From NCBI GenBank assembly GCA_012519695.1, contig JAAYPT010000032.1:1-59036 (forward strand): 59,036 nucleotides of DNA. Direction: 5' to 3'. The notes under the pieces were generated by a model that worked only from the letters and a program-made list of their open reading frames with translations, searched no databases and had not been told where the DNA came from. The position numbers and the translations under genes were made by a program. This document shows, in pieces, positions 1 through 59,036 of the stretch. Position 1 is the first letter of the stretch, and the number at the start of each line of letters is the position of its first letter. Origin of the DNA: Clostridiales bacterium. Lineage in GTDB: Bacteria > Bacillota > Clostridia > Lachnospirales > Lachnospiraceae.

Positions 1-24
1 AGAAGGATAGTGTGGAAGTGATGT

Positions 25-876
25 TTAAAACACACTTCCAACAGCTAAAAGGCTTTCTGCTAAGTCAGCCCGATAGTCCAAATCTTCTGGGCGTAAACTG
101 TTGATGACGCAGCCGAAACTATTGGGATTTCCGGTACAGTGAATGTATTTGCCGTTGCCAAGATAGATAGCGACATGACCGGGAAAATATAAAAGGTCAG
201 CAGGCTTTATGCAGGAAAATGAAATTTTATGTACCGGGAAATCTTCCTTTATCATAGCGTCTCGATAAATAATAATGCCGCACATGTAGTAGCACATAAA
301 AGTAAAGCCGGAGCAGTCCAGTCCGAGAATCGTTTTGCCACCCCAACGATACTGTGTGCCTAAAAAAGACATGGCATAATTTAAGATACAAGAGCGAAGT
401 TCCCATTCATCCTCAGATAGAACGTCCGGAGCCAGACATCCCGAAGTAGTGGGGACAGGAGTGGGAGGTGCAATTAAGGAAAGAGTAGGAACATAGCCGC
501 AGTATCCGCCGGCGGTTCGGATTTTTTGCCAACCGTCCTGTGGGTTGCCACAGAGGATGACCCGACTTCCCATAAAAAGAGTAGAAAGTACAGGAGCCTG
601 AACCATAGGTGCTTTTAAAAGGTCTGTAGTTTTTCTACAAAGAATAGCTGTGGTGGGAGTTTCCTTCCAGTGGTGAAATGTTTCTGTGGATATGCGGCGA
701 ATGTTTTGGCTGTTTATCCACCCTGAATATCCGTAGTCAGTTATAATTTTTAAGGTTCTGCCTCGTTCCTGCACTACGGTAACCAGCCAACCGGATAGCA
801 GTTCGTCAGAGACTGTTTCTTTGGTAGGATTTTCATAAAGCGTTGCTTTAGGAACAATAACAATTCCGGTATACAT
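25..876 (-). CDS. NlpC/P60 cell-wall endopeptidase with SH3 domains
   Basis: Predicted cysteine peptidase that cuts peptidoglycan stem peptides. Two SH3-like wall-binding segments fill roughly the first 140 residues, followed by a short proline-rich linker. The C-terminal NlpC/P60 domain carries the catalytic Cys in LDCSGF (about residue 190), the His in PGHVAIYLG and a later YIHCTG. There is no signal peptide or membrane segment, so it resembles the cytoplasmic YkfC-type gamma-D-glutamyl-diamino acid endopeptidases that recycle muropeptides. An M19 dipeptidase lies directly upstream on the same strand, 38 bp away, which fits a recycling operon. The first in-frame ATG is at 891, but an AAAGGATTTGT ribosome site precedes the ATG at 876, which I chose (283 residues). 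Family call is firm; substrate is inferred. Confidence 0.85.
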   Translation of the reverse strand: MYTGIVIVPKATLYENPTKETVSDELLSGWLVTVVQERGRTLKIITDYGYSGWINSQNIRRISTETFHHWKETPTTAILCRKTTDLLKAPMVQAPVLSTLFMGSRVILCGNPQDGWQKIRTAGGYCGYVPTLSLIAPPTPVPTTSGCLAPDVLSEDEWELRSCILNYAMSFLGTQYRWGGKTILGLDCSGFTFMCYYMCGIIIYRDAMIKEDFPVHKISFSCIKPADLLYFPGHVAIYLGNGKYIHCTGNPNSFGCVINSLRPEDLDYRADLAESLLAVGSVF

Positions 877-913
877 ACAAATCCTTTCCATATAAAATGT
901 TTTAAAATAATGA

Positions 914-1870
914 TTACAATAATGCTTGATACAAATTCAGTACATTGCGATAGAAGATATGTTCAATCTCCGTTTCAGAAAATCCGATTTTGCAAAGTTC
1001 AGCTTCTAAAAGCGGCAAAAAACTACAATCTTTCATTTCAATATTGTCATCAATACCGTCAAAATCAGAACCAAGCCCAACGCAGGCAAGACCTCCTACA
1101 TCTACCAGATGGCGGATGTGTCTGGCAACATCTTTGGCATAGCTAAAAAAGCAACCATCACTGTCAGGGGTAGAGGTAAGAAATGGACCATAAAAGTTAG
1201 CACCAATTACCCCACCCTTTTCTGCAATTTTTCGGATAAGTTCATCCGGCAGATTACGACACCGACCACAAAGGAAACGAGAATTTGAGTGACTTGCCAC
1301 AAAAGGTTTTTTGGCAAGGCGGCAAACATCGGTAATCCCCTGGTCTGATAAGTGGGAGACATCAGGAATAATTCCAAGCTGTTCCATAGCATCTAAAAAG
1401 GCAATGCCAAGGTGGGTAAGTCCGCCACGGTCAGAGTCATGAACGGGTTCAGCAGGAAATCCCAGCGTGTTTTTGTGATTCCAGGTAAAGGTCATCATAC
1501 GAGCACCTAAATCATAAAATTCTTTTAATATTCTTAAGTCGCCACCACAAACCTGCCCTTCTTCAATCGTCATAAGAGCAGACATTTTTCCCAGTTTTTC
1601 ATTTTCTAAAATTTCTGCATAATTAGTAACCGGAGCAATGAGGTCGTTGTTTTTTTCTAGTTCAGACTTAAAAATGCGAATTTGTTCCAGACAAGTTTCG
1701 TAAGGATGTTCTGTTTCATCTAAGTCGATAAACATGGCAAAGTTCTGAAGCAGATAGCCGGAAGACTTCATTTTCATAAGGTCCAGTTGAAAATCGTTTT
1801 GACGAAGCTGTGAACCTGGGTTTTTATAGATTCTTGAAATTGTATCGCAATGCATATCAATAATTTTCAT
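914..1870 (-). CDS. Membrane-dipeptidase-family (M19) peptidase
   Basis: 318-residue zinc dipeptidase of the renal dipeptidase family (peptidase M19), which hydrolyses dipeptides including those with a D-residue. The N-terminal HCD motif (IDMHCDT), the bridging Glu in TIEEGQ, the metal His in VSHLSD and VASHSN, and the GLGSDFDGI segment near the C-terminus are all present. No signal peptide is seen, so it is probably cytoplasmic. GGAAGG lies just upstream of the ATG at 1870. It is transcribed towards the NlpC/P60 gene, with only 38 bp between them, so the two are likely one peptide-recycling operon. Confidence 0.88.
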   Translation of the reverse strand: MKIIDMHCDTISRIYKNPGSQLRQNDFQLDLMKMKSSGYLLQNFAMFIDLDETEHPYETCLEQIRIFKSELEKNNDLIAPVTNYAEILENEKLGKMSALMTIEEGQVCGGDLRILKEFYDLGARMMTFTWNHKNTLGFPAEPVHDSDRGGLTHLGIAFLDAMEQLGIIPDVSHLSDQGITDVCRLAKKPFVASHSNSRFLCGRCRNLPDELIRKIAEKGGVIGANFYGPFLTSTPDSDGCFFSYAKDVARHIRHLVDVGGLACVGLGSDFDGIDDNIEMKDCSFLPLLEAELCKIGFSETEIEHIFYRNVLNLYQALL

Positions 1871-1990
1871 AAGTATTCCTTCCTTTGTAAAAGCATTTCT
1901 ATCATATTATGAGAGGTACGGAAAAAAGATACCTAAAAAGTGAAGAAAAAAGCGTTTCTGTTTCGTTATATGTTTTGAAAATCAAAATAT

Positions 1991-2028
1991 TTTAGGTTAA
2001 ATTAAGAAAAACTAACAATTTTCTTAAG
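1991..2028 (+). promoter_or_regulatory. Putative operator upstream of the exporter operon (copy A)
   Basis: The element reads TTTAGGTTAA, A, TTAAGAAAAA, then nine variable bases, then TTCTTAAG. TTAAGAAAA (2002-2010) and TTTTCTTAA (2019-2027) form a perfect 9-bp inverted repeat. A -10-like TATACT follows at 2034-2039 without a good -35, as expected for an activator-dependent promoter. The same element, with identical internal spacing, occurs at 49605-49642 in the opposite orientation, ahead of the YdbS/YdbT genes. The regulator is not identified; an OmpR-type response regulator is a reasonable guess. Confidence 0.6.
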
Positions 2029-2088
2029 GAAAATATACTACCATAATAACCATAAAATGGAAAAAGTAAAGGGAAAGAAGGGAAAACG

Positions 2089-2790
2089 TTGGAAGCACTG
2101 ATAAAAGTAAAGAATATGTGCAAGGTATATAATCCCGGTGAAAACGAAGTCTGGGCATTGGATCATGTAAATTTAGAAATTCAAAAGGGCGAATTTGTGG
2201 CAATTATTGGTCACTCCGGTTCAGGAAAGTCCACATTAATGAATATGTTGGGATGTTTGGATATACCTACTTCCGGAGAATATTATCTAAACGGCAAGGA
2301 CGTGTCTGAACTGGGAGATAATCAACTTTCAGAGATTCGTAATGAGGAAATCGGGTTTATTTTTCAGGGATTTAATTTGATTTCTAATCTAACAGCCATA
2401 GAGAATGTAGAGTTACCACTTATTTATCGTGGAATCGGAAGAAGTGAGAGACATAAGCTGGCAATGGAAGCATTAAATATGGTAGGTTTGGAAAAAAGAA
2501 TTCATCATAAACCGGCAGAAATGTCAGGAGGTCAGCAGCAAAGAGTTGCCATTGCAAGGGCAATTGCAGCAAAGCCACCGGTTATATTGGCAGATGAGCC
2601 TACCGGAAATCTGGATTCAGCATCTACCAAGGAAATCATGGGGATTTTGCGAAGTCTGCATGATACCGGAAGAAGTGTCATATTGATTACCCATGATAAT
2701 GACATTGCGGATCAGGCAAAGCGGGTTGTAAGGATTTTAGATGGAAAAATCGTAGAAGATTATTATAATGACGAGCAAGTGAAGGAGTAA
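2089..2790 (+). CDS. ABC transporter ATPase, MacB/LolD/YknY type
   Basis: 233-residue ATP-binding subunit of an efflux or lipoprotein-type ABC transporter. It has Walker A GHSGSGKST (about residue 40), the Q-loop FIFQGFN, the signature MSGGQQQRVAIARA, Walker B VILADEPTGNLD and the switch His in LITHDND. The start is TTG at 2089 behind GGGAAAGAAGGG; no ATG fits. It is the first gene of a three-gene operon with the adaptor (4 bp downstream) and the permease. The set matches the YknXYZ/MacAB arrangement used for export of antimicrobial peptides, toxins or siderophores; the cargo cannot be read from the sequence. Confidence 0.92.
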   Translation: MEALIKVKNMCKVYNPGENEVWALDHVNLEIQKGEFVAIIGHSGSGKSTLMNMLGCLDIPTSGEYYLNGKDVSELGDNQLSEIRNEEIGFIFQGFNLISNLTAIENVELPLIYRGIGRSERHKLAMEALNMVGLEKRIHHKPAEMSGGQQQRVAIARAIAAKPPVILADEPTGNLDSASTKEIMGILRSLHDTGRSVILITHDNDIADQAKRVVRILDGKIVEDYYNDEQVKE

Positions 2791-2793
2791 GAG

Positions 2794-4455
2794 ATGAAGA
2801 AAAAAGGCATGAGTAAGAGTACCAAAAAAGTATTAAAAATTGTAATTCCTATCTTGATAGTGGTTGTAGTTATAGGAGCTATCATTGCAAATAGTGCAGC
2901 AAATGCAGGAGAAGCGATGGCAGAAGCCATGGCAGTAGAGACAACAAGGGTAGAAAAAGGTGATGTAACAGAAACAGTGGAAACCAGCGGAACGGTAGTA
3001 AGCGGACAGCAAAAGACATTTTTCTCACCGGTAAATGCAACGGTAAAAACAGCTTCTTTCCAAGTGGGAGATATGGTAAATGCAGGTGATAAGCTGGTAG
3101 AGTTTAATCTGGATGACTTAGAACAGCAGAACCAAAAAGCAGAACTCACCGTAAAGGCAAATAGCCTGGGTTACCAGGATAGTGTAAATAAGTCAGCACA
3201 GGCAGCACAGACCCAGGCAGATGCTAAAAGCAAAGCAGCAACTTTGCAGCAGCAGGTAGAGGCTAAGAAACAGGAAGTTGCAAACCTTACAGCAGCAATT
3301 GCCGGAGATGCACAGGCGCAGGCAGCAGCACTACAGCAGGCAAATGACAGTGTAAACAACCAGATTGCAGCATTACAGCAACAGCAGGAAAATACAACAG
3401 CCTTGGTAGCACAGGCACAGGCAGCATATAGTGCCGCTCAGGTAGCACAGCAAAATGCACAGGTTAATTTTGAGGCAGCAGCATCGGGAAATGCAGCAGA
3501 TGTCGCATCTGCATCCGAGACTTTGAAAGCAGCAAACGCAGCCTTAAGCACAGCAAAAAATGATTATGATACCAATAAAGCACAGTTAGATAATATTACA
3601 ACACAGATTACAGCGTTACAATCAGAAAGTTCCATTGGAACAGGTGCAAACGAAAATACACAGTTGCAACAGAAACTGACTACAGCCCAGTCAGAACTGG
3701 CAGACCTGCAGTCTCAGTTAGAAAGTCAGAAAGCCATTGCAGAAGCAGATAGCGCAACACTTAGTAAAGAAGCAAAGGCACAGATGCAGACCAACAACAA
3801 TTTAGCAGAATTAGAACAGAAATCCTTGGCAGAGTTGATTCAGGAAGGAAGAAATGGAATCAGCGCAGAATTTAATGGGGTTATTTCTGACAATCAGGTA
3901 GTAGAAGGAGCAACCGTTTCTCAGGGAATGCAGTTGTTTACCTTACAGAGTATTGATGATGTAAATGTAAATGTTTCCTTATCTAAAAATGTATATGAAA
4001 AAGTAAAAGAAGGACAGAAAGCAACCATTACTTTTGCAGGGCAGACCTATGAGGGAACTGTTACCAAGATTAGTCGTATTGCTACTACTGGTGCTACAGG
4101 TGGAAATAATCAGGCAGCTACTTCTACTGCTATTACAGCAACAGTTCATATTGATAATCCGGACAGTAATATTTTCTTAGGAGTAGAAGCAAAGGTATCT
4201 ATTCATGCAGCAGAAGCAAAGGATGTAGTGATTTTGCCAACAGAAGCTGTAAATATCGGAAAAGATGGAAGCTTCTGCTGGGTATGTGAGGACGGAGTAT
4301 TAGCAAAACGTAGTATTGAAACCGGTGTTACCTCAGACGATTGTGCGGAAATCACTAAAGGATTAAAAGAAGGTGAAGAAGTAATTACTGATCCGGGAGA
4401 TAATGAAGAAGGAGATCCAATCACAACCATCACAGCAGGAACAGAAGCAGAATAG
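2794..4455 (+). CDS. Membrane fusion/adaptor protein, MacA/YknX type
   Basis: 553-residue efflux adaptor. One N-terminal transmembrane segment (about residues 13-33) anchors it. A biotinyl-lipoyl half (FFSPVNATVKTASFQVGD) leads into a very long Ala/Gln-rich coiled coil (about residues 105-350), then the second lipoyl half (EFNGVISDNQVVEGA) and beta-barrel/membrane-proximal domains. The coiled coil makes it longer than the usual ~380-residue YknX, so the stalk would be extended, perhaps to span a thick wall. It ends in an acidic tail. It lies between the ATPase and the permease of the same operon. Confidence 0.88.
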   Translation: MKKKGMSKSTKKVLKIVIPILIVVVVIGAIIANSAANAGEAMAEAMAVETTRVEKGDVTETVETSGTVVSGQQKTFFSPVNATVKTASFQVGDMVNAGDKLVEFNLDDLEQQNQKAELTVKANSLGYQDSVNKSAQAAQTQADAKSKAATLQQQVEAKKQEVANLTAAIAGDAQAQAAALQQANDSVNNQIAALQQQQENTTALVAQAQAAYSAAQVAQQNAQVNFEAAASGNAADVASASETLKAANAALSTAKNDYDTNKAQLDNITTQITALQSESSIGTGANENTQLQQKLTTAQSELADLQSQLESQKAIAEADSATLSKEAKAQMQTNNNLAELEQKSLAELIQEGRNGISAEFNGVISDNQVVEGATVSQGMQLFTLQSIDDVNVNVSLSKNVYEKVKEGQKATITFAGQTYEGTVTKISRIATTGATGGNNQAATSTAITATVHIDNPDSNIFLGVEAKVSIHAAEAKDVVILPTEAVNIGKDGSFCWVCEDGVLAKRSIETGVTSDDCAEITKGLKEGEEVITDPGDNEEGDPITTITAGTEAE

Positions 4456-4483
4456 TAGTGTAGAATTAGAAAGAGGTACTTAA

Positions 4484-5719
4484 ATGGGAAAGATGTTAGA
4501 ATATATAAAGATGGCATTAAAGAACATTACTGCCAATAAAGGGCGTTCTTTTCTGACCATGTTAGGTATTATCATAGGAATTGCTTCTGTTATTATGGTA
4601 ATGGCAGTAGGAAACGGAACTGCAAATGCCATGAATTCCGAGGTACAGGATATAGGAACCGGACAGATTTATGTGTATTGTAGTGAAGATGCGCAAAATG
4701 CAGAAGAGTGGATTACTCCGGAAGATATTGAAGCAATCAAAGAAAAGGTAGATGGAATCGATGGGGCAAGCCCGGATGATGCAGCCAGTGGAACAACGGT
4801 AACCGGAAAGGGAGAGTTTTCTATCACACTTACCGGTGGAACGGAAGATTCATGGAAATCCTTGAATTATAATATGAAGCGAGGAAGTTACTATACCGAA
4901 GCGGATGTACAAGAGGGAAACCGAGTTTGCGTACTTACCGATGAGGATGCCAAGCGTTTGTTTGGTTCTGATGATGTAGTAGGAATGGATTTGGATGTAA
5001 ATGTAAGCGGAATTACACAAAGTTATCGGATTGTTGGAGTTACCCAGCAAAAGGCAAACGGAAGCTTTGTAAGCTACACCTATGAAGGAATGCCGGTTAC
5101 ATTGAATGTGCCATATACATCCTTTGAATCATTTGGGTGGGAGATGGATGAATTTTATTCGTTTAATGCATTTACAGCAGATGGTGCAGATGCAAAAAAG
5201 GCAACCAAAGATTTGATTCATTTATTGGAATCCAGACATCAGAGTGCGGGAGAAGACTATTATCAGATACAGAGTTTTCAGGATATGCTTTCCGAAATGA
5301 ACAGTATGCTTGGAATTGTAACAACCTTTATCTCCTGTGTGGCAGCAATTTCCCTATTTGTAGGAGGAATTGGTGTTATGAACATCATGCTGGTATCTGT
5401 AACAGAACGTACCAGAGAAATTGGAATTCGTAAGTCCCTAGGAGCAAAGACTTCTTCAATTTTAATGCAGTTCTTAGCAGAGGCGGCAATTCTAACCATT
5501 GTGGGAGGAATTATCGGAATACTGTTAGGTATTCTCGGAGCAACAGGAATTTGTAGTATTATGAGCAGTGCAATGGAAAGTACAATTCATCCGGGAATCA
5601 CAGTAAGTACCATATTAGGTGCAACTCTGTTTTCCTGTGCGGTGGGAGTATTCTTCGGAATTTACCCGGCAAGAAAAGCAGCAAAATTAAGTCCAATCGA
5701 AGCATTGCGAAGAAATTAA
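4484..5719 (+). CDS. ABC transporter permease, MacB/YknZ type
   Basis: 411-residue permease with the FtsX/MacB layout: one N-terminal membrane helix (residues about 20-42), a ~220-residue extracellular domain of the MacB periplasmic-core type, then three C-terminal helices. The cytoplasmic coupling motif TERTREIGIRKSLGA follows the second helix, and the protein ends in PARKAAKLSPIEALR, as in this family. The ATG at 4484 follows AGAGG with good spacing. It completes the exporter with the ATPase at 2089 and the adaptor at 2794. Confidence 0.92.
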   Translation: MGKMLEYIKMALKNITANKGRSFLTMLGIIIGIASVIMVMAVGNGTANAMNSEVQDIGTGQIYVYCSEDAQNAEEWITPEDIEAIKEKVDGIDGASPDDAASGTTVTGKGEFSITLTGGTEDSWKSLNYNMKRGSYYTEADVQEGNRVCVLTDEDAKRLFGSDDVVGMDLDVNVSGITQSYRIVGVTQQKANGSFVSYTYEGMPVTLNVPYTSFESFGWEMDEFYSFNAFTADGADAKKATKDLIHLLESRHQSAGEDYYQIQSFQDMLSEMNSMLGIVTTFISCVAAISLFVGGIGVMNIMLVSVTERTREIGIRKSLGAKTSSILMQFLAEAAILTIVGGIIGILLGILGATGICSIMSSAMESTIHPGITVSTILGATLFSCAVGVFFGIYPARKAAKLSPIEALRRN

Positions 5720-5726
5720 TAAAAAA

Positions 5727-5755
5727 TTGAAAGTTTCCCGGAAATACATTATACT
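5727..5755 (+). promoter_or_regulatory. Promoter of the sortase gene
   Basis: TTGAAA (5727-5732) and TATACT (5750-5755) are separated by exactly 17 bp, a near-consensus vegetative promoter just after the permease stop codon. Both boxes sit inside an imperfect inverted repeat: an AAAG..CCCGG arm at 5730-5741 and a CCGGG..CTTT arm near 5776-5787 followed by Ts. The region could therefore terminate upstream transcription while starting the srtB transcript. Confidence 0.6.
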
Positions 5756-5795
5756 AGTAACTAACTAGAGGTAAGACCGGGAGGCTTTTTTATTT

Positions 5796-6569
5796 ATGAA
5801 GAAAATACGACAAGGAAAAAGAGACTTAAAAAGTACCATAATTTTTTTGCTGGCACTGGTTATATTTATTTATGCAATTGTTCGATTGGGAATGATATTT
5901 TGGGAATACGCCAAAGGACAGAATACTTACGATAAGTTAAATAAATTTACCAGTAGTACGGATGTGGGAAAAGGCGGCGAATTGCCGGAAAACTTTTCTG
6001 TGGATTTTGAAGCGTTGAAGAAAATAAATCCGGATATTGTAGGGTGGATTCGTTTTGAAAATATGGACATCAGTTATCCCATTGTACAAGGAACAGATAA
6101 TGATTATTATTTGACACATTCTTTTGAAAAAGAGGAGATAAAGTGTGGAAGTATTTTCATGGAGGCAGAAAATGCATCCGATTTTAGTGATGATAATACC
6201 TTTATCTATGGCCACAATATGAAAGATAAGTCCATGTTTGCAAAACTCAACCAGTTTAAGGATAAACAGATATATAAGGAAAATCCGGAGTTTTTGATTT
6301 ATACAGAGAATGCAATTTATCGTTATAGTATTTTTTCCTGTTATGTAGCAGATATTTCATGGGATTCCTTTAATTATCAGTTTGCCACAGAAGATGCATA
6401 TGGAGAGTGGCTACAAACAGTGAAAAACAGAAGTATTTATGACACAGGTGTAACCCCACAAAAGGACCAAAAAACGGTAACGCTAATGACTTGTACTCCT
6501 TCCGGAGAAAATTATCGTTTCTTGGTGCATGGAGCATTAGCTGAAGTAATTCAGCCAAAGGAAAAGTAA
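5796..6569 (+). CDS. Class B sortase
   Basis: 257-residue membrane-anchored transpeptidase that links surface proteins to the cell wall. It has an N-terminal signal-anchor helix (about residues 14-34), then a sortase domain with the catalytic His in IYGHNM, the Cys in LMTCTPSG and the Arg in YRFLVHG. The long insert between beta strands and the PIVQGTDNDYYL segment fit class B (SrtB). GGGAGG lies 12 bp upstream of the ATG. No substrate with a sorting motif is adjacent, so it acts on proteins encoded elsewhere or serves housekeeping. It has its own promoter. Confidence 0.9.
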   Translation: MKKIRQGKRDLKSTIIFLLALVIFIYAIVRLGMIFWEYAKGQNTYDKLNKFTSSTDVGKGGELPENFSVDFEALKKINPDIVGWIRFENMDISYPIVQGTDNDYYLTHSFEKEEIKCGSIFMEAENASDFSDDNTFIYGHNMKDKSMFAKLNQFKDKQIYKENPEFLIYTENAIYRYSIFSCYVADISWDSFNYQFATEDAYGEWLQTVKNRSIYDTGVTPQKDQKTVTLMTCTPSGENYRFLVHGALAEVIQPKEK

Positions 6570-6595
6570 AGCGGGAAAGAGAAAGGGAGAGAAAA

Positions 6596-7336
6596 ATGGA
6601 GCATATAGAAGAAGCAGAAAAGGTGCAGCAGTTTCTGGATATGGTAGAAAAAAGTAATAATATTGTATTTTTTGGCGGAGCGGGTGTTTCTACCGAAAGT
6701 GGAATTCCGGATTTTCGTAGCGTAGACGGATTGTATCATCAACAGTATGATTATCCACCGGAAATGATATTAAGCCATACGTTCTACCGTCAAAAACCGG
6801 AGGAATTTTATCGCTTTTATCGTAATAAGATGCTTTGTCTGGATGCAGAACCCAATATGGCACATAAGAAATTAGCAGAGTTGGAAGCAAAAGGAAAAGT
6901 AAAGGCAGTTGTTACCCAAAATATTGACGGATTACACCAGAAGGCAGGAAGCAAGAAGGTGTTAGAACTTCACGGAAGTATTCATCGCAATTACTGTGAA
7001 TCCTGCCATGCGTTTTATGATGCAGAATATATTCTGCACAGCGAGGGAGTACCCAAATGCGAAAAGTGTGGAGGAGACATTAAGCCGGATGTGGTATTGT
7101 ATGAAGAAGGATTAGATAATAAGACCATTCAAGAGGCAATTTACTATATCAGTCAGGCGGATATGTTGATTATTGGAGGAACTTCTCTTGCAGTATATCC
7201 GGCAGCGGGTTTAGTAGACTATTATCAGGGACATAAGTTAGTAGTTATCAATAAGTCAGCAACCACGAAAGACAGTAGTGCGGATTTAGTACTTCCAGTG
7301 GCAATCGGTGAGTTATTTGGAAAAATTACCTGCTAA
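6596..7336 (+). CDS. cobB: NAD-dependent protein deacylase (Sir2 family)
   Basis: 246-residue sirtuin that removes acyl groups from lysines using NAD+. Visible motifs are GGAGVSTESGIPDFRS (NAD binding), TQNIDGLHQKAG, the catalytic His in LELHGS, four zinc Cys (CESC about residue 128 and CEKCGG about residue 150), and GGTSLAVYPA near the C-terminus. Length and motifs match bacterial sirtuins close to the Thermotoga enzyme. GGGAGAG precedes the ATG. It follows srtB by 26 bp and may be co-transcribed with it, though the functions look unrelated. Confidence 0.92.
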   Translation: MEHIEEAEKVQQFLDMVEKSNNIVFFGGAGVSTESGIPDFRSVDGLYHQQYDYPPEMILSHTFYRQKPEEFYRFYRNKMLCLDAEPNMAHKKLAELEAKGKVKAVVTQNIDGLHQKAGSKKVLELHGSIHRNYCESCHAFYDAEYILHSEGVPKCEKCGGDIKPDVVLYEEGLDNKTIQEAIYYISQADMLIIGGTSLAVYPAAGLVDYYQGHKLVVINKSATTKDSSADLVLPVAIGELFGKITC

Positions 7337-7416
7337 TAAAAGCAACAATACAAATATAGAATACAGATGTCTATAAAATATAGAGTAGAAATATAGAAGG
7401 AAAGGAAGAAAACAGT

Positions 7417-7605
7417 ATGCCAATACAATATGAAGTGGGGGATATTGTAAAATTAAAGAAGCAGCATCCCTGTGGCAGTCATGAGTGGGAAGTGCTTCGT
7501 GTGGGAGCAGATTTTCGCTTAAAGTGTATGGGATGTGGGCACCAGATAATGATAGCAAGGAAGCTGGTAGAAAAAAATACAAAAGAAATTCGCAAAAGTT
7601 CTTGA
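7417..7605 (+). CDS. DUF951 family small protein
   Basis: 62-residue conserved Firmicutes protein. It has the family opening YEVGDIVKLKKQHPCGSHEWEVLR and a CxxC (CMGC) that could bind a metal with the earlier Cys; the fold is SH3/barrel-like and suggests nucleic-acid binding, but its function is not established. GGAAAGGAAG lies upstream of the ATG. Its usual place just before rpsF is kept here. The rpsF promoter overlaps its last codons. Confidence 0.85.
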   Translation: MPIQYEVGDIVKLKKQHPCGSHEWEVLRVGADFRLKCMGCGHQIMIARKLVEKNTKEIRKSS

Positions 7606-7630
7606 AAAAAACGGATAGATATGGTAATAT
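7602..7630 (+). promoter_or_regulatory. Promoter of the rpsF-ssb-rpsR operon
   Basis: TTGAAA (7602-7607), a 17-bp spacer and TAATAT (7625-7630) form a strong vegetative promoter that overlaps the end of the DUF951 gene. The predicted transcript has a leader of about 80 nt before rpsF. Confidence 0.7.
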
Positions 7631-7662
7631 ATTAGCTCGTGATATATTAGTTAATAATTTAT

Positions 7663-7685
7663 CCTTGCTCCCTGCACAGGCAAGG
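7663..7685 (+). promoter_or_regulatory. Leader hairpin, possible S6:S18 autoregulatory site
   Basis: CCTTGC (7663-7668) pairs with GCAAGG (7680-7685) around a C-rich loop, 30 nt ahead of rpsF. In many bacteria the S6:S18 complex binds a leader hairpin to repress this operon. The position fits, but I cannot confirm the conserved CCG bulge, so this is only a candidate. Confidence 0.35.
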
Positions 7686-7716
7686 GGCCAAAAGACCAAA
7701 AGGAGGTAAGACAAGC

Positions 7717-8007
7717 ATGAACAAGTATGAATTAGCACTCGTTGTTAATGCAAAAGTCGAGGATGATGTAAGAACCGAAACCGTAGAAAAGGCAAAAGAG
7801 ATTATTACTCGTTTCGGTGGAACAGTAACCAACGTAGATGACTGGGGAAAGAAGAGATTAGCTTACGAGATCCAGAAAATGAGAGAAGGTTACTATTACT
7901 TTATTCAGTTCGATGCAGAAGCAGATTGTCCAGCAGAAGTAGAATCTCGTGTTCGTATTATGGACAATGTACTTCGTTTCTTATGCGTTAGACAGGACGA
8001 GGCGTAA
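7717..8007 (+). CDS. rpsF: 30S ribosomal protein S6
   Basis: 96-residue S6, the ribosomal protein that pairs with S18 on the small-subunit platform. It starts with the family hallmark MNKYELALVVNA, contains DDWGKKRLAYEIQKMREGYY, and ends with the VLRFLCVR helix. AAAGGAGGT precedes the ATG. It is first in the conserved rpsF-ssb-rpsR operon. Confidence 0.97.
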   Translation: MNKYELALVVNAKVEDDVRTETVEKAKEIITRFGGTVTNVDDWGKKRLAYEIQKMREGYYYFIQFDAEADCPAEVESRVRIMDNVLRFLCVRQDEA

Positions 8008-8024
8008 TAGAAAGAGGAGATAAC

Positions 8025-8468
8025 ATGAATAAGGTTATACTGATGGGTAGATTAACCAGAGACCCGGAAGTTCGCTATTCACAAGGCGAACAGGCTACAG
8101 CGATAGCAAGATATACTCTGGCAGTAGATAGAAGATTCAGACGTGACGGAGATCAGCAGACCGCAGATTTTATTAACTGCGTTGCCTTCGGAAGAAGCGG
8201 TGAGTTTGCTGAGAAGTATTTCCACAAGGGAATTAAGGTTGTAGTAACCGGAAGAATCCAGACTGGAAGCTATACAAATCAGGAAGGACAGAAGGTTTAC
8301 ACAACAGACGTTGTCGTAGAGGAACAGGAATTTGCAGAGAGCAAAGCAGCAAGTGAAGGTCAGGGCGGTGGATACCAGCCAGCAGGAAGACCGGAACCAA
8401 GTGCAGCTGTAGGTGATGGTTTCATGAATATTCCAGATGGAATTGACGAAGAATTACCCTTTAATTAG
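8025..8468 (+). CDS. ssb: Single-stranded DNA-binding protein
   Basis: 147-residue SSB. The N-terminal OB fold begins [19 protein letters not shown] and contains [20 protein letters not shown] and [17 protein letters not shown] short Gly/Pro-rich linker leads to an acidic tip ending DEELPFN, the segment that recruits replication and repair partners. It lies between rpsF and rpsR. Confidence 0.97.
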
Positions 8469-8485
8469 AACAGGAGGTAAAGGCA

Positions 8486-8749
8486 ATGGCTTACAATAAA
8501 ACCGAGAAAAGCGATTCTCCAATGAAGAGAAGAGGCGGAATGCGTAGAAGAAAAAAAGTTTGCGTATTCTGTGGAAAAGATAATGTAATCGATTACAAAG
8601 ATACAAATAAATTAAAAAGATACATCTCTGAAAGAGGAAAAATTCTTCCTAGAAGAATCACAGGAAACTGTGCAAAACATCAGAGAGCTCTCACTGTAGC
8701 AATTAAGAGAGCAAGACATATCGCTTTAATGCCATATGTAACAGACTAA
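8486..8749 (+). CDS. rpsR: 30S ribosomal protein S18
   Basis: 87-residue S18 with a basic N-terminus ([14 protein letters not shown]), the CVFC pair that can bind zinc in C+ forms, [26 protein letters not shown] and the terminal [17 protein letters not shown] precedes the ATG. It is the last gene of the operon and is followed by a strong terminator. Confidence 0.97.
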
Positions 8750-8763
8750 TAAATAGTTAACGT

Positions 8764-8797
8764 AAACACCCGTTATCTTCGGATAATGGGTGTTTTT
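8764..8797. terminator. Terminator after rpsR, shared with the convergent gene
   Basis: ACACCCGTTATC, loop TTCG, GATAATGGGTGT, then TTTTTGTG on the plus strand. The stem also encodes the last codons and stop of the minus-strand phosphopantetheinyl transferase gene, so the two convergent genes meet in this hairpin. Confidence 0.85.
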
Positions 8798-9456
8798 GTG
8801 TTAGATGATAAAGTAAAAAATTGCAATACATCTTGGGTAGAAACTATTTTAGGAACCGGTGGGTGTACCAAATCGCTGCAAACGGAACAAGTATACTGAT
8901 TTATTTTAAAGCTATAAAGGGAGTTGGAAACGGAAGGGGATAGTGTATTAATATCAGTAAGATTACATACCAGTACGGTGCCGTTTCGTTTGGTATATGC
9001 CTCTTTTTGCGTCCATATCCTGAAAAAACGTTCTTGCTTTTCCTTATCTGTTGCAGCTGAAATATAGGCGATTTCATCCGGATGAAAGACAGTGTCCATA
9101 ATTTCAAAAGGAGCCTTTTCGCAGGTTTCCACATCAACTCCAACCGTTGTGTTGGGAGAAACACAACATAAGACAGCATTTCTGGTATGGGAAAAATTAA
9201 AATCAATGGAAGGGTTTGTGATAAGAGAGGGTTTATGATTATCCTCGGAGTGAAATTGGAGGTCTTTCCAAGTAAGTGGGGTATGTATTAAAAGTATCAT
9301 GCGGGTAAGAAGCGCGGCATAGAGTGAAAGTTTTCGATCAGCAGGATGAACATAACGTAAAAGGTGAGCACGGCGTTTGGGAGAGATATAGGCCAGCAAA
9401 TCTTCCTCTATGGGTGTCCAGGTATCAGAAAGAAAAGATAAAAAATAAGTGTACAT
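8773..9456 (-). CDS. 4'-phosphopantetheinyl transferase, Sfp type
   Basis: 227-residue enzyme that moves phosphopantetheine from CoA to acyl or peptidyl carrier proteins. The two magnesium/CoA motifs are clear: GVDVETCEK (about residue 105) and FFRIWTQKEAYTK (about residue 147); FNFSHTRNAVLC is the CoA-binding strand. The length fits Sfp rather than the short AcpS. An in-frame ATG exists at 9528, but AAAGGAG is positioned for the ATG at 9456. No polyketide or peptide synthetase gene is nearby, so the target carrier is unknown. Confidence 0.85.
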   Translation of the reverse strand: MYTYFLSFLSDTWTPIEEDLLAYISPKRRAHLLRYVHPADRKLSLYAALLTRMILLIHTPLTWKDLQFHSEDNHKPSLITNPSIDFNFSHTRNAVLCCVSPNTTVGVDVETCEKAPFEIMDTVFHPDEIAYISAATDKEKQERFFRIWTQKEAYTKRNGTVLVCNLTDINTLSPSVSNSLYSFKINQYTCSVCSDLVHPPVPKIVSTQDVLQFFTLSSNTKTPIIRR

Positions 9457-9572
9457 ATTAGTACGCTCCTTTGTGTTTTTAGTTTGAAAAATATAAGTAC
9501 CATGTTGTCCGAGAAAAAGTAACTGCACACAGTATATTGGGCAACATGGTATTATTTATTTCATAGTACTAT

Positions 9573-10175
9573 TTATTTCATAGCTTCTTTAATTGCATTT
9601 AACAGTTCATCGTATGTTTCATATGCAGGAAGTTCCGGATAATCTGCCTTAATTTTATCGGTACTTCTGAAAAGGAATCCCGCCTTGCTGGCCTGAATCA
9701 TTCCAAGGTCATTGTAAGAGTCTCCGCTGGCAATGGTTTCAAATCCAATAGACTGAAGTGCTTTTACCGTACTTAACTTAGACTGTTCTGTTCTCATTTT
9801 AAATCCGGTAATTTCACCATTGTCTGCAACTTCAAGTGTATTACAAAACAGTGTTGGCCATCCTAATTTTTCCATTAAAGGTGTTGCAAACTGAGTAAAT
9901 GTATCGCTAATAAGGATTACCTGACTGAATGTACGCAGTTCATCGAGAAATTCTCTTGCCCCTGGCAACGGATCAATCTTAGCGATTGTTTCCTGAATCT
10001 CTTTTAATCCAAGACCGTGTTCTTTTAAGATGCTCAGTCTCCAGTTCATTAGTTTATCATAGTCTGGCTCGTCACGAGTTGTCTTCTTTAACTCAGGAAT
10101 TCCACTTGCTTCTGCAAATGCAACCCAAATCTCAGGAACCAGTACGCCTTCTACATCAAGACAAGTAATATACAT
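9573..10175 (-). CDS. thrH: Phosphoserine phosphatase / homoserine phosphotransferase ThrH
   Basis: 200-residue HAD-superfamily protein. The start MYITCLDVEGVLVPEIW has the ThrH form of the HAD nucleophile motif (DVEG), followed by TRDEPDYDKLM, the motif II region VILISDTF, a conserved Lys region and the motif III/IV GDSYNDLGM. ThrH enzymes remove phosphate from phosphoserine and can move it to homoserine, feeding serine and threonine synthesis. GGAGGATATG precedes the ATG. It is a single-gene unit divergent from the XrtG locus. Confidence 0.9.
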   Translation of the reverse strand: MYITCLDVEGVLVPEIWVAFAEASGIPELKKTTRDEPDYDKLMNWRLSILKEHGLGLKEIQETIAKIDPLPGAREFLDELRTFSQVILISDTFTQFATPLMEKLGWPTLFCNTLEVADNGEITGFKMRTEQSKLSTVKALQSIGFETIASGDSYNDLGMIQASKAGFLFRSTDKIKADYPELPAYETYDELLNAIKEAMK

Positions 10176-10413
10176 AAATCATATCCTCCAATAATTCGGT
10201 AATTTATAATATGACAGAAAATAGTAGTTGTAACACTCTGTCACTTTAATTCAACGAATTTATATTATCATATTATAATTCTTTTTTCTACCCAAAATGG
10301 TAATTTTATGAGAAAAGGTATTAAAATAAAAAATGACTAAAAAGGAGCGTGGGAAATAGGTACTAAACCGCGAAAAATCAAGGCTTCTGGGCATTTTTGG
10401 AAACTAAATTCTG

Positions 10414-10437
10414 TTGACATCTGAAAAATTTTATAAT
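10414..10437 (+). promoter_or_regulatory. Probable promoter region of the XrtG locus
   Basis: TTGACA at 10414-10419 and TATAAT at 10432-10437 are both consensus boxes but only 12 bp apart, too close to work as one pair. Either box may combine with a weaker partner, or an activator may compensate. The 285-bp gap back to thrH otherwise holds only AT-rich sequence. Confidence 0.4.
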
Positions 10438-10460
10438 ACTCTTTCTATATGGAGGATTTT

Positions 10461-10922
10461 ATGACAAAATACTACATTTCTACATATTATATCAATGCAT
10501 ACTTGAATAATGAACAGTCGGAACCGTCCAGTGTAATTCATTTAGTATTGTATATAGGGGCAGTAGAAGAAGAAAAAATGTTTTATGTATTAGAGGAGAA
10601 TACAAAAAAATACTTAGAAAATTTCCAAAATATGCATCTGTCAGAATGTATAGCATTTCGACATAAAAAAGTGACCCTAGAATCTGTAGGGGAATTTTTT
10701 TATGGAAAATTGAGCGAATTACTGAAACAGCAAGGGGCAGAGTTGTATCAGATAGAGGTTTATACGACATCAACACGCCGCTATAAGGTTTCAGACAGAT
10801 TGTTGCTTCCATTTCAGTATCCGGGGGACGTAGTGAAGAGAATTGAACATATCAGGGAATGGAGCCAGCGCTTATATTCGGCAGGAAAGGAAGAAGCGTA
10901 TGAGGAACAAAAGAAGAAGTAG
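10461..10922 (+). CDS. PTPS-related protein of the XrtG locus (copy A)
   Basis: 153-residue protein that I place in the 6-pyruvoyl-tetrahydropterin-synthase-like group seen beside XrtG exosortases (TIGR03112-type). It aligns by eye with the gene at 13002: FYVLEENTKKYLENFQN matches FHTLEKRIEQYMAKYQD, and VTLESVGEFFYGKL matches NPTLENCCEHFKNEL. Unlike that copy it lacks the HPH metal-like motif and has no membrane helix. An ATG at 10449 is possible, but GGAGG lies 5 bp before the ATG at 10461. Enzyme activity is doubtful; a binding or scaffold role is a guess. Confidence 0.5.
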   Translation: MTKYYISTYYINAYLNNEQSEPSSVIHLVLYIGAVEEEKMFYVLEENTKKYLENFQNMHLSECIAFRHKKVTLESVGEFFYGKLSELLKQQGAELYQIEVYTTSTRRYKVSDRLLLPFQYPGDVVKRIEHIREWSQRLYSAGKEEAYEEQKKK

Positions 10923-12428
10923 AAACAGGATCAACACAGGTAAATATACAGAAAATGCAATGCGCATTTGACTCATCAAATTTATATTTACATATAGTTG
11001 GTGGCGATTCCAATACTTGGGATGCCTTACCTCAGATTCAGTTAGAAATAAATCAGACACCGTTAAGCGGTGTATTAAATAATATAGTTCTTACATGCGA
11101 GAATATCCCGGAGGGATAATCAATGGAGAGAAAGAGTAACCGGAACATTAACCAGAAGCAATCGGACGAATATGATTGATATTACAATTCCCTTTTTAGC
11201 ATTGGGTTATAAAGGAACAGATGTTACGCAAGTATTGGTAAAAGCATTTGTAAATGGAAATCAGGAGGGCGAATGTAATGCAACAGCCCTAAATACAGAA
11301 GTTCCCACAATTCCCCAGAGCCCCATTACCATTGATGGAGATTTTTCGGATTGGGCTGGATATAATCTTAATTATATGAATGCGAGCGGTATTAATATGC
11401 TGTCTATGACTTGTGATGGGGAAAATATTTTTATTCGAGTGGTAGAGGACGGAAGTTATGATTATAGTTTTCCGTGGCAGAGTACCAACTTAGGATTAAC
11501 TTCTAATATGGGGAAGGTGCTTTGGCTGAATCCGTCTTTGACAGGTCAGAATGAAAATGCAGAACTTACTTTTCTTGGAATTGAAGGTTCTTATGGAAGA
11601 TGTAATCGAGTAGATGGTGTATATAATTGGGAGCTCAAAATTCCACTATTTGAGATTTGGAGCAGTGTCACTTATGTATCTGAAATTAATATAGTATCGA
11701 AAGACAACAGAGCACAGCCTATTTTGATTGTATCCAATCCGGCATATGTAAAGCCGGGAGAGGATGGTGGTCTGGATGTAAGTTCTAATATAGTAATTGA
11801 TGGTTATTACGAAGATTGGAGCGGAATACCTCATACAGATATTACTTTTAACGATAATGATAAGGCAAATAATCAACTTGGTGCTATATATATGGGGGAG
11901 AACTATATGTATGTACATTATAAGCTGAACCGATTATTTAATTCCCATATTAGAGTGGATTATATGGAAATCAAAATAAATGGGACAAGATATAGCCTTC
12001 GTGTATTACCGGTAGATGCCAATGGCAATTACGAAGCGAATCGTGAGAATCAGATTCAAAGTCTGGGAGCGGGAATTTATACAGATTATGGTGTGTTCCT
12101 GTGTGATGTACCAAATGCACAAAATTTTTATAATAACCTAAACGGACAGGCGGCAATTACCATTTACGAGACACCGCGTACAAACCAGACTCTCGGCGAT
12201 GAGGTAGAGTTTTCTCTAAGTTATGATACATTAGAACAGTTGACCGGAATAAAACGTTCTGAAATACGAAAGGTGGAGCTTTACAACCCACATCTTGGAA
12301 ATCAGTGGTTAACAGCGGTAGGGACATCCAGTGGGCCATGGATTGGAGTAGGCGTTTCAGTTGTAGCCGCAATTGCTTTGTATTATGTATGGGATAAAAG
12401 ACGTAAGAAAAAAGAGGAACTTGAATGA
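10900..12428 (+). pseudogene. Firmicu-CTERM surface protein, frame-disrupted
   Basis: Predicted target of the adjacent exosortase. The long open frame starts at 11172 (418 residues) and ends with the Firmicu-CTERM signal: Ser-Gly-Pro-Trp, a hydrophobic helix and a basic tail (DKRRKKK). Two IDG-x-x-x-DW modules (IDGDFSDW about residue 52, IDGYYEDW about residue 208) resemble CBM9-like domains. Coding sequence clearly continues upstream: 11088-11171 in the same frame, and 10904-11117 in another frame (CAFDSSNLYLHIVGG, ending CENIPEG). Dropping one G from the run at 11113-11115 joins them. No signal peptide is found in any frame; an ATG at 10900 gives only a basic start before frame is lost. The stop overlaps the xrtG ATG (ATGA). 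Confidence 0.7.
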
Positions 12429-13018
12429 GCATAGTAACGATAATAGCTTTTTTTGCATGGATTTATATTCTTTCTGTTTTAAAACGCAGTAAACTGGATT
12501 TCTGGTATTTTATTATCGGAAGTGTAGGAATGTTTGTATTTTACATGGTACTGTTAGAACCGGTTTTGACAGTTCCGTTGCAAAAAGCAGTGGCAGCGGT
12601 AGCCGGAGTTTTGGGAGATGCAACAGGGATGTTTACTTCTTATTTTCAACAGGGAATTTTGTTTGTTTCCTGTGATACAGGGGCAATTTCCATGTACATT
12701 GACTATGAGTGTTCCGGTATTATTGAAATAGGAGCATACTTATCATTACTGATGTTTTTTGAGGTATATTCTGTGCGGGAAAAAATAGTACTTGCTGTAT
12801 TGGGAAGTATCGGAGTTTTTTCCGCGAATATAATAAGGATATTTATTATTGGAAGTATGATACATCTGGGTGGAAGTGATATGTATTTTGTAGCACATAC
12901 CATTGTGGGTAGAATTATATTTTATGGATTTACCATTGTGCTGTATTTTTATGTATTCACCAAAGGACAGATTAGGCATCAAAAGATAGGAAAGTTTAAT
13001 TATGACATTTCTCAGTAA
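12425..13018 (+). CDS. xrtG: Exosortase XrtG
   Basis: 197-residue integral membrane transpeptidase of the exosortase/archaeosortase superfamily. About six hydrophobic helices are visible. The catalytic Cys is in YECSGIIE (about residue 96), the Arg in NIIRIFIIG (about residue 138) and the His in FVAHTIVGR (about residue 159), in the family's order and topology. XrtG enzymes process proteins carrying the Firmicu-CTERM tail, and such a protein is encoded immediately upstream with a 4-bp ATGA overlap. The glycosyltransferases that usually accompany XrtG are not present in this window. Confidence 0.85.
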   Translation: MSIVTIIAFFAWIYILSVLKRSKLDFWYFIIGSVGMFVFYMVLLEPVLTVPLQKAVAAVAGVLGDATGMFTSYFQQGILFVSCDTGAISMYIDYECSGIIEIGAYLSLLMFFEVYSVREKIVLAVLGSIGVFSANIIRIFIIGSMIHLGGSDMYFVAHTIVGRIIFYGFTIVLYFYVFTKGQIRHQKIGKFNYDISQ

Positions 13019-13651
13019 TTTTTTTAGTTCATCTATTATATTTTGGATGGCTTGGGTCATTATACCGGTAATCATGGAAATTATACCGGCGATTATGGAC
13101 TTCGTGATTTTATTAAAGCGCAGAATCTATTTAAATACAAGTCATGCAATTTACATTGATGGCAAGCGTGGACAAGTACATCCCCATACATGGGAGTTGA
13201 CATTACATCTGTTGTATATGCAGGAAAATTTCATTGCCTTTCATACATTAGAAAAGCGAATCGAGCAGTATATGGCGAAATATCAGGATATATGTTTGAA
13301 CGATGTAGAGCCCTTTGACAGAATTAATCCTACCTTAGAAAATTGCTGTGAGCATTTTAAGAACGAGTTAAAAGATATTCTCATAGTAAATAAAGGAGTA
13401 ACCCAAATAAAATTTACCTATCCGTATTTCAAGCAGGGAGTGCTATTGAGTATCGTTGGAATGATAGGGCTTATAGGAGTGGCAATGAGTATATCACAAA
13501 AAAGACCTTTTACTTACCGACGGAAAATGGTATAATAATGTGCGTATTAGGCAGTGAGCAGTGCAAAGGCTACGGCATAGTGGAATCCGGCGGCACTGCT
13601 GTAAATGGTTATTTTGACAGCAAGCATATTTATGCAGGAGAGAGTAAATGA
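13002..13651 (+). pseudogene. PTPS-related membrane protein of the XrtG locus (copy B), frameshifted
   Basis: The open frame runs to 13535 (177 residues). It has an N-terminal membrane helix (residues about 12-34), a PTPS-like domain with VHPHTWEL and NPTLENCCEHF, and a second helix (GVLLSIVGMIGLIGVAM). At the six-A run 13498-13503 the frame breaks. With one more A, reading continues through TFYLPTENGIIMCVLG and GGTAVNGYFDSKHIY to a TGA at 13649-13651, which overlaps the gdpP ATG as ATGA. The restored protein is 216 residues. The tight overlap and coding-like extension argue that the longer form is the native gene. The start overlaps the xrtG end by 17 bp. Confidence 0.65.
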
Positions 13652-15699
13652 AAAGAAAAATTCGTTTAAAAGGACAGCTAAAGACATACATGTACTGGCC
13701 ATTGATGCTTACCATACTAGTAGTATTGATGAATATTCCGGTATATTACATGAATACGAAAGCGGGAATTTGTGTTTCTATCTTTACTGTACTGTATTTT
13801 ATTGTAGTATTGTCAGCGTATTTTTTTAATAAACCGGCAATGCTGAATGAAATTATCAATTTTGCAACCCAATATGCAACAGTACAAAAACATTTGTTAA
13901 ATGAATTTGAAATACCGTATGCGTTATTGGATTATAACAGCAAAATATTGTGGATGAATCAGGAGTTTCAAAAAGTTACTGAGAAAGATAAAAAATATCA
14001 TAAGTCCATAACAACGATTTTTCCGGTAATCACCAGAGAATTGCTGGAAAAGGAAGGTGACACAAATAATGTGCAGGTTACCTATGGAGAAAAAATATAC
14101 CGTGCCAGCATGAATCGGATTTATTTTGATGAAGTGACAGAAGACAGTGATGTAATTGAGTTGGAAAATAACGAGCAATACCTTACAGCCTTGTATCTCT
14201 TTGATGAGACAGAACTTCATCATTATATTCAGGAAAACAAAGAACAGCAGTTAGTGTCTGCACTGGTGTATATTGATAACTATGAAGAAGCATTGGAAAG
14301 TATCGAAGAAGTAAAACGTTCCTTATTGGTGGCATTGGTAGACCGAAAGGTAAGTAAATATTTCTCCGAGCGAGACAGTATTGTAAAGAAAATTGAAAAA
14401 GATAAGTATTTTGTTGTATTTAAACACAAATATTTAGACCAACTTATTGAAGATAAGTTCAGTATATTGGAAGAAGTAAAGACCATAAAAGTAGGAAATG
14501 AAATGGCAGTAACGCTGAGTATCGGTGTAGGTGTCAATGCCACAAATTACAATCAGAAGTACGAGTACTCCCGTATGGCAATCGACCTTGCATTAGGACG
14601 TGGCGGAGATCAGGTAGTGGTAAAAGATGGCGAGAAGATTTCCTATTTCGGTGGAAAGTCCAGACAGGTCGAGAAAATGACACGAGTAAAAGCGCGAGTA
14701 AAAGCACATGCTTTGCGTGAAATTATGGAGACCAAAGATCAGGTTCTCATTATGGGACATAAGATTAGTGATATGGATGCTTTTGGTGCAGCAGTAGGTG
14801 TATATTGTGCCGCACAGGTATTAGGGAAAAAGGCACATATCGTAATTGACGAAGTGACTTCTTCTTTACGTCCGATGAAGGAATGTTTTGCAGAAGAAAA
14901 AGGATATCCGGTGGATATGTTTGTAAGAAGTGAAAAAGCAATGGAATTGGTAGACTATAATACAGCCGTTGTAGTAGTAGACACCAACCGACCGAACTTC
15001 GTAGAATGCCCGGATTTATTAAACCGTACAAAGACCATTGTGGTATTTGACCATCATAGACAGAGCAGTGAAGTGATTGATAATGCAGTGCTTTCTTATA
15101 TTGAAACATATGCATCTTCTACTTGTGAAATGGTAGCAGAAGTATTGCAGTACTTTAATGAAAATATTCATTTAAAGCCGGCGGAGGCAGATTGTATCTA
15201 TGCAGGTATTTTAATTGATACCAATAACTTTATGACGAAAACCGGAGTGCGAACCTTTGAAGCAGCGGCATATTTAAGACGTTGTGGTGCAGAGGTGACA
15301 CGAGTGCGTAAGCTGATGCGAGACGATATGGAAGCATATAAGGCAAGAGCAGAAGCAGTACGTCATGCACAGGTGTATCGAGGTGCATTTGCTATTTCTA
15401 TCTGTCCGGGAGAAAATATTGAAAGTCCTACAATTGTAGGGGCACAGGCTGCAAATGAACTATTAAATATAGTGGGAATCAAAGCGTCTTTTGTACTGAC
15501 AGAATATAATGATAAAATATATATCAGTTCTCGTTCGATTGATGAAATCAATGTACAGATTATCATGGAGCGCATGGGTGGCGGTGGTCATCTGAACATG
15601 GCAGGAACCCAGTTGGTAGATTGTACATTAGAAGAGGCAGAAGCACAATTAAAAGACACCTTAGATCAAATGATTGAAGAAGGAGATATAGAAATATGA
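13648..15699 (+). CDS. gdpP: c-di-AMP phosphodiesterase GdpP
   Basis: 683-residue membrane protein that hydrolyses the second messenger c-di-AMP, controlling wall and osmotic homeostasis. Two N-terminal helices (about residues 15-58) are followed by a PAS-like domain, a degenerate GGDEF domain (about 175-305, no GGDEF signature) and the DHH-DHHA1 module. Catalytic elements [20 protein letters not shown] and FDHHRQS are intact, and [10 protein letters not shown] marks DHHA1. GGAGAG precedes the ATG. It is coupled to rplI by a 4-bp ATGA overlap, in the standard gdpP-rplI-dnaB order. Confidence 0.95.
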
Positions 15700-16145
15700 A
15701 AGTAATATTATTAGAAGATGTAAAAGCTCTTGGAAAAAAGGGTGATATTGTAAATGTTAGCGATGGATATGCAAGAAATATGATTTTACCAAAGAAATTG
15801 GGGGTAGAGGCAACCAGCAAAAATATGAATGATTTGAAACTTCAAAACCAGCATGCAGATAAGGTTGCGAAAGAAAACTTAGAAGCAGCAAAAGCATTAG
15901 CAGAAGAAATCGCTACAAAACAGGTAACAGTTAAGATTAAGACTGGAGAAGGCGGAAAGACCTTTGGTTCTGTTTCAAGCAAAGAAATTTCAGCAGCAGC
16001 AAAAGAACAGTTAAATTTAGCATTAGATAAAAAGAAAATGCAGTTAGAAGAAGGTGGGTTAAAGACTTTGGGAACCCATGAAGTAACCATTAAACTTCAT
16101 CCAAAGGTAACCGCAACATTGAAGGTAAAAGTAACAGAAGAATAG
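15696..16145 (+). CDS. rplI: 50S ribosomal protein L9
   Basis: 149-residue L9. The N-terminal rRNA-binding domain starts [19 protein letters not shown] and contains [14 protein letters not shown]; a long connecting helix and a C-terminal domain ([13 protein letters not shown]) follow. The start overlaps the gdpP stop, so translation is probably coupled. Confidence 0.97.
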
Positions 16146-16157
16146 GAGGACCCGGTT

Positions 16158-17489
16158 ATGGAGGAAGCTCTTATCAAACGGATTATGCCCAATAGTCTGG
16201 AAGCAGAGCAATCGGTTATCGGTTCTATGATTATGGATAAGGAGGCAATTGTAATTGCCTCTGAAACTTTGATAAAAGAAGATTTTTATCATCAGCAGTA
16301 TGGAATCTTATTTGAATCTATGATTGAACTTTATAACGAGGAACAACCGGTGGACGTAGTTACCTTACAGAACCGTTTGCGGGAAAAGGATGTTCCGGCA
16401 GAATTAAGCAGCATGGAATTTGTAGGAGAACTGGTAACAGCTGTTCCGACTTCTGCTAATATCAAATATTATGCCAATATTGTAAAAGAAAAAGCAACAC
16501 TGCGAAAATTGATAAAGGTAAACGAAGAGATTGCCAATGAATGTTATCTGCAAAATGAAAGTGTAGATGATATTATGGCAGATACGGAAAAGAAGATTTT
16601 CAATCTCTTGCAAAATAAAAGCGGTGGTGATTATGTTCCCATTAAAACAGTAGTTATCAATGCGCTTGAAAAAATAGAACAGGCATCCAAGACAAAGGGT
16701 AGTGTTACCGGAATAGCAACCGGATTTGTGGACTTAGATTATCGTATGTCCGGACTTCAGCCTTCTGACCTGATTCTGGTAGCAGCACGTCCATCTATGG
16801 GAAAAACAGCGTTTGTCCTAAACATTGCTCAGTATGTGGCATTTCACAGCGATATGTGTACAGCAATCTTCAGTCTGGAAATGTCAAAGGAACAGTTGGT
16901 AAACCGTCTGTTCTCCTTGGAATCCCGTGTGGATGCACAGTTACTTCGTTCCGGTAATCTTGCAGACTCTGATTGGGAAAAGCTCATTGAAGGAGCAGGA
17001 ACCATAGGACGTTCTAAGTTAATTATTGACGATACGCCGGGTATTTCTATTTCAGAGCTACGTTCTAAATGTCGTAAGTATAAGTTAGAGCACGATTTGA
17101 AGCTAATCATCATCGACTACTTGCAGTTGATGTCCGGTAGTGGAAAAAGCGATTCCAGACAGCAGGAAATTTCTGATATTTCCCGTTCTTTGAAGAGTCT
17201 TGCCAGAGAGTTAAATGTGCCGGTAATTGCATTGTCTCAGTTAAGCCGTCAGGTAGAACAGCGACCGGATCACCGTCCGATGCTTTCCGACCTTCGTGAA
17301 TCCGGAGCCATTGAGCAGGATGCCGATGTGGTAATGTTTATTTATCGTGATGATTATTATAATAAGGATACACCGGATAAAAACATTGCAGAGATTATTA
17401 TTGCAAAACAAAGAAATGGTCCAATTGGTACGGTCAACTTGGTTTGGTTACCACAGTACACCAAATTTGCCAATATGGAGAAAAATTAA
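16158..17489 (+). CDS. dnaB: Replicative DNA helicase
   Basis: 443-residue hexameric helicase that unwinds the replication fork. The N-terminal primase-interacting domain opens with PNSLEAEQSVIGSMI. The RecA-like domain has Walker A ARPSMGKTAF (about residue 212), Walker B LIIIDYLQLM and the DRRESGAIEQDAD-type arginine finger region (here DLRESGAIEQDAD). AGGAGG precedes the ATG. It closes the gdpP-rplI-dnaB unit and is followed by a terminator. Confidence 0.97.
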   Translation: MEEALIKRIMPNSLEAEQSVIGSMIMDKEAIVIASETLIKEDFYHQQYGILFESMIELYNEEQPVDVVTLQNRLREKDVPAELSSMEFVGELVTAVPTSANIKYYANIVKEKATLRKLIKVNEEIANECYLQNESVDDIMADTEKKIFNLLQNKSGGDYVPIKTVVINALEKIEQASKTKGSVTGIATGFVDLDYRMSGLQPSDLILVAARPSMGKTAFVLNIAQYVAFHSDMCTAIFSLEMSKEQLVNRLFSLESRVDAQLLRSGNLADSDWEKLIEGAGTIGRSKLIIDDTPGISISELRSKCRKYKLEHDLKLIIIDYLQLMSGSGKSDSRQQEISDISRSLKSLARELNVPVIALSQLSRQVEQRPDHRPMLSDLRESGAIEQDADVVMFIYRDDYYNKDTPDKNIAEIIIAKQRNGPIGTVNLVWLPQYTKFANMEKN

Positions 17490-17530
17490 TTCAAGATTTA
17501 ATATGCAAAAAAACATGCTTATTGTAAAAG

Positions 17531-17571
17531 AAAACAGATATTTTTCTAAAAAGAAAAGTATCTGTTTTTTT
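17531..17571 (+). terminator. Terminator after dnaB
   Basis: AAAACAGATA and TATCTGTTTT form a stem around an A/T-rich loop, ending in a run of Ts. Confidence 0.75.
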
Positions 17572-17682
17572 CTGTCAGTATTTCACGATGAAAAATGATT
17601 GTAACCTGTAGAAGAAATCGCTAGAATAGAAATAAAGGAAATGGACAAGTATATGGCATATTCCTAAAAGGAGGTAGAGAAT

Positions 17683-18294
17683 GTGGAAAAATTACGCTAT
17701 ATGATTTCAGATGCGGCAAATATAGTCAATGTAGAGTCTCATGTCTTGCGTTATTGGGAAGAGGAGCTGGAACTTCAAATTCCAAGAAATGAAATGGGAC
17801 ACCGCTATTATACAGAAGAGAATATAGCGCAGTTTCAAAAGATAAAAGAGTGGAAAGAAAAAGGGTATCAATTAAAAGCCATTCGGATGATGATACATAA
17901 CGGTGGAATGAATTCGGAAAATGCTGTTTTATCAGAAGTAACAATGGGAAATAGTGAAATGTCAAAACCCATGGTTGCCGGTAAACAACATGATAATTCC
18001 GCTTTGAACACCGTTAAGCTGGAACAATTTCAGAATATGATGATTAAAATTGTAAGACAGGCGGTAGAGGAAAATAATCAGGCACTTGGAAAAGAAGTAG
18101 GGGTTCAGGTGGGAGACAGAGTCTTAAAAGAAATGAACTATCTGATGCGAGAACAAGACGAGGCAGAGGAAGAGCGATTCCGCAAATTAGATGCAGCGAT
18201 TCGTACCCATCAAAAGGGGAAACGGTTTCATAGAGAAAAGTCAGAAAGAAAACTATTTGCAAAGAAAAAGCTGGATCCAAAATTAACCACATAG
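17683..18294 (+). CDS. MerR-family helix-turn-helix protein
   Basis: 203-residue DNA-binding protein. The N-terminal MerR-type winged helix (YMISDAANIVNVESHVLRYW, then GHRYYTEENIAQF) is followed by a low-complexity linker and a charged C-terminal helix (about residues 108-185) ending in a lysine-rich tail. The layout recalls chromosome- or division-associated MerR proteins such as RacA more than metal sensors: there is no cysteine pair. The start is GTG at 17683 behind AAAGGAGG; the ATG two bases upstream leads to an early stop. Target unknown. Confidence 0.75.
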   Translation: MEKLRYMISDAANIVNVESHVLRYWEEELELQIPRNEMGHRYYTEENIAQFQKIKEWKEKGYQLKAIRMMIHNGGMNSENAVLSEVTMGNSEMSKPMVAGKQHDNSALNTVKLEQFQNMMIKIVRQAVEENNQALGKEVGVQVGDRVLKEMNYLMREQDEAEEERFRKLDAAIRTHQKGKRFHREKSERKLFAKKKLDPKLTT

Positions 18295-18325
18295 AAGCAT
18301 TTGATTTTTCTCGCTACTCGCGTAA

Positions 18326-18363
18326 AAAGAGGCTGTTTTACCAAATGGTAAAACAGCCTCTTT
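18326..18363. terminator. Bidirectional terminator
   Basis: A perfect 17-bp stem (AAAGAGGCTGTTTTACC and its complement) around an AAAT loop, with A and T tracts on the two sides. It separates the convergent MerR-like and ferredoxin genes. Confidence 0.9.
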
Positions 18364-18381
18364 ACCGTACTATTGAAATAA

Positions 18382-18567
<186 letters not shown>

Positions 18568-18572
18568 TTATA

Positions 18573-18588
18573 AAATGAATATTCATTT
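18573..18588. promoter_or_regulatory. Palindrome upstream of the ferredoxin gene
   Basis: A perfect 16-bp palindrome, AAATGAAT followed by ATTCATTT, sits between the probable promoter area and the ribosome site of the ferredoxin gene. It has the form of an operator for a dimeric repressor; the regulator is unknown. Confidence 0.45.
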
Positions 18589-18695
18589 AAGCTACCACAT
18601 TGATAGCTTTTCTTTATTTTAATACAAATAGGTAGTGATTACAAGGGAAATTGATGGTGGTTTTGGTATTTTTTTGTGTACAGCAGGGAGAAAAA

Positions 18696-18724
18696 TTGAA
18701 TTTTTTATGAGAAAGTGCTAAAAT
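18696..18724 (+). promoter_or_regulatory. Promoter of the thioesterase gene, probably leaderless
   Basis: TTGAAT (18696-18701), 17-bp spacer, and an extended -10 TGC-TAAAAT (TAAAAT 18719-18724). Transcription would begin at about 18731, next to the ATG at 18732, and no ribosome site is seen. Confidence 0.55.
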
Positions 18725-18731
18725 AATTTAT

Positions 18732-19151
18732 ATGGAAAAATTAAAAACTTACACACACAAAGTACAATATTACGAAACAGATGCAATGGCAATCGTACAT
18801 CATTCCAATTATATACGTTGGTTTGAAGAAGCCAGACTGGATTATCTGGAACAGATAGGTCTTCCTTATGATGAAATTGAAAGACGCCAGATTATGATTC
18901 CGGTATTGGGAGCAGCCTGTCAGTATCGACAAGCAGTTCGATTTGGAGAAACAGTGTGGATTGATACTGTGGTTACCCGTTTTAACGGCTTGAAGTTTAC
19001 TGTGGCTTATAAAGTATATGATGAGACACGCAAGATACTGCATGCAGAAGGCACCACAGAACACTGCTTTTTAGATGCACAGTTTCGACCAATCCGGTTA
19101 AAGAAAGTAGCACCGGATATTTATGAGAAATTTTCCGCTTGCGTTGAATAA
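18732..19151 (+). CDS. Acyl-CoA thioesterase, YbgC/4HBT hot-dog family
   Basis: 139-residue hot-dog protein. The catalytic stretch YYETDAMAIVHHSNYIRWFEEAR (residues about 12-34) contains the Asp and the HHSNY signature of 4-hydroxybenzoyl-CoA-type thioesterases; EGTTEHCFLD is the following core strand. It should hydrolyse a short acyl-CoA; the substrate is not predictable. The ATG at 18732 fits the family N-terminus exactly, but lacks a ribosome site. Confidence 0.88.
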   Translation: MEKLKTYTHKVQYYETDAMAIVHHSNYIRWFEEARLDYLEQIGLPYDEIERRQIMIPVLGAACQYRQAVRFGETVWIDTVVTRFNGLKFTVAYKVYDETRKILHAEGTTEHCFLDAQFRPIRLKKVAPDIYEKFSACVE

Positions 19152-19244
19152 AAGCGGAAAAGGCAATTTTTTTGATAAAAGATTGCATAATGGACAGAAT
19201 GGTATTATAATAAGGAACATGTTAAAAACGAAGGAGGTAACGAA

Positions 19245-19445
19245 ATGGCACAGGTAACCAAAGACACAATGATTGGTGAATTACTTCAGATTGATGAAAA
19301 TGTTGCACCAATTCTTTTAGAGATTGGTATGCATTGCCTTGGCTGCCCATCTTCTCAGATGGAAACAATTGCAGAAGCTGCAATGGTACACGGCATTGAT
19401 CCAGAGGCATTAGTAAATAGAATTAATGACTTTTTAGCAAAATAA
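19245..19445 (+). CDS. DUF1858 redox-disulfide protein
   Basis: 66-residue protein matching the DUF1858 / hybrid-cluster-associated family. The core VAPILLEIGMHCLGCPSSQMETI holds the CxxC pair that is proposed to act as a redox disulfide. AAGGAGGT precedes the ATG. It forms its own short unit with a terminator downstream. No hybrid-cluster protein gene is adjacent. Confidence 0.85.
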   Translation: MAQVTKDTMIGELLQIDENVAPILLEIGMHCLGCPSSQMETIAEAAMVHGIDPEALVNRINDFLAK

Positions 19446-19457
19446 TAAGTTGATGCA

Positions 19458-19502
19458 AAAGTGGCTGTCACTTCTAATTGGAAGAGGCAGCCATTTTTAT
19501 CT
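19458..19502 (+). terminator. Terminator after the DUF1858 gene
   Basis: TGGCTG and CAGCCA frame a partly paired stem, followed by TTTTTAT. Confidence 0.7.
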
Positions 19503-20310
19503 TTTTATCTGTTTTTGTATTTTGATAAGAAATCTGTTCGTGAATAAGATTTTCCCATCTCAATTTATTTTTAGTTTTTTGCGAACCTCCTTTCTGAATT
19601 AAAATATGTGTGATATATTAGCTGTCGTAAGGTATCCAGATTACCTTGCGAAAAAGATTGTTTTTCTACTGTTCCCAAATGATTCCCGTTTTGCCAGCAC
19701 GCAATAATTTTTATGTTATAAGTTAAAGGAACAATTTTCCGATATGAAAAGAGTGAAAATTTACTTATAAATAGTTTGGAAGTAAAGGCAACATAGTCCA
19801 ATGTTGCAAAAGAATATCGGATAGAAAAACAAAATAGAGATGAAATTGAAAATATCTGACACAGACTGCATAAAATAATTTTAGTAATCATATATATAAT
19901 ATAAAATAGGGAAAATATGATTCTCTGGAAAAACGAGACATAACACGCTTTGCGAGTTTTCTCGTTATTGCGGTGCTTCTGGAATGTTCATGCAAGCATG
20001 TCATTCTCATCGCTACCTGCGTAAATCATAGACTCATCCGTGGGGATGAGAAAGAATAAAAAGACCTATTTATGAGGTTGTGTGTTATAGTGATTCCTTT
20101 CTGTCTGAGCCAGAAAAACATCTCTTGCTATGTTATACACAAAACTGTCGAAAAAAACAATGCTTTTTGTAGAATTTTTAGAAATTTAATAGTTTTTTAA
20201 TAAAATATAGGGGAGTTCAACTTGACGAAAGGTTATAATATGTAATATACTTTGTTTACTCAAAAGTATATTAATTCCTGATGTGTAACATGAAAGAAGG
20301 AAGTGATTAT
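19503..20310. other. Gene-poor intergenic stretch of about 800 bp
   Basis: No gene is supported here. Visible content: an unremarkable 106-codon minus-strand frame (19571-19891) with no recognisable domain, a hairpin-forming stretch near 19931-19967 (AACGAGA with TCTCGTT), an ATCGCTACCTGCGTAAA motif near 20009 that recalls CTCGCTACTCGCGTAAA at 18310, and the mecA promoter at its right end. It may be remnant DNA or carry an untranslated RNA. Confidence 0.5.
20222..20251 (+). promoter_or_regulatory. Promoter of the MecA-like gene
   Basis: TTGACG (20222-20227), an 18-bp spacer and TATACT (20246-20251), giving a leader of about 50 nt. Confidence 0.6.
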
Positions 20311-21111
20311 ATGAAAATTGAAAAAGTAAGTGAGAATCAGATTCGATGCACCCTTACCAAGGAAGACTTGGCAGATCGTCAGATTAAGCTAAGTGAATTA
20401 GCATATGGAACGGAGAAGGCAAAGGCACTTTTTCGGGATATGATGCAGCAGGCAGCATATGAATGTGGATTTGAAGCAGAAGATATACCGCTGATGATTG
20501 AAGCGATTCCGTTGTCAGCAGACACCATAATTTTGATTATTACAAAGGTTGAATATCCGGATGAACTGGACACAAGATTTTCCCAGTTTGCACCGGGGGA
20601 TACCGTGGAAGAGACGCAAGAAGCATTTGATAATGAAGAAGGCGAGAAGATTTACGAGGCTGCCGGAGCAGATGATATCTTAGACTTGTTCCGCAAGATT
20701 CAGGCAGAACATAAGAAAGCGGAAGATTTAAGAAAGGCAAATCAATTTGTTCCGTTAGGAAAGGCAATCAATGGAGAAAAGCCAGAAGAACAGCCGGCAG
20801 AGGAAACAGTGGTAGTAGACATTACCAAGCTGTTTGTATTTGAAGGATTTGATGAAGTAAATCGTCTTGCACATGTGCTGAAGGGATTTTACAACGGCTG
20901 CAACGTATTGTATAAAAATCGATTAAACCGCAAGTACTATCTGGTGGTTAGTAAGAGCCAGCATAGTCCGGAAGAATTTAACAAAGTATGCAATATTTTG
21001 TCGGAGTACGCACATCAGGAAAAATATTCCAATGCAATCAAAGCATATTTTGAAGAGCATTATGATATTATATTGAAAGAAAATGCATTGCAGATATTGA
21101 GTGAAATATAG
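20311..21111 (+). CDS. mecA: MecA-type adaptor protein for ClpC
   Basis: 266-residue adaptor that delivers substrates to the ClpC/ClpP protease. The N-terminal domain begins MKIEKVSENQIRCTLTKEDL and a charged linker (about residues 100-165) leads to the C-terminal ClpC-binding domain (KLFVFEGFDEVNRLAHVL, then YYLVVSKSQHSPEEFNKVC). An ATG exists at 20281, but AGAAGGAAGTG is placed for the ATG at 20311, which also gives the family N-terminus. Its client here could be competence, biofilm or sporulation factors; none is encoded nearby. Confidence 0.85.
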   Translation: MKIEKVSENQIRCTLTKEDLADRQIKLSELAYGTEKAKALFRDMMQQAAYECGFEAEDIPLMIEAIPLSADTIILIITKVEYPDELDTRFSQFAPGDTVEETQEAFDNEEGEKIYEAAGADDILDLFRKIQAEHKKAEDLRKANQFVPLGKAINGEKPEEQPAEETVVVDITKLFVFEGFDEVNRLAHVLKGFYNGCNVLYKNRLNRKYYLVVSKSQHSPEEFNKVCNILSEYAHQEKYSNAIKAYFEEHYDIILKENALQILSEI

Positions 21112-21116
21112 GAAAC

Positions 21117-21148
21117 AAAGCCCCTTGTGCTCATGCATGAGGGGCTTT
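21117..21148 (+). terminator. Terminator after mecA
   Basis: AAAGCCCCT and AGGGGCTTT form a stem right after the stop codon; the T-run is short. Confidence 0.7.
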
Positions 21149-21203
21149 ATCATGTATTATAGGAAAGACTTATTATGAACAAGGGAGTACATAGGAGGAT
21201 ATT

Positions 21204-23027
21204 ATGGCAGAAATAGACAGATCAACGCCAAAGGCTAATGTAAAAAAAGGTGCAACTAGAAGACCTATAAACAATAAAAGGCAACAGAAAAATAATCATT
21301 CTGTGATTATTGCAGCTGTTTTTATTGTAGGAGTGATTCTAATTGCGGGAATAAGCTTGTTAGTGAAAAAGTACAGTCCGAGCAAGGAGCGAGTGAACTT
21401 AAATAGTTATTACAATGTACAAAACGAAGAGGATATGGCGATTGTGGTAGACAATCAGCGACTGGAGGATGTAGCAAAGAACTGGGAAGGACATGTGTAT
21501 TTGGAGTATCAGACGGTACACGATTATTTGAATGAACGTTTTTACTGGGATGCCAATGAAAATATTTTACGCTATGTAACGCCGACAGATGTAATATCCG
21601 TAAATGCCGGAGAACAGAGTTATATGGTTACAAAATCCAGTGAGAATACAGACTATACCATTGTAAAAGTGGATGCTGATAAGATGTATATTGCGTTGGA
21701 TTTTGTACAAAAGTATACAGAATATCCGGCAATCAGCTATAAAGTATATGAAAAACCGAACCGTGTTGCAATTGAAAGTAAAGGTGGTACCATAAAGACG
21801 ACAGAAGTAAAACGCAGTACAGAAATTCGCCAGAAGGGCGGTATTAAGAGTCCAATCGTTGTAGACGTGGAAAAGGGAGCTACGGTAACAATTCTTGAGA
21901 GCGGTAACGATTGGGATAAAGTTTGCACACAGGATGGTATGATTGGTTATATAAGAAATAACAAACTGGGTAGCGAACAGAAAACCACTGTGAAAGCCAA
22001 AGGTGAGCAACCGGTATTTAATCATTTGTTAAAAGATAAGACCATCAGTATGGGATGGCATCAGGTAACCAATCAAGATGGAAATAAGAAAGTTGCCAAT
22101 GTATTGCAATCTACCAAAGGGATAAATGTATTGTCTCCCACATGGTTCTATTTAAATGATAATGACGGAAATATCTATTCCCTGGCAAATCATGATTATG
22201 TAAATTACTGTCATCAGCAGGGCGTGGAAGTGTGGGCGTTAATTAGTAACTTGGAGAATTCAGAAGTAGATACCACTTATGTATTAACCCACACATCGGT
22301 GAGAGATAAACTAGTAAATCAGATTATTGCATCGGCAATAGAATATAACTTAGACGGAATTAACTTAGACTTTGAAGCTTTAGCGGGTGAAGTGGGTGAC
22401 GCTTATATCCAGTTTATTCGAGAATTGTCAATTAAGTGCGAAAACAATAATATTGTATTGTCGGTTGACAACTATGTGCCGTCTTCGTATACTGCTTTTT
22501 ATAATCGAAGCGAGCAGGCATTGTTTGCAGACTATATAGTAATTATGGCATATGATGAACATACCAGAGCATCGGAAGATGTAGGGTCAGTAGCGTCTAT
22601 TGGATTTGTGAAAAAAGGAGTAGAAGACACACTGGCAGAAGTTCCGGCAAATCAGACAATTCTTGGTATGCCATTTTACACAAGAGTATGGGAACTGACA
22701 GCGAAAGATGGCGCAGGAGAAGATGTGGAGTCTGCATCGGAAGACTACCTGCCATATACTTTTACCTGTAGCGAAGAAGGAATGCAAACCGTAGAAAATC
22801 GTTACACAGTAAATGGAGCACAGCCAACATGGGATGATACCACAGGACAGTATTATGTAGAGTATGAAAATAGTGGAAAAACCTATAAAATATGGATTGA
22901 AAATGAAGCGTCTTTAGAAGAAAAATTAAAAGTTATGAAAGACAATTCTCTTGCGGGAGCAGCTTACTGGAAGTTGGGATTTGAACGGGCAACAGCCTGG
23001 GATACCATAATAAAATATGTAAATTAG
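21204..23027 (+). CDS. Membrane-anchored glycoside hydrolase family 18 protein
   Basis: 607-residue envelope protein. A signal-anchor helix (about residues 32-54) is followed by a copper-amine-oxidase-N-like beta domain (about 70-195), an SH3-like domain (VDVEKGATVTILESGNDWDK, about 215-255) and a GH18 barrel (about 275-605). The GH18 motif LDGINLDFEAL supplies the catalytic Glu, and YIVIMAYDEH the next active-site strand. Firmicutes relatives such as YaaH/YdhD act on peptidoglycan, often in spores. It probably cleaves wall glycans outside the cell. GGAGG precedes the ATG. Confidence 0.88.
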   Translation: MAEIDRSTPKANVKKGATRRPINNKRQQKNNHSVIIAAVFIVGVILIAGISLLVKKYSPSKERVNLNSYYNVQNEEDMAIVVDNQRLEDVAKNWEGHVYLEYQTVHDYLNERFYWDANENILRYVTPTDVISVNAGEQSYMVTKSSENTDYTIVKVDADKMYIALDFVQKYTEYPAISYKVYEKPNRVAIESKGGTIKTTEVKRSTEIRQKGGIKSPIVVDVEKGATVTILESGNDWDKVCTQDGMIGYIRNNKLGSEQKTTVKAKGEQPVFNHLLKDKTISMGWHQVTNQDGNKKVANVLQSTKGINVLSPTWFYLNDNDGNIYSLANHDYVNYCHQQGVEVWALISNLENSEVDTTYVLTHTSVRDKLVNQIIASAIEYNLDGINLDFEALAGEVGDAYIQFIRELSIKCENNNIVLSVDNYVPSSYTAFYNRSEQALFADYIVIMAYDEHTRASEDVGSVASIGFVKKGVEDTLAEVPANQTILGMPFYTRVWELTAKDGAGEDVESASEDYLPYTFTCSEEGMQTVENRYTVNGAQPTWDDTTGQYYVEYENSGKTYKIWIENEASLEEKLKVMKDNSLAGAAYWKLGFERATAWDTIIKYVN

Positions 23028-23045
23028 AGTAGTAAACTTATAGTG

Positions 23046-23087
23046 AAAAGCGTCTATTTTCTATTAAATTAGAAAATGGGCGTTTTT
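23046..23087 (+). terminator. Terminator after the GH18 gene
   Basis: AAAAGCGTCTATTTTCTA pairs with TAGAAAATGGGCGTTTTT, with one wobble or mismatch, and ends in Ts. Confidence 0.8.
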
Positions 23088-23104
23088 CTTATGCTATAAA
23101 AATG

Positions 23105-23151
23105 TTGACAAAACGAAAATAAAATATATAATTAAACCGTGAGTTTAATTA
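23105..23151 (+). promoter_or_regulatory. Promoter with overlapping TetR operator
   Basis: TTGACA (23105-23110), a 16-bp spacer and TATAAT (23127-23132). A perfect inverted repeat, TAATTAAAC - CGTGA - GTTTAATTA (23129-23151), overlaps the -10 box. This is the expected place for the TetR protein encoded just downstream to repress its own operon. Confidence 0.75.
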
Positions 23152-23167
23152 AAGAGGAGGAAACAAC

Positions 23168-23812
23168 GTGGCAAGACGAAAAAAAGAGCCAAGAGCGGTA
23201 CATAGACAAAATATAGCAACGGCAGCAGAGGAACTGTTTACCAAAAAAGGAATTGAAGCAACATCCATGGATGAAATAGCCCAAAAGGCAGGGTATAGTA
23301 AAGCAACATTGTATGTATATTTTCAAAATAAGGAAGAGATTGTAGGGCTATTAGTATTAGAGAGTATGAAAAAGCTATATGACTACATAGTGGGAGCAAT
23401 TCAGGAAGAGAAGAGCATGCGAGAACGATACTTGCTGATTTGCCAAGGACTTGTGCGATATCAGGAAAAATATCCATTTTATTTTCAGATTGTATTGAAA
23501 GGAATTAATGTGAACTTTGAACAAGAGGAGTGCTTGCCGGAAGAAGAGGAAACATTTCGAATTGGTGAAGAACTGAATCTGGTGTTAAAAAAGTTTGTGG
23601 AAGAGGGAATTGCAGCGGGGGAATTTCGTCAGGAAATTAATAGTATATCAACCGTATTTGCGTTTTGGGGAATGTTATCCGGTTTAATACAGTTAGCTGT
23701 CAATAAAGAAGAATATATCAAAAAGGCAATGAATCAGACAAAACAGGAATTTTTGCAAAATGGATTTGATACATTGTACCACACAATTGCCAAGGAGAAA
23801 CAGGATGAATAA
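23168..23812 (+). CDS. TetR-family transcriptional regulator
   Basis: 214-residue repressor. The N-terminal helix-turn-helix is typical (ATAAEELFTKKGIEATSMDEIAQKAGYSKATLY in the family pattern, residues about 17-50), followed by a helical ligand-binding domain. The start is GTG at 23168 behind AGAGGAGG. It overlaps the flavodoxin gene by 8 bp, so it leads a redox operon. The inverted repeat in its promoter suggests autoregulation. The inducer is unknown. Confidence 0.9.
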   Translation: MARRKKEPRAVHRQNIATAAEELFTKKGIEATSMDEIAQKAGYSKATLYVYFQNKEEIVGLLVLESMKKLYDYIVGAIQEEKSMRERYLLICQGLVRYQEKYPFYFQIVLKGINVNFEQEECLPEEEETFRIGEELNLVLKKFVEEGIAAGEFRQEINSISTVFAFWGMLSGLIQLAVNKEEYIKKAMNQTKQEFLQNGFDTLYHTIAKEKQDE

Positions 23813-24374
23813 GAAAAAGATGGTTGCAATTTTGGGTAGTCCCCATAAAAATGGAGTGGTAAGTCAGATGCTACAATGTGCCACAAAAGCAGCACAAGGA
23901 GCGGGCTGGGAAGTAGAAGAGATAAATCTTTATGAAAAAGAAATCGGATTTTGTCAAGGGTGCCGGGTATGCCTTGACACACAAGAATGTGTAAAAAAAG
24001 ACGATATTCAAAAAATAGCAAATTCCTTACGCAAAAGTGATGCAGTAGTGTTAGCGGCACCTGTTTATTGGGCAAATGTGCCGGCGGTTGTAAAAAATAT
24101 GTTTGACAGACTACTGGGAGTGGCAATGGAGGAAACCGCTACTTTTCCCAAAGGCAGACTTCCGGGGAAAAAATATTTTTTCCTTACTGCCTGTAACACC
24201 CCATCACCTTTTTCGTGGATAGCAGGACAAAGCCGAGGGGCAAAACGGGTGGTAAAGGAGTTTTTTAAGACAGCAGGTATGAAATGTGGAGGAACTTTCG
24301 TCTGTGCCAATACCGGAAAAAGCAAAGAAATACCGGAAAAATTGAAGAAAAAGCTACAAAGGAGATTTGGATAA
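23805..24374 (+). CDS. NAD(P)H-dependent FMN reductase, flavodoxin-like fold
   Basis: 189-residue iron-sulfur-flavoprotein-type or NADPH:FMN reductase. VAILGSPHKNGVVSQM is the FMN phosphate loop; FCQGCRVCLDTQECVKKDD has the CxxC..C set common in this family; AAPVYWANVPAVVKNMFDRLLG is the second FMN contact. The ATG at 23805 follows AAGGAG, and an upstream in-frame start at 23760 would lie inside tetR. With its TetR controller and the FMN-binding protein downstream it looks like a quinone, nitro-compound or other electrophile response unit. Confidence 0.85.
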   Translation: MNKKKMVAILGSPHKNGVVSQMLQCATKAAQGAGWEVEEINLYEKEIGFCQGCRVCLDTQECVKKDDIQKIANSLRKSDAVVLAAPVYWANVPAVVKNMFDRLLGVAMEETATFPKGRLPGKKYFFLTACNTPSPFSWIAGQSRGAKRVVKEFFKTAGMKCGGTFVCANTGKSKEIPEKLKKKLQRRFG

Positions 24375-24377
24375 AAG

Positions 24378-25043
24378 ATGGGTATTGTTTTAGGGTATAT
24401 AAGTTTTTTATGTGTCATCTTATTGTTACTAAAATTAGTGACACGAAAATTACAATGGAAAAAAATAGATAGAATATTGATGAGAGGGCATAAATGGATA
24501 TGTGGAGTATTGGTAGTAAGCTGTTTTGCTCATGTGATATGTGTGATTCCGGTATTGGGAAATCGCGATAAGTGGGTGCGAATTACAGGAGTGATAGCCA
24601 CGATTCTTATTATAGCAATTATAGTGTTTTGTCATATTATGAAAAAAAGAGAACAAAAACTTCGTTGGCATCGGATATTGTCGTTGGCAATGCTGGTAAT
24701 GGTGATTAGCCATGTAGTGGTAAGTATTGTGGATTTCAACAGCTATCAGAATAAGGTAGAAAACATTCAGATTGAGGGAATGGATGCTTCCGGAGTTGCA
24801 AACGGAACTTATAGAGGAAAATATGATGTGGGGTATATTTGTGCAGAAGTAGAAGTTACTGTAGAGAATGAAAAAATCACCCATATCGAATTGGTACAAC
24901 ATAAAAATGAAAGAAGAAAACCAGCAGAAAAAGTAGTAGATGAAATCCTAAAAGAACAACGGACAGATGTGGATGAGATAACAGGAGCTACCAATTCTAG
25001 CAAAGTGATAAAAAAGGCAGTAGAAGAAGCACTGCAAAATTGA
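24378..25043 (+). CDS. Membrane protein with C-terminal FMN-binding domain
   Basis: 221-residue protein. Four hydrophobic helices (about residues 4-20, 38-58, 68-90, 100-122) form a membrane part that recalls ferric-reductase/cytochrome-b-like modules. The C-terminal FMN_bind domain (about 138-220) starts NGTYRGKYDVGY and holds DEITGATNSS, the motif in which the Thr can carry covalently bound FMN, as in NqrC/RnfG. The protein is probably an electron-transfer partner of the adjacent flavodoxin-like reductase. ATG at 24378 is 3 bp after the previous stop; its AAAGGAG site is rather distant. Confidence 0.8.
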   Translation: MGIVLGYISFLCVILLLLKLVTRKLQWKKIDRILMRGHKWICGVLVVSCFAHVICVIPVLGNRDKWVRITGVIATILIIAIIVFCHIMKKREQKLRWHRILSLAMLVMVISHVVVSIVDFNSYQNKVENIQIEGMDASGVANGTYRGKYDVGYICAEVEVTVENEKITHIELVQHKNERRKPAEKVVDEILKEQRTDVDEITGATNSSKVIKKAVEEALQN

Positions 25044-25096
25044 ATATTTTTTCCAAAGCTTCATATCTTTAATTAAGAAGATACTTAGGTGAGAAT

Positions 25097-25798
25097 ATGA
25101 AGAAAAAAATGGAACTTATTATGGCTGTCATCGTACTGGTGGGAGCCTATTTTTTGGCAAAAGAAGGAGGAGCTTACATTGTAGAAAGCAAAAAAGCAGA
25201 AGAGGGGAAAATCTGTATTGTGGTGGATGCAGGGCATGGAGGGATGGACCCGGGAAAGATAGGTATTAATAAGGAAAAAGAAAAAGATATTAATCTGAAA
25301 ATAGCCAAAAAACTAAAAAAGCTGTTAGAAAAAGACGGGATAGAAGTAGTTATGACTCGAACGGATGAAAATGGATTGTATAGTGAAAGTTCCAATAATA
25401 AAAAGGTAGAAGATATGCGAAAACGGTGTGAGATTATTGAAGAAGCAAAGCCGGTGTTTACCGTGAGTATACATCAAAACAGTTATTCGGAAGAATATGT
25501 AAAGGGGGCGCAGGTCTTTTACTATGGAGAATCAGCAGAGGGAAAACAGTTGGCAGAAACCTTACAAAGTGTTTTGATAGAACAATTAGATCCCTCCAAT
25601 CACCGACAGGCAAAAGCAAATGAAAGTTATTATCTATTAAAAAAGACTTCCAGTCCCACTGTTATTGTGGAGTGCGGATTTTTGAGTAATTCTCAGGAAG
25701 CAGCACTTTTGGCAACCAAGGAATATCAGGAAAAGGTGGCAGAAGCTGTACATAGCGGCATTGTACAATACCTACATCCAGAGCAGGAAAAACAATGA
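25097..25798 (+). CDS. N-acetylmuramoyl-L-alanine amidase, CwlD-like
   Basis: 233-residue amidase_3 zinc enzyme that removes stem peptides from peptidoglycan. A signal-anchor helix (residues about 5-22) leads to the catalytic domain, with zinc ligands in DAGHGGMDPG (His), KEKDINL (Glu) and VSIHQNS (His) and the catalytic Glu in VIVECGFLSN. Length and the absence of wall-binding repeats match CwlD, which makes the muramic-lactam of spore cortex, so the organism may sporulate. Confidence 0.88.
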   Translation: MKKKMELIMAVIVLVGAYFLAKEGGAYIVESKKAEEGKICIVVDAGHGGMDPGKIGINKEKEKDINLKIAKKLKKLLEKDGIEVVMTRTDENGLYSESSNNKKVEDMRKRCEIIEEAKPVFTVSIHQNSYSEEYVKGAQVFYYGESAEGKQLAETLQSVLIEQLDPSNHRQAKANESYYLLKKTSSPTVIVECGFLSNSQEAALLATKEYQEKVAEAVHSGIVQYLHPEQEKQ

Positions 25799-25867
25799 AA
25801 TAGTTGCGAAAATCTAAGAACGTGTTATACTTAGAAACATAATATGTAAAAATGGGATAGTGAAATT

Positions 25868-26923
25868 ATGAAGACGGTAATAGAAAAAATAACAGAACAG
25901 TTAACAGAAGAAGATAAAAAGAAAATAGAAGCAGCAGGGGATATTTTAAAACAAGGTGGCTTGGTAGCATTTCCAACGGAGACAGTATACGGACTTGGAG
26001 CAGATGCGCTGAATCCGGAAGCCTCCAAGAAAATTTATGCAGCAAAGGGCCGCCCATCAGATAATCCGCTGATTGTGCATATTTCTAATATGAAGGCTCT
26101 GGAGAAGATTACGTCGGAAATACCGGAAAAGGCAAAGAAAATGGCAAAAGAATTCTGGCCGGGACCATTGACTATGATTTTTCCAAAGAGCGAACAGGTT
26201 CCTTTAGAAACAACCGGAGGACTGGAAACCGTTGCTGTTCGTATGCCAAATCATCCCATTGCACTGGCGTTGATTGATGCCGGGGGCGGATATATCGCAG
26301 CACCAAGTGCCAACACATCAGGAAAGCCAAGTCCCACAAAGGCAGAACATGTAGCGTTGGATATGGATGGAAAGATTCCTATGATTTTGGATGGAGGGGC
26401 AGTTGGCATTGGGATAGAGTCTACCATTGTGGATTTTTCAACAGAAATACCAATGATTTTACGACCGGGATATATTACACCGGAAATGATTCAAAAAGTA
26501 ATTGGAGAAGTGAAGATGGATCCGGGACTTTCTATGGATGATCCTACAGCACATCCAAAGGCACCGGGAATGAAGTACAAGCATTATGCTCCAAAGGCAG
26601 ATTTGATACTGGTAAATGGGGCACAAGAGAAGGTAATACAAAAAATCAATGAACTGGTTAGCATGGCGCAAGAGTCCGGAAAGAAAACGGGGGTTATCGG
26701 AACGGACGAAACATGCGGACGATATCAGGCTGGAATTGTAAAAAGTATTGGAACCAGAAGTGAGGAAGATACTATAGCCCGTCATTTATATGGAATTTTG
26801 CGAGAATTTGATGATTTAGATGTGGACGTTATTTATTCAGAAAGTTTTTCCACACCGAGAATTGGGCAGGCTATTATGAATCGTATGTTAAAAGCGGCAG
26901 GACATCAGGTAATTGAAGTGTAG
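25868..26923 (+). CDS. Threonylcarbamoyl-AMP synthase, Sua5 type
   Basis: 351-residue Sua5/YwlC. It makes threonylcarbamoyl-AMP from Thr, bicarbonate and ATP for the t6A37 modification of ANN-decoding tRNAs. The YrdC domain carries GGLVAFPTETVYGLGADAL and KGRPSDNPLIVH; the GMKYKHYAPKADLILV linker and C-terminal Sua5 domain (about 235-350) distinguish it from the short TsaC. It heads the usual Firmicutes run of sua5, a low-molecular-weight phosphatase and upp. Confidence 0.95.
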   Translation: MKTVIEKITEQLTEEDKKKIEAAGDILKQGGLVAFPTETVYGLGADALNPEASKKIYAAKGRPSDNPLIVHISNMKALEKITSEIPEKAKKMAKEFWPGPLTMIFPKSEQVPLETTGGLETVAVRMPNHPIALALIDAGGGYIAAPSANTSGKPSPTKAEHVALDMDGKIPMILDGGAVGIGIESTIVDFSTEIPMILRPGYITPEMIQKVIGEVKMDPGLSMDDPTAHPKAPGMKYKHYAPKADLILVNGAQEKVIQKINELVSMAQESGKKTGVIGTDETCGRYQAGIVKSIGTRSEEDTIARHLYGILREFDDLDVDVIYSESFSTPRIGQAIMNRMLKAAGHQVIEV

Positions 26924-26939
26924 AATGGAAGGAAGCAGA

Positions 26940-27512
26940 ATGAAGAAATACAAGAAAGTAATTTTTGTATGTGACAGCGGAACTGCACGAGCACCTATGG
27001 CAGAAGCAATCATGAAAGAATATATGATAAAATATCCGTTGGAAATTGAAAGTCGTGGTCTGGTGGTACTTTTTCCAGAACCATTAAATCAAAAGGCGGA
27101 GGCAGTTTTGATTAGTAATGGAATCAATGTAGAAAATCAAATGTCATGTCAATTAGAGCAGGAAGATTTAACACCGGAACATCTCATCATAGCCATGGGA
27201 GAGGAACAAAGGCAAAAGATTATAGAAAATTATGAAATTCCGGAGGGAATGGATCTTGCAGTATTAAATGAGCTGACAGGAGACGAACTGGAAATTATTA
27301 ATCCATATGGCGGAACATTGCAGGCATATGGACTTTGTTGTGAAACGTTGAATAAGACGATAAAGAAATTGGTAAATTTAGTAAATGAAGCAAATGAAGC
27401 AAATGAAGCAAATGAAGCCAATGAAGAAGAAAATGAAGATAATAATGAAATAGAAGGAGGCGATGTGAATGGGGAAAGTAACAGTAATGAGTCATCCGTT
27501 AATCCAGCATAA
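26940..27512 (+). CDS. Low-molecular-weight protein phosphatase-like, with repeat tail
   Basis: 190-residue LMW-PTP family protein (YwlE-like, protein-arginine or tyrosine phosphatase). The catalytic loop C-x5-R is [16 protein letters not shown]. The general-acid Asp region near residue 115 is less clear. From about residue 145 the tail is made of repeated Asn-Glu-Ala units, then a Glu/Asn/Ser-rich end, which the family lacks. The last 44 bp overlap upp in another frame. The ATG at 26940 follows GGAAGG and overlaps nothing. The TTG at 26913 lies inside sua5 and is less likely. Confidence 0.75.
27382..27420 (+). repeat. Nine-base tandem repeat in the phosphatase tail
   Basis: About four to five copies of AATGAAGCA (the last degenerate), encoding Asn-Glu-Ala each time. 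A 9-bp unit changes tail length without shifting frame and could vary between strains. Confidence 0.85.
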
Positions 27513-28098
27513 AATCGGTTGGCTTCGAAAAAAATCCACAGGCTCCAAGGATTTTAGAAATATGGTTAGCGAAATAGCAATGCTTATGTGTTATGAAGCA
27601 ACCAGAGATTTGGAATTGACAGATATTGAGATTGAAACACCGATTTGCACCACCACTGTAAAAGAATTAAAAGGAAAGAAACTGGCAGTTGTGCCGATAT
27701 TAAGAGCAGGACTTGGTATGGTAGACGGAATGCTTGCCATGATACCGGCAGCCAAGGTTGGACATATTGGATTGTATCGTGACCCGGAAACACTAGAACC
27801 GGTAGAATATTATTGTAAGTTGCCGGAAGACTGTTCAGAACGTGAAGTGTTTGTAGTAGACCCCATGTTAGCCACAGGTGGTTCCTCAGCAGCAGCCATT
27901 CAGATGTTGAAAGACAGAGGCGTAAAAAATATTCGTTTTCTGTGTATTATTGCAGCACCGGAGGGTGTAGAGTGTATGAAAAAGAAACATCCGGATGTAG
28001 ATATTTATATTGGTGCGTTGGATGAAAAATTGAATGAACATGGATATATTGTTCCAGGATTAGGAGATGCGGGAGACCGTATTTTCGGCACAAAATAG
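27469..28098 (+). CDS. upp: Uracil phosphoribosyltransferase
   Basis: 209-residue salvage enzyme making UMP from uracil and PRPP. The PRPP-binding loop is [28 protein letters not shown] and [13 protein letters not shown] are family hallmarks. GGAGGCG precedes the ATG at 27469, which lies within the 3' end of the phosphatase gene. It is in the conserved position upstream of the ATP synthase genes. Confidence 0.97.
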
Positions 28099-28114
28099 AG
28101 ACAGGAGGACAGCT

Positions 28115-28600
28115 ATGAGCGATAAACGAAAGGATTATATTTCCTGGGATGAGTATTTTATGGGTGTTGCCATTTTGTCCGGGATGCGTTCTAAGGACCC
28201 CAATACCCAAGTAGGAGCATGCATTGTAAGTTCCGACAACAAGATTTTATCTATGGGGTATAACGGATTTCCTATGGGATGTTCCGATGATGAATTCCCT
28301 TGGGCACGAGAAGGCGAACCTTTAGATAATAAGTATTTTTATACGACCCATAGCGAACTGAATGCCATATTAAATTATCGTGGAGGCAGTCTGGAAGGAG
28401 CCAAGATGTATGTGTCCTTGTTTCCGTGTAACGAATGTGCAAAGGCGATTATTCAGGCCGGGATAAAAACAGTAATATATGATGACGATAAGTATGGTGA
28501 TACGCCATCTGTGATTGCATCCAAAAGAATGTTTCGTGCAGCAGGTGTAGATTTTTATCGCTATCAAAGAAATGGAAGAGAAATTAAAATAACAGTATAA
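28115..28600 (+). CDS. Deoxycytidylate deaminase
   Basis: 161-residue zinc enzyme converting dCMP to dUMP for dTMP synthesis (ComEB-like). Zinc ligands: the HSE motif (TTHSELNAI, His with catalytic Glu) and PCNEC. DPNTQVGACIVS and GYNGFPMGCSDD are substrate-site motifs. An in-frame start at 28067 would lie inside upp; CAGGAGGACAGCT positions the ribosome at 28115. Confidence 0.95.
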   Translation: MSDKRKDYISWDEYFMGVAILSGMRSKDPNTQVGACIVSSDNKILSMGYNGFPMGCSDDEFPWAREGEPLDNKYFYTTHSELNAILNYRGGSLEGAKMYVSLFPCNECAKAIIQAGIKTVIYDDDKYGDTPSVIASKRMFRAAGVDFYRYQRNGREIKITV

Positions 28601-28616
28601 TTGTAGTAGAAAGTGG

Positions 28617-28657
28617 AAAGAGTAACCAAAAGAAGGGAAAAGGTTGCTCTTTTTTTG
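28617..28657 (+). terminator. Terminator before the ATP synthase operon
   Basis: AAAGAGTAACC pairs with GGTTGCTCTTT (one G-U pair) around an A/G-rich loop and is followed by Ts. Confidence 0.75.
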
Positions 28658-28685
28658 GCATTTTTTTCAATAGGAGTAGAAATGA

Positions 28686-28714
28686 TAGACATTTTGTCGA
28701 AAAATAGATATAAT
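28686..28714 (+). promoter_or_regulatory. Promoter of the ATP synthase operon
   Basis: TAGACA (28686-28691), 17-bp spacer and TATAAT (28709-28714). The leader to the first gene is about 25 nt. Confidence 0.65.
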
Positions 28715-28746
28715 ATATAGGATGAAAGTAACAGGAGGTAGCACAT

Positions 28747-28995
28747 GTGAGGTACAAAAAAAGCGTATATCAATCGTTGGTTCTTATTACGCAGTTTGGA
28801 ATCAGTATGTTGGTGCCTATTTTATTATGTTGCTTTGCCGGAGTATATATAGGAAAACGATTCCAAATGGAATGGTTAGTGATACCGTTTTTCTTTGTAG
28901 GAGCATTAGCGGGATTTCGAAATATATATGTTATGGCAAAGAAAATTTATCAGCAAAAGAGTGAAAAGGAGCAAAGGCGTGTTAAAAAGAATTAA
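28747..28995 (+). CDS. AtpZ/AtpI-like membrane protein
   Basis: 82-residue protein with two hydrophobic helices (residues about 14-34 and 42-62) and a charged C-terminus, the AtpZ layout. These proteins precede ATP synthase genes and help assembly or magnesium transport. The start is GTG at 28747 behind ACAGGAGG. It overlaps the next gene by 17 bp. Confidence 0.75.
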   Translation: MRYKKSVYQSLVLITQFGISMLVPILLCCFAGVYIGKRFQMEWLVIPFFFVGALAGFRNIYVMAKKIYQQKSEKEQRRVKKN

Positions 28996-29380
28996 TCCGG
29001 TATTACCCGAGCTGATTATAGAATTGGTGCTGTACGGATTGGTAATACAGTTTACGGGAGTGTGGTTTGTAGAAGACCGGTTGCGTTATACCACAGGGTT
29101 ATGGATTGGAATTGCAGTTGCTGCGGGAATGGCGGTTAATATGGCAGTAGTTATTTTGGATACTGTGGAGTTAATGGCAGAAAAACGAGCATCCAGAAAG
29201 AGTGCTGTTTTTTCTGCAATACGTTATATTTTGGTAGTGGCAGCTTTTGCAGTAGTAGGAGTGTTTCACTTAGGTAATTTGATTACCATGTTTTTGGGCG
29301 TAATGGGACTAAAGGTAGCAGCTTATCTCAATCCCTTTACACATAAATTTATTACAAAACATAAATTTTTAAGGAGGTGA
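28979..29380 (+). CDS. atpI: ATP synthase subunit I-like membrane protein
   Basis: 133-residue protein with four predicted helices, in the place of atpI, the c-ring assembly factor. The family is poorly conserved and the call rests on position, size and topology. GTG at 28979 behind AAAAGGAGC is the likely start; an earlier in-frame ATG at 28928 lies inside the previous gene without a ribosome site. Confidence 0.7.
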   Translation: MLKRINPVLPELIIELVLYGLVIQFTGVWFVEDRLRYTTGLWIGIAVAAGMAVNMAVVILDTVELMAEKRASRKSAVFSAIRYILVVAAFAVVGVFHLGNLITMFLGVMGLKVAAYLNPFTHKFITKHKFLRR

Positions 29381-29384
29381 GAGA

Positions 29385-30122
29385 GTGCGTAGTTCGATTT
29401 TGCTGGCAACGAGTACAGAGGTTGACATTGAAGTTCACGGATTATTTTCCTATGAGCTGTTTGGACATACGTTCTGGATTACCACGACCCATGTATGTGT
29501 ATTGATTGTCATGTTGATTTTGCTGGGATTTGCTATTGCAGCCAACAGGGCAATGAAACATGCCAGTCAGGTTCCTACTGGATTTCAAAATGTAGTAGAA
29601 CTGATTGTAGAAATGTTAGACAAGATGGTTCATGGTGTAATGGGAAAAAAGGGAGAACGATTTGCCAATTATATCGGTACAGTATTTTTATTTATTTTAC
29701 TGAGTAATATATCAGGTTTATTCGGTCTAAGACCGCCCACAGCAGATTACGGAGTGACACTGCCATTGGCATTGATGAGTTTTTGTATTATTCATTTTTG
29801 TCAGTTCAAGCATAACAGTCTAAAGGAAATATGGGTGGATATGTGTTCTCCATTGCCCCCGTGGCTGCCGTTATGGCTTCCGATTAACTTGATAGGAGAG
29901 ATTGCAGTACCAATTTCCTTATCACTTCGTTTGTTCGCAAACATTTTATCCGGAACCATTATTATGGCGTTGATTTATGCTTTGTTATCCAAGTTTGCAT
30001 ATTTCTGGCCGGGTGCGTTGCACGCATATTTTGATATTTTCTCGGGATGTATCCAGACGTATGTATTCTGCATGCTGACGATGACATATATCACGAATGC
30101 AATTGGAGACAAAGAAGAGTAA
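29385..30122 (+). CDS. atpB: F-type ATP synthase subunit a
   Basis: 245-residue membrane stator of the ion channel. Five to six helices are visible. The essential Arg of helix 4 is in SLSLRLFANILSG (about residue 185), and the GEIAVPISLS segment precedes it. The start is GTG at 29385 behind AAGGAGGTGAGAGA. It would form the ion half-channels with the c ring. Confidence 0.95.
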   Translation: MRSSILLATSTEVDIEVHGLFSYELFGHTFWITTTHVCVLIVMLILLGFAIAANRAMKHASQVPTGFQNVVELIVEMLDKMVHGVMGKKGERFANYIGTVFLFILLSNISGLFGLRPPTADYGVTLPLALMSFCIIHFCQFKHNSLKEIWVDMCSPLPPWLPLWLPINLIGEIAVPISLSLRLFANILSGTIIMALIYALLSKFAYFWPGALHAYFDIFSGCIQTYVFCMLTMTYITNAIGDKEE

Positions 30123-30167
30123 GAGTGAAGTATCAAAACAAAATTAAGAAAAGAAAAACAAGATTAA

Positions 30168-30443
<276 letters not shown>

Positions 30444-30465
30444 GTAAGGGAAAGGAGGACAAGCC

Positions 30466-30971
30466 TTGGAACCAAGAATATTTGGCTTAGATCCTCAGCT
30501 TTTACATGACACGATACTTTTAGCACTTGCTGTATTATTTTTATTTACTGCAATGTCATATCTGTTGTTTAATCCGGCACGAAAGATGCTTAAGGATCGA
30601 CAGGAACGTATTAAAAGTGACATTTATGCGGCAAAGAAAGATAAAGAAGATGCATCTGTTTTAAAAGATAAATATGATGCAAAGCTTAAAGGTGTGGAAA
30701 AAGAGGCCGAGGAGATTTTAAGTGAGGCTCGTCAGAAAGCTTTGAAAAACGAAGCAAGAATCATAGACGAAGCAAAAGAAGAGGCAGCCCGTATCATAAA
30801 ACGTGCCAATGAGGAAGCATTATTGGAAAAGAAGCGTGTTATGGATGAGGCAAAGCAGGAAATGATTTCCATTGCATCCATGATGGCAGGAAAGGTTGTG
30901 TCAGCGTCTATTGATACATCTGTACAGGATGCCCTGGTAGAAGAAACATTAAAGGAAATAGGTGAGAATAC

Positions 30972-30984
<13 letters not shown>
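30466..30984 (+). CDS. atpF: F-type ATP synthase subunit b
   Basis: 172-residue peripheral stalk subunit: one N-terminal membrane helix (about residues 13-33) followed by a long charged coiled coil (about 40-145). TTG start behind AAAGGAGG. It overlaps atpH by 13 bp. Confidence 0.95.
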
Positions 30985-33040
<2,056 letters not shown>

Positions 33041-33058
33041 AACAGGTGGTGAAAAACT

Positions 33059-33907
33059 ATGGCTTCCATGAGAGATATTAAAAGAAGAAAAGGCAGCATA
33101 CAAAGTACGCAGCAAATCACAAAAGCCATGAAGCTTGTTTCTACTGTAAAACTGCAAAAAGCAAGAAACCATGCAGAGCAGTCGAATCCATATTTTAACC
33201 ATATGTATCAAACGGTAAGTTCCATGCTTGCGCATTCCGGAAATATCAACCATCCATATTTGAAGGCAGGAGATTCCAAGAAGAAGGCAGTCATTGCAAT
33301 TGCATCCAATCGAGGACTTGCCGGAGGATATAATTCTAATATCGTAAAATTGATTACAGAAAGCGATATGAAAAAAGAGGATGTTGAGATTTACATGATT
33401 GGGCGTAAGGCAAAAGAGACGTTTGTACGAAAAGGATATAGTATCAAAGAAGATTATTCTGACGTGATAGAAGGTCCAACATATGAAGACGCAGCCCTTA
33501 TCAGTAAAGAAGTATTAAAAGCATTTACTGAAGGAGAAATTGGCGAGATTTATCTGGCATACACTCATTTTAAAAATACAGTAAGCCATGAACCTACGCT
33601 GATAAAACTGCTTCCGGTAGAGATTGATGATGCAGACTCAGAAGCTGAGGCGGATTATGATTTATTAATGAATTATGAGCCAAACGAAGAAGAGGCATTA
33701 AATCTCATTATACCAAAGTATGTGACAAGCTTACTCTACGGAGCCTTGGTAGAAGCTGTTGCAAGTGAAAATGGTGCCAGAATGCAGGCAATGGATTCCG
33801 CAACAAGCAATGCAGATGAAATGATTAGTGATTTGACACTGAAATATAACCGTGCCCGTCAGGGTTCCATTACACAGGAATTGACAGAGATTATAGCGGG
33901 AGCGGAG

Positions 33908-33919
<12 letters not shown>
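33059..33919 (+). CDS. atpG: F-type ATP synthase subunit gamma
   Basis: 286-residue central shaft. The N-terminal helix MRDIKRRKGSIQSTQQITKAMK and the C-terminal helix (SENGARMQAMDSATSNA, then LTLKYNRARQGSITQE) form the coiled coil inside the head; the Rossmann-like middle begins VIAIASNRGLAGGYN. GGTGG precedes the ATG. Confidence 0.96.
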
Positions 33920-35441
<1,522 letters not shown>

Positions 35442-35452
35442 GGGGTGGACAA

Positions 35453-35860
35453 ATGGCAGAGGAAAACAAATTTTTCCGATTGGAAATCATAACACCGGAT
35501 CGTAACTTTTACGAAGGAGGAGCCTCTATGGTAGAATTCACATCCGTAAATGGTGAGATGGGTGTTTACAAACATCATATTCCGCTGACAACTGTTTTAG
35601 CTCCTGGAATTGTAACGATTACAGAAGCAGAAGGACAAAAAGAAGCGGCAATACATGCAGGATTTGTAGAAATCTTACCGGATAAGGTAACGTTTTTGGC
35701 AGAGATTGCAGAGTGGCCGGAAGAAATTGATGTTGCTCGTGCAGAGGCAGCTCGTGCCCGCGCCGAAGAGCGACTTCACAATCATGCAGCAGAGATAGAT
35801 GTTGCCCGTGCGGAAATTGCTTTGAAGAAGGCATTGGTACGAATTAATATTAAACAGTAA
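35453..35860 (+). CDS. atpC: F-type ATP synthase subunit epsilon
   Basis: 135-residue rotor subunit. An N-terminal beta sandwich (FFRLEIITPDRNFYEG, GVYKHHIPLTT) is followed by a C-terminal helical pair that can inhibit ATP hydrolysis. It is the last gene of the operon, followed by a strong terminator. Confidence 0.95.
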   Translation: MAEENKFFRLEIITPDRNFYEGGASMVEFTSVNGEMGVYKHHIPLTTVLAPGIVTITEAEGQKEAAIHAGFVEILPDKVTFLAEIAEWPEEIDVARAEAARARAEERLHNHAAEIDVARAEIALKKALVRINIKQ

Positions 35861-35879
35861 GATAATAAATGGTAAATAG

Positions 35880-35916
35880 AAAGGCTTTATCACATCTATG
35901 TGATAAAGCCTTTTTT
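35880..35916 (+). terminator. Terminator of the ATP synthase operon
   Basis: AAAGGCTTTATCACAT pairs with ATGTGATAAAGCCTTT and is followed by Ts. Confidence 0.9.
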
Positions 35917-36041
35917 AAATAAAAACTTAATTTTATTTAAATTTTCATAAAATATCATGTACAAAAGCCAATTTTTATAATATAATATATATTTAAAATT
36001 GTATGTGCTTCGAGGGGAGGAAATCGGAGAGAATATTGCAT

Positions 36042-36747
36042 ATGATAAAAATTGGGATTTGTGATGATGAAAAAATTGTATTAAGCGTATTAGGAACATT
36101 AGTAAAGCAGAGTTTGGAGGAATTAGAGGAAGGAGGCAAGATAATTAACTTTCACTCTGGAGAAGAGCTATTAGAAGAAGTAGAAAAATTGGATGTATTA
36201 TTTCTGGATATTGAGATGCCGGGATTAGATGGAATCGAAGTGGGAAGCCAAATACAAAAACGCAATTTAGATTGCAAGGTTATTATGGCAACCAGTAGGC
36301 AGGATCGTTTTAAAGAAGCTTTTAAGATAAATGCCTTTCGATTTATAACCAAGCCATTTCAAAAAAAGTGAAGTAAAAGAGTCTCTGGAAGATGTACTGA
36401 AAACAAGAGTCGGAATGGAAAAAATTGAGGTATATCGAGAGCGGGTACCATATAAGCTTTACCAAAAAGATATTATGTATATGGAGGCGGTAGATAGTTC
36501 TGTAGAATTTGTTTTAAGAGATGGGGTATTCCGTAAGGAAACATCGTTAAAACAATTAGAAAAAGAACTAGATGACAGGTTGTTTTTTCGCGTAAACAAG
36601 CAGTATATTGTAAATATGAAATATATTGATATTCATACATATAAAGATGGAATCATTCAGGTTGGAGCAGCAAAAATAAGGGTTTCTGTTAGAAAGAAAA
36701 AAGAATTTGAAAAAGCATACACGGTATATGACATAAACTATAGATAA
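36042..36747 (+). pseudogene. LytTR-family response regulator, frameshifted
   Basis: A receiver domain (ICDDEK acidic pair, phospho-acceptor Asp in VLFLDIEMPG, Lys in ITKPFQ) runs to a stop at 36369-36371. A LytTR DNA-binding domain continues in another frame (VPYKLYQKDIMYMEAVDSSV, then RVNKQYIVNMKYIDI) to 36747. Removing one A from the seven-A run at 36361-36367 joins them into a normal 234-residue AgrA-like regulator, with SEVKESLEDVLKTR bridging the gap. It lies directly upstream of its GHKL kinase. It may be a sequence error, a real inactivation or slippage on the A-run. Confidence 0.8.
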
Positions 36748-36758
36748 GGAGACCTATA

Positions 36759-38075
36759 ATGAAGCTGGCGTTAATATGTGAACTTGTGTTGGAAATAGTA
36801 AAATATACGTTATTATTACATGTTCTGTTTGGAACAGAAATCCGTAGAAAATGGATTGCGGGAGTATCAGTAGTTATATGGGCGATTTTATTGCTTACTG
36901 GAATGGTGCAAACAAATGATATGAAAAAAATATCTATTTTTATTATTGGTATCGTAGCTGTTACGTTATTATTGACAGCGAAAGAAGCGGTGATAAGAAG
37001 AATATTGCGTGTAGCAGCAGTATGGATTATTGCAATTACCTTAGATCAAAGTGTAGGAATTTTAGTGGAAATATTATTAAGTAAGGCAGCTTATGCGCAA
37101 TTGCGTCTAGAGCAAAAGTGGATGATTTTTAGTCTTATTTCTATTTGTGGATTATCGTTTATTTATTGGATACAGAAAAAAAGGTTGCTGGAAAAAAGTA
37201 AAGTATTTCAAGCACTGGCAAAAGGAAGCTTATATATTTGTATTGCAATTATGATGGTAGCATTACCGGCTACTGTAACAGGTTGGGAGTATTTGGGTAG
37301 AGAAATCAATAATCCGGCACTTACTTCAAAATTGCAAATATTAACAGATATTTTTCTTTTTAGTATGATTGCCCTGGCAATATTTATTATTTATGTAAAT
37401 AATACCAATAAAAGGATGAAACGCTATCTGGAAATGGAAAAGACATTAAAAGATATCCAGAAAAATTATTATGAAGCAATGTTGGCAAAGGAGGAGGATA
37501 CCCGGAGATTTCGCCATGATGTACTGAATCATTTAATTGCGTTAGGTGAATTAGCAAAGCAGGGAGAAATGAAGCCGGTTGCAGATTATGTAGAAGAAAT
37601 ACAGGGTGACATTGTGAAAATACAGCAAAAGTGTTACAGCATTGGAAACACCATTATAGATGCCTTTTTAAATTATTATGTACAAATGTTAGAGGAAGAT
37701 GTAGAAGTTAGTGTTACCGGTTGTTTAACCCAGGAAATTGCTATTAGTGATGTAGAGTTATGTACAATTTTTTCCAATCTTATTAAAAATAGTGTAGAGG
37801 AATTGAAAAAAAACGGAGAAGGTAAAAAGTACCTGAAAATAAAAGTAAGCTCTGGGCAACAGGCATTTAAGATAGAGATTTCCAATAGTATTTCAAGGGA
37901 GGGAGAAATACAGGGAGAATTGCCCGAAACCACTAAAAAAGATAAAAAGAATCATGGAATCGGGTTGAGAAATGTAACAGAAACTGTAGAAAAGAATGAG
38001 GGAATATTTGAATGGAAAGTAGCGGATGCTTGCTTTCAGACTGTGGTGACATTGCCGTTAAGGTGTAGTATATAG
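36759..38075 (+). CDS. GHKL sensor histidine kinase, AgrC-like
   Basis: 438-residue kinase. Six or so N-terminal helices (to about residue 218) are followed by a coiled segment, the phospho-His box RRFRHDVLNHLIAL (about residue 250) and a HATPase_c domain with the N box IFSNLIKNSVEEL and the G box HGIGLRNV. This is the AgrC/ComD class, which normally senses peptides outside the cell. It follows the LytTR regulator by 11 bp and is itself followed by a tiny peptide gene. Confidence 0.9.
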   Translation: MKLALICELVLEIVKYTLLLHVLFGTEIRRKWIAGVSVVIWAILLLTGMVQTNDMKKISIFIIGIVAVTLLLTAKEAVIRRILRVAAVWIIAITLDQSVGILVEILLSKAAYAQLRLEQKWMIFSLISICGLSFIYWIQKKRLLEKSKVFQALAKGSLYICIAIMMVALPATVTGWEYLGREINNPALTSKLQILTDIFLFSMIALAIFIIYVNNTNKRMKRYLEMEKTLKDIQKNYYEAMLAKEEDTRRFRHDVLNHLIALGELAKQGEMKPVADYVEEIQGDIVKIQQKCYSIGNTIIDAFLNYYVQMLEEDVEVSVTGCLTQEIAISDVELCTIFSNLIKNSVEELKKNGEGKKYLKIKVSSGQQAFKIEISNSISREGEIQGELPETTKKDKKNHGIGLRNVTETVEKNEGIFEWKVADACFQTVVTLPLRCSI

Positions 38076-38122
38076 AAGATATAATGTCATGGGTAGATTT
38101 TATAAGAAAAGGAGGAAGGATT

Positions 38123-38182
38123 ATGCTGCTAATAAGTGGATGGAGTTGGTGGGCAGATTTTTGGAGAAAGCTGTTTGGCTAA
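38123..38182 (+). CDS. 19-residue tryptophan-rich amphipathic peptide
   Basis: The frame encodes MLLISGWSWWADFWRKLFG behind a near-perfect AAAGGAGGAAGG ribosome site, 47 bp after the kinase gene. On a helical wheel the W7, W10, F13, W14, L17 and F18 side chains fall on one face and S8, A11, D12, R15 and K16 on the other. There is no signal peptide, no Gly-Gly leader and no Cys, so it is not an AgrD-type thiolactone precursor. It could be a leaderless signal, a PSM-like surfactant peptide, or the ligand of the adjacent kinase. The position and ribosome site support real translation; function is inference. Confidence 0.6.
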   Translation: MLLISGWSWWADFWRKLFG

Positions 38183-38186
38183 TAAA

Positions 38187-38226
38187 AAGTCAACGTTCAC
38201 GGGGCTAAGTCAACGTTTATGGGGTT
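38187..38226 (+). repeat. Tandem 20-bp direct repeat, LytTR-box-like
   Basis: Two head-to-tail 20-bp copies that differ at four positions, with cores AACGTTCAC and AACGTTTAT. The second matches the LytTR site consensus (T/A, A/C, C/A, GTT, N, A/G, T/G) at every position, and the first misses only the last base. The period is 20 bp, close to the 21-22 bp usual for LytTR direct repeats. A promoter begins 4 bp downstream. Confidence 0.65.
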
Positions 38227-38230
38227 ATTC

Positions 38231-38259
38231 TTGAATAAGAGCAAAAACTGTGCTATTTT
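38231..38259 (+). promoter_or_regulatory. Promoter downstream of the LytTR-like repeats
   Basis: TTGAAT (38231-38236), exactly 17 bp, then an extended -10, TGC-TATTTT (TATTTT 38254-38259). No open reading frame with a ribosome site follows, only a terminator about 115 bp downstream. Confidence 0.6.
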
Positions 38260-38265
38260 GTAAAT

Positions 38266-38416
38266 GGTAGCGAGAGGATAATTGCAGAATGAGGGAATAG
38301 TTCATAATAGAGTTGGCGAAGTGTGAGGTATGGGAAAGTAGCGGGAGACTTAAAAATATAGGGTAAGAAAAAATGCTCTGTTGTAAAACAAAAGTTTTAC
38401 AGCAGGGCACTTTTTT
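38266..38416 (+). ncRNA. Candidate LytTR-controlled small RNA
   Basis: Bounded by the promoter at 38231-38259 and the terminator at 38374-38416, giving a transcript of about 150 nt. Its frames hold only stubs of a few codons. The arrangement resembles regulatory RNAs driven by LytTR regulators, such as RNAIII with AgrA or VR-RNA with VirR. No homology to these is claimed. Confidence 0.45.
38374..38416. terminator. Strong terminator, probably bidirectional
   Basis: TGCTCTGTTGTAAAAC pairs with GTTTTACAGCAGGGCA (two G-U pairs) around AAAA, followed by C and six Ts. On the other strand the same stem ends in a T-run too, so it can also stop the minus-strand VanZ-like transcript. Confidence 0.9.
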
Positions 38417-38498
38417 ATGCAATAGGAAATTGCGTCCTATTACATAGAAAATGCTCCGCTAAGGAAGCACAACCTTGCGAAGAAGAAATTAGTCATAG

Positions 38499-39155
38499 TT
38501 AAAAATTAGTTATTTTATGATACACTTTGCGTTTTTTCAAAAGAATATCAAAGTTTTCTAATTTTGGAAGCCATCCCTTACAAAGCCCAACTAACTGATA
38601 ACCAACAAAACCACCCAAGGTATTTGCCATTAAGTCATCTACATCAAAAAGACGGTAAGAACCTGGGAACATAAAATATAATCCGGATAATTGTGTCAAT
38701 TCAAAGAAAAGACTTAACAGGAAGGAAAAAGTAACCACTTTCTTTGCATTTAAACCGAAGTAATAACTTAAAAACATTCCAAAAGGAACGGTCATAATAA
38801 TATTAAAAATAACCTGTAAAACAGCATTGTCAAGAAGAGCCGGCAGATAAGTATGAATATTTCCAAGCTGGAAAGGGGTTTCTCTTATAATGTCAGCAAT
38901 GAAATGAAAAGGAATCAGCTGAGCATCGTGTCCGGAAAGGGTAGCTGCTTTTGCAACATCCGGTAATGGAAAGATGATAAGAGAATAAGCACAAATCATA
39001 TAAAAAAGAAATAAAAAGCACATACCGATGCGTACAAAATTAAGTTTCTTTGTGGCAATTACCTGGAAAAGTAAAAGGGGTAAAGTGAAAAGTACTGCAA
39101 TAGTTGAAAAATGTTGTATGCCAAGTTTAATAGCGAATAAAAGATTGGTTGTCAT
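38499..39155 (-). CDS. VanZ-like family membrane protein
   Basis: 218-residue protein with about five hydrophobic helices. The VanZ-like core is recognisable: NIIMTVPFGMFLSYYF, then SLFFELTQLSGL and FDVDDLMANTLGGFVGY. VanZ relatives lower sensitivity to some glycopeptides and lipoglycopeptides, but most chromosomal copies have no known role. ACGGAGGCATTCTT precedes the ATG. It is a single-gene unit convergent with the LytTR locus. Confidence 0.85.
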   Translation of the reverse strand: MTTNLLFAIKLGIQHFSTIAVLFTLPLLLFQVIATKKLNFVRIGMCFLFLFYMICAYSLIIFPLPDVAKAATLSGHDAQLIPFHFIADIIRETPFQLGNIHTYLPALLDNAVLQVIFNIIMTVPFGMFLSYYFGLNAKKVVTFSFLLSLFFELTQLSGLYFMFPGSYRLFDVDDLMANTLGGFVGYQLVGLCKGWLPKLENFDILLKKRKVYHKITNF

Positions 39156-39402
39156 AAGAATGCCTCCGTTTCGTATTTATGTGTTCATATCGTTTGTTTC
39201 GTTTCTTGATGAGATAAGTATACCAAGGAGGGGATAGGGCAGCCATCGATTCGTCTTACATATCAGAGCGTAAACTTACATTTGTGTAAGAAAGAAAAAT
39301 ATTTTACAAAGTTTATATCTCCACTTTTCCCAGACCATACAATAATCTATTAAAAATGTGGTATACTATACAAAAAAGATAACGGTAATGGAGGCTTTTG
39401 GC

Positions 39403-40572
39403 ATGAAAGAAATGTTATTAATTAAACAGGGAAATGTGTATGATGCCATTCACGAAGAACCTTATGTGGCGGATATTTTGGTGGAAAACGGAAAAATCAT
39501 ACAGATTGCGCCTGTATTAGAAGGAAAAATCATAAACGAGGCACAGATATTGGATGCATCTGATATGAATGTGTATCCGGGATTCGTAGAAGCGCATTGT
39601 CATTTGGGATTAGACGGATATGCAATTGGATTTGAAGGAGCAGACTATAACGAAATGACAGATTCTTTAACCCCACAGTTGTCAGCAATTGATGGATTGA
39701 ACCCGCAGGACGAAAGCATACGTTTGGCAATGGAAGGGGGAGTTACCTGTGTGGCAGCAGGACCGGGAAGTTCTAACGTACTTGGAGGAACATTTACTGC
39801 GTACAAGACCACAGGAAAACGAATAGACGATATGGTAATTCGGGAAAAGGTGGCAATGAAATGTGCCTTTGGAGAAAATCCAAAACGTTGTTACAAAGAC
39901 AAGGATAACTACTCTCGAATGAGTACGGCATCCAAACTTCGTATTATGTTGAATAAGACCATAGAATATATGGAAAAGAAAAAAGCCGCAGGGGATGATA
40001 TTTTCAAAAAGCCTGCCTATGATCCAAAGCTCGAAGCATTAATTCCGGTAATAGAAGGAAAAATGCCATTAAAGGCGCATGCGCATCAGGCAAATGATAT
40101 CTATACAGCAATTCGAATTGCCAAGGAGTACCATCTTGGACTTACCATAGACCATTGTACTGATGGAGTACTTATTGCAGATGACTTAGCAAAAGAGGGA
40201 TTTCCGGTTGCAGTAGGCCCATCTTTTGGACATGCTACAAAATTTGAATTAAAAAATAAAAGCTTTACTACACCGGGCGTTTTGGCAAAGGCAGGATGTC
40301 AGGTATCAATTATTACCGATTCACCGGTGATACCGGAACAGTATTTATCCTTATGTGCAGGACTGGCTGTAAAAAACGGAATGGATGAATTTGATGCGTT
40401 AAAGGCAATAACCATTAATGCAGCAAAACATATTGGGGTTTCTGACAGAGTAGGTTCTATTGAGATAGGAAAAGATGCAGATTTTGTAATTGCAAAAGGA
40501 AATCCGATGATTTCAGAGACAAAACTTGATTTTGTCATTATAGATGGAGTAATAAGGTATTCCGGAAAATAA
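39403..40572 (+). CDS. Metal-dependent amidohydrolase
   Basis: 389-residue TIM-barrel hydrolase of the imidazolonepropionase/dihydroorotase-like superfamily. Metal ligands are visible in EAHCHLG (HxH), LKAHAHQAND, TIDHCTDG and the Asp in ITDSPVIP; the end IGKDADFVIAKGNPM is typical. The substrate is not predictable from sequence. The first open codon is at 39358, but TGGAGG is placed for the ATG at 39403. A TATACT -10 lies at 39362-39367. No pathway partner is adjacent. Confidence 0.85.
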   Translation: MKEMLLIKQGNVYDAIHEEPYVADILVENGKIIQIAPVLEGKIINEAQILDASDMNVYPGFVEAHCHLGLDGYAIGFEGADYNEMTDSLTPQLSAIDGLNPQDESIRLAMEGGVTCVAAGPGSSNVLGGTFTAYKTTGKRIDDMVIREKVAMKCAFGENPKRCYKDKDNYSRMSTASKLRIMLNKTIEYMEKKKAAGDDIFKKPAYDPKLEALIPVIEGKMPLKAHAHQANDIYTAIRIAKEYHLGLTIDHCTDGVLIADDLAKEGFPVAVGPSFGHATKFELKNKSFTTPGVLAKAGCQVSIITDSPVIPEQYLSLCAGLAVKNGMDEFDALKAITINAAKHIGVSDRVGSIEIGKDADFVIAKGNPMISETKLDFVIIDGVIRYSGK

Positions 40573-40879
40573 AAGGACATAATCGGAAGGAAAGCGCTGC
40601 CTTGCGACAACGCTTTGGGGGGAGTAAATTTATGAAATGTTTCATGGGGTGCCACATCTTGGGCGGTGGCACCAACAATCTATAGGATAATTTGCAATTG
40701 CCATAAAGGCAATTACAATAATTTTTTGGCGAAGCCAATAACGATGCGCGCTGTGTTGTTATCAACTTCATTTGATATATTTAGTATAAAAAAGAAATGT
40801 GTGCAAACTGTGGACAATTTCTAAAAGAAAAATAAAAAAGTCGAAAGAAATTATGAAGAATTGGTAAAGGAGTTTTAAA
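40573..40879. other. Intergenic stretch with hairpins
   Basis: No gene supported. Contains AAAGCG with CGCTTT around 40592-40616, GGTGCCAC with GTGGCACC near 40650-40673, and TTGCAATTGCC with GGCAATTACAA near 40690-40722. These are untyped hairpin-rich repeats that may end or stabilise the upstream transcript. Confidence 0.5.
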
Positions 40880-42748
40880 ATGGAGAAAAATACCAAAGAG
40901 ATAAATATTGTTTTTACCCATGATCTTCATTCCCACCTGGAACCTTTTTATATGGAGGAAGCAGGAAAGGAAAAAGTAGGGGGATTTGCACGAATAAAGA
41001 CATATTTAGAAAAGAGACGGGCAGAGGACGAAAATCTGCTGTTTCTGGACGGTGGAGATTTTTCGATGGGAACTTTGTATCAAACTGTATATGAGACACA
41101 AGCGGCAGAGCTTCGAATGCTTGGTTTTTTGGGAGCAGATGTTACCACCTTAGGGAACCATGAATTTGATTATCGAAGCCAGGGGTTAATAAATATGTTG
41201 ACTACAGCAAAAAACAGTGGGGAAAAACTGCCGGACATAGCACTTTGCAATGTAGATTGGGAAGCAACATTAAAAGGGGAAAAGAAAGAGGCCGGTGCAC
41301 TTTTACAAAAGGCGTTTAAAGAGTGTGGAATACGCAAGTATGTAATTTTAAAAAAGGGAGAACTTAAAATAGCAGTTATCGGTGTATTTGGAAAAGATGC
41401 ATTGGCTTGTGCCCCTACTTGTGCATTAACCTTTCAAGACCCCATAGAAGCTGTAAAAGAAACAGTAGAAAGAATCAAAAAAACAGAAGCAGTTGATATG
41501 ATTATCTGTCTTTCTCATAGTGGAACATGGGAGGAAGAAAGTAAGTCAGAGGATGAACTGTTGGCAAAGGCAGTTCCGGAACTGGATTTGATTATCAGCG
41601 GTCATACGCACAGTATATTAAATAAGCCGATTATACACGGTCATACAGCCATTGTATCTACCGGAGAATATGGTGCAAGAGTTGGTGCGGTAAAACTTAT
41701 GCAGCAGGAAGACCATCGCTGGAAAGTAAAAGATTATGCACTTGTGCTTATGGATGATACATATGCATTAGATGTAAAAACAGAAGAAAAAGTAAAAAAA
41801 CTGGGAGAAAATATCGACCGGGAATATTTAAAACAGTTCGGGTATACCAAGAATCAGGTGCTAACCCACAATCCATGGCAGTTTACGAAAATAAATGGAT
41901 TGGGAAGTGTTTTAAAAGAAGAAACGCTGGGAAATCTTTTGGCAGATTCTTATTTATATGCGGTAAATAATAGTGATACAGGAGATCATACACCGGCGGT
42001 GGTAGCGGTGGTACCCAGTGGTTGTATTCGTGATACCTTTCATAAAGATACCGATATTACAGTAGCAGATGCATTTCGAACATTATCCTTAGGAATCGGA
42101 CCAGATGGAATACCGGGATATCCTCTGGTGAGCATTTATCTGACCGGAGCAGAATTAAAGACTATGGCAGAAGTAGATGCATCCGTATCGCCTATCATGA
42201 CAACGGCGCAGCTTTATTCCAGCGGAATAGCCTATACCTTGAATCCTCACCGACTTATTTTAAATAAGGTAACTGAGGTAGATTTGCAGGATATGACGGG
42301 AAAAACCAGGGATTTACAAAATGATAAGTTATATTGCGTGGTGGCAGATTTATATAGCGGACAGATGTTTGGAACCGTGTCGGGGCAGTCTTTTGGAATT
42401 TTATCGGTGACACCAAAAGATGCAAAGGGAAACAAAATTCCCATAGAAAAACTGGAAGATTATATTGTATATCGTAATGGACAAGAATTAAAAGCATGGA
42501 TATGCGTAGCAGATTATCTGAATTCTTTTGAAAAAGTAAATGGAAAGTCTCAGATTCCGGAATATTACAAAACCACCCACAATCGAAAAATCATTGACAA
42601 TGATAAAAGTATGCGGGCAATTATAAGAAAACCGAATAAAATTGCAATTGCTATGGCAAGTATTGCAGCAGGTGTCATGTTGTTCTTTTTGACCATGGGA
42701 ATATTCGTTATAAAGTTCATAAAACATAAACGCAGAAAAAAGTCCTAA
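40880..42748 (+). CDS. 5'-nucleotidase/metallophosphoesterase, C-terminally anchored
   Basis: 622-residue protein of the 5'-nucleotidase/2',3'-cyclic phosphodiesterase family. The metallophosphatase part has FTHDLHSHLEPF, DGGDFSMGTLY, TLGNHEFDYRS and ISGHTHSI; a 5'-nucleotidase C domain follows (about residues 330-550). A C-terminal helix (about 590-615) and basic tail KHKRRKKS look like a wall or membrane anchor. The N-terminus (MEKNTKEINIVFTHD) has no signal peptide although the ATG follows a clear AAAGGAG, which is unusual for an exported enzyme. Confidence 0.88.
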   Translation: MEKNTKEINIVFTHDLHSHLEPFYMEEAGKEKVGGFARIKTYLEKRRAEDENLLFLDGGDFSMGTLYQTVYETQAAELRMLGFLGADVTTLGNHEFDYRSQGLINMLTTAKNSGEKLPDIALCNVDWEATLKGEKKEAGALLQKAFKECGIRKYVILKKGELKIAVIGVFGKDALACAPTCALTFQDPIEAVKETVERIKKTEAVDMIICLSHSGTWEEESKSEDELLAKAVPELDLIISGHTHSILNKPIIHGHTAIVSTGEYGARVGAVKLMQQEDHRWKVKDYALVLMDDTYALDVKTEEKVKKLGENIDREYLKQFGYTKNQVLTHNPWQFTKINGLGSVLKEETLGNLLADSYLYAVNNSDTGDHTPAVVAVVPSGCIRDTFHKDTDITVADAFRTLSLGIGPDGIPGYPLVSIYLTGAELKTMAEVDASVSPIMTTAQLYSSGIAYTLNPHRLILNKVTEVDLQDMTGKTRDLQNDKLYCVVADLYSGQMFGTVSGQSFGILSVTPKDAKGNKIPIEKLEDYIVYRNGQELKAWICVADYLNSFEKVNGKSQIPEYYKTTHNRKIIDNDKSMRAIIRKPNKIAIAMASIAAGVMLFFLTMGIFVIKFIKHKRRKKS

Positions 42749-42993
42749 GGAGTGTATCAGTTATGCACTTGTTTCGATACATGAGTTGTATTTTGTGGAA
42801 AACCGTGTTACGATAAGCTTGGTGAGTGGATAGAATGATTCTTACCACAAACAAGAATGAAAAAAGAAGCAAACCAGACCAGGAAGGAGAACCTGAGGGG
42901 GAAGGTGCAGACATAAGAGAGAATCGGCAGAAGTTATTCTGGCGGTGTAGATTATTGTATGTAAGCCCTTATACCCTTTGGTATAGGGCTTTT
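42749..42993 (+). promoter_or_regulatory. Leader of hydE with a hairpin at the start codon
   Basis: About 245 bp without a supported gene. AAGCCCTTATACC pairs with GGTATAGGGCTT (42963-42990), and the next bases are TT then the ATG of hydE. The AGGG of the only ribosome-site candidate is inside the stem. The structure looks like a terminator or translation-blocking hairpin. I recognise no known riboswitch class in the 150 nt before it. The frame remains open back to a GTG at 42826, but the residues are not HydE-like. Confidence 0.5.
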
Positions 42994-44049
42994 ATGATAT
43001 TAGAACTAATTGATAAGTTAGAAAAGCAGCATCAACTTACCAGGGAAGAATGGATAACGCTTATAGCCGGAAGAGATGAAGAATCAACTGCATATTTATT
43101 TGAAAAGGCAAGATACTGGCAACATAAGTATTTTGGAAATCAGGTATATAGCAGAGGACTGATTGAGTTTACCAATTACTGTAAGAACGATTGTTATTAC
43201 TGTGGAATTCGCAGAAGTAACCGAAAGGTAGAAAGATACCGTCTTACTAAAGAACAGATACTGGAGTGTTGTAAGACGGGGTATACGCTGGGGTTTCGTA
43301 CCTTTGTGTTACAAGGTGGCGAAGATGGATGGTTTACGCAGGAAAAATTGGAAGACATCGTAAGTTCCATTAAGGAGTGTTATCCGGATTGTGCCCTGAC
43401 ACTTTCCATTGGGGAACGTAGTTTTGAAAGTTACAAACGATTATTTGAAGCAGGTGCAGACCGCTATCTGCTACGTCATGAAACCGCAGAAAACAATCAT
43501 TACCGCAAGCTTCATCCACCGGAATTATCACCGGAAAATCGGAAGCAGTGCCTTAGAAATCTGAAAGAAATCGGGTATCAGACAGGAACCGGATTTATGG
43601 TGGGAAGTCCCGGGCAAACACCGGAGCAGTTGGCAGAGGATATGATGTTTATTCATGAATTGCAACCCCATATGGTAGGAATCGGGCCCTTTGTGCCCCA
43701 TCATGAAACGCCATTTGCAAAAGAAAAAAGCGGAACGGTAGAATTGACACTTTTTATGATAGGACTATTGCGATTGATGCAACCGAAGTTATTACTGCCA
43801 TCTACCACAGCACTTGGAACTATAGACCCTTTGGGGAGAGAAAAAGGAATTCGGGCGGGAGCTAACGTGGTAATGCCCAATCTTTCTCCTACCACGGTGC
43901 GGAAGAAATACGAACTTTATGACAATAAAATCTGTACCGGAGATGAAGCGGCAGAATGTCGAATGTGCCTGAACCGAAGAATGGAAGGCATAGGATATGA
44001 ATTAGTAACAGATCGGGGAGATTATCCCGACTATAATAAAAACAAATAA
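42994..44049 (+). CDS. hydE: [FeFe]-hydrogenase maturase HydE
   Basis: 351-residue radical SAM enzyme that helps build the H-cluster diiron subsite. The SAM cluster motif is FTNYCKNDCYYCGI (CxxxCxxC); LQGGEDGWFT, the RHETAENNHYRKLHP segment and TALGTIDPLGREKGI fit HydE/BioB-like enzymes. The start at 42994 gives the usual N-terminus. It is followed by hydG 13 bp downstream; hydF and the hydrogenase are not in this window. Confidence 0.92.
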   Translation: MILELIDKLEKQHQLTREEWITLIAGRDEESTAYLFEKARYWQHKYFGNQVYSRGLIEFTNYCKNDCYYCGIRRSNRKVERYRLTKEQILECCKTGYTLGFRTFVLQGGEDGWFTQEKLEDIVSSIKECYPDCALTLSIGERSFESYKRLFEAGADRYLLRHETAENNHYRKLHPPELSPENRKQCLRNLKEIGYQTGTGFMVGSPGQTPEQLAEDMMFIHELQPHMVGIGPFVPHHETPFAKEKSGTVELTLFMIGLLRLMQPKLLLPSTTALGTIDPLGREKGIRAGANVVMPNLSPTTVRKKYELYDNKICTGDEAAECRMCLNRRMEGIGYELVTDRGDYPDYNKNK

Positions 44050-44062
44050 TGGAGGAAAAGAA

Positions 44063-45481
44063 ATGTATAATGTAATGTCGCCAAAGGCGGAAGAATTTAT
44101 TGACAATCAGGAAATTTTAGATTGCTTAGCGTATGCGGAAAAAAATAAAAACAATCGAGAATTGATAGATCAGATTCTTGAAAAGGCAAGAAAGAGAAAA
44201 GGTGTTTCTCATAAAGAAGCTATGGTGCTTTTAGACTGTGAATTGGAAGATAAAAATCAGGAAATTTATGCATTAGCAGAACAGGTAAAAAAGGATTTCT
44301 ACGGAAATCGTATTGTTATGTTTGCACCATTATATCTATCTAATTACTGTATCAATGGATGCGAGTATTGTCCATATCATGCCAAAAATAAGCATATTGC
44401 CCGTAAAAAATTAACACAGGAAGAAATCGTAAAAGAAGTAACCGCATTACAGGATATGGGACATAAACGTTTGGCATTGGAGGCAGGAGAAGATCCGGTA
44501 AATAATCCAATTGAGTATATCTTAGAGTGTATCCACACCATTTATGGAATTAAGCATAAAAACGGAGCAATCCGTCGTGTAAATGTCAACATTGCGGCAA
44601 CTACCGTGGAAAATTACCATAAGCTAAAGGAAGCCGGAATCGGAACATACATACTGTTTCAGGAAACTTATAACAAAGAATCCTATGAGAAACTTCATCC
44701 AACCGGACCAAAACATGACTATGCATATCATACCGAAGCCATGGATCGTGCAATGGAAGGTGGAATTGATGATGTAGGACTTGGTGTATTATTTGGACTG
44801 AATAACTATCGTTATGACTTCGTTGGAATTTTAATGCATGCAGAACACTTAGAAGCATACAAGGGCGTTGGTCCTCATACCATTAGTGTTCCAAGAGTGC
44901 GTCGTGCAGATGATATTGATCCAAATGTGTTTGATAATGGTATTTCCGATGAGACATTCCAGAAAATTGTAGCATGTATTCGAATTGCAGTACCATATAC
45001 AGGAATGATTATTTCAACCCGTGAATCACAGGTCTGTCGAGAAAAGGTGCTTCATCTTGGCGTGTCTCAGATTAGTGGTGGTTCCAGAACCAGTGTAGGA
45101 GGTTATGCAGAAGAAGAACCGGAAGAAGAAAACTCCGCACAATTTGATGTAAGCGATACCCGTACCTTAGATGAAGTGGTAAAATGGTTAATGGATATGG
45201 GATATGTGCCAAGTTTTTGTACCGCATGTTATAGAGAAGGAAGAACCGGAGACCGTTTTATGTCCTTGTTAAAGAGCGGACAGATTGTCAACTGCTGTCA
45301 TCCAAATGCACTTATGACATTAAAAGAATATTTAGAAGATTATGCATCTCCGGCAACGAAAGAAGTGGGTGATAAGTTGATTGAAAAAGAACTGGATGTA
45401 ATCACCAATCCAAAAGTAAAGGAAAGAGTCATCCAATATCTGAAGAATATTCATAATGGAGAACGTGACTTTAGATTTTAG
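44063..45481 (+). CDS. hydG: [FeFe]-hydrogenase maturase HydG
   Basis: 472-residue radical SAM tyrosine lyase making the CO and CN ligands of the H-cluster. The N-terminal cluster motif is CINGCEYCPYH, and the C-terminal auxiliary cluster Cys are in SFCTACYREGRTGDRF and GQIVNCCHPNA. RRADDIDPN and SQISGGSRTSVGGY are family motifs. GGAGG precedes the ATG. It is co-directional with hydE and followed by a 12-bp-stem terminator. Confidence 0.96.
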   Translation: MYNVMSPKAEEFIDNQEILDCLAYAEKNKNNRELIDQILEKARKRKGVSHKEAMVLLDCELEDKNQEIYALAEQVKKDFYGNRIVMFAPLYLSNYCINGCEYCPYHAKNKHIARKKLTQEEIVKEVTALQDMGHKRLALEAGEDPVNNPIEYILECIHTIYGIKHKNGAIRRVNVNIAATTVENYHKLKEAGIGTYILFQETYNKESYEKLHPTGPKHDYAYHTEAMDRAMEGGIDDVGLGVLFGLNNYRYDFVGILMHAEHLEAYKGVGPHTISVPRVRRADDIDPNVFDNGISDETFQKIVACIRIAVPYTGMIISTRESQVCREKVLHLGVSQISGGSRTSVGGYAEEEPEEENSAQFDVSDTRTLDEVVKWLMDMGYVPSFCTACYREGRTGDRFMSLLKSGQIVNCCHPNALMTLKEYLEDYASPATKEVGDKLIEKELDVITNPKVKERVIQYLKNIHNGERDFRF

Positions 45482-45510
45482 AGTTATTTAGAAAAAGTTA
45501 TAAAAGTCAG

Positions 45511-45548
45511 AACGTGGCAGGTGCAAGATAGGAAATACCTGCCACGTT
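45511..45548 (+). terminator. Hairpin after hydG
   Basis: AACGTGGCAGGT and ACCTGCCACGTT form a perfect 12-bp stem; the T-run after it is weak. Confidence 0.7.
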
Positions 45549-45603
45549 TATGTTAAAAAACTATGCTGTTGGTGAATTGTAATCGTCTTTTTTCGAATAA
45601 TAA

Positions 45604-45630
45604 TTTACAAAAGGCAAAACGTGGTATAAT
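45604..45630 (+). promoter_or_regulatory. Promoter of the HD-GYP-like gene
   Basis: TTTACA (45604-45609), 15-bp spacer, TATAAT (45625-45630). The expected transcript start is close to the ATG at 45637, so that codon would be leaderless; the next ATG, at 45691, has a GGAG site. Confidence 0.5.
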
Positions 45631-45690
45631 ATATCAATGTACCAGATTATGACAAATGGAATTGTGCAAGGAAAATGGAGTTTCTTTACT

Positions 45691-47598
45691 ATGCAGGAAA
45701 TTAGTGCAGAGCAAATACGAAAATTTTATAAGAAGTGTAAGGAAATTATAAGAAAACAGGATCATTATGAAAGCATCCTGTATTTTTTGTACATGAAACC
45801 GGAACAAAAAGAAAAGTGGTTCCTGCTGTTAAAGGAAAAGTGCCAGTTTCAAAGAGAGGTTTTTGAAAGCAATAATAAAGATATTAATGAGAACATAATG
45901 CCTTTTTTGAAAGAAGGAGAGGGACATCGGGATTTTAACGATGAACTGGCAGATACTTTTTTAGATGAAATTATAAAAATGGCAAGACAAATGACGTTTG
46001 ATAGTCTTTTGACAGTAGAAATATTAAAAAAACTGGTAGTATATTATACAGAACAAAACAATCGGGAAAAACAGATTTTAAGTTATTTCTATCTTGGGTA
46101 TTTCGATGGTTACATAAATGACCCGCAGATACGTCAGGAAGTATACCAATGTTATCAGAAGGTGGTTTCCTATCGGAATCAATATGAAGAAATTACGGAT
46201 ATACATGTAAAAAAGGTGATTTTGGCAGCATTATTTAATCGGTCTAACTGGGACACCGAAGTCTCTTGTAAAAAGAATTATAATACCATACATATGTCTC
46301 ACCTGATGGAAGCCTATGAGGTTTATCAAAGAGAAAAAGATAACGAGATTTGGAAAGAAAATATAAGTATTCCAATGGTATTAGAATATATCAAAGACGA
46401 AATTTGCTATGAATTATTGAAACCGGGCAATGAGCGGGCTGCCGAAACGGCACGGGAAATCGAAACACAATATTATCAGGAAAAAGAAAAGATAAAAGAG
46501 CGATTGTCTGCACGAGAATATTATAATTATTGGAAACATAAACAACGGCAGGGAGAAATAGGAGAAAAAGACTATTTTGAAAAGCTGTATGAATACTATT
46601 GTCAAGAACCATGGAAAAAAATAAAAAATGAAAAAAGCGGAGGCTACAATTATAATTACAATAATATGGTACAAATGATGCCATTATTTTTGCCAGAACT
46701 ATTTGATGGGGCAAAGAAATATGATTTTCCATGGATAGAAGCATTGAAAGAGGATGTGGAGTGGTATTATACCAGTTTTCCACGCACCGGAAACAAGGCG
46801 TATGTAGATCGGACTATCGTGTATGAAATCATGGAATTGCTCCCTCATTATAATCAGGACGAAGCAATGGAATTGTATGAAAGCGTATTACTTTCAAGAC
46901 AGGGAAGTACCGAGATTCATGTAAGAGACGTGGCAAAACTTGCAGTGGAGGTAGCCGGAAGAATAATAGATAAAAAACCGGAGTATATGATAGGAATCTT
47001 AGGAATCCAAACACCGGAGGAAGTACAAAAGCGTAAAAAAGGAGTACTTACATTTTTGCGAAAAGGAGCATTGCATCATGATAGGGGAAAGCTGTTGATG
47101 AGCACGACTATTAATATGCAGTTACGCAAGTTGACAGATCAGGAATTTGCAACGATAAAAAAGCATCCGGAGTACGGTCTGAAAGGGGCAGAGTCCTATC
47201 AGAGCCTGAAAAAATATAATAACATTATTTTGGGACATCATAAGTTCTATAACGGAAAGGGTGGATATCCGGAAGCGTTTGATAATCGAAAATGCAAAGA
47301 TAAATTTGCCATAGATTTGATAACAATATGCGATTGTTTAGATGCAGCAACGGATAATCTGGGAAGAAATTACATGAATGATAAAAATGTGAGTATGGTG
47401 TTAGTAGAGATGGAAAAGGAAAAAGGAATAAAATATTCGCCTGAAATTGTGGACTTTATTCTTGCGGATGAAAATCTAATTCAGAGCTTAGAATATATTA
47501 CAACAAAAGAACGAGAAGAAGCATATTATCAAACATATCATAGGTTTGCAAGAGAGAAAAATCAAAGAGAAGTAGAACTGCTGGATTTAAGAGATTAA
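45691..47598 (+). CDS. HD-GYP-like phosphohydrolase with helical N-terminal region
   Basis: 635 residues from the ATG at 45691 (GGAG 9 bp upstream); 653 if the leaderless ATG at 45637 is used. The first ~430 residues are charged, probably repeat-like helices with no domain I recognise. The C-terminal domain has the HD pair HHDRGKLLM, then KKHPEYGLKGAE, LGHHKFYNGKGGYPEAF (HH and GGYP in place of the GYP signature) and CDCLDAATDN. HD-GYP enzymes degrade c-di-GMP or other cyclic dinucleotides; the altered motif leaves the substrate open. Its stop overlaps the stop of the convergent gene. Confidence 0.75.
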   Translation: MQEISAEQIRKFYKKCKEIIRKQDHYESILYFLYMKPEQKEKWFLLLKEKCQFQREVFESNNKDINENIMPFLKEGEGHRDFNDELADTFLDEIIKMARQMTFDSLLTVEILKKLVVYYTEQNNREKQILSYFYLGYFDGYINDPQIRQEVYQCYQKVVSYRNQYEEITDIHVKKVILAALFNRSNWDTEVSCKKNYNTIHMSHLMEAYEVYQREKDNEIWKENISIPMVLEYIKDEICYELLKPGNERAAETAREIETQYYQEKEKIKERLSAREYYNYWKHKQRQGEIGEKDYFEKLYEYYCQEPWKKIKNEKSGGYNYNYNNMVQMMPLFLPELFDGAKKYDFPWIEALKEDVEWYYTSFPRTGNKAYVDRTIVYEIMELLPHYNQDEAMELYESVLLSRQGSTEIHVRDVAKLAVEVAGRIIDKKPEYMIGILGIQTPEEVQKRKKGVLTFLRKGALHHDRGKLLMSTTINMQLRKLTDQEFATIKKHPEYGLKGAESYQSLKKYNNIILGHHKFYNGKGGYPEAFDNRKCKDKFAIDLITICDCLDAATDNLGRNYMNDKNVSMVLVEMEKEKGIKYSPEIVDFILADENLIQSLEYITTKEREEAYYQTYHRFAREKNQREVELLDLRD

Positions 47599-49085
47599 TC
47601 CAGCAGTTTTACTTTTAATAGATTCATATCTTTTGAGTTAATATAAGGTAAAGAGATTGTACTATTTGTCAAAGGGGCAAGAAGGTGTATTTCCCCACGC
47701 GCAATTTGCAAAAAACCGCAGAGGGGATTCTGGTGAAATGTAAAAAATTGAATTTTCCGGTAAGGAATTATATATATTTGTTTCTGGAAAACACCATTAT
47801 GAATGGTTAAGCGTTTTTCTTCCAGTACAGTTCCCATGGTGTGATAATGGAGCAGTTGATATAAAATAATAAAGACATTACTAACACCATAACAAATCCA
47901 AAGAAATTGTGTGCCGGAACTTTTTATATCTAATACAGAAAGTGTAATCCAAAAAAACGCCTGAAAAAGCAAGAAAAAGGATAAACAGGAAAAAAAGTAG
48001 GCAATTCCGGTATTGTTAGGAAGATTATGAACGTTTTTTATACTTTCTGTGGAAAACTCGGGTAAAATTTCCTGTAAATGTGCAAAAAACAAATCTTTTT
48101 TCATGGAAAGGGTAAGCTGTGGCTTTTCTGTATCATCATCGCCGATACCAACACATATAAGTTGTGCTTGCATACGCCCGGTAAGACGGGCAAGTGGTGG
48201 CTGTAGTAGCTGAACCGCATTGATACGTTCTAATGGAATAGTAAACTCCTGTTTACGGAAAAATCCATACTGAATCATAAGTTCATTGCCTTGTCGGCAA
48301 CAGCAAAAATGATAAAAGGACAGCAAACGTTTTAAAAAGGAATATACATAGGTAATTACAAATATTGCAATTGCAAATATACTCTTATAAAATTCAGAAT
48401 TATTTCCGGATGCAGGATTTCCCAAAGAGAGGTATCCAAAGTGTACAGCAAGCGGCAAGCCAATCACTAGTATTAAAAAGAAGAATATGGTTGCACTGGG
48501 AAGGCTGAAAAAGCAGTGAGAAAGAACGTCTTTTGTGGAAACGTAGGAATGTTCCGGTGTGGTCTGTGCGGAGGAGGCGGAGGTATCAACTTTGTGGGTG
48601 GTATTATTCATCAAAGATAATAGAGATTCCTTTAAGGCAGTAGCTTTTGGGGTAGAAAGTACAATGGAAACATCTGTAGAATCAGCAGTGGAAAAGCTGT
48701 CTGTGTCTAATTTGAAACGGGATGTTCCAATCAATCGTTCAAAGAGATTCTGTTCCAAGTTAATATTTGCAATACTAGAGATGGAAAGGGAATTTTTTTT
48801 CCGATTCAAAGTACTGCGTTCAACGACAAAAGTGTCTCCCTCTAAATAAATAAAGGTTTTGCGCCACACTAGAAATTGATAGCCTAAAATGAAAACCAAA
48901 AGTAAAATAAGCCCCACGCAAATAGGAAGAAGATGCTGAAAAGCTTTTTGATTAAAATCAGGTGAGGTAAAAAGCTCAATAATATCATCTATCCAGTTCC
49001 AGGCAAGGATAAACCAAAAAACCAGAAAACTTCCGGCTTTTTCAAAAATAATACTAAAATGACAGCGTATTTTATTGCTTTCCAT
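47595..49085 (-). CDS. Bacterial PH-domain membrane protein, YdbT-like
   Basis: 496-residue membrane protein with paired helices (residues about 15-37 and 55-78, 200-220 and 240-262, and 370-415) and three bPH2 domains (for instance GDTFVVERSTLNRKKNSLS, QYGFFRKQEFTIPLERINAVQLLQPPLARLTG). YdbT/YdbS pairs in Bacillus affect sensitivity to some bacteriocins; the molecular role is unknown. A minus-strand GGAGGAG is set for the ATG at 49085, within the end of the YdbS-like gene. The ATG at 49103 is less likely. Confidence 0.85.
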   Translation of the reverse strand: MESNKIRCHFSIIFEKAGSFLVFWFILAWNWIDDIIELFTSPDFNQKAFQHLLPICVGLILLLVFILGYQFLVWRKTFIYLEGDTFVVERSTLNRKKNSLSISSIANINLEQNLFERLIGTSRFKLDTDSFSTADSTDVSIVLSTPKATALKESLLSLMNNTTHKVDTSASSAQTTPEHSYVSTKDVLSHCFFSLPSATIFFFLILVIGLPLAVHFGYLSLGNPASGNNSEFYKSIFAIAIFVITYVYSFLKRLLSFYHFCCCRQGNELMIQYGFFRKQEFTIPLERINAVQLLQPPLARLTGRMQAQLICVGIGDDDTEKPQLTLSMKKDLFFAHLQEILPEFSTESIKNVHNLPNNTGIAYFFSCLSFFLLFQAFFWITLSVLDIKSSGTQFLWICYGVSNVFIILYQLLHYHTMGTVLEEKRLTIHNGVFQKQIYIIPYRKIQFFTFHQNPLCGFLQIARGEIHLLAPLTNSTISLPYINSKDMNLLKVKLLD

Positions 49086-49551
49086 GTTTCTCCTCCAATG
49101 CAATGTGGTTTATTTTATGTTTTAAAGATTCTGTAATAGATTGTGCGACTGTGTATTCCAGAAAATTAATTTCTGCGTCTCCACCGGCAGTTGTAACAAT
49201 GACTTTTGTAAGCCCGAAGAAGCGGTCAATAGGTCCTTGGGACAGAGCAATTTTGTGAAGACGTTCTAAAGGAACAATGGTTTCTTCTGTCCATAAGAAT
49301 CCCTCACGTATGTAAATGCAATCTTTGTCTAAGCCATAACGATATCGCCGATAGCGGAAAAAAGGACAGATAAGTAAATCTGATAAGGAAAAGATAAAAA
49401 GGATTCCAAACAAGATAGGAACGATAGGCTTGGAAAACAAAGAGGTAAAATACAAGATGGCTGTTATAACGGCAAGGGCTACTACAGTCATGCAAAAAGT
49501 AGTGACATACATACAATATAGGGCTTTTTGGTTTAGTTGTTTTAGTTCCAT
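49072..49551 (-). CDS. Bacterial PH-domain membrane protein, YdbS-like
   Basis: 159-residue partner of the YdbT-like protein: two helices (about residues 14-35 and 42-63) and one bPH2 domain (YIREGFLWTEETIVPLERLHKIALSQGPIDRFFGL). It overlaps the YdbT-like gene by 14 bp in the same strand, so the two are translated together. The shared 38-bp operator-like element lies 54 bp upstream. Confidence 0.88.
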   Translation of the reverse strand: MELKQLNQKALYCMYVTTFCMTVVALAVITAILYFTSLFSKPIVPILFGILFIFSLSDLLICPFFRYRRYRYGLDKDCIYIREGFLWTEETIVPLERLHKIALSQGPIDRFFGLTKVIVTTAGGDAEINFLEYTVAQSITESLKHKINHIALEEKHGKQ

Positions 49552-49604
49552 AAAAACTCCACACTTCCTTCTTTTAGTTTTATATTGTCATTATATAAAA
49601 AAAT

Positions 49605-49642
49605 CTTAAGAATAAATCTCTTTTTTCTTAACTTAACCTAAA
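49605..49642 (-). promoter_or_regulatory. Putative operator upstream of ydbS/ydbT (copy B)
   Basis: On the minus strand this reads TTTAGGTTAA, G, TTAAGAAAAA, nine variable bases, TTCTTAAG. It is identical to the element at 1991-2028 except for the single R position and the nine-base spacer, and has the same length. A TATAAT follows on the same strand at 49590-49595. It sits between the divergent ydbS-like gene and the coiled-coil gene at 49719. Confidence 0.6.
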
Positions 49643-49718
49643 TAAATCAGCTATTGCAACATAAAAATAAATCCCCTATAATAAATGAGAACAAGAAACA
49701 GATAGGGGAAACCTAAAT

Positions 49719-50597
49719 ATGAGCGTACAAGATAAAATAGAAAGAATTTTAAAAGAGATACATGTGCTTTTTTCGAAAAGCCAGACATGTGGACCAAATG
49801 ATTCTATGGTTGTAATAGAAAAGCAAAAAGTATTTGAACTTCTAGAACAACTGAATGTGGCGGTTTATGAAGTGATGGATGAATATGAGGTGACCAGTCA
49901 GAAACATGAATTGTCAGAGCGTCGCAGTCAGAAACGCGGTGAAGAGATTGTAGGAAGAGCCAATCGACATGCGGATGATATTTATGCAGCATCCATTATG
50001 TACACAGACGATGCATTAAGCAGGATTCAAAACATTATGGAAGATGCCAATAAGTCTGTACAACGGATTTTCCGAAAAATGAGTGAAGAGCTGACCGATG
50101 AAAAAGACCAGATACGACAGAATCAATCTGAATTAAGAGAGCAATTGCAGGATTTTGCAGATACACAGAAATATCTGAAATTGATTGAAGAAAACAATCA
50201 GCAGCGTGAAAAAGAATTGCGTGAAAAGATAGAAAAGACAAAAGGAAAAAGAATTCAAAACGAAGGAAAGTCTTATTCTGCCATTCAACCGGAAATTAAG
50301 GTCAATAAGGCTTATTTCGATCAGACCGGAAAGCATTACGATGAAAACGGATATTTGGCAGAAACTTTAGAAGAAGATGAGATTTCGGAAAGCCTTTCTA
50401 AGGTGACCGGTAAGGAATTTGCAGAGAGCCTGCGAAGAAGAGCGGCAATGAGCAGTGAATTGTATGGTGGTAAAGAAGAGAGCCCTAAGGTCCATACAGC
50501 ACCGGAAGTAAAGGTTAACTTAGATGCAGCGTATTTTAAAAAGAAACCGGCCAAGGAAGAAAATAGCGGAAAACGTTTTTCCTTTGGTAAAAAGTAG
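49719..50597 (+). CDS. Coiled-coil protein of unknown function, DivIVA-like features
   Basis: 292 residues. Residues about 1-180 are highly charged and helical, with heptad-like patterning, similar in character to DivIVA/GpsB-type or V-ATPase-stalk-like coils; there is no membrane segment. The C-terminal part has two related short motifs, IKVNKAYFD (about residue 195) and VKVNLDAAYFKKK (about residue 268). I do not recognise the family. AGGGGAAACC precedes the ATG. It lies between the divergent PH-domain genes and a two-component regulator, and a role in envelope or cell-pole organisation is only a guess. Confidence 0.6.
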   Translation: MSVQDKIERILKEIHVLFSKSQTCGPNDSMVVIEKQKVFELLEQLNVAVYEVMDEYEVTSQKHELSERRSQKRGEEIVGRANRHADDIYAASIMYTDDALSRIQNIMEDANKSVQRIFRKMSEELTDEKDQIRQNQSELREQLQDFADTQKYLKLIEENNQQREKELREKIEKTKGKRIQNEGKSYSAIQPEIKVNKAYFDQTGKHYDENGYLAETLEEDEISESLSKVTGKEFAESLRRRAAMSSELYGGKEESPKVHTAPEVKVNLDAAYFKKKPAKEENSGKRFSFGKK

Positions 50598-50671
50598 GAA
50601 CCTTTCGGAAATCTTAATAAATTTCCAATTAGGAAATTAAAAACTAGTTGTTACAATATGAGGTAATGAAT

Positions 50672-51368
50672 ATGAAAAACATTTTAGTGTGTGATGATGA
50701 TAAAGAAATCGTAGACGCAATAGAGATATACTTGCAACAGGAAGGATATAACATCCTGAAGGCATATGATGGCGAGCAGGCATTGGAGGTATTAAAAGAA
50801 CAGGAGGTACATCTGTTAATTATTGACGTAATGATGCCGAAACTAGATGGAATTCGGGCAACACTGAAGATTCGAGAAGAAAGCAGTATTCCCATTATTA
50901 TTTTATCAGCCAAGTCAGAAGATGCAGACAAGATTTTAGGATTGAATATCGGAGCGGATGATTATGTGACAAAACCATTTAATCCGTTGGAATTAGTGGC
51001 AAGAGTAAAGTCTCAGTTGCGAAGATATACCCAGTTGGGCAACGTAGCGGAAAGCAGTCAGAAAATCTATCAGGTAGGTGGATTAGTCATGAACGATGAT
51101 TTAAAAGAAGTGACTGTGGATGATGAGTTGGTGAAACTTACCCCCATTGAATACAATATTTTGTTATTGTTGGTAAAAAAATCAGGGAAAGGTATTTTCC
51201 ATCAATCAGATATATGAAAATATATGGAATGAAGATGCGATTGGAGCGGATAATACCGTGGCAGTACATATTCGCCATATCAGAGAAAAAATAGAAATCA
51301 ATCCCAAGAAACCACGATACTTAAAGGTCGTGTGGGGAGTGGGATATAAGATAGAAAAGTCAAAATAA
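50672..51368 (+). pseudogene. OmpR-family response regulator, frameshifted
   Basis: The receiver domain (VCDDDKEIVDAI, phospho-acceptor in LLIIDVMMPKLDG, YVTKPFNPLELVARV) and the start of the winged helix (VKLTPIEYNILLLLVKKSGK) run to a stop at 51215-51217. The missing end continues in another frame: VFSINQIYENIWNEDA, then AVHIRHIREKIE and KVVWGVGYKIEKSK. Removing one G within 51185-51192 restores a 231-residue protein. GAGGT precedes the ATG at 50672. Its kinase is the next gene. Native function is likely if the shift is a sequence error. Confidence 0.8.
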
Positions 51369-51380
51369 AGGAGTGACGTA

Positions 51381-54086
51381 ATGAAAAAGATACGATATTC
51401 TACCGGATTAAAAGCAACTATGGTGGTTGTTCAACAGATTTTCTTTGTAGTACTGGTGGTATCTATATTGTTGGTAACAACACTTTTTCGGAAAAATATT
51501 CTGGATTTTGGTGATATCAAAAATAAGTCTTTTTCAACGTCGGCATATTTTTCCTCGCTGTTTCAGCAATCAGCCGAGGAAATTTTTAACTTTGTAGAAC
51601 TTCGTAAGAAGTTTGAAACAGATGGAAATTATGACACAGAAAAGCAAATTGATATTCAAAAATATTATAGTAGTCAGGGAAGAGTAGCGGATGGCCCTGA
51701 GGATAAAACGGTAGATGATGATAGCGACACAAGACGCTATTATTTGGGAGATTTGGTAGAATGGGCAAGAAATTATACCTATTCTCAATATAATTTTCAA
51801 TCCAGCTATTACATTGACGATGAAATTCATCAGAAACAGACGGTGACCCGTGAGGGGAAATCTGTTTATAATGAGGAAAAAATCATTGGAAGTCTTGGGG
51901 ATATGAGCCTGGAACTTCAAGAACTTATAGTGGCAAATGTAGAGCATTATTATGGCGGTTCTTATCAAATTCCGGGAGTAGAGACTACCACAGACGGTGA
52001 GGTTACAGTAACACTAACAGAAACAGCTGGAGATGAAGAGACAGTAGATGAAGGGGGAGTAGACGAAGAATTACTGCAAAGTGTCATTCAAAGAGTGATA
52101 GAAGGTGGGTTGTATGACCTGAATAGCGAAGAACTCATATTATTGTTAAAAGATATGGGAATGCAGCAGCAGGGATACAAATCCAATTATAATTTTGTAA
52201 ATGAAAGTTACCTTTCTGTGGATGAAAGAGGCATTTGGAGTGACTATATTCAGGGGAATTGTACAGAAGCTCAAATGCAAAAATCATATGAGGCATTAGA
52301 ATATACACTTGAAAATATCGGACAAGAGGTAAATAATTATAAGAAGTGCTTAAATCGCTATAATCTGGGAAAAGAAGGAAGCAATGTAGCATATTGGATA
52401 AAACGTGGAAGCGATGAACAAGTATATACCAATCTGGGAGAGAAAAGTGCAGACGATTTAATTGCATATGGAAAACAGATGGGAAAATACTTTTTCTATC
52501 AGGAATCTGACATGCGTCTGGAAACCAATGTAAAAGGAATGGAAGATGCCTTTTATAATGGAATCGAGCAGACGTATGGAGGAAAGGGAAATGTTTTGTT
52601 TATCTGTGTAAACACTTCTTTTGCACAACAGGATAGTTTTTATGAGGCACAGCAGGAATATAGCCGATTGTATCCATGGATATATATCGGAACAGTGGCG
52701 ATGGTGGTAAGCGGACTTGGATGGCTGATATGTTTTATTTATTTAAGTACTGTAGCCGGAAAAGGCGGGGAAAACGGAGAAGAAAATCTCACTTGCTGGT
52801 TTGATAAAATTCCTACAGAACTGGTATTTTTAGGAGCAGCCATTTCAACGATAGCAACCATTATTATGTTTGGAGAGGTGCTTTATAGATTCGGTCCGTC
52901 GGAACTGGCGGGAATGCTCATTATGTCAGGGGTTTTGGGATTCTTTAGCTCGGCATTGTTCATGTTGTTTTATTTGAGCTTTGTAAGAAGAATTCGTGCC
53001 GGAATACTGTGGAATCAGAGTATTGCTCACTGGATAGTGCGTGGAGTCGGAATTGTTTTTCATGCGCGTAGACCGATGACTAAAATGATTATCTGGTTTG
53101 CAATCCATTTTGTAGGGTGTCTCATAATGATTCCGCTTTTGACGGAGTGGAATCGAAGATACCAGATATTGGGGATTCTTTGGTTTGTAGGAATGAGTCT
53201 TGTAGAAGGCGTGTTTATTGTAAGAGAAGGCGTACAACGCAATAAAGTGTTGGAAGGAATTAAAAATATTTCGGATGGAAACCTTGAATTTAAAATAGAC
53301 ACTACCCAGTTACAAGGGGATAATAAGAAATTTGCAGAATCAGTAAATGCCATTGGAGACGGATTGTTTCATGCGGTGGATGACAGTATGAAAAATGAAC
53401 GTTTAAAGGCAGACTTGATTACCAATGTATCCCATGATATAAAAACGCCACTTACCTCTATTATTAACTATGTAGACTTGCTGAAACGAGAGGATATACC
53501 AAATGAGAGGGCGCAGAATTACATTAACGTGTTAGAAGCAAAGTCCCAGAGATTGAAGCAACTGACAGAGGATTTGTTAGAGGCATCTAAGATAAGCTCC
53601 GGAAACATCACCTTGCAGATGGAGCGTATTAATTTTGTGGAACTGGTATATCAGACAGGCGGAGAGTTCAACGAGAAGTTCGAGGCGAAGGGACTTACAG
53701 CCGTGACAAAACTTCCAAGAGAGCCGGTAGTGATTATGGCAGACGGCAGACGAATCTGGCGTGTGGTTGAAAACTTATACAATAATGTGGCAAAATATGC
53801 TATGGCAAATACCCGTGTATATGTGGATATGGAAGTGGAAGAAGATTGGGTTACCCTTTCCATTAAAAATATTTCACAGAATGCACTGAATATACAGGCA
53901 GACGAATTAACAGAGCGTTTTATTCGTGGAGATGTGTCAAGAAGTACAGAAGGAAGTGGCTTGGGACTTTCCATTGCCAAAAATCTCACCAAGCTTATGG
54001 GTGGTGAATTTGAGATATATTTGGATGGGGATTTGTTTAAGGTTACCATAGGATTTAGCAGGGAACCAGAGAAAACAGAAGAATAA
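51381..54086 (+). CDS. Large sensor histidine kinase
   Basis: 901-residue kinase. One helix (about residues 12-35) is followed by a ~390-residue extracellular domain I do not recognise, then five helices (about residues 430-620), a HAMP-like linker, the HisKA box ITNVSHDIKTPLTSIINYVDL (His about residue 690) and a HATPase_c domain (VENLYNNVAKYA, GSGLGLSIAKNL). GGAGTG precedes the ATG, 12 bp after its regulator. The big sensor domain suggests it reads a bulky extracellular ligand or envelope state. Confidence 0.9.
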   Translation: MKKIRYSTGLKATMVVVQQIFFVVLVVSILLVTTLFRKNILDFGDIKNKSFSTSAYFSSLFQQSAEEIFNFVELRKKFETDGNYDTEKQIDIQKYYSSQGRVADGPEDKTVDDDSDTRRYYLGDLVEWARNYTYSQYNFQSSYYIDDEIHQKQTVTREGKSVYNEEKIIGSLGDMSLELQELIVANVEHYYGGSYQIPGVETTTDGEVTVTLTETAGDEETVDEGGVDEELLQSVIQRVIEGGLYDLNSEELILLLKDMGMQQQGYKSNYNFVNESYLSVDERGIWSDYIQGNCTEAQMQKSYEALEYTLENIGQEVNNYKKCLNRYNLGKEGSNVAYWIKRGSDEQVYTNLGEKSADDLIAYGKQMGKYFFYQESDMRLETNVKGMEDAFYNGIEQTYGGKGNVLFICVNTSFAQQDSFYEAQQEYSRLYPWIYIGTVAMVVSGLGWLICFIYLSTVAGKGGENGEENLTCWFDKIPTELVFLGAAISTIATIIMFGEVLYRFGPSELAGMLIMSGVLGFFSSALFMLFYLSFVRRIRAGILWNQSIAHWIVRGVGIVFHARRPMTKMIIWFAIHFVGCLIMIPLLTEWNRRYQILGILWFVGMSLVEGVFIVREGVQRNKVLEGIKNISDGNLEFKIDTTQLQGDNKKFAESVNAIGDGLFHAVDDSMKNERLKADLITNVSHDIKTPLTSIINYVDLLKREDIPNERAQNYINVLEAKSQRLKQLTEDLLEASKISSGNITLQMERINFVELVYQTGGEFNEKFEAKGLTAVTKLPREPVVIMADGRRIWRVVENLYNNVAKYAMANTRVYVDMEVEEDWVTLSIKNISQNALNIQADELTERFIRGDVSRSTEGSGLGLSIAKNLTKLMGGEFEIYLDGDLFKVTIGFSREPEKTEE

Positions 54087-54113
54087 ACAGATACAGTTGG
54101 AGGAGGATGAAAA

Positions 54114-54368
54114 ATGGCATTAAAAAGCAGCGTTGAAAGGGCAGAAAAGAAGGCAGGAGGCTTTGCAACTGCAAGAAAAAATGTAGTAATTCAGTATCAG
54201 GGAAGAGAACGTTTAGAACAAAATTTACTGGACTTGGTGCGAAGAGATATTTTGCGTCAGGGAGTTACCGATGAAGAAATTAACGAAGTAAATGTTTATA
54301 TCAAACCGGAAGAATCAGCGGTATTCTATGTGGTAAACGGAGAAGTGGAAGGAAAAATTGCATTTTAA
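54114..54368 (+). CDS. DUF6465-type small conserved protein
   Basis: 84-residue basic protein with a conserved FYVVNGEVEGKIAF end and a helical centre. It matches the pattern of a short Lachnospiraceae family with no known function. GGAGGAGG precedes the ATG. It lies between the sensor kinase and parA with short gaps, so it may be co-transcribed with parA. Confidence 0.65.
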   Translation: MALKSSVERAEKKAGGFATARKNVVIQYQGRERLEQNLLDLVRRDILRQGVTDEEINEVNVYIKPEESAVFYVVNGEVEGKIAF

Positions 54369-54403
54369 AAAGATAAGCAGGAAGAAGTGGAGGAGAAGAT
54401 ACA

Positions 54404-55162
54404 ATGACAGTTACATATGTAGTAGCAAATCAGAAGGGCGGAATTGGTAAGACAACCACAGCAACTACGTTAGCAGGAATTTTAGGAAAAAAAGGAAAAA
54501 CCCTTTTAATTGATGCAGACCCACAGGGAAACAGTAGTGCAACCTATCAGGCGAAAATTGAAGATCAGGCAACCCTATATGATGTTATGGTAGATTCGGA
54601 TATGTTGCCATTGGAGGATGCAATTCAACATATGCCAAACGGAGATATTGTGGCATCAGACCCATTGCTCAGTAAGGCAGAAAAGATGTTAGATGGTGAC
54701 GTGGAAGGACTATATCGCTTAAAGGATGCCATAGAAGAACTGGGTGGATATGATTATATTGTAATAGATACAGCACCGTCATTAAATGTGATTTTATATA
54801 ATTGTCTGATTGCAGCCGATGAAGTTATTATTCCGGTAATGGCAGATGCATACTCTATGCAGGGCTTGCAGCAGTTGTATAATACAATCAAAGCAGTACA
54901 AAGAAGACAGAATCCGGCACTTAAGATTGCAGGACTGCTGCTGGTGAAGTTTTCCGGACGTTCCAATCTGGAAAAAACAGTGGAAAAGGAATTAGAACAG
55001 CAGGCGCAGGAGTTGGGAACAAAGGTATTTAAAACAGCAATTCGTGAGTGTATCAAAACCAAGGAAGCGCAAAGAGCTAAGCAGTTACTGAGTGACTATG
55101 CACCAAATTGTACCAGTATGCAGGACTATCAGGCATTTGCAGAGGAGCTCATAGGAAAATAA
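54404..55162 (+). CDS. ParA/Soj-family ATPase
   Basis: 252-residue deviant-Walker ATPase. The motif KGGIGKTTTATTLA (with the signature Lys), VIDADPQGNSSAT and YIVIDTAPSLN are typical of ParA/Soj, which moves DNA or protein complexes on nucleoids. There is no ParB next to it, unlike the chromosomal soj-spo0J pair, so it may position another cargo or act with a ParB elsewhere. GGAGG precedes the ATG. Confidence 0.88.
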   Translation: MTVTYVVANQKGGIGKTTTATTLAGILGKKGKTLLIDADPQGNSSATYQAKIEDQATLYDVMVDSDMLPLEDAIQHMPNGDIVASDPLLSKAEKMLDGDVEGLYRLKDAIEELGGYDYIVIDTAPSLNVILYNCLIAADEVIIPVMADAYSMQGLQQLYNTIKAVQRRQNPALKIAGLLLVKFSGRSNLEKTVEKELEQQAQELGTKVFKTAIRECIKTKEAQRAKQLLSDYAPNCTSMQDYQAFAEELIGK

Positions 55163-55258
55163 AGGGATTCATCGGATGGATTTGACATCTAAACATAGGA
55201 AGGTTACAATATAAGAGTTCTGGTTAGACAGGACTAAAATATAAAAAGAGGAAAAAAG

Positions 55259-55978
55259 ATGAAAAAGAGAGTAATTGCATGCATGTTAGCACTGACTATG
55301 GTATTTTCAGTGACAGCATGTGGAAATGACAACAAGAAAGACACAAAAGAAACATCCAAGACAGAGCAGCAAAAGGATAAGGATGAAAAAGATTTAGAAA
55401 GTGAAGACGTTGACGAAGCGGAAGATACAGAGGAAGATACAGTAACCGCAGAACGTGGAACTTTTGATGGAAATGTTTACACAAACGAAAGCATGGGATT
55501 TCAGGCAACATTTCCAGAGGGCTGTACGCTGTATAGCGATGAAGAGATTCAGGAAGTAGTAGGAAATGGTTCTGATATTATGGAAGAAGCATACGACAGT
55601 GATACCATTGAAAACAGTCTTTCCGGAACCATTTATGATGTTATTGCAGTAACAGCAGACCAGACAACTAATATCCAGATTGTAATGGAAGATACAGAGG
55701 TAACAGCAGGAAGAGAGCTGACAGCAGATGAGTATGCACAGGCAATGACAACCAATTTAAAGACAGCATATAAAAGTGCCGGAATCGATGTAGGTGAGCC
55801 GGAAGTTACAGATGCAACATTAGGCGGCATGGACTTTAAAGTGGTTTCATTAAGTGCAGGTCAAATGACACAGGAATATTATGCACATAAAGTTGGCAAT
55901 TATATGTTAGTATTTACAATGACATATACAGACCCAACAGCAGTACAGGAGTTTTTAAATTCTGTAACTGCGCTCTAA
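55259..55978 (+). CDS. Lipoprotein with acidic linker
   Basis: 239-residue surface lipoprotein. The signal peptide ends in the lipobox FSVTACG (Cys about residue 22). A Lys/Glu/Asp-rich linker (about 23-65) leads to a compact domain (FDGNVYTNESMGFQATFPEG at its start, ending LVFTMTYTDPTAVQEFLNS) that resembles small PsbP/DUF-type domains of Gram-positive lipoproteins. Function unknown. Confidence 0.75.
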   Translation: MKKRVIACMLALTMVFSVTACGNDNKKDTKETSKTEQQKDKDEKDLESEDVDEAEDTEEDTVTAERGTFDGNVYTNESMGFQATFPEGCTLYSDEEIQEVVGNGSDIMEEAYDSDTIENSLSGTIYDVIAVTADQTTNIQIVMEDTEVTAGRELTADEYAQAMTTNLKTAYKSAGIDVGEPEVTDATLGGMDFKVVSLSAGQMTQEYYAHKVGNYMLVFTMTYTDPTAVQEFLNSVTAL

Positions 55979-56001
55979 TAAAAATATGCGTAGAACTTAG
56001 G

Positions 56002-56050
56002 AAAATTCTCTTACATACAATGTGAAAGCAGGTATGCAGGAGAATTTTTT
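56002..56050 (+). terminator. Terminator after the lipoprotein gene
   Basis: AAAATTCTC and GAGAATTTTTT form the stem, extended inwards by TACATAC/GTATG-like pairing, with a T-run. Confidence 0.7.
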
Positions 56051-56162
56051 GTCATGAGAAAGACGTTGGTATATTGTATAAAAGTACAGATTTTCTTATG
56101 ATATAAAAATGTTCCACTAAGGGTGTGTATTGGCATAAGAAGTAAAAGGAAGTCATATAAAA

Positions 56163-56191
56163 TTGACATAAAATAGGAAAAATGCTATCCT
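56163..56191 (+). promoter_or_regulatory. Promoter of the T7SS-like operon
   Basis: TTGACA (56163-56168), 17-bp spacer, extended -10 TGC-TATCCT (TATCCT 56186-56191). A leader of about 100 nt precedes the first gene. The 318-bp gap to the lipoprotein gene otherwise holds that gene's terminator and AT-rich DNA. Confidence 0.65.
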
Positions 56192-56297
56192 AATAAACGA
56201 GGGAATAAAGGGTATCTAATGATTGTATACTTATTCACGATTTTGTAATTCTACAAAATTATTCCCGTAAGAGTAAATAAAATAGAGGAGGTACGCA

Positions 56298-56741
56298 ATG
56301 CGTCAGACACAGGCAGAACAAAGAGAGGCACAGCGTCAGGCAATACGTGCTCAGATAAGAAATTGTGAAAATACCATAGATGATTTAAATCAAGAAATTG
56401 GAAGAATAAATCAAAAGTTGGAACGACAGCAAGAAGCAAAAAAACGCTATGATAATATGTGTATTCAAGTTGAAAGTGCTAAGGAGAGAAAGCGTGGAAA
56501 TACGCGTAATATGGAATCATATGTAAGAAATGTAAAATTCCTGTATGGTTATCAAAGCCGTATGTATGAATTCTTAGATGGGCAGAGGGCTTCAGAAAGT
56601 CGAAGATGTATGGAAGAAGTAGCTGAAAAAATGACAACTGCAATCAATGATAATATACAGAGGTTAGAAGAATTAAGAAGACAAATTGCAGACTATCATA
56701 GTAAAATAGCGCAATTAAACAGAAAATTGGGAGGAATATAA
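56298..56741 (+). CDS. Helical small protein, YwqH/DUF5082-like
   Basis: 147-residue, almost wholly helical protein with heptad-rich coils and a central break near residues 72-90. Size, helix-break-helix form and place as first gene of a run with a WXG100-sized protein and a larger putative effector resemble the Lap/YwqH-type partners of type VII-secreted LXG toxins. GAGGAGG precedes the ATG. Its stop abuts the next start. Confidence 0.5.
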   Translation: MRQTQAEQREAQRQAIRAQIRNCENTIDDLNQEIGRINQKLERQQEAKKRYDNMCIQVESAKERKRGNTRNMESYVRNVKFLYGYQSRMYEFLDGQRASESRRCMEEVAEKMTTAINDNIQRLEELRRQIADYHSKIAQLNRKLGGI

Positions 56742-57044
56742 ATGGAAGGCATATTAGCGAAAGATATTGTAGTAATTGATGATAATTATACCGCGCAGGT
56801 AAAGCAGGATTATTTGGTGGCAGGAGAGAGGATGAATGAGGTCATAACGGAGTATGTCAGTATTTTAAAAGGAGTCGTGAACGAAGGTGGTCTGAGTGGA
56901 AAAACAGCACAAAAATTAGGTCAGTTTGCAGATTTGGCAGAAGCGTTGCTGAAAGACACCATGCTTAATTGGTCAACACAGTTGGCAAGCCAGATGGAGC
57001 AGTATGTAGCAGAAATAGATACAGCAGATATGGAAATATATTAG
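56742..57044 (+). CDS. WXG100-sized helical protein
   Basis: 100-residue two-helix protein with one Trp (LNWSTQLA, about residue 80), the size and composition of ESAT-6/WXG100-like proteins, although the WxG turn is not in the standard middle position. It may be the secretion partner of the 502-residue protein downstream. It lacks a strong ribosome site and begins right after the previous stop, so translation is probably coupled. Confidence 0.45.
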   Translation: MEGILAKDIVVIDDNYTAQVKQDYLVAGERMNEVITEYVSILKGVVNEGGLSGKTAQKLGQFADLAEALLKDTMLNWSTQLASQMEQYVAEIDTADMEIY

Positions 57045-57055
57045 GAGGGGCAGCA

Positions 57056-57340
57056 GTGATAACTACAGTTGGTGTAAGGAATGAGAAAATAGAAGAAGCA
57101 GTATTGAAATTGAATGGATTAGAGGAAAAGTTAGAGGAAATTAACGTGACAAAAGGAAAAGAAGAAGGAGGTGCTGGAACTACTTACGAAAAAATGGAAA
57201 AAATAGAGGAAAAGGTAAGTAGCAGTAAAGATAGTATGAAAAAGTTGATAGAAGCTACTGTAACATTTTTGGAGGGAACAAAAGAAACGGTACAGAACGC
57301 AGATAAAAAAGCGGGAAATCGCTTAGAGAGGATTGTATAA
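57056..57340 (+). CDS. Small helical protein, YwqI/DUF5344-like
   Basis: 94-residue helical protein with a low-complexity charged middle (KGKEEGGAG). Position and size recall YwqI-like helpers in LXG loci. The start is GTG at 57056 behind AGGAGGGG; the in-frame ATG at 56969 would overlap the previous gene and lacks a ribosome site. Its stop touches the next ATG. Confidence 0.45.
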   Translation: MITTVGVRNEKIEEAVLKLNGLEEKLEEINVTKGKEEGGAGTTYEKMEKIEEKVSSSKDSMKKLIEATVTFLEGTKETVQNADKKAGNRLERIV

Positions 57341-58849
57341 ATGGGAAGAAAAAGAGTATTTACAACAGAAGTATATGATGCATTGGAGAGTGGAATTTCA
57401 ACAGAGCCGTTTTTGGATTTTTTCACAGATATTCCATTACATGCCCAAGATGCGTTTGGCGGTATAGATTTAGAAGATGATTTGGGAAATATAGAACGGT
57501 ATATGACAGATATTTCCGATTTGAATGATTATACGGTAGAAAAATTGAAACAGATTTTTTTAAATGTAGAAGGGGTAGATAAGCGATATGGAAGAATCCT
57601 TCAGGCACAGGTGGATACAGTGCAGGCATTTGATACAGTCGTAAAGAGATTGACAGAAGAAATAGGAAATAAAAATTTTATAACGGAGTTTGATAGTACT
57701 GCTTTTTTTGCCTCTGTTTCACAGGAAGCAAATATTTTGCTGCAAATGAGATGGAGAGAAATATTACAAAAGCCTGCCAATGAAATCACACAGGAGGAGT
57801 ATATGCAGTTGGCAGAACTTTTGGTTCGAAGTGGGGATGCAGAACTTTTAGAAGATATGTTGAATCTGTGTTATGACTATTCAGAGGTGGAAACTCGGAG
57901 TGAAGGAGGAATTACAGTTACTATTGTATCTTATAACGCGAGTGAAAAGCTAAAGAAACTTGCGGATGCGGCAAATGCCGTAATGATGATTTTGGAGGCA
58001 TCGTGTATGCAAGGAGTAGATATTGACGAAAGTATGAGAAAGAATGCAATTCGTATCAATCAATTAATGCAGACATTTCTGCCATATAGTGAAGCTTTGG
58101 ATATTGCTACAACGGAAAATATGCAGGGGGACAGGAAAGTTACATCGGAAAAATTAATAGAAGTTTCTTATACCAGTGAGGGATTGTTACGACTGCAATT
58201 TTTCCGATATCCAGGTAAAAATCAGGTATGGATAGAACAGCAACCCACAGTTATTTCAATATCTTCACCTGCGAGGGGGCAGGCAGGGGAAAATGAGGCT
58301 AAGGATGAAAGCTTTCGGTATATGGCGGCATATATTGGAAATGATACGGTCTTACAATCTGTTTCTCAAGAAACAGTTTCACAGGTGCTGTCTGCATTTA
58401 TAGGAGAAATACCGGGAAGTGGTGTGGCAGGCGCGGTTCAGAGTATTATTTCAGCTGGAATAGATGCTGCAAATAATCCAATTGGAGCATGTCAGGAAAT
58501 AGCAGGCGTAGGAATTCTGGCAGATATGTTCCAAATGACCTATGTGTCTTCTGATATAAACGGAAATGCTAATTTACATGCATATTCTCTGTATCCAAGT
58601 GAAACAACACAAAACTGGGTAAAAGCATTTAATGAGTATATGCAGAATGGAAGTGGGGCTGAAGAGGCAGTTGGATGTGGGTATAGTAAACTGCCGGGAG
58701 GAGAATTGACGGTGGAGTATTTAATGGCACATCCAAATGAAGTGTGTGAGATATTTAATATGCTGAATATAAAGGCAGGAGATAATGATAGATTAGATGG
58801 ATATAGCCAAGACATAATAAATATTTATAAGGAGCTGGAAAATGAGTAA
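57341..58849 (+). CDS. Putative type VII-secreted LXG-like effector
   Basis: 502-residue protein without a signal peptide. Residues about 1-130 are helical (DLGNIERYMTDISDLNDY, then VDTVQAFDTVVKRL), as in LXG-type targeting domains. The middle is helical with a basic hydrophilic region. The C-terminal part has a glycine-rich amphipathic stretch (GEIPGSGVAGAVQSIISAGI, about residues 352-371), seen in some membrane-active or polymorphic toxins. I recognise no catalytic motif. It is the largest gene of the run and overlaps the next start by 8 bp. Confidence 0.4.
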   Translation: MGRKRVFTTEVYDALESGISTEPFLDFFTDIPLHAQDAFGGIDLEDDLGNIERYMTDISDLNDYTVEKLKQIFLNVEGVDKRYGRILQAQVDTVQAFDTVVKRLTEEIGNKNFITEFDSTAFFASVSQEANILLQMRWREILQKPANEITQEEYMQLAELLVRSGDAELLEDMLNLCYDYSEVETRSEGGITVTIVSYNASEKLKKLADAANAVMMILEASCMQGVDIDESMRKNAIRINQLMQTFLPYSEALDIATTENMQGDRKVTSEKLIEVSYTSEGLLRLQFFRYPGKNQVWIEQQPTVISISSPARGQAGENEAKDESFRYMAAYIGNDTVLQSVSQETVSQVLSAFIGEIPGSGVAGAVQSIISAGIDAANNPIGACQEIAGVGILADMFQMTYVSSDINGNANLHAYSLYPSETTQNWVKAFNEYMQNGSGAEEAVGCGYSKLPGGELTVEYLMAHPNEVCEIFNMLNIKAGDNDRLDGYSQDIINIYKELENE

Positions 58850-59036
58850 AGTAAAAAGAAACAGAATAAAAGTAATAGGGTGTATAATAGTTGCAGTTGT
58901 AATTGTGTGTGTTGGAAACTGGATTTACAAAGGAAGAAGAGTACACTTTGCAGATGATAAAATGCGCCAGGTGATATGTTTGGAATTGGGAAAAGATAAG
59001 AATTCTCATGATGTGACATATCGGGATTTAGAGACA
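58842..59036 (+). CDS. Membrane-anchored LRR-like protein, cut by the window end
   Basis: The first 65 codons only. An N-terminal helix (residues about 9-25) is followed by FADDKMRQVICLELGKD and VTYRDLET, the usual lead-in to bacterial leucine-rich repeats. It could be the immunity or surface partner of the putative effector. GGAG precedes the ATG, which overlaps the previous gene. Confidence 0.5.
   Translation, partial: MSKVKRNRIKVIGCIIVAVVIVCVGNWIYKGRRVHFADDKMRQVICLELGKDKNSHDVTYRDLET

Follow-up and report, generated by a model that had tools for sequence, protein, structure and literature searches.

A conserved LytTR-type box pair ahead of an apparently non-coding candidate transcript, beside a GHKL kinase, a LytTR regulator and a candidate peptide

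Genes and signals at the locus

The window, the 59,036-nucleotide stretch of Lachnospiraceae DNA analysed here, carries on its plus strand a response regulator, a GHKL sensor kinase, a tiny tryptophan-rich peptide frame, a pair of direct repeats, a promoter and a terminator, with a candidate RNA between the last two (Table 1). Profile matches bear out the sequence-only reading, which had placed a LytTR regulator and a kinase just upstream of the repeats, though the regulator is split in the window assembly; a frame break at an A-tract (36355-36371) separates its receiver frame from its LytTR frame. The gene is intact and in one frame in two relatives from the genus, G026 and G006, and the break may stem from polymorphism, from slippage or from an error of assembly. 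Kinase identity to the window is 65% in G026 and 57% in G006. Missing from the earlier reading was the 19-aa tryptophan-rich frame, with its strong Shine-Dalgarno sequence, between kinase and repeat. Across the whole window no Rfam family matches above its curated threshold.

Table 1. Features of the locus, in window coordinates
Feature	Position	Strand	Remarks
Best promoter-like site ahead of regulator gene, TGTACA-N17-TATAAT	35958..35986	+	LytTR box pair absent nearby
Response regulator, receiver half	36042..36371	+	Response_reg 3.1e-19; frame stops after A-tract near 36355
LytTR DNA-binding half of regulator	36415..36747	+	LytTR PF04397, 2.5e-15; frame differs from receiver half
GHKL (AgrC-type) sensor kinase, 438 aa	36759..38075	+	HATPase_c_5 PF14501, 3.5e-19
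Trp-rich 19-aa peptide frame MLLISGWSWWADFWRKLFG	38123..38182	+	aggaggaagg precedes; counterparts at same place in G026 and G006
Pair of 20-bp LytTR-type direct repeats	38187..38226	+	
Promoter TTGAAT-N17-TATTTT, TGC before -10	38231..38259	+	
Candidate RNA body, 5' end inferred	38266..38372	+	Purine-rich, 6% C; shared cores GGGAARGTAGCGGGAG and ATATAGGGTAAG
Long terminator hairpin and T run	38373..38416	+	
VanZ-like gene, convergent	38499-39155		Downstream of terminator

The 20-bp tandem repeat reported earlier is present when read directly: its units (38187-38206 and 38207-38226), aagtcaacgttcacggggct and aagtcaacgtttatggggtt, stand head to tail and agree at 17 of 20 bases. The -35 element TTGAAT (38231-38236) likewise lies 4 bp past the repeat end, as had been said. 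The promoter as formerly written, TTGAAT-N17-TGCTATTTT, holds in part; the spacer of 17 is right when counted to TATTTT (38254-38259), but the TGC had been counted twice, the spacer to TGC being 14. The strong terminator, put at about 115 bp beyond the -10 box, starts 114 bp past it, with 16 pairs at 38374-38409 and a T run to 38416. When the interval 34000-42000 was scanned, this hairpin was the only plus-strand terminator-like site listed between the regulator gene and 41035, and it is therefore probably common to the operon mRNA and the candidate RNA.

Consensus scoring contributes nothing to this picture. A 9-of-12 promoter scan of 34000-42000 returned 25 sites where shuffles give 26.6 (sd 6.4), the RNA promoter at 38231-38259 not being among them, and the same scan gave 4 terminators against 4.9; since neither count rises above shuffles, we do not use the scan as evidence. 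We judge the locus to be above chance because it is conserved, as seen in the matches to its box pattern against their control and in a promoter geometry common to them.

Conservation, coding potential and structure of the candidate RNA

Across the genus the gapped repeat-pair pattern matches five times in 29 genomes, and its reversed form, used as control, not once. Two matches fall in the window genome (G000), one in G026 and two in G006; three are promoters of the RNA, one belongs to a paralogous peptide system and one to a sortase-pilus operon. The five promoters share a box period of 20 (once 21), 6 bp from GGGG to TTGA, a spacer of 17 and a TGC before the -10. A DNA search with 238 bases of the unit recovers the same three genomes, which alone give strong hits among the matches listed (2.7e-121, 1.5e-34 and 2.1e-29); the next best of these (0.002) spans 31 terminator bases. 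The sequence-only reading had staked itself on conservation beside homologous LytTR genes, and the unit is found beside them in 3 of the 29 genus genomes, in the order kinase, tryptophan-rich peptide of 18-20 aa, paired repeats and promoter, then an RNA poor in C (about 150-160 nt) and the terminator. The neighbourhood in G026 is syntenic with the window, with ATP synthase genes on one side and a VanZ-like gene on the other as judged by likeness. The downstream sequence differs in G006, so that the candidate RNA is independent of its VanZ-like neighbour.

A covariance model was also run against 397 genomes drawn evenly from the family. Eight matches pass E 0.001, one being the window's own, and we set the other seven (4e-7 to 9e-4) aside as terminator look-alikes: the core is missing from all of them even when one change is allowed, and a loose CGTT pair accompanies only that in L087, on the opposite strand. 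No further credible copy of the RNA was found among these 397 genomes. As G026 and G006 do not appear among the matches, they are not part of that sample.

Identity to the window is 0.875 (G026) and 0.850 (G006) in the repeat pair, and 0.677 and 0.742 in the promoter region (38229-38259). The RNA body reaches 0.766 in G026 (107 aligned positions, 10 gap columns) and 0.696 in G006 (102 aligned positions, 15 gap columns), or 0.701 and 0.607 with gap columns taken as differences. Third codon positions of the kinase give 0.599 and 0.531, the sequence past the terminator 0.489 (45 aligned, 37 gap columns) and 0.380 (79 aligned), and the kinase-to-peptide stretch 0.458 and 0.604 (48 aligned each, with 0 and 27 gap columns). 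The peptide segment entered this comparison as 38124-38183, shifted by one base from the frame itself, and it carries none of the conclusions. Coming from three distinct sequences, the evidence that the RNA body would be under selection is good but not overwhelming.

These values bear on a reading under which the LytTR promoter is real and its RNA a functionless by-product, either the leftover leader of a peptide gene formerly placed behind the boxes, as it is in most relatives examined, or the 3' end of the operon, so that promoter and terminator are what matter. Against it, the body is conserved above third codon positions in both comparisons, identity drops past the terminator, and stretches of 10 and 12 bases within the body are invariant in the three species. 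Folding speaks on its side, as the body does not exceed shuffles in two of the three species (z of -0.28, -0.77 and -3.09). We consider this by-product reading rather unlikely, and return to it below with the order of peptide and boxes at other loci. The whole RNA with its final hairpin gives z of -4.8, -7.1 and -7.5. Over the three species 98.5% of 68 cells are paired across the 23 pairs of the terminator hairpin, and four pairs are changed on both sides, a number that 46 of 500 shuffles reach. RNAalifold also paired the -10 region with the RNA core; we discounted these pairs, as a transcript from this promoter would not contain the -10.

The earlier statement that no gene lies between promoter and terminator holds as far as tested, in that no reading frame is common to the three species. 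Plus-strand frames in the window RNA have 12, 14 and 17 codons with GTG or TTG starts, and the 65-aa frame on the minus strand (38225-38422) lacks an open counterpart, all three frames containing a stop in both relatives. Another reading would make the transcript the mRNA of a micro-peptide of 12-16 codons, VRYGKVAGDLKI in the window and MRYGKVAGDFRIKDIG in G026. These two genomes do share the MRYGKVAGD frame, and in G026 an AGGAG stands just ahead of its ATG; the start in the window is, on the other side, a GTG with a weak site, and in G006 the start is lost and the frame shifted by a one-base indel while the core nucleotides are kept. Two further short frames, common to G026 and G006, sit inside the terminator and are missing in the window. 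We give the micro-peptide little chance; with no frame common to all three species, a non-coding RNA is the best reading. A conserved, apparently non-coding unit with its own terminator, and with a LytTR-type box pair upstream of its -35, is what a LytTR-controlled regulatory RNA would be expected to look like.

The RNA body is purine-rich in all three species, with 6-8% C, and its GGA motifs raise the question of CsrA. A CsrB-like RNA could titrate CsrA through GGA motifs in hairpin loops, the sensor thereby switching motility or further targets of CsrA. All three genomes encode CsrA, the copy in the window genome adjoining FliW-like and flagellar-like frames by eye. Predicted hairpin loops hold 3 of 4 GGA motifs in the window, a placement that 0.024 of shuffles reach, and 3 of 6 in G026 (0.046). 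The pattern does not extend to G006, where a single motif of the 5 is in a loop, as in 0.60 of shuffles. Moreover, the totals of 4, 6 and 5 GGA motifs show no excess over dinucleotide shuffles (shares 0.68, 0.18 and 0.63), and the small stems are weak and poorly kept across the three species. We rate such a sponge as improbable.

Box pairs and tryptophan-rich peptides at other loci

The single match to the box pattern in G026 is the RNA promoter, as is one of the two in G006; the other precedes a second tryptophan-rich peptide in a paralogous system (L003). At this paralogue (L003:6284-7400) the boxes overlap the kinase end, and a 25-aa tryptophan-rich peptide stands behind the promoter, followed by larger genes. 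The second box pair of the window genome precedes a sortase-pilus operon (L077:6004-15525, on G000:C64) with a 1984-aa LPXTG protein (TTG start as read), a pilin backbone (PF16569, 4.1e-31) and a sortase (PF04203, 8.5e-23). No box pair was found in the 16 kb read at a second pilus operon of the window genome (C101; pilin 70% alike), nor in the 16 kb read at the pilin-like operon of G006 (C1). The pilin has no match in G026 at E 1e-15 and a distant one, 35% alike, in G006. As the pilus link is not shared, the candidate RNA would be the single output that all three species have. The RNA body pairs no better than shuffles with the pilus leader, the regulator start, the kinase start, the start of the peptide mRNA or the kinase mRNA (0.18-0.93 of 300 as strong).

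To see the unit in a wider frame we compared kinase loci: the window, L002 and L003, together with loci from at least 43 kinase matches (30 of 43 with a locus). L006 and L031 (duplicates of L002 and L003) and L004 (the window itself) were left out, and the segment of L029 reaches just 276 bases beyond the kinase. Of thirty loci examined, L010 proved to have no kinase frame and was dropped, which leaves 29. The box pair recurs beside homologous genes here too, a CGTT-N15-18-CGTT pair lying near the kinase end (from -40 to +320) in 21 of 29 loci. A short tryptophan-containing peptide frame occurs within 450 nt in 22 of 29 loci, whereas the reverse strand of these segments, used as control, gave none in 29; the peptide criteria were set after many of the peptides had already been viewed. 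Eighteen of the 29 have both.

The order of the two differs between loci. At 15 of these 18 loci the boxes come first and the peptide, which is likely to be the output there, follows; in the remaining three, which are the three species described here, the peptide precedes the boxes and the candidate RNA follows them. The order at the 15 loci lends the by-product reading its other support, as does the peptide of L003, which starts right after the promoter. For our part we see in it a rearrangement from peptide output, which is likely, to what would be an RNA output, and regard this as the main new point.

The peptides themselves are 15-27 aa long, hydrophobic and tryptophan-containing, often show ...W..LK+LFG and are encoded just downstream of GHKL kinases. 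They occur in the window and at L002, L003, L005, L007-L009, L011, L014-L016, L018-L025, L027, L030 and L033, L014 and L018 belonging to two other genera of the family. We regard them as candidate pheromones or membrane peptides, and this wider family, present beside 22 of the 29 kinases, may be more rewarding to follow than the RNA. Short, hydrophobic, tryptophan-rich peptides could be membrane-active or bacteriocin-like instead of signals, with the RNA controlling their translation. Such an arrangement would be compatible with the regulatory RNA that we favour, but pairing between the RNA and the start of the peptide mRNA is within shuffles (0.18 as strong), and we hold it to be improbable.

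Two observations by eye concern what lies behind the boxes at other loci. L019 and L021-L025, and less clearly L020, carry a similar leader of about 110 nt, ACTTTCCGAT... to GCGGAGGTG, between the LytTR promoter and the peptide start; it sits about 60-170 nt behind the box pair and is possibly structured. At L013 and L032 a short hairpin-like sequence and a T run come directly after the boxes, possibly an attenuator or another short RNA, and no tryptophan-rich peptide was found at either.

Proposed circuit and comparison with known systems

The whole unit, a conserved LytTR box pair and an apparently non-coding candidate transcript joined to a kinase, a regulator and a candidate peptide, is supported at the level of sequence. 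The explanation to which we lean, as somewhat probable, is that a LytTR-activated promoter makes a non-coding, trans-acting regulatory RNA, the output of the adjoining two-component system. From this anatomy we infer transcription, activation, signal and mode of action as follows. The tryptophan-rich peptide, as the presumed signal, would activate the GHKL kinase, and the LytTR regulator would bind both repeats upstream of the -35 and recruit RNA polymerase. The RNA so made, of about 150-160 nt, would end at the hairpin probably shared with the regulator-kinase-peptide operon. It would most likely act in trans, base pairing with mRNAs through its G-rich, C-poor conserved core, and do so without Hfq, for which no match was found in any of the three genomes (a control search was positive in 5 of 14 known genomes). 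The missing Hfq counts against this explanation, as do the split regulator, the unshared pilus link, the pairing within shuffles and the lack of credible further copies among the 397 family genomes. Because the same boxes precede the sortase-pilus operon in the window genome, one signal would there govern a surface structure as well as a regulatory RNA.

A broader scheme is possible, though we hold it as doubtful. It describes a quorum circuit without AgrB, in which a short unmodified tryptophan-rich peptide (roughly M..W..LK+LFG) would be read by a GHKL kinase and answered by a LytTR regulator through paired boxes. The peptide would be the output, by autoinduction, in most species examined; in the clade of the window it would have lost its link to the boxes, its place being taken by a new regulatory RNA independent of Hfq, and one species would have gained the sortase pilus as a further output.

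LytTR-driven regulatory RNAs are known from pathogens and form a short list. If the favoured explanation is true, an RNA that has no Rfam family would join this list from beyond the pathogens known to us, a chain from signal to surface would run through peptide, kinase and LytTR boxes to the RNA and the pilus, and the kinase-adjacent peptides would be a candidate new class of pheromone.

The agr locus of Staphylococcus aureus combines a peptide, a GHKL kinase, a LytTR regulator and an RNA, and RNAIII is about 500 nt long. The layout analogous to agr/RNAIII that had been proposed from the sequence stands in part. A candidate peptide, a GHKL kinase adjoining a LytTR regulator and a candidate RNA do lie together in the window, as read from sequence, but without AgrB, apparently without an AgrD-like peptide and without boxes ahead of the operon; the RNA, at about 150 nt, would also be far shorter than RNAIII. 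AgrB (PF04647) has no match in the window genome, one in G026 and two in G006, none of them near the locus. No CGTT-N15-18-CGTT pair, which autoinduction as in agr would call for, precedes the regulator gene, and the 19-aa peptide, judged by eye only, does not appear to have the layout of AgrD. By the tests run, the locus does not belong to the agr family.

Closer counterparts exist in clostridia, where regulatory RNAs driven by LytTR proteins through paired repeats are already established, as the passages available from two papers report for VirR/VR-RNA (PMC2838878) and RgaR/SpoZ (PMC10602386). Among the titles and abstract openings listed from the open-access literature, most lists giving part of the matches (10 of 698 in one), there was no description of such a system as found here, subscription journals and preprints being outside the scope. 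In Clostridium perfringens, the available text of PMC2838878 places a pair of imperfect direct repeats directly ahead of the -35 at VirS/VirR targets, which include toxin genes and the regulatory VR-RNA. The position of the paired repeats right before the -35 and a regulatory RNA among the targets are thus points of likeness to the window. Its other targets differ, its repeats are separated by 7-8 nt (PMC2838878), and VirS responds, according to the available part of PMC10602386, to an Agr-type peptide, whereas no AgrB is found at the window locus.

The same part of PMC10602386 describes in Clostridioides difficile an AgrC-like kinase (RgaS) and a VirR-like regulator (RgaR) with direct repeats upstream of the small RNA SpoZ, a set of parts that resembles the window. 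In the SpoZ promoter the mutated G residues lie at -51 and -72, hence 21 bp apart; RgaR has few direct targets; and Agr regulons are said generally to include a gene for such a regulatory RNA, RNAIII being named (PMC10602386, available part). Unlike the genes of the window, those for RgaS and RgaR lie apart, and SpoZ copurifies with Hfq, for which the three genomes here gave no match; a linked tryptophan-rich peptide, present in the window, goes unmentioned for SpoZ in that part of the paper. By analogy, the case described here probably works like VirR/VR-RNA and RgaR/SpoZ, but it adjoins an unusual tiny tryptophan-rich peptide.
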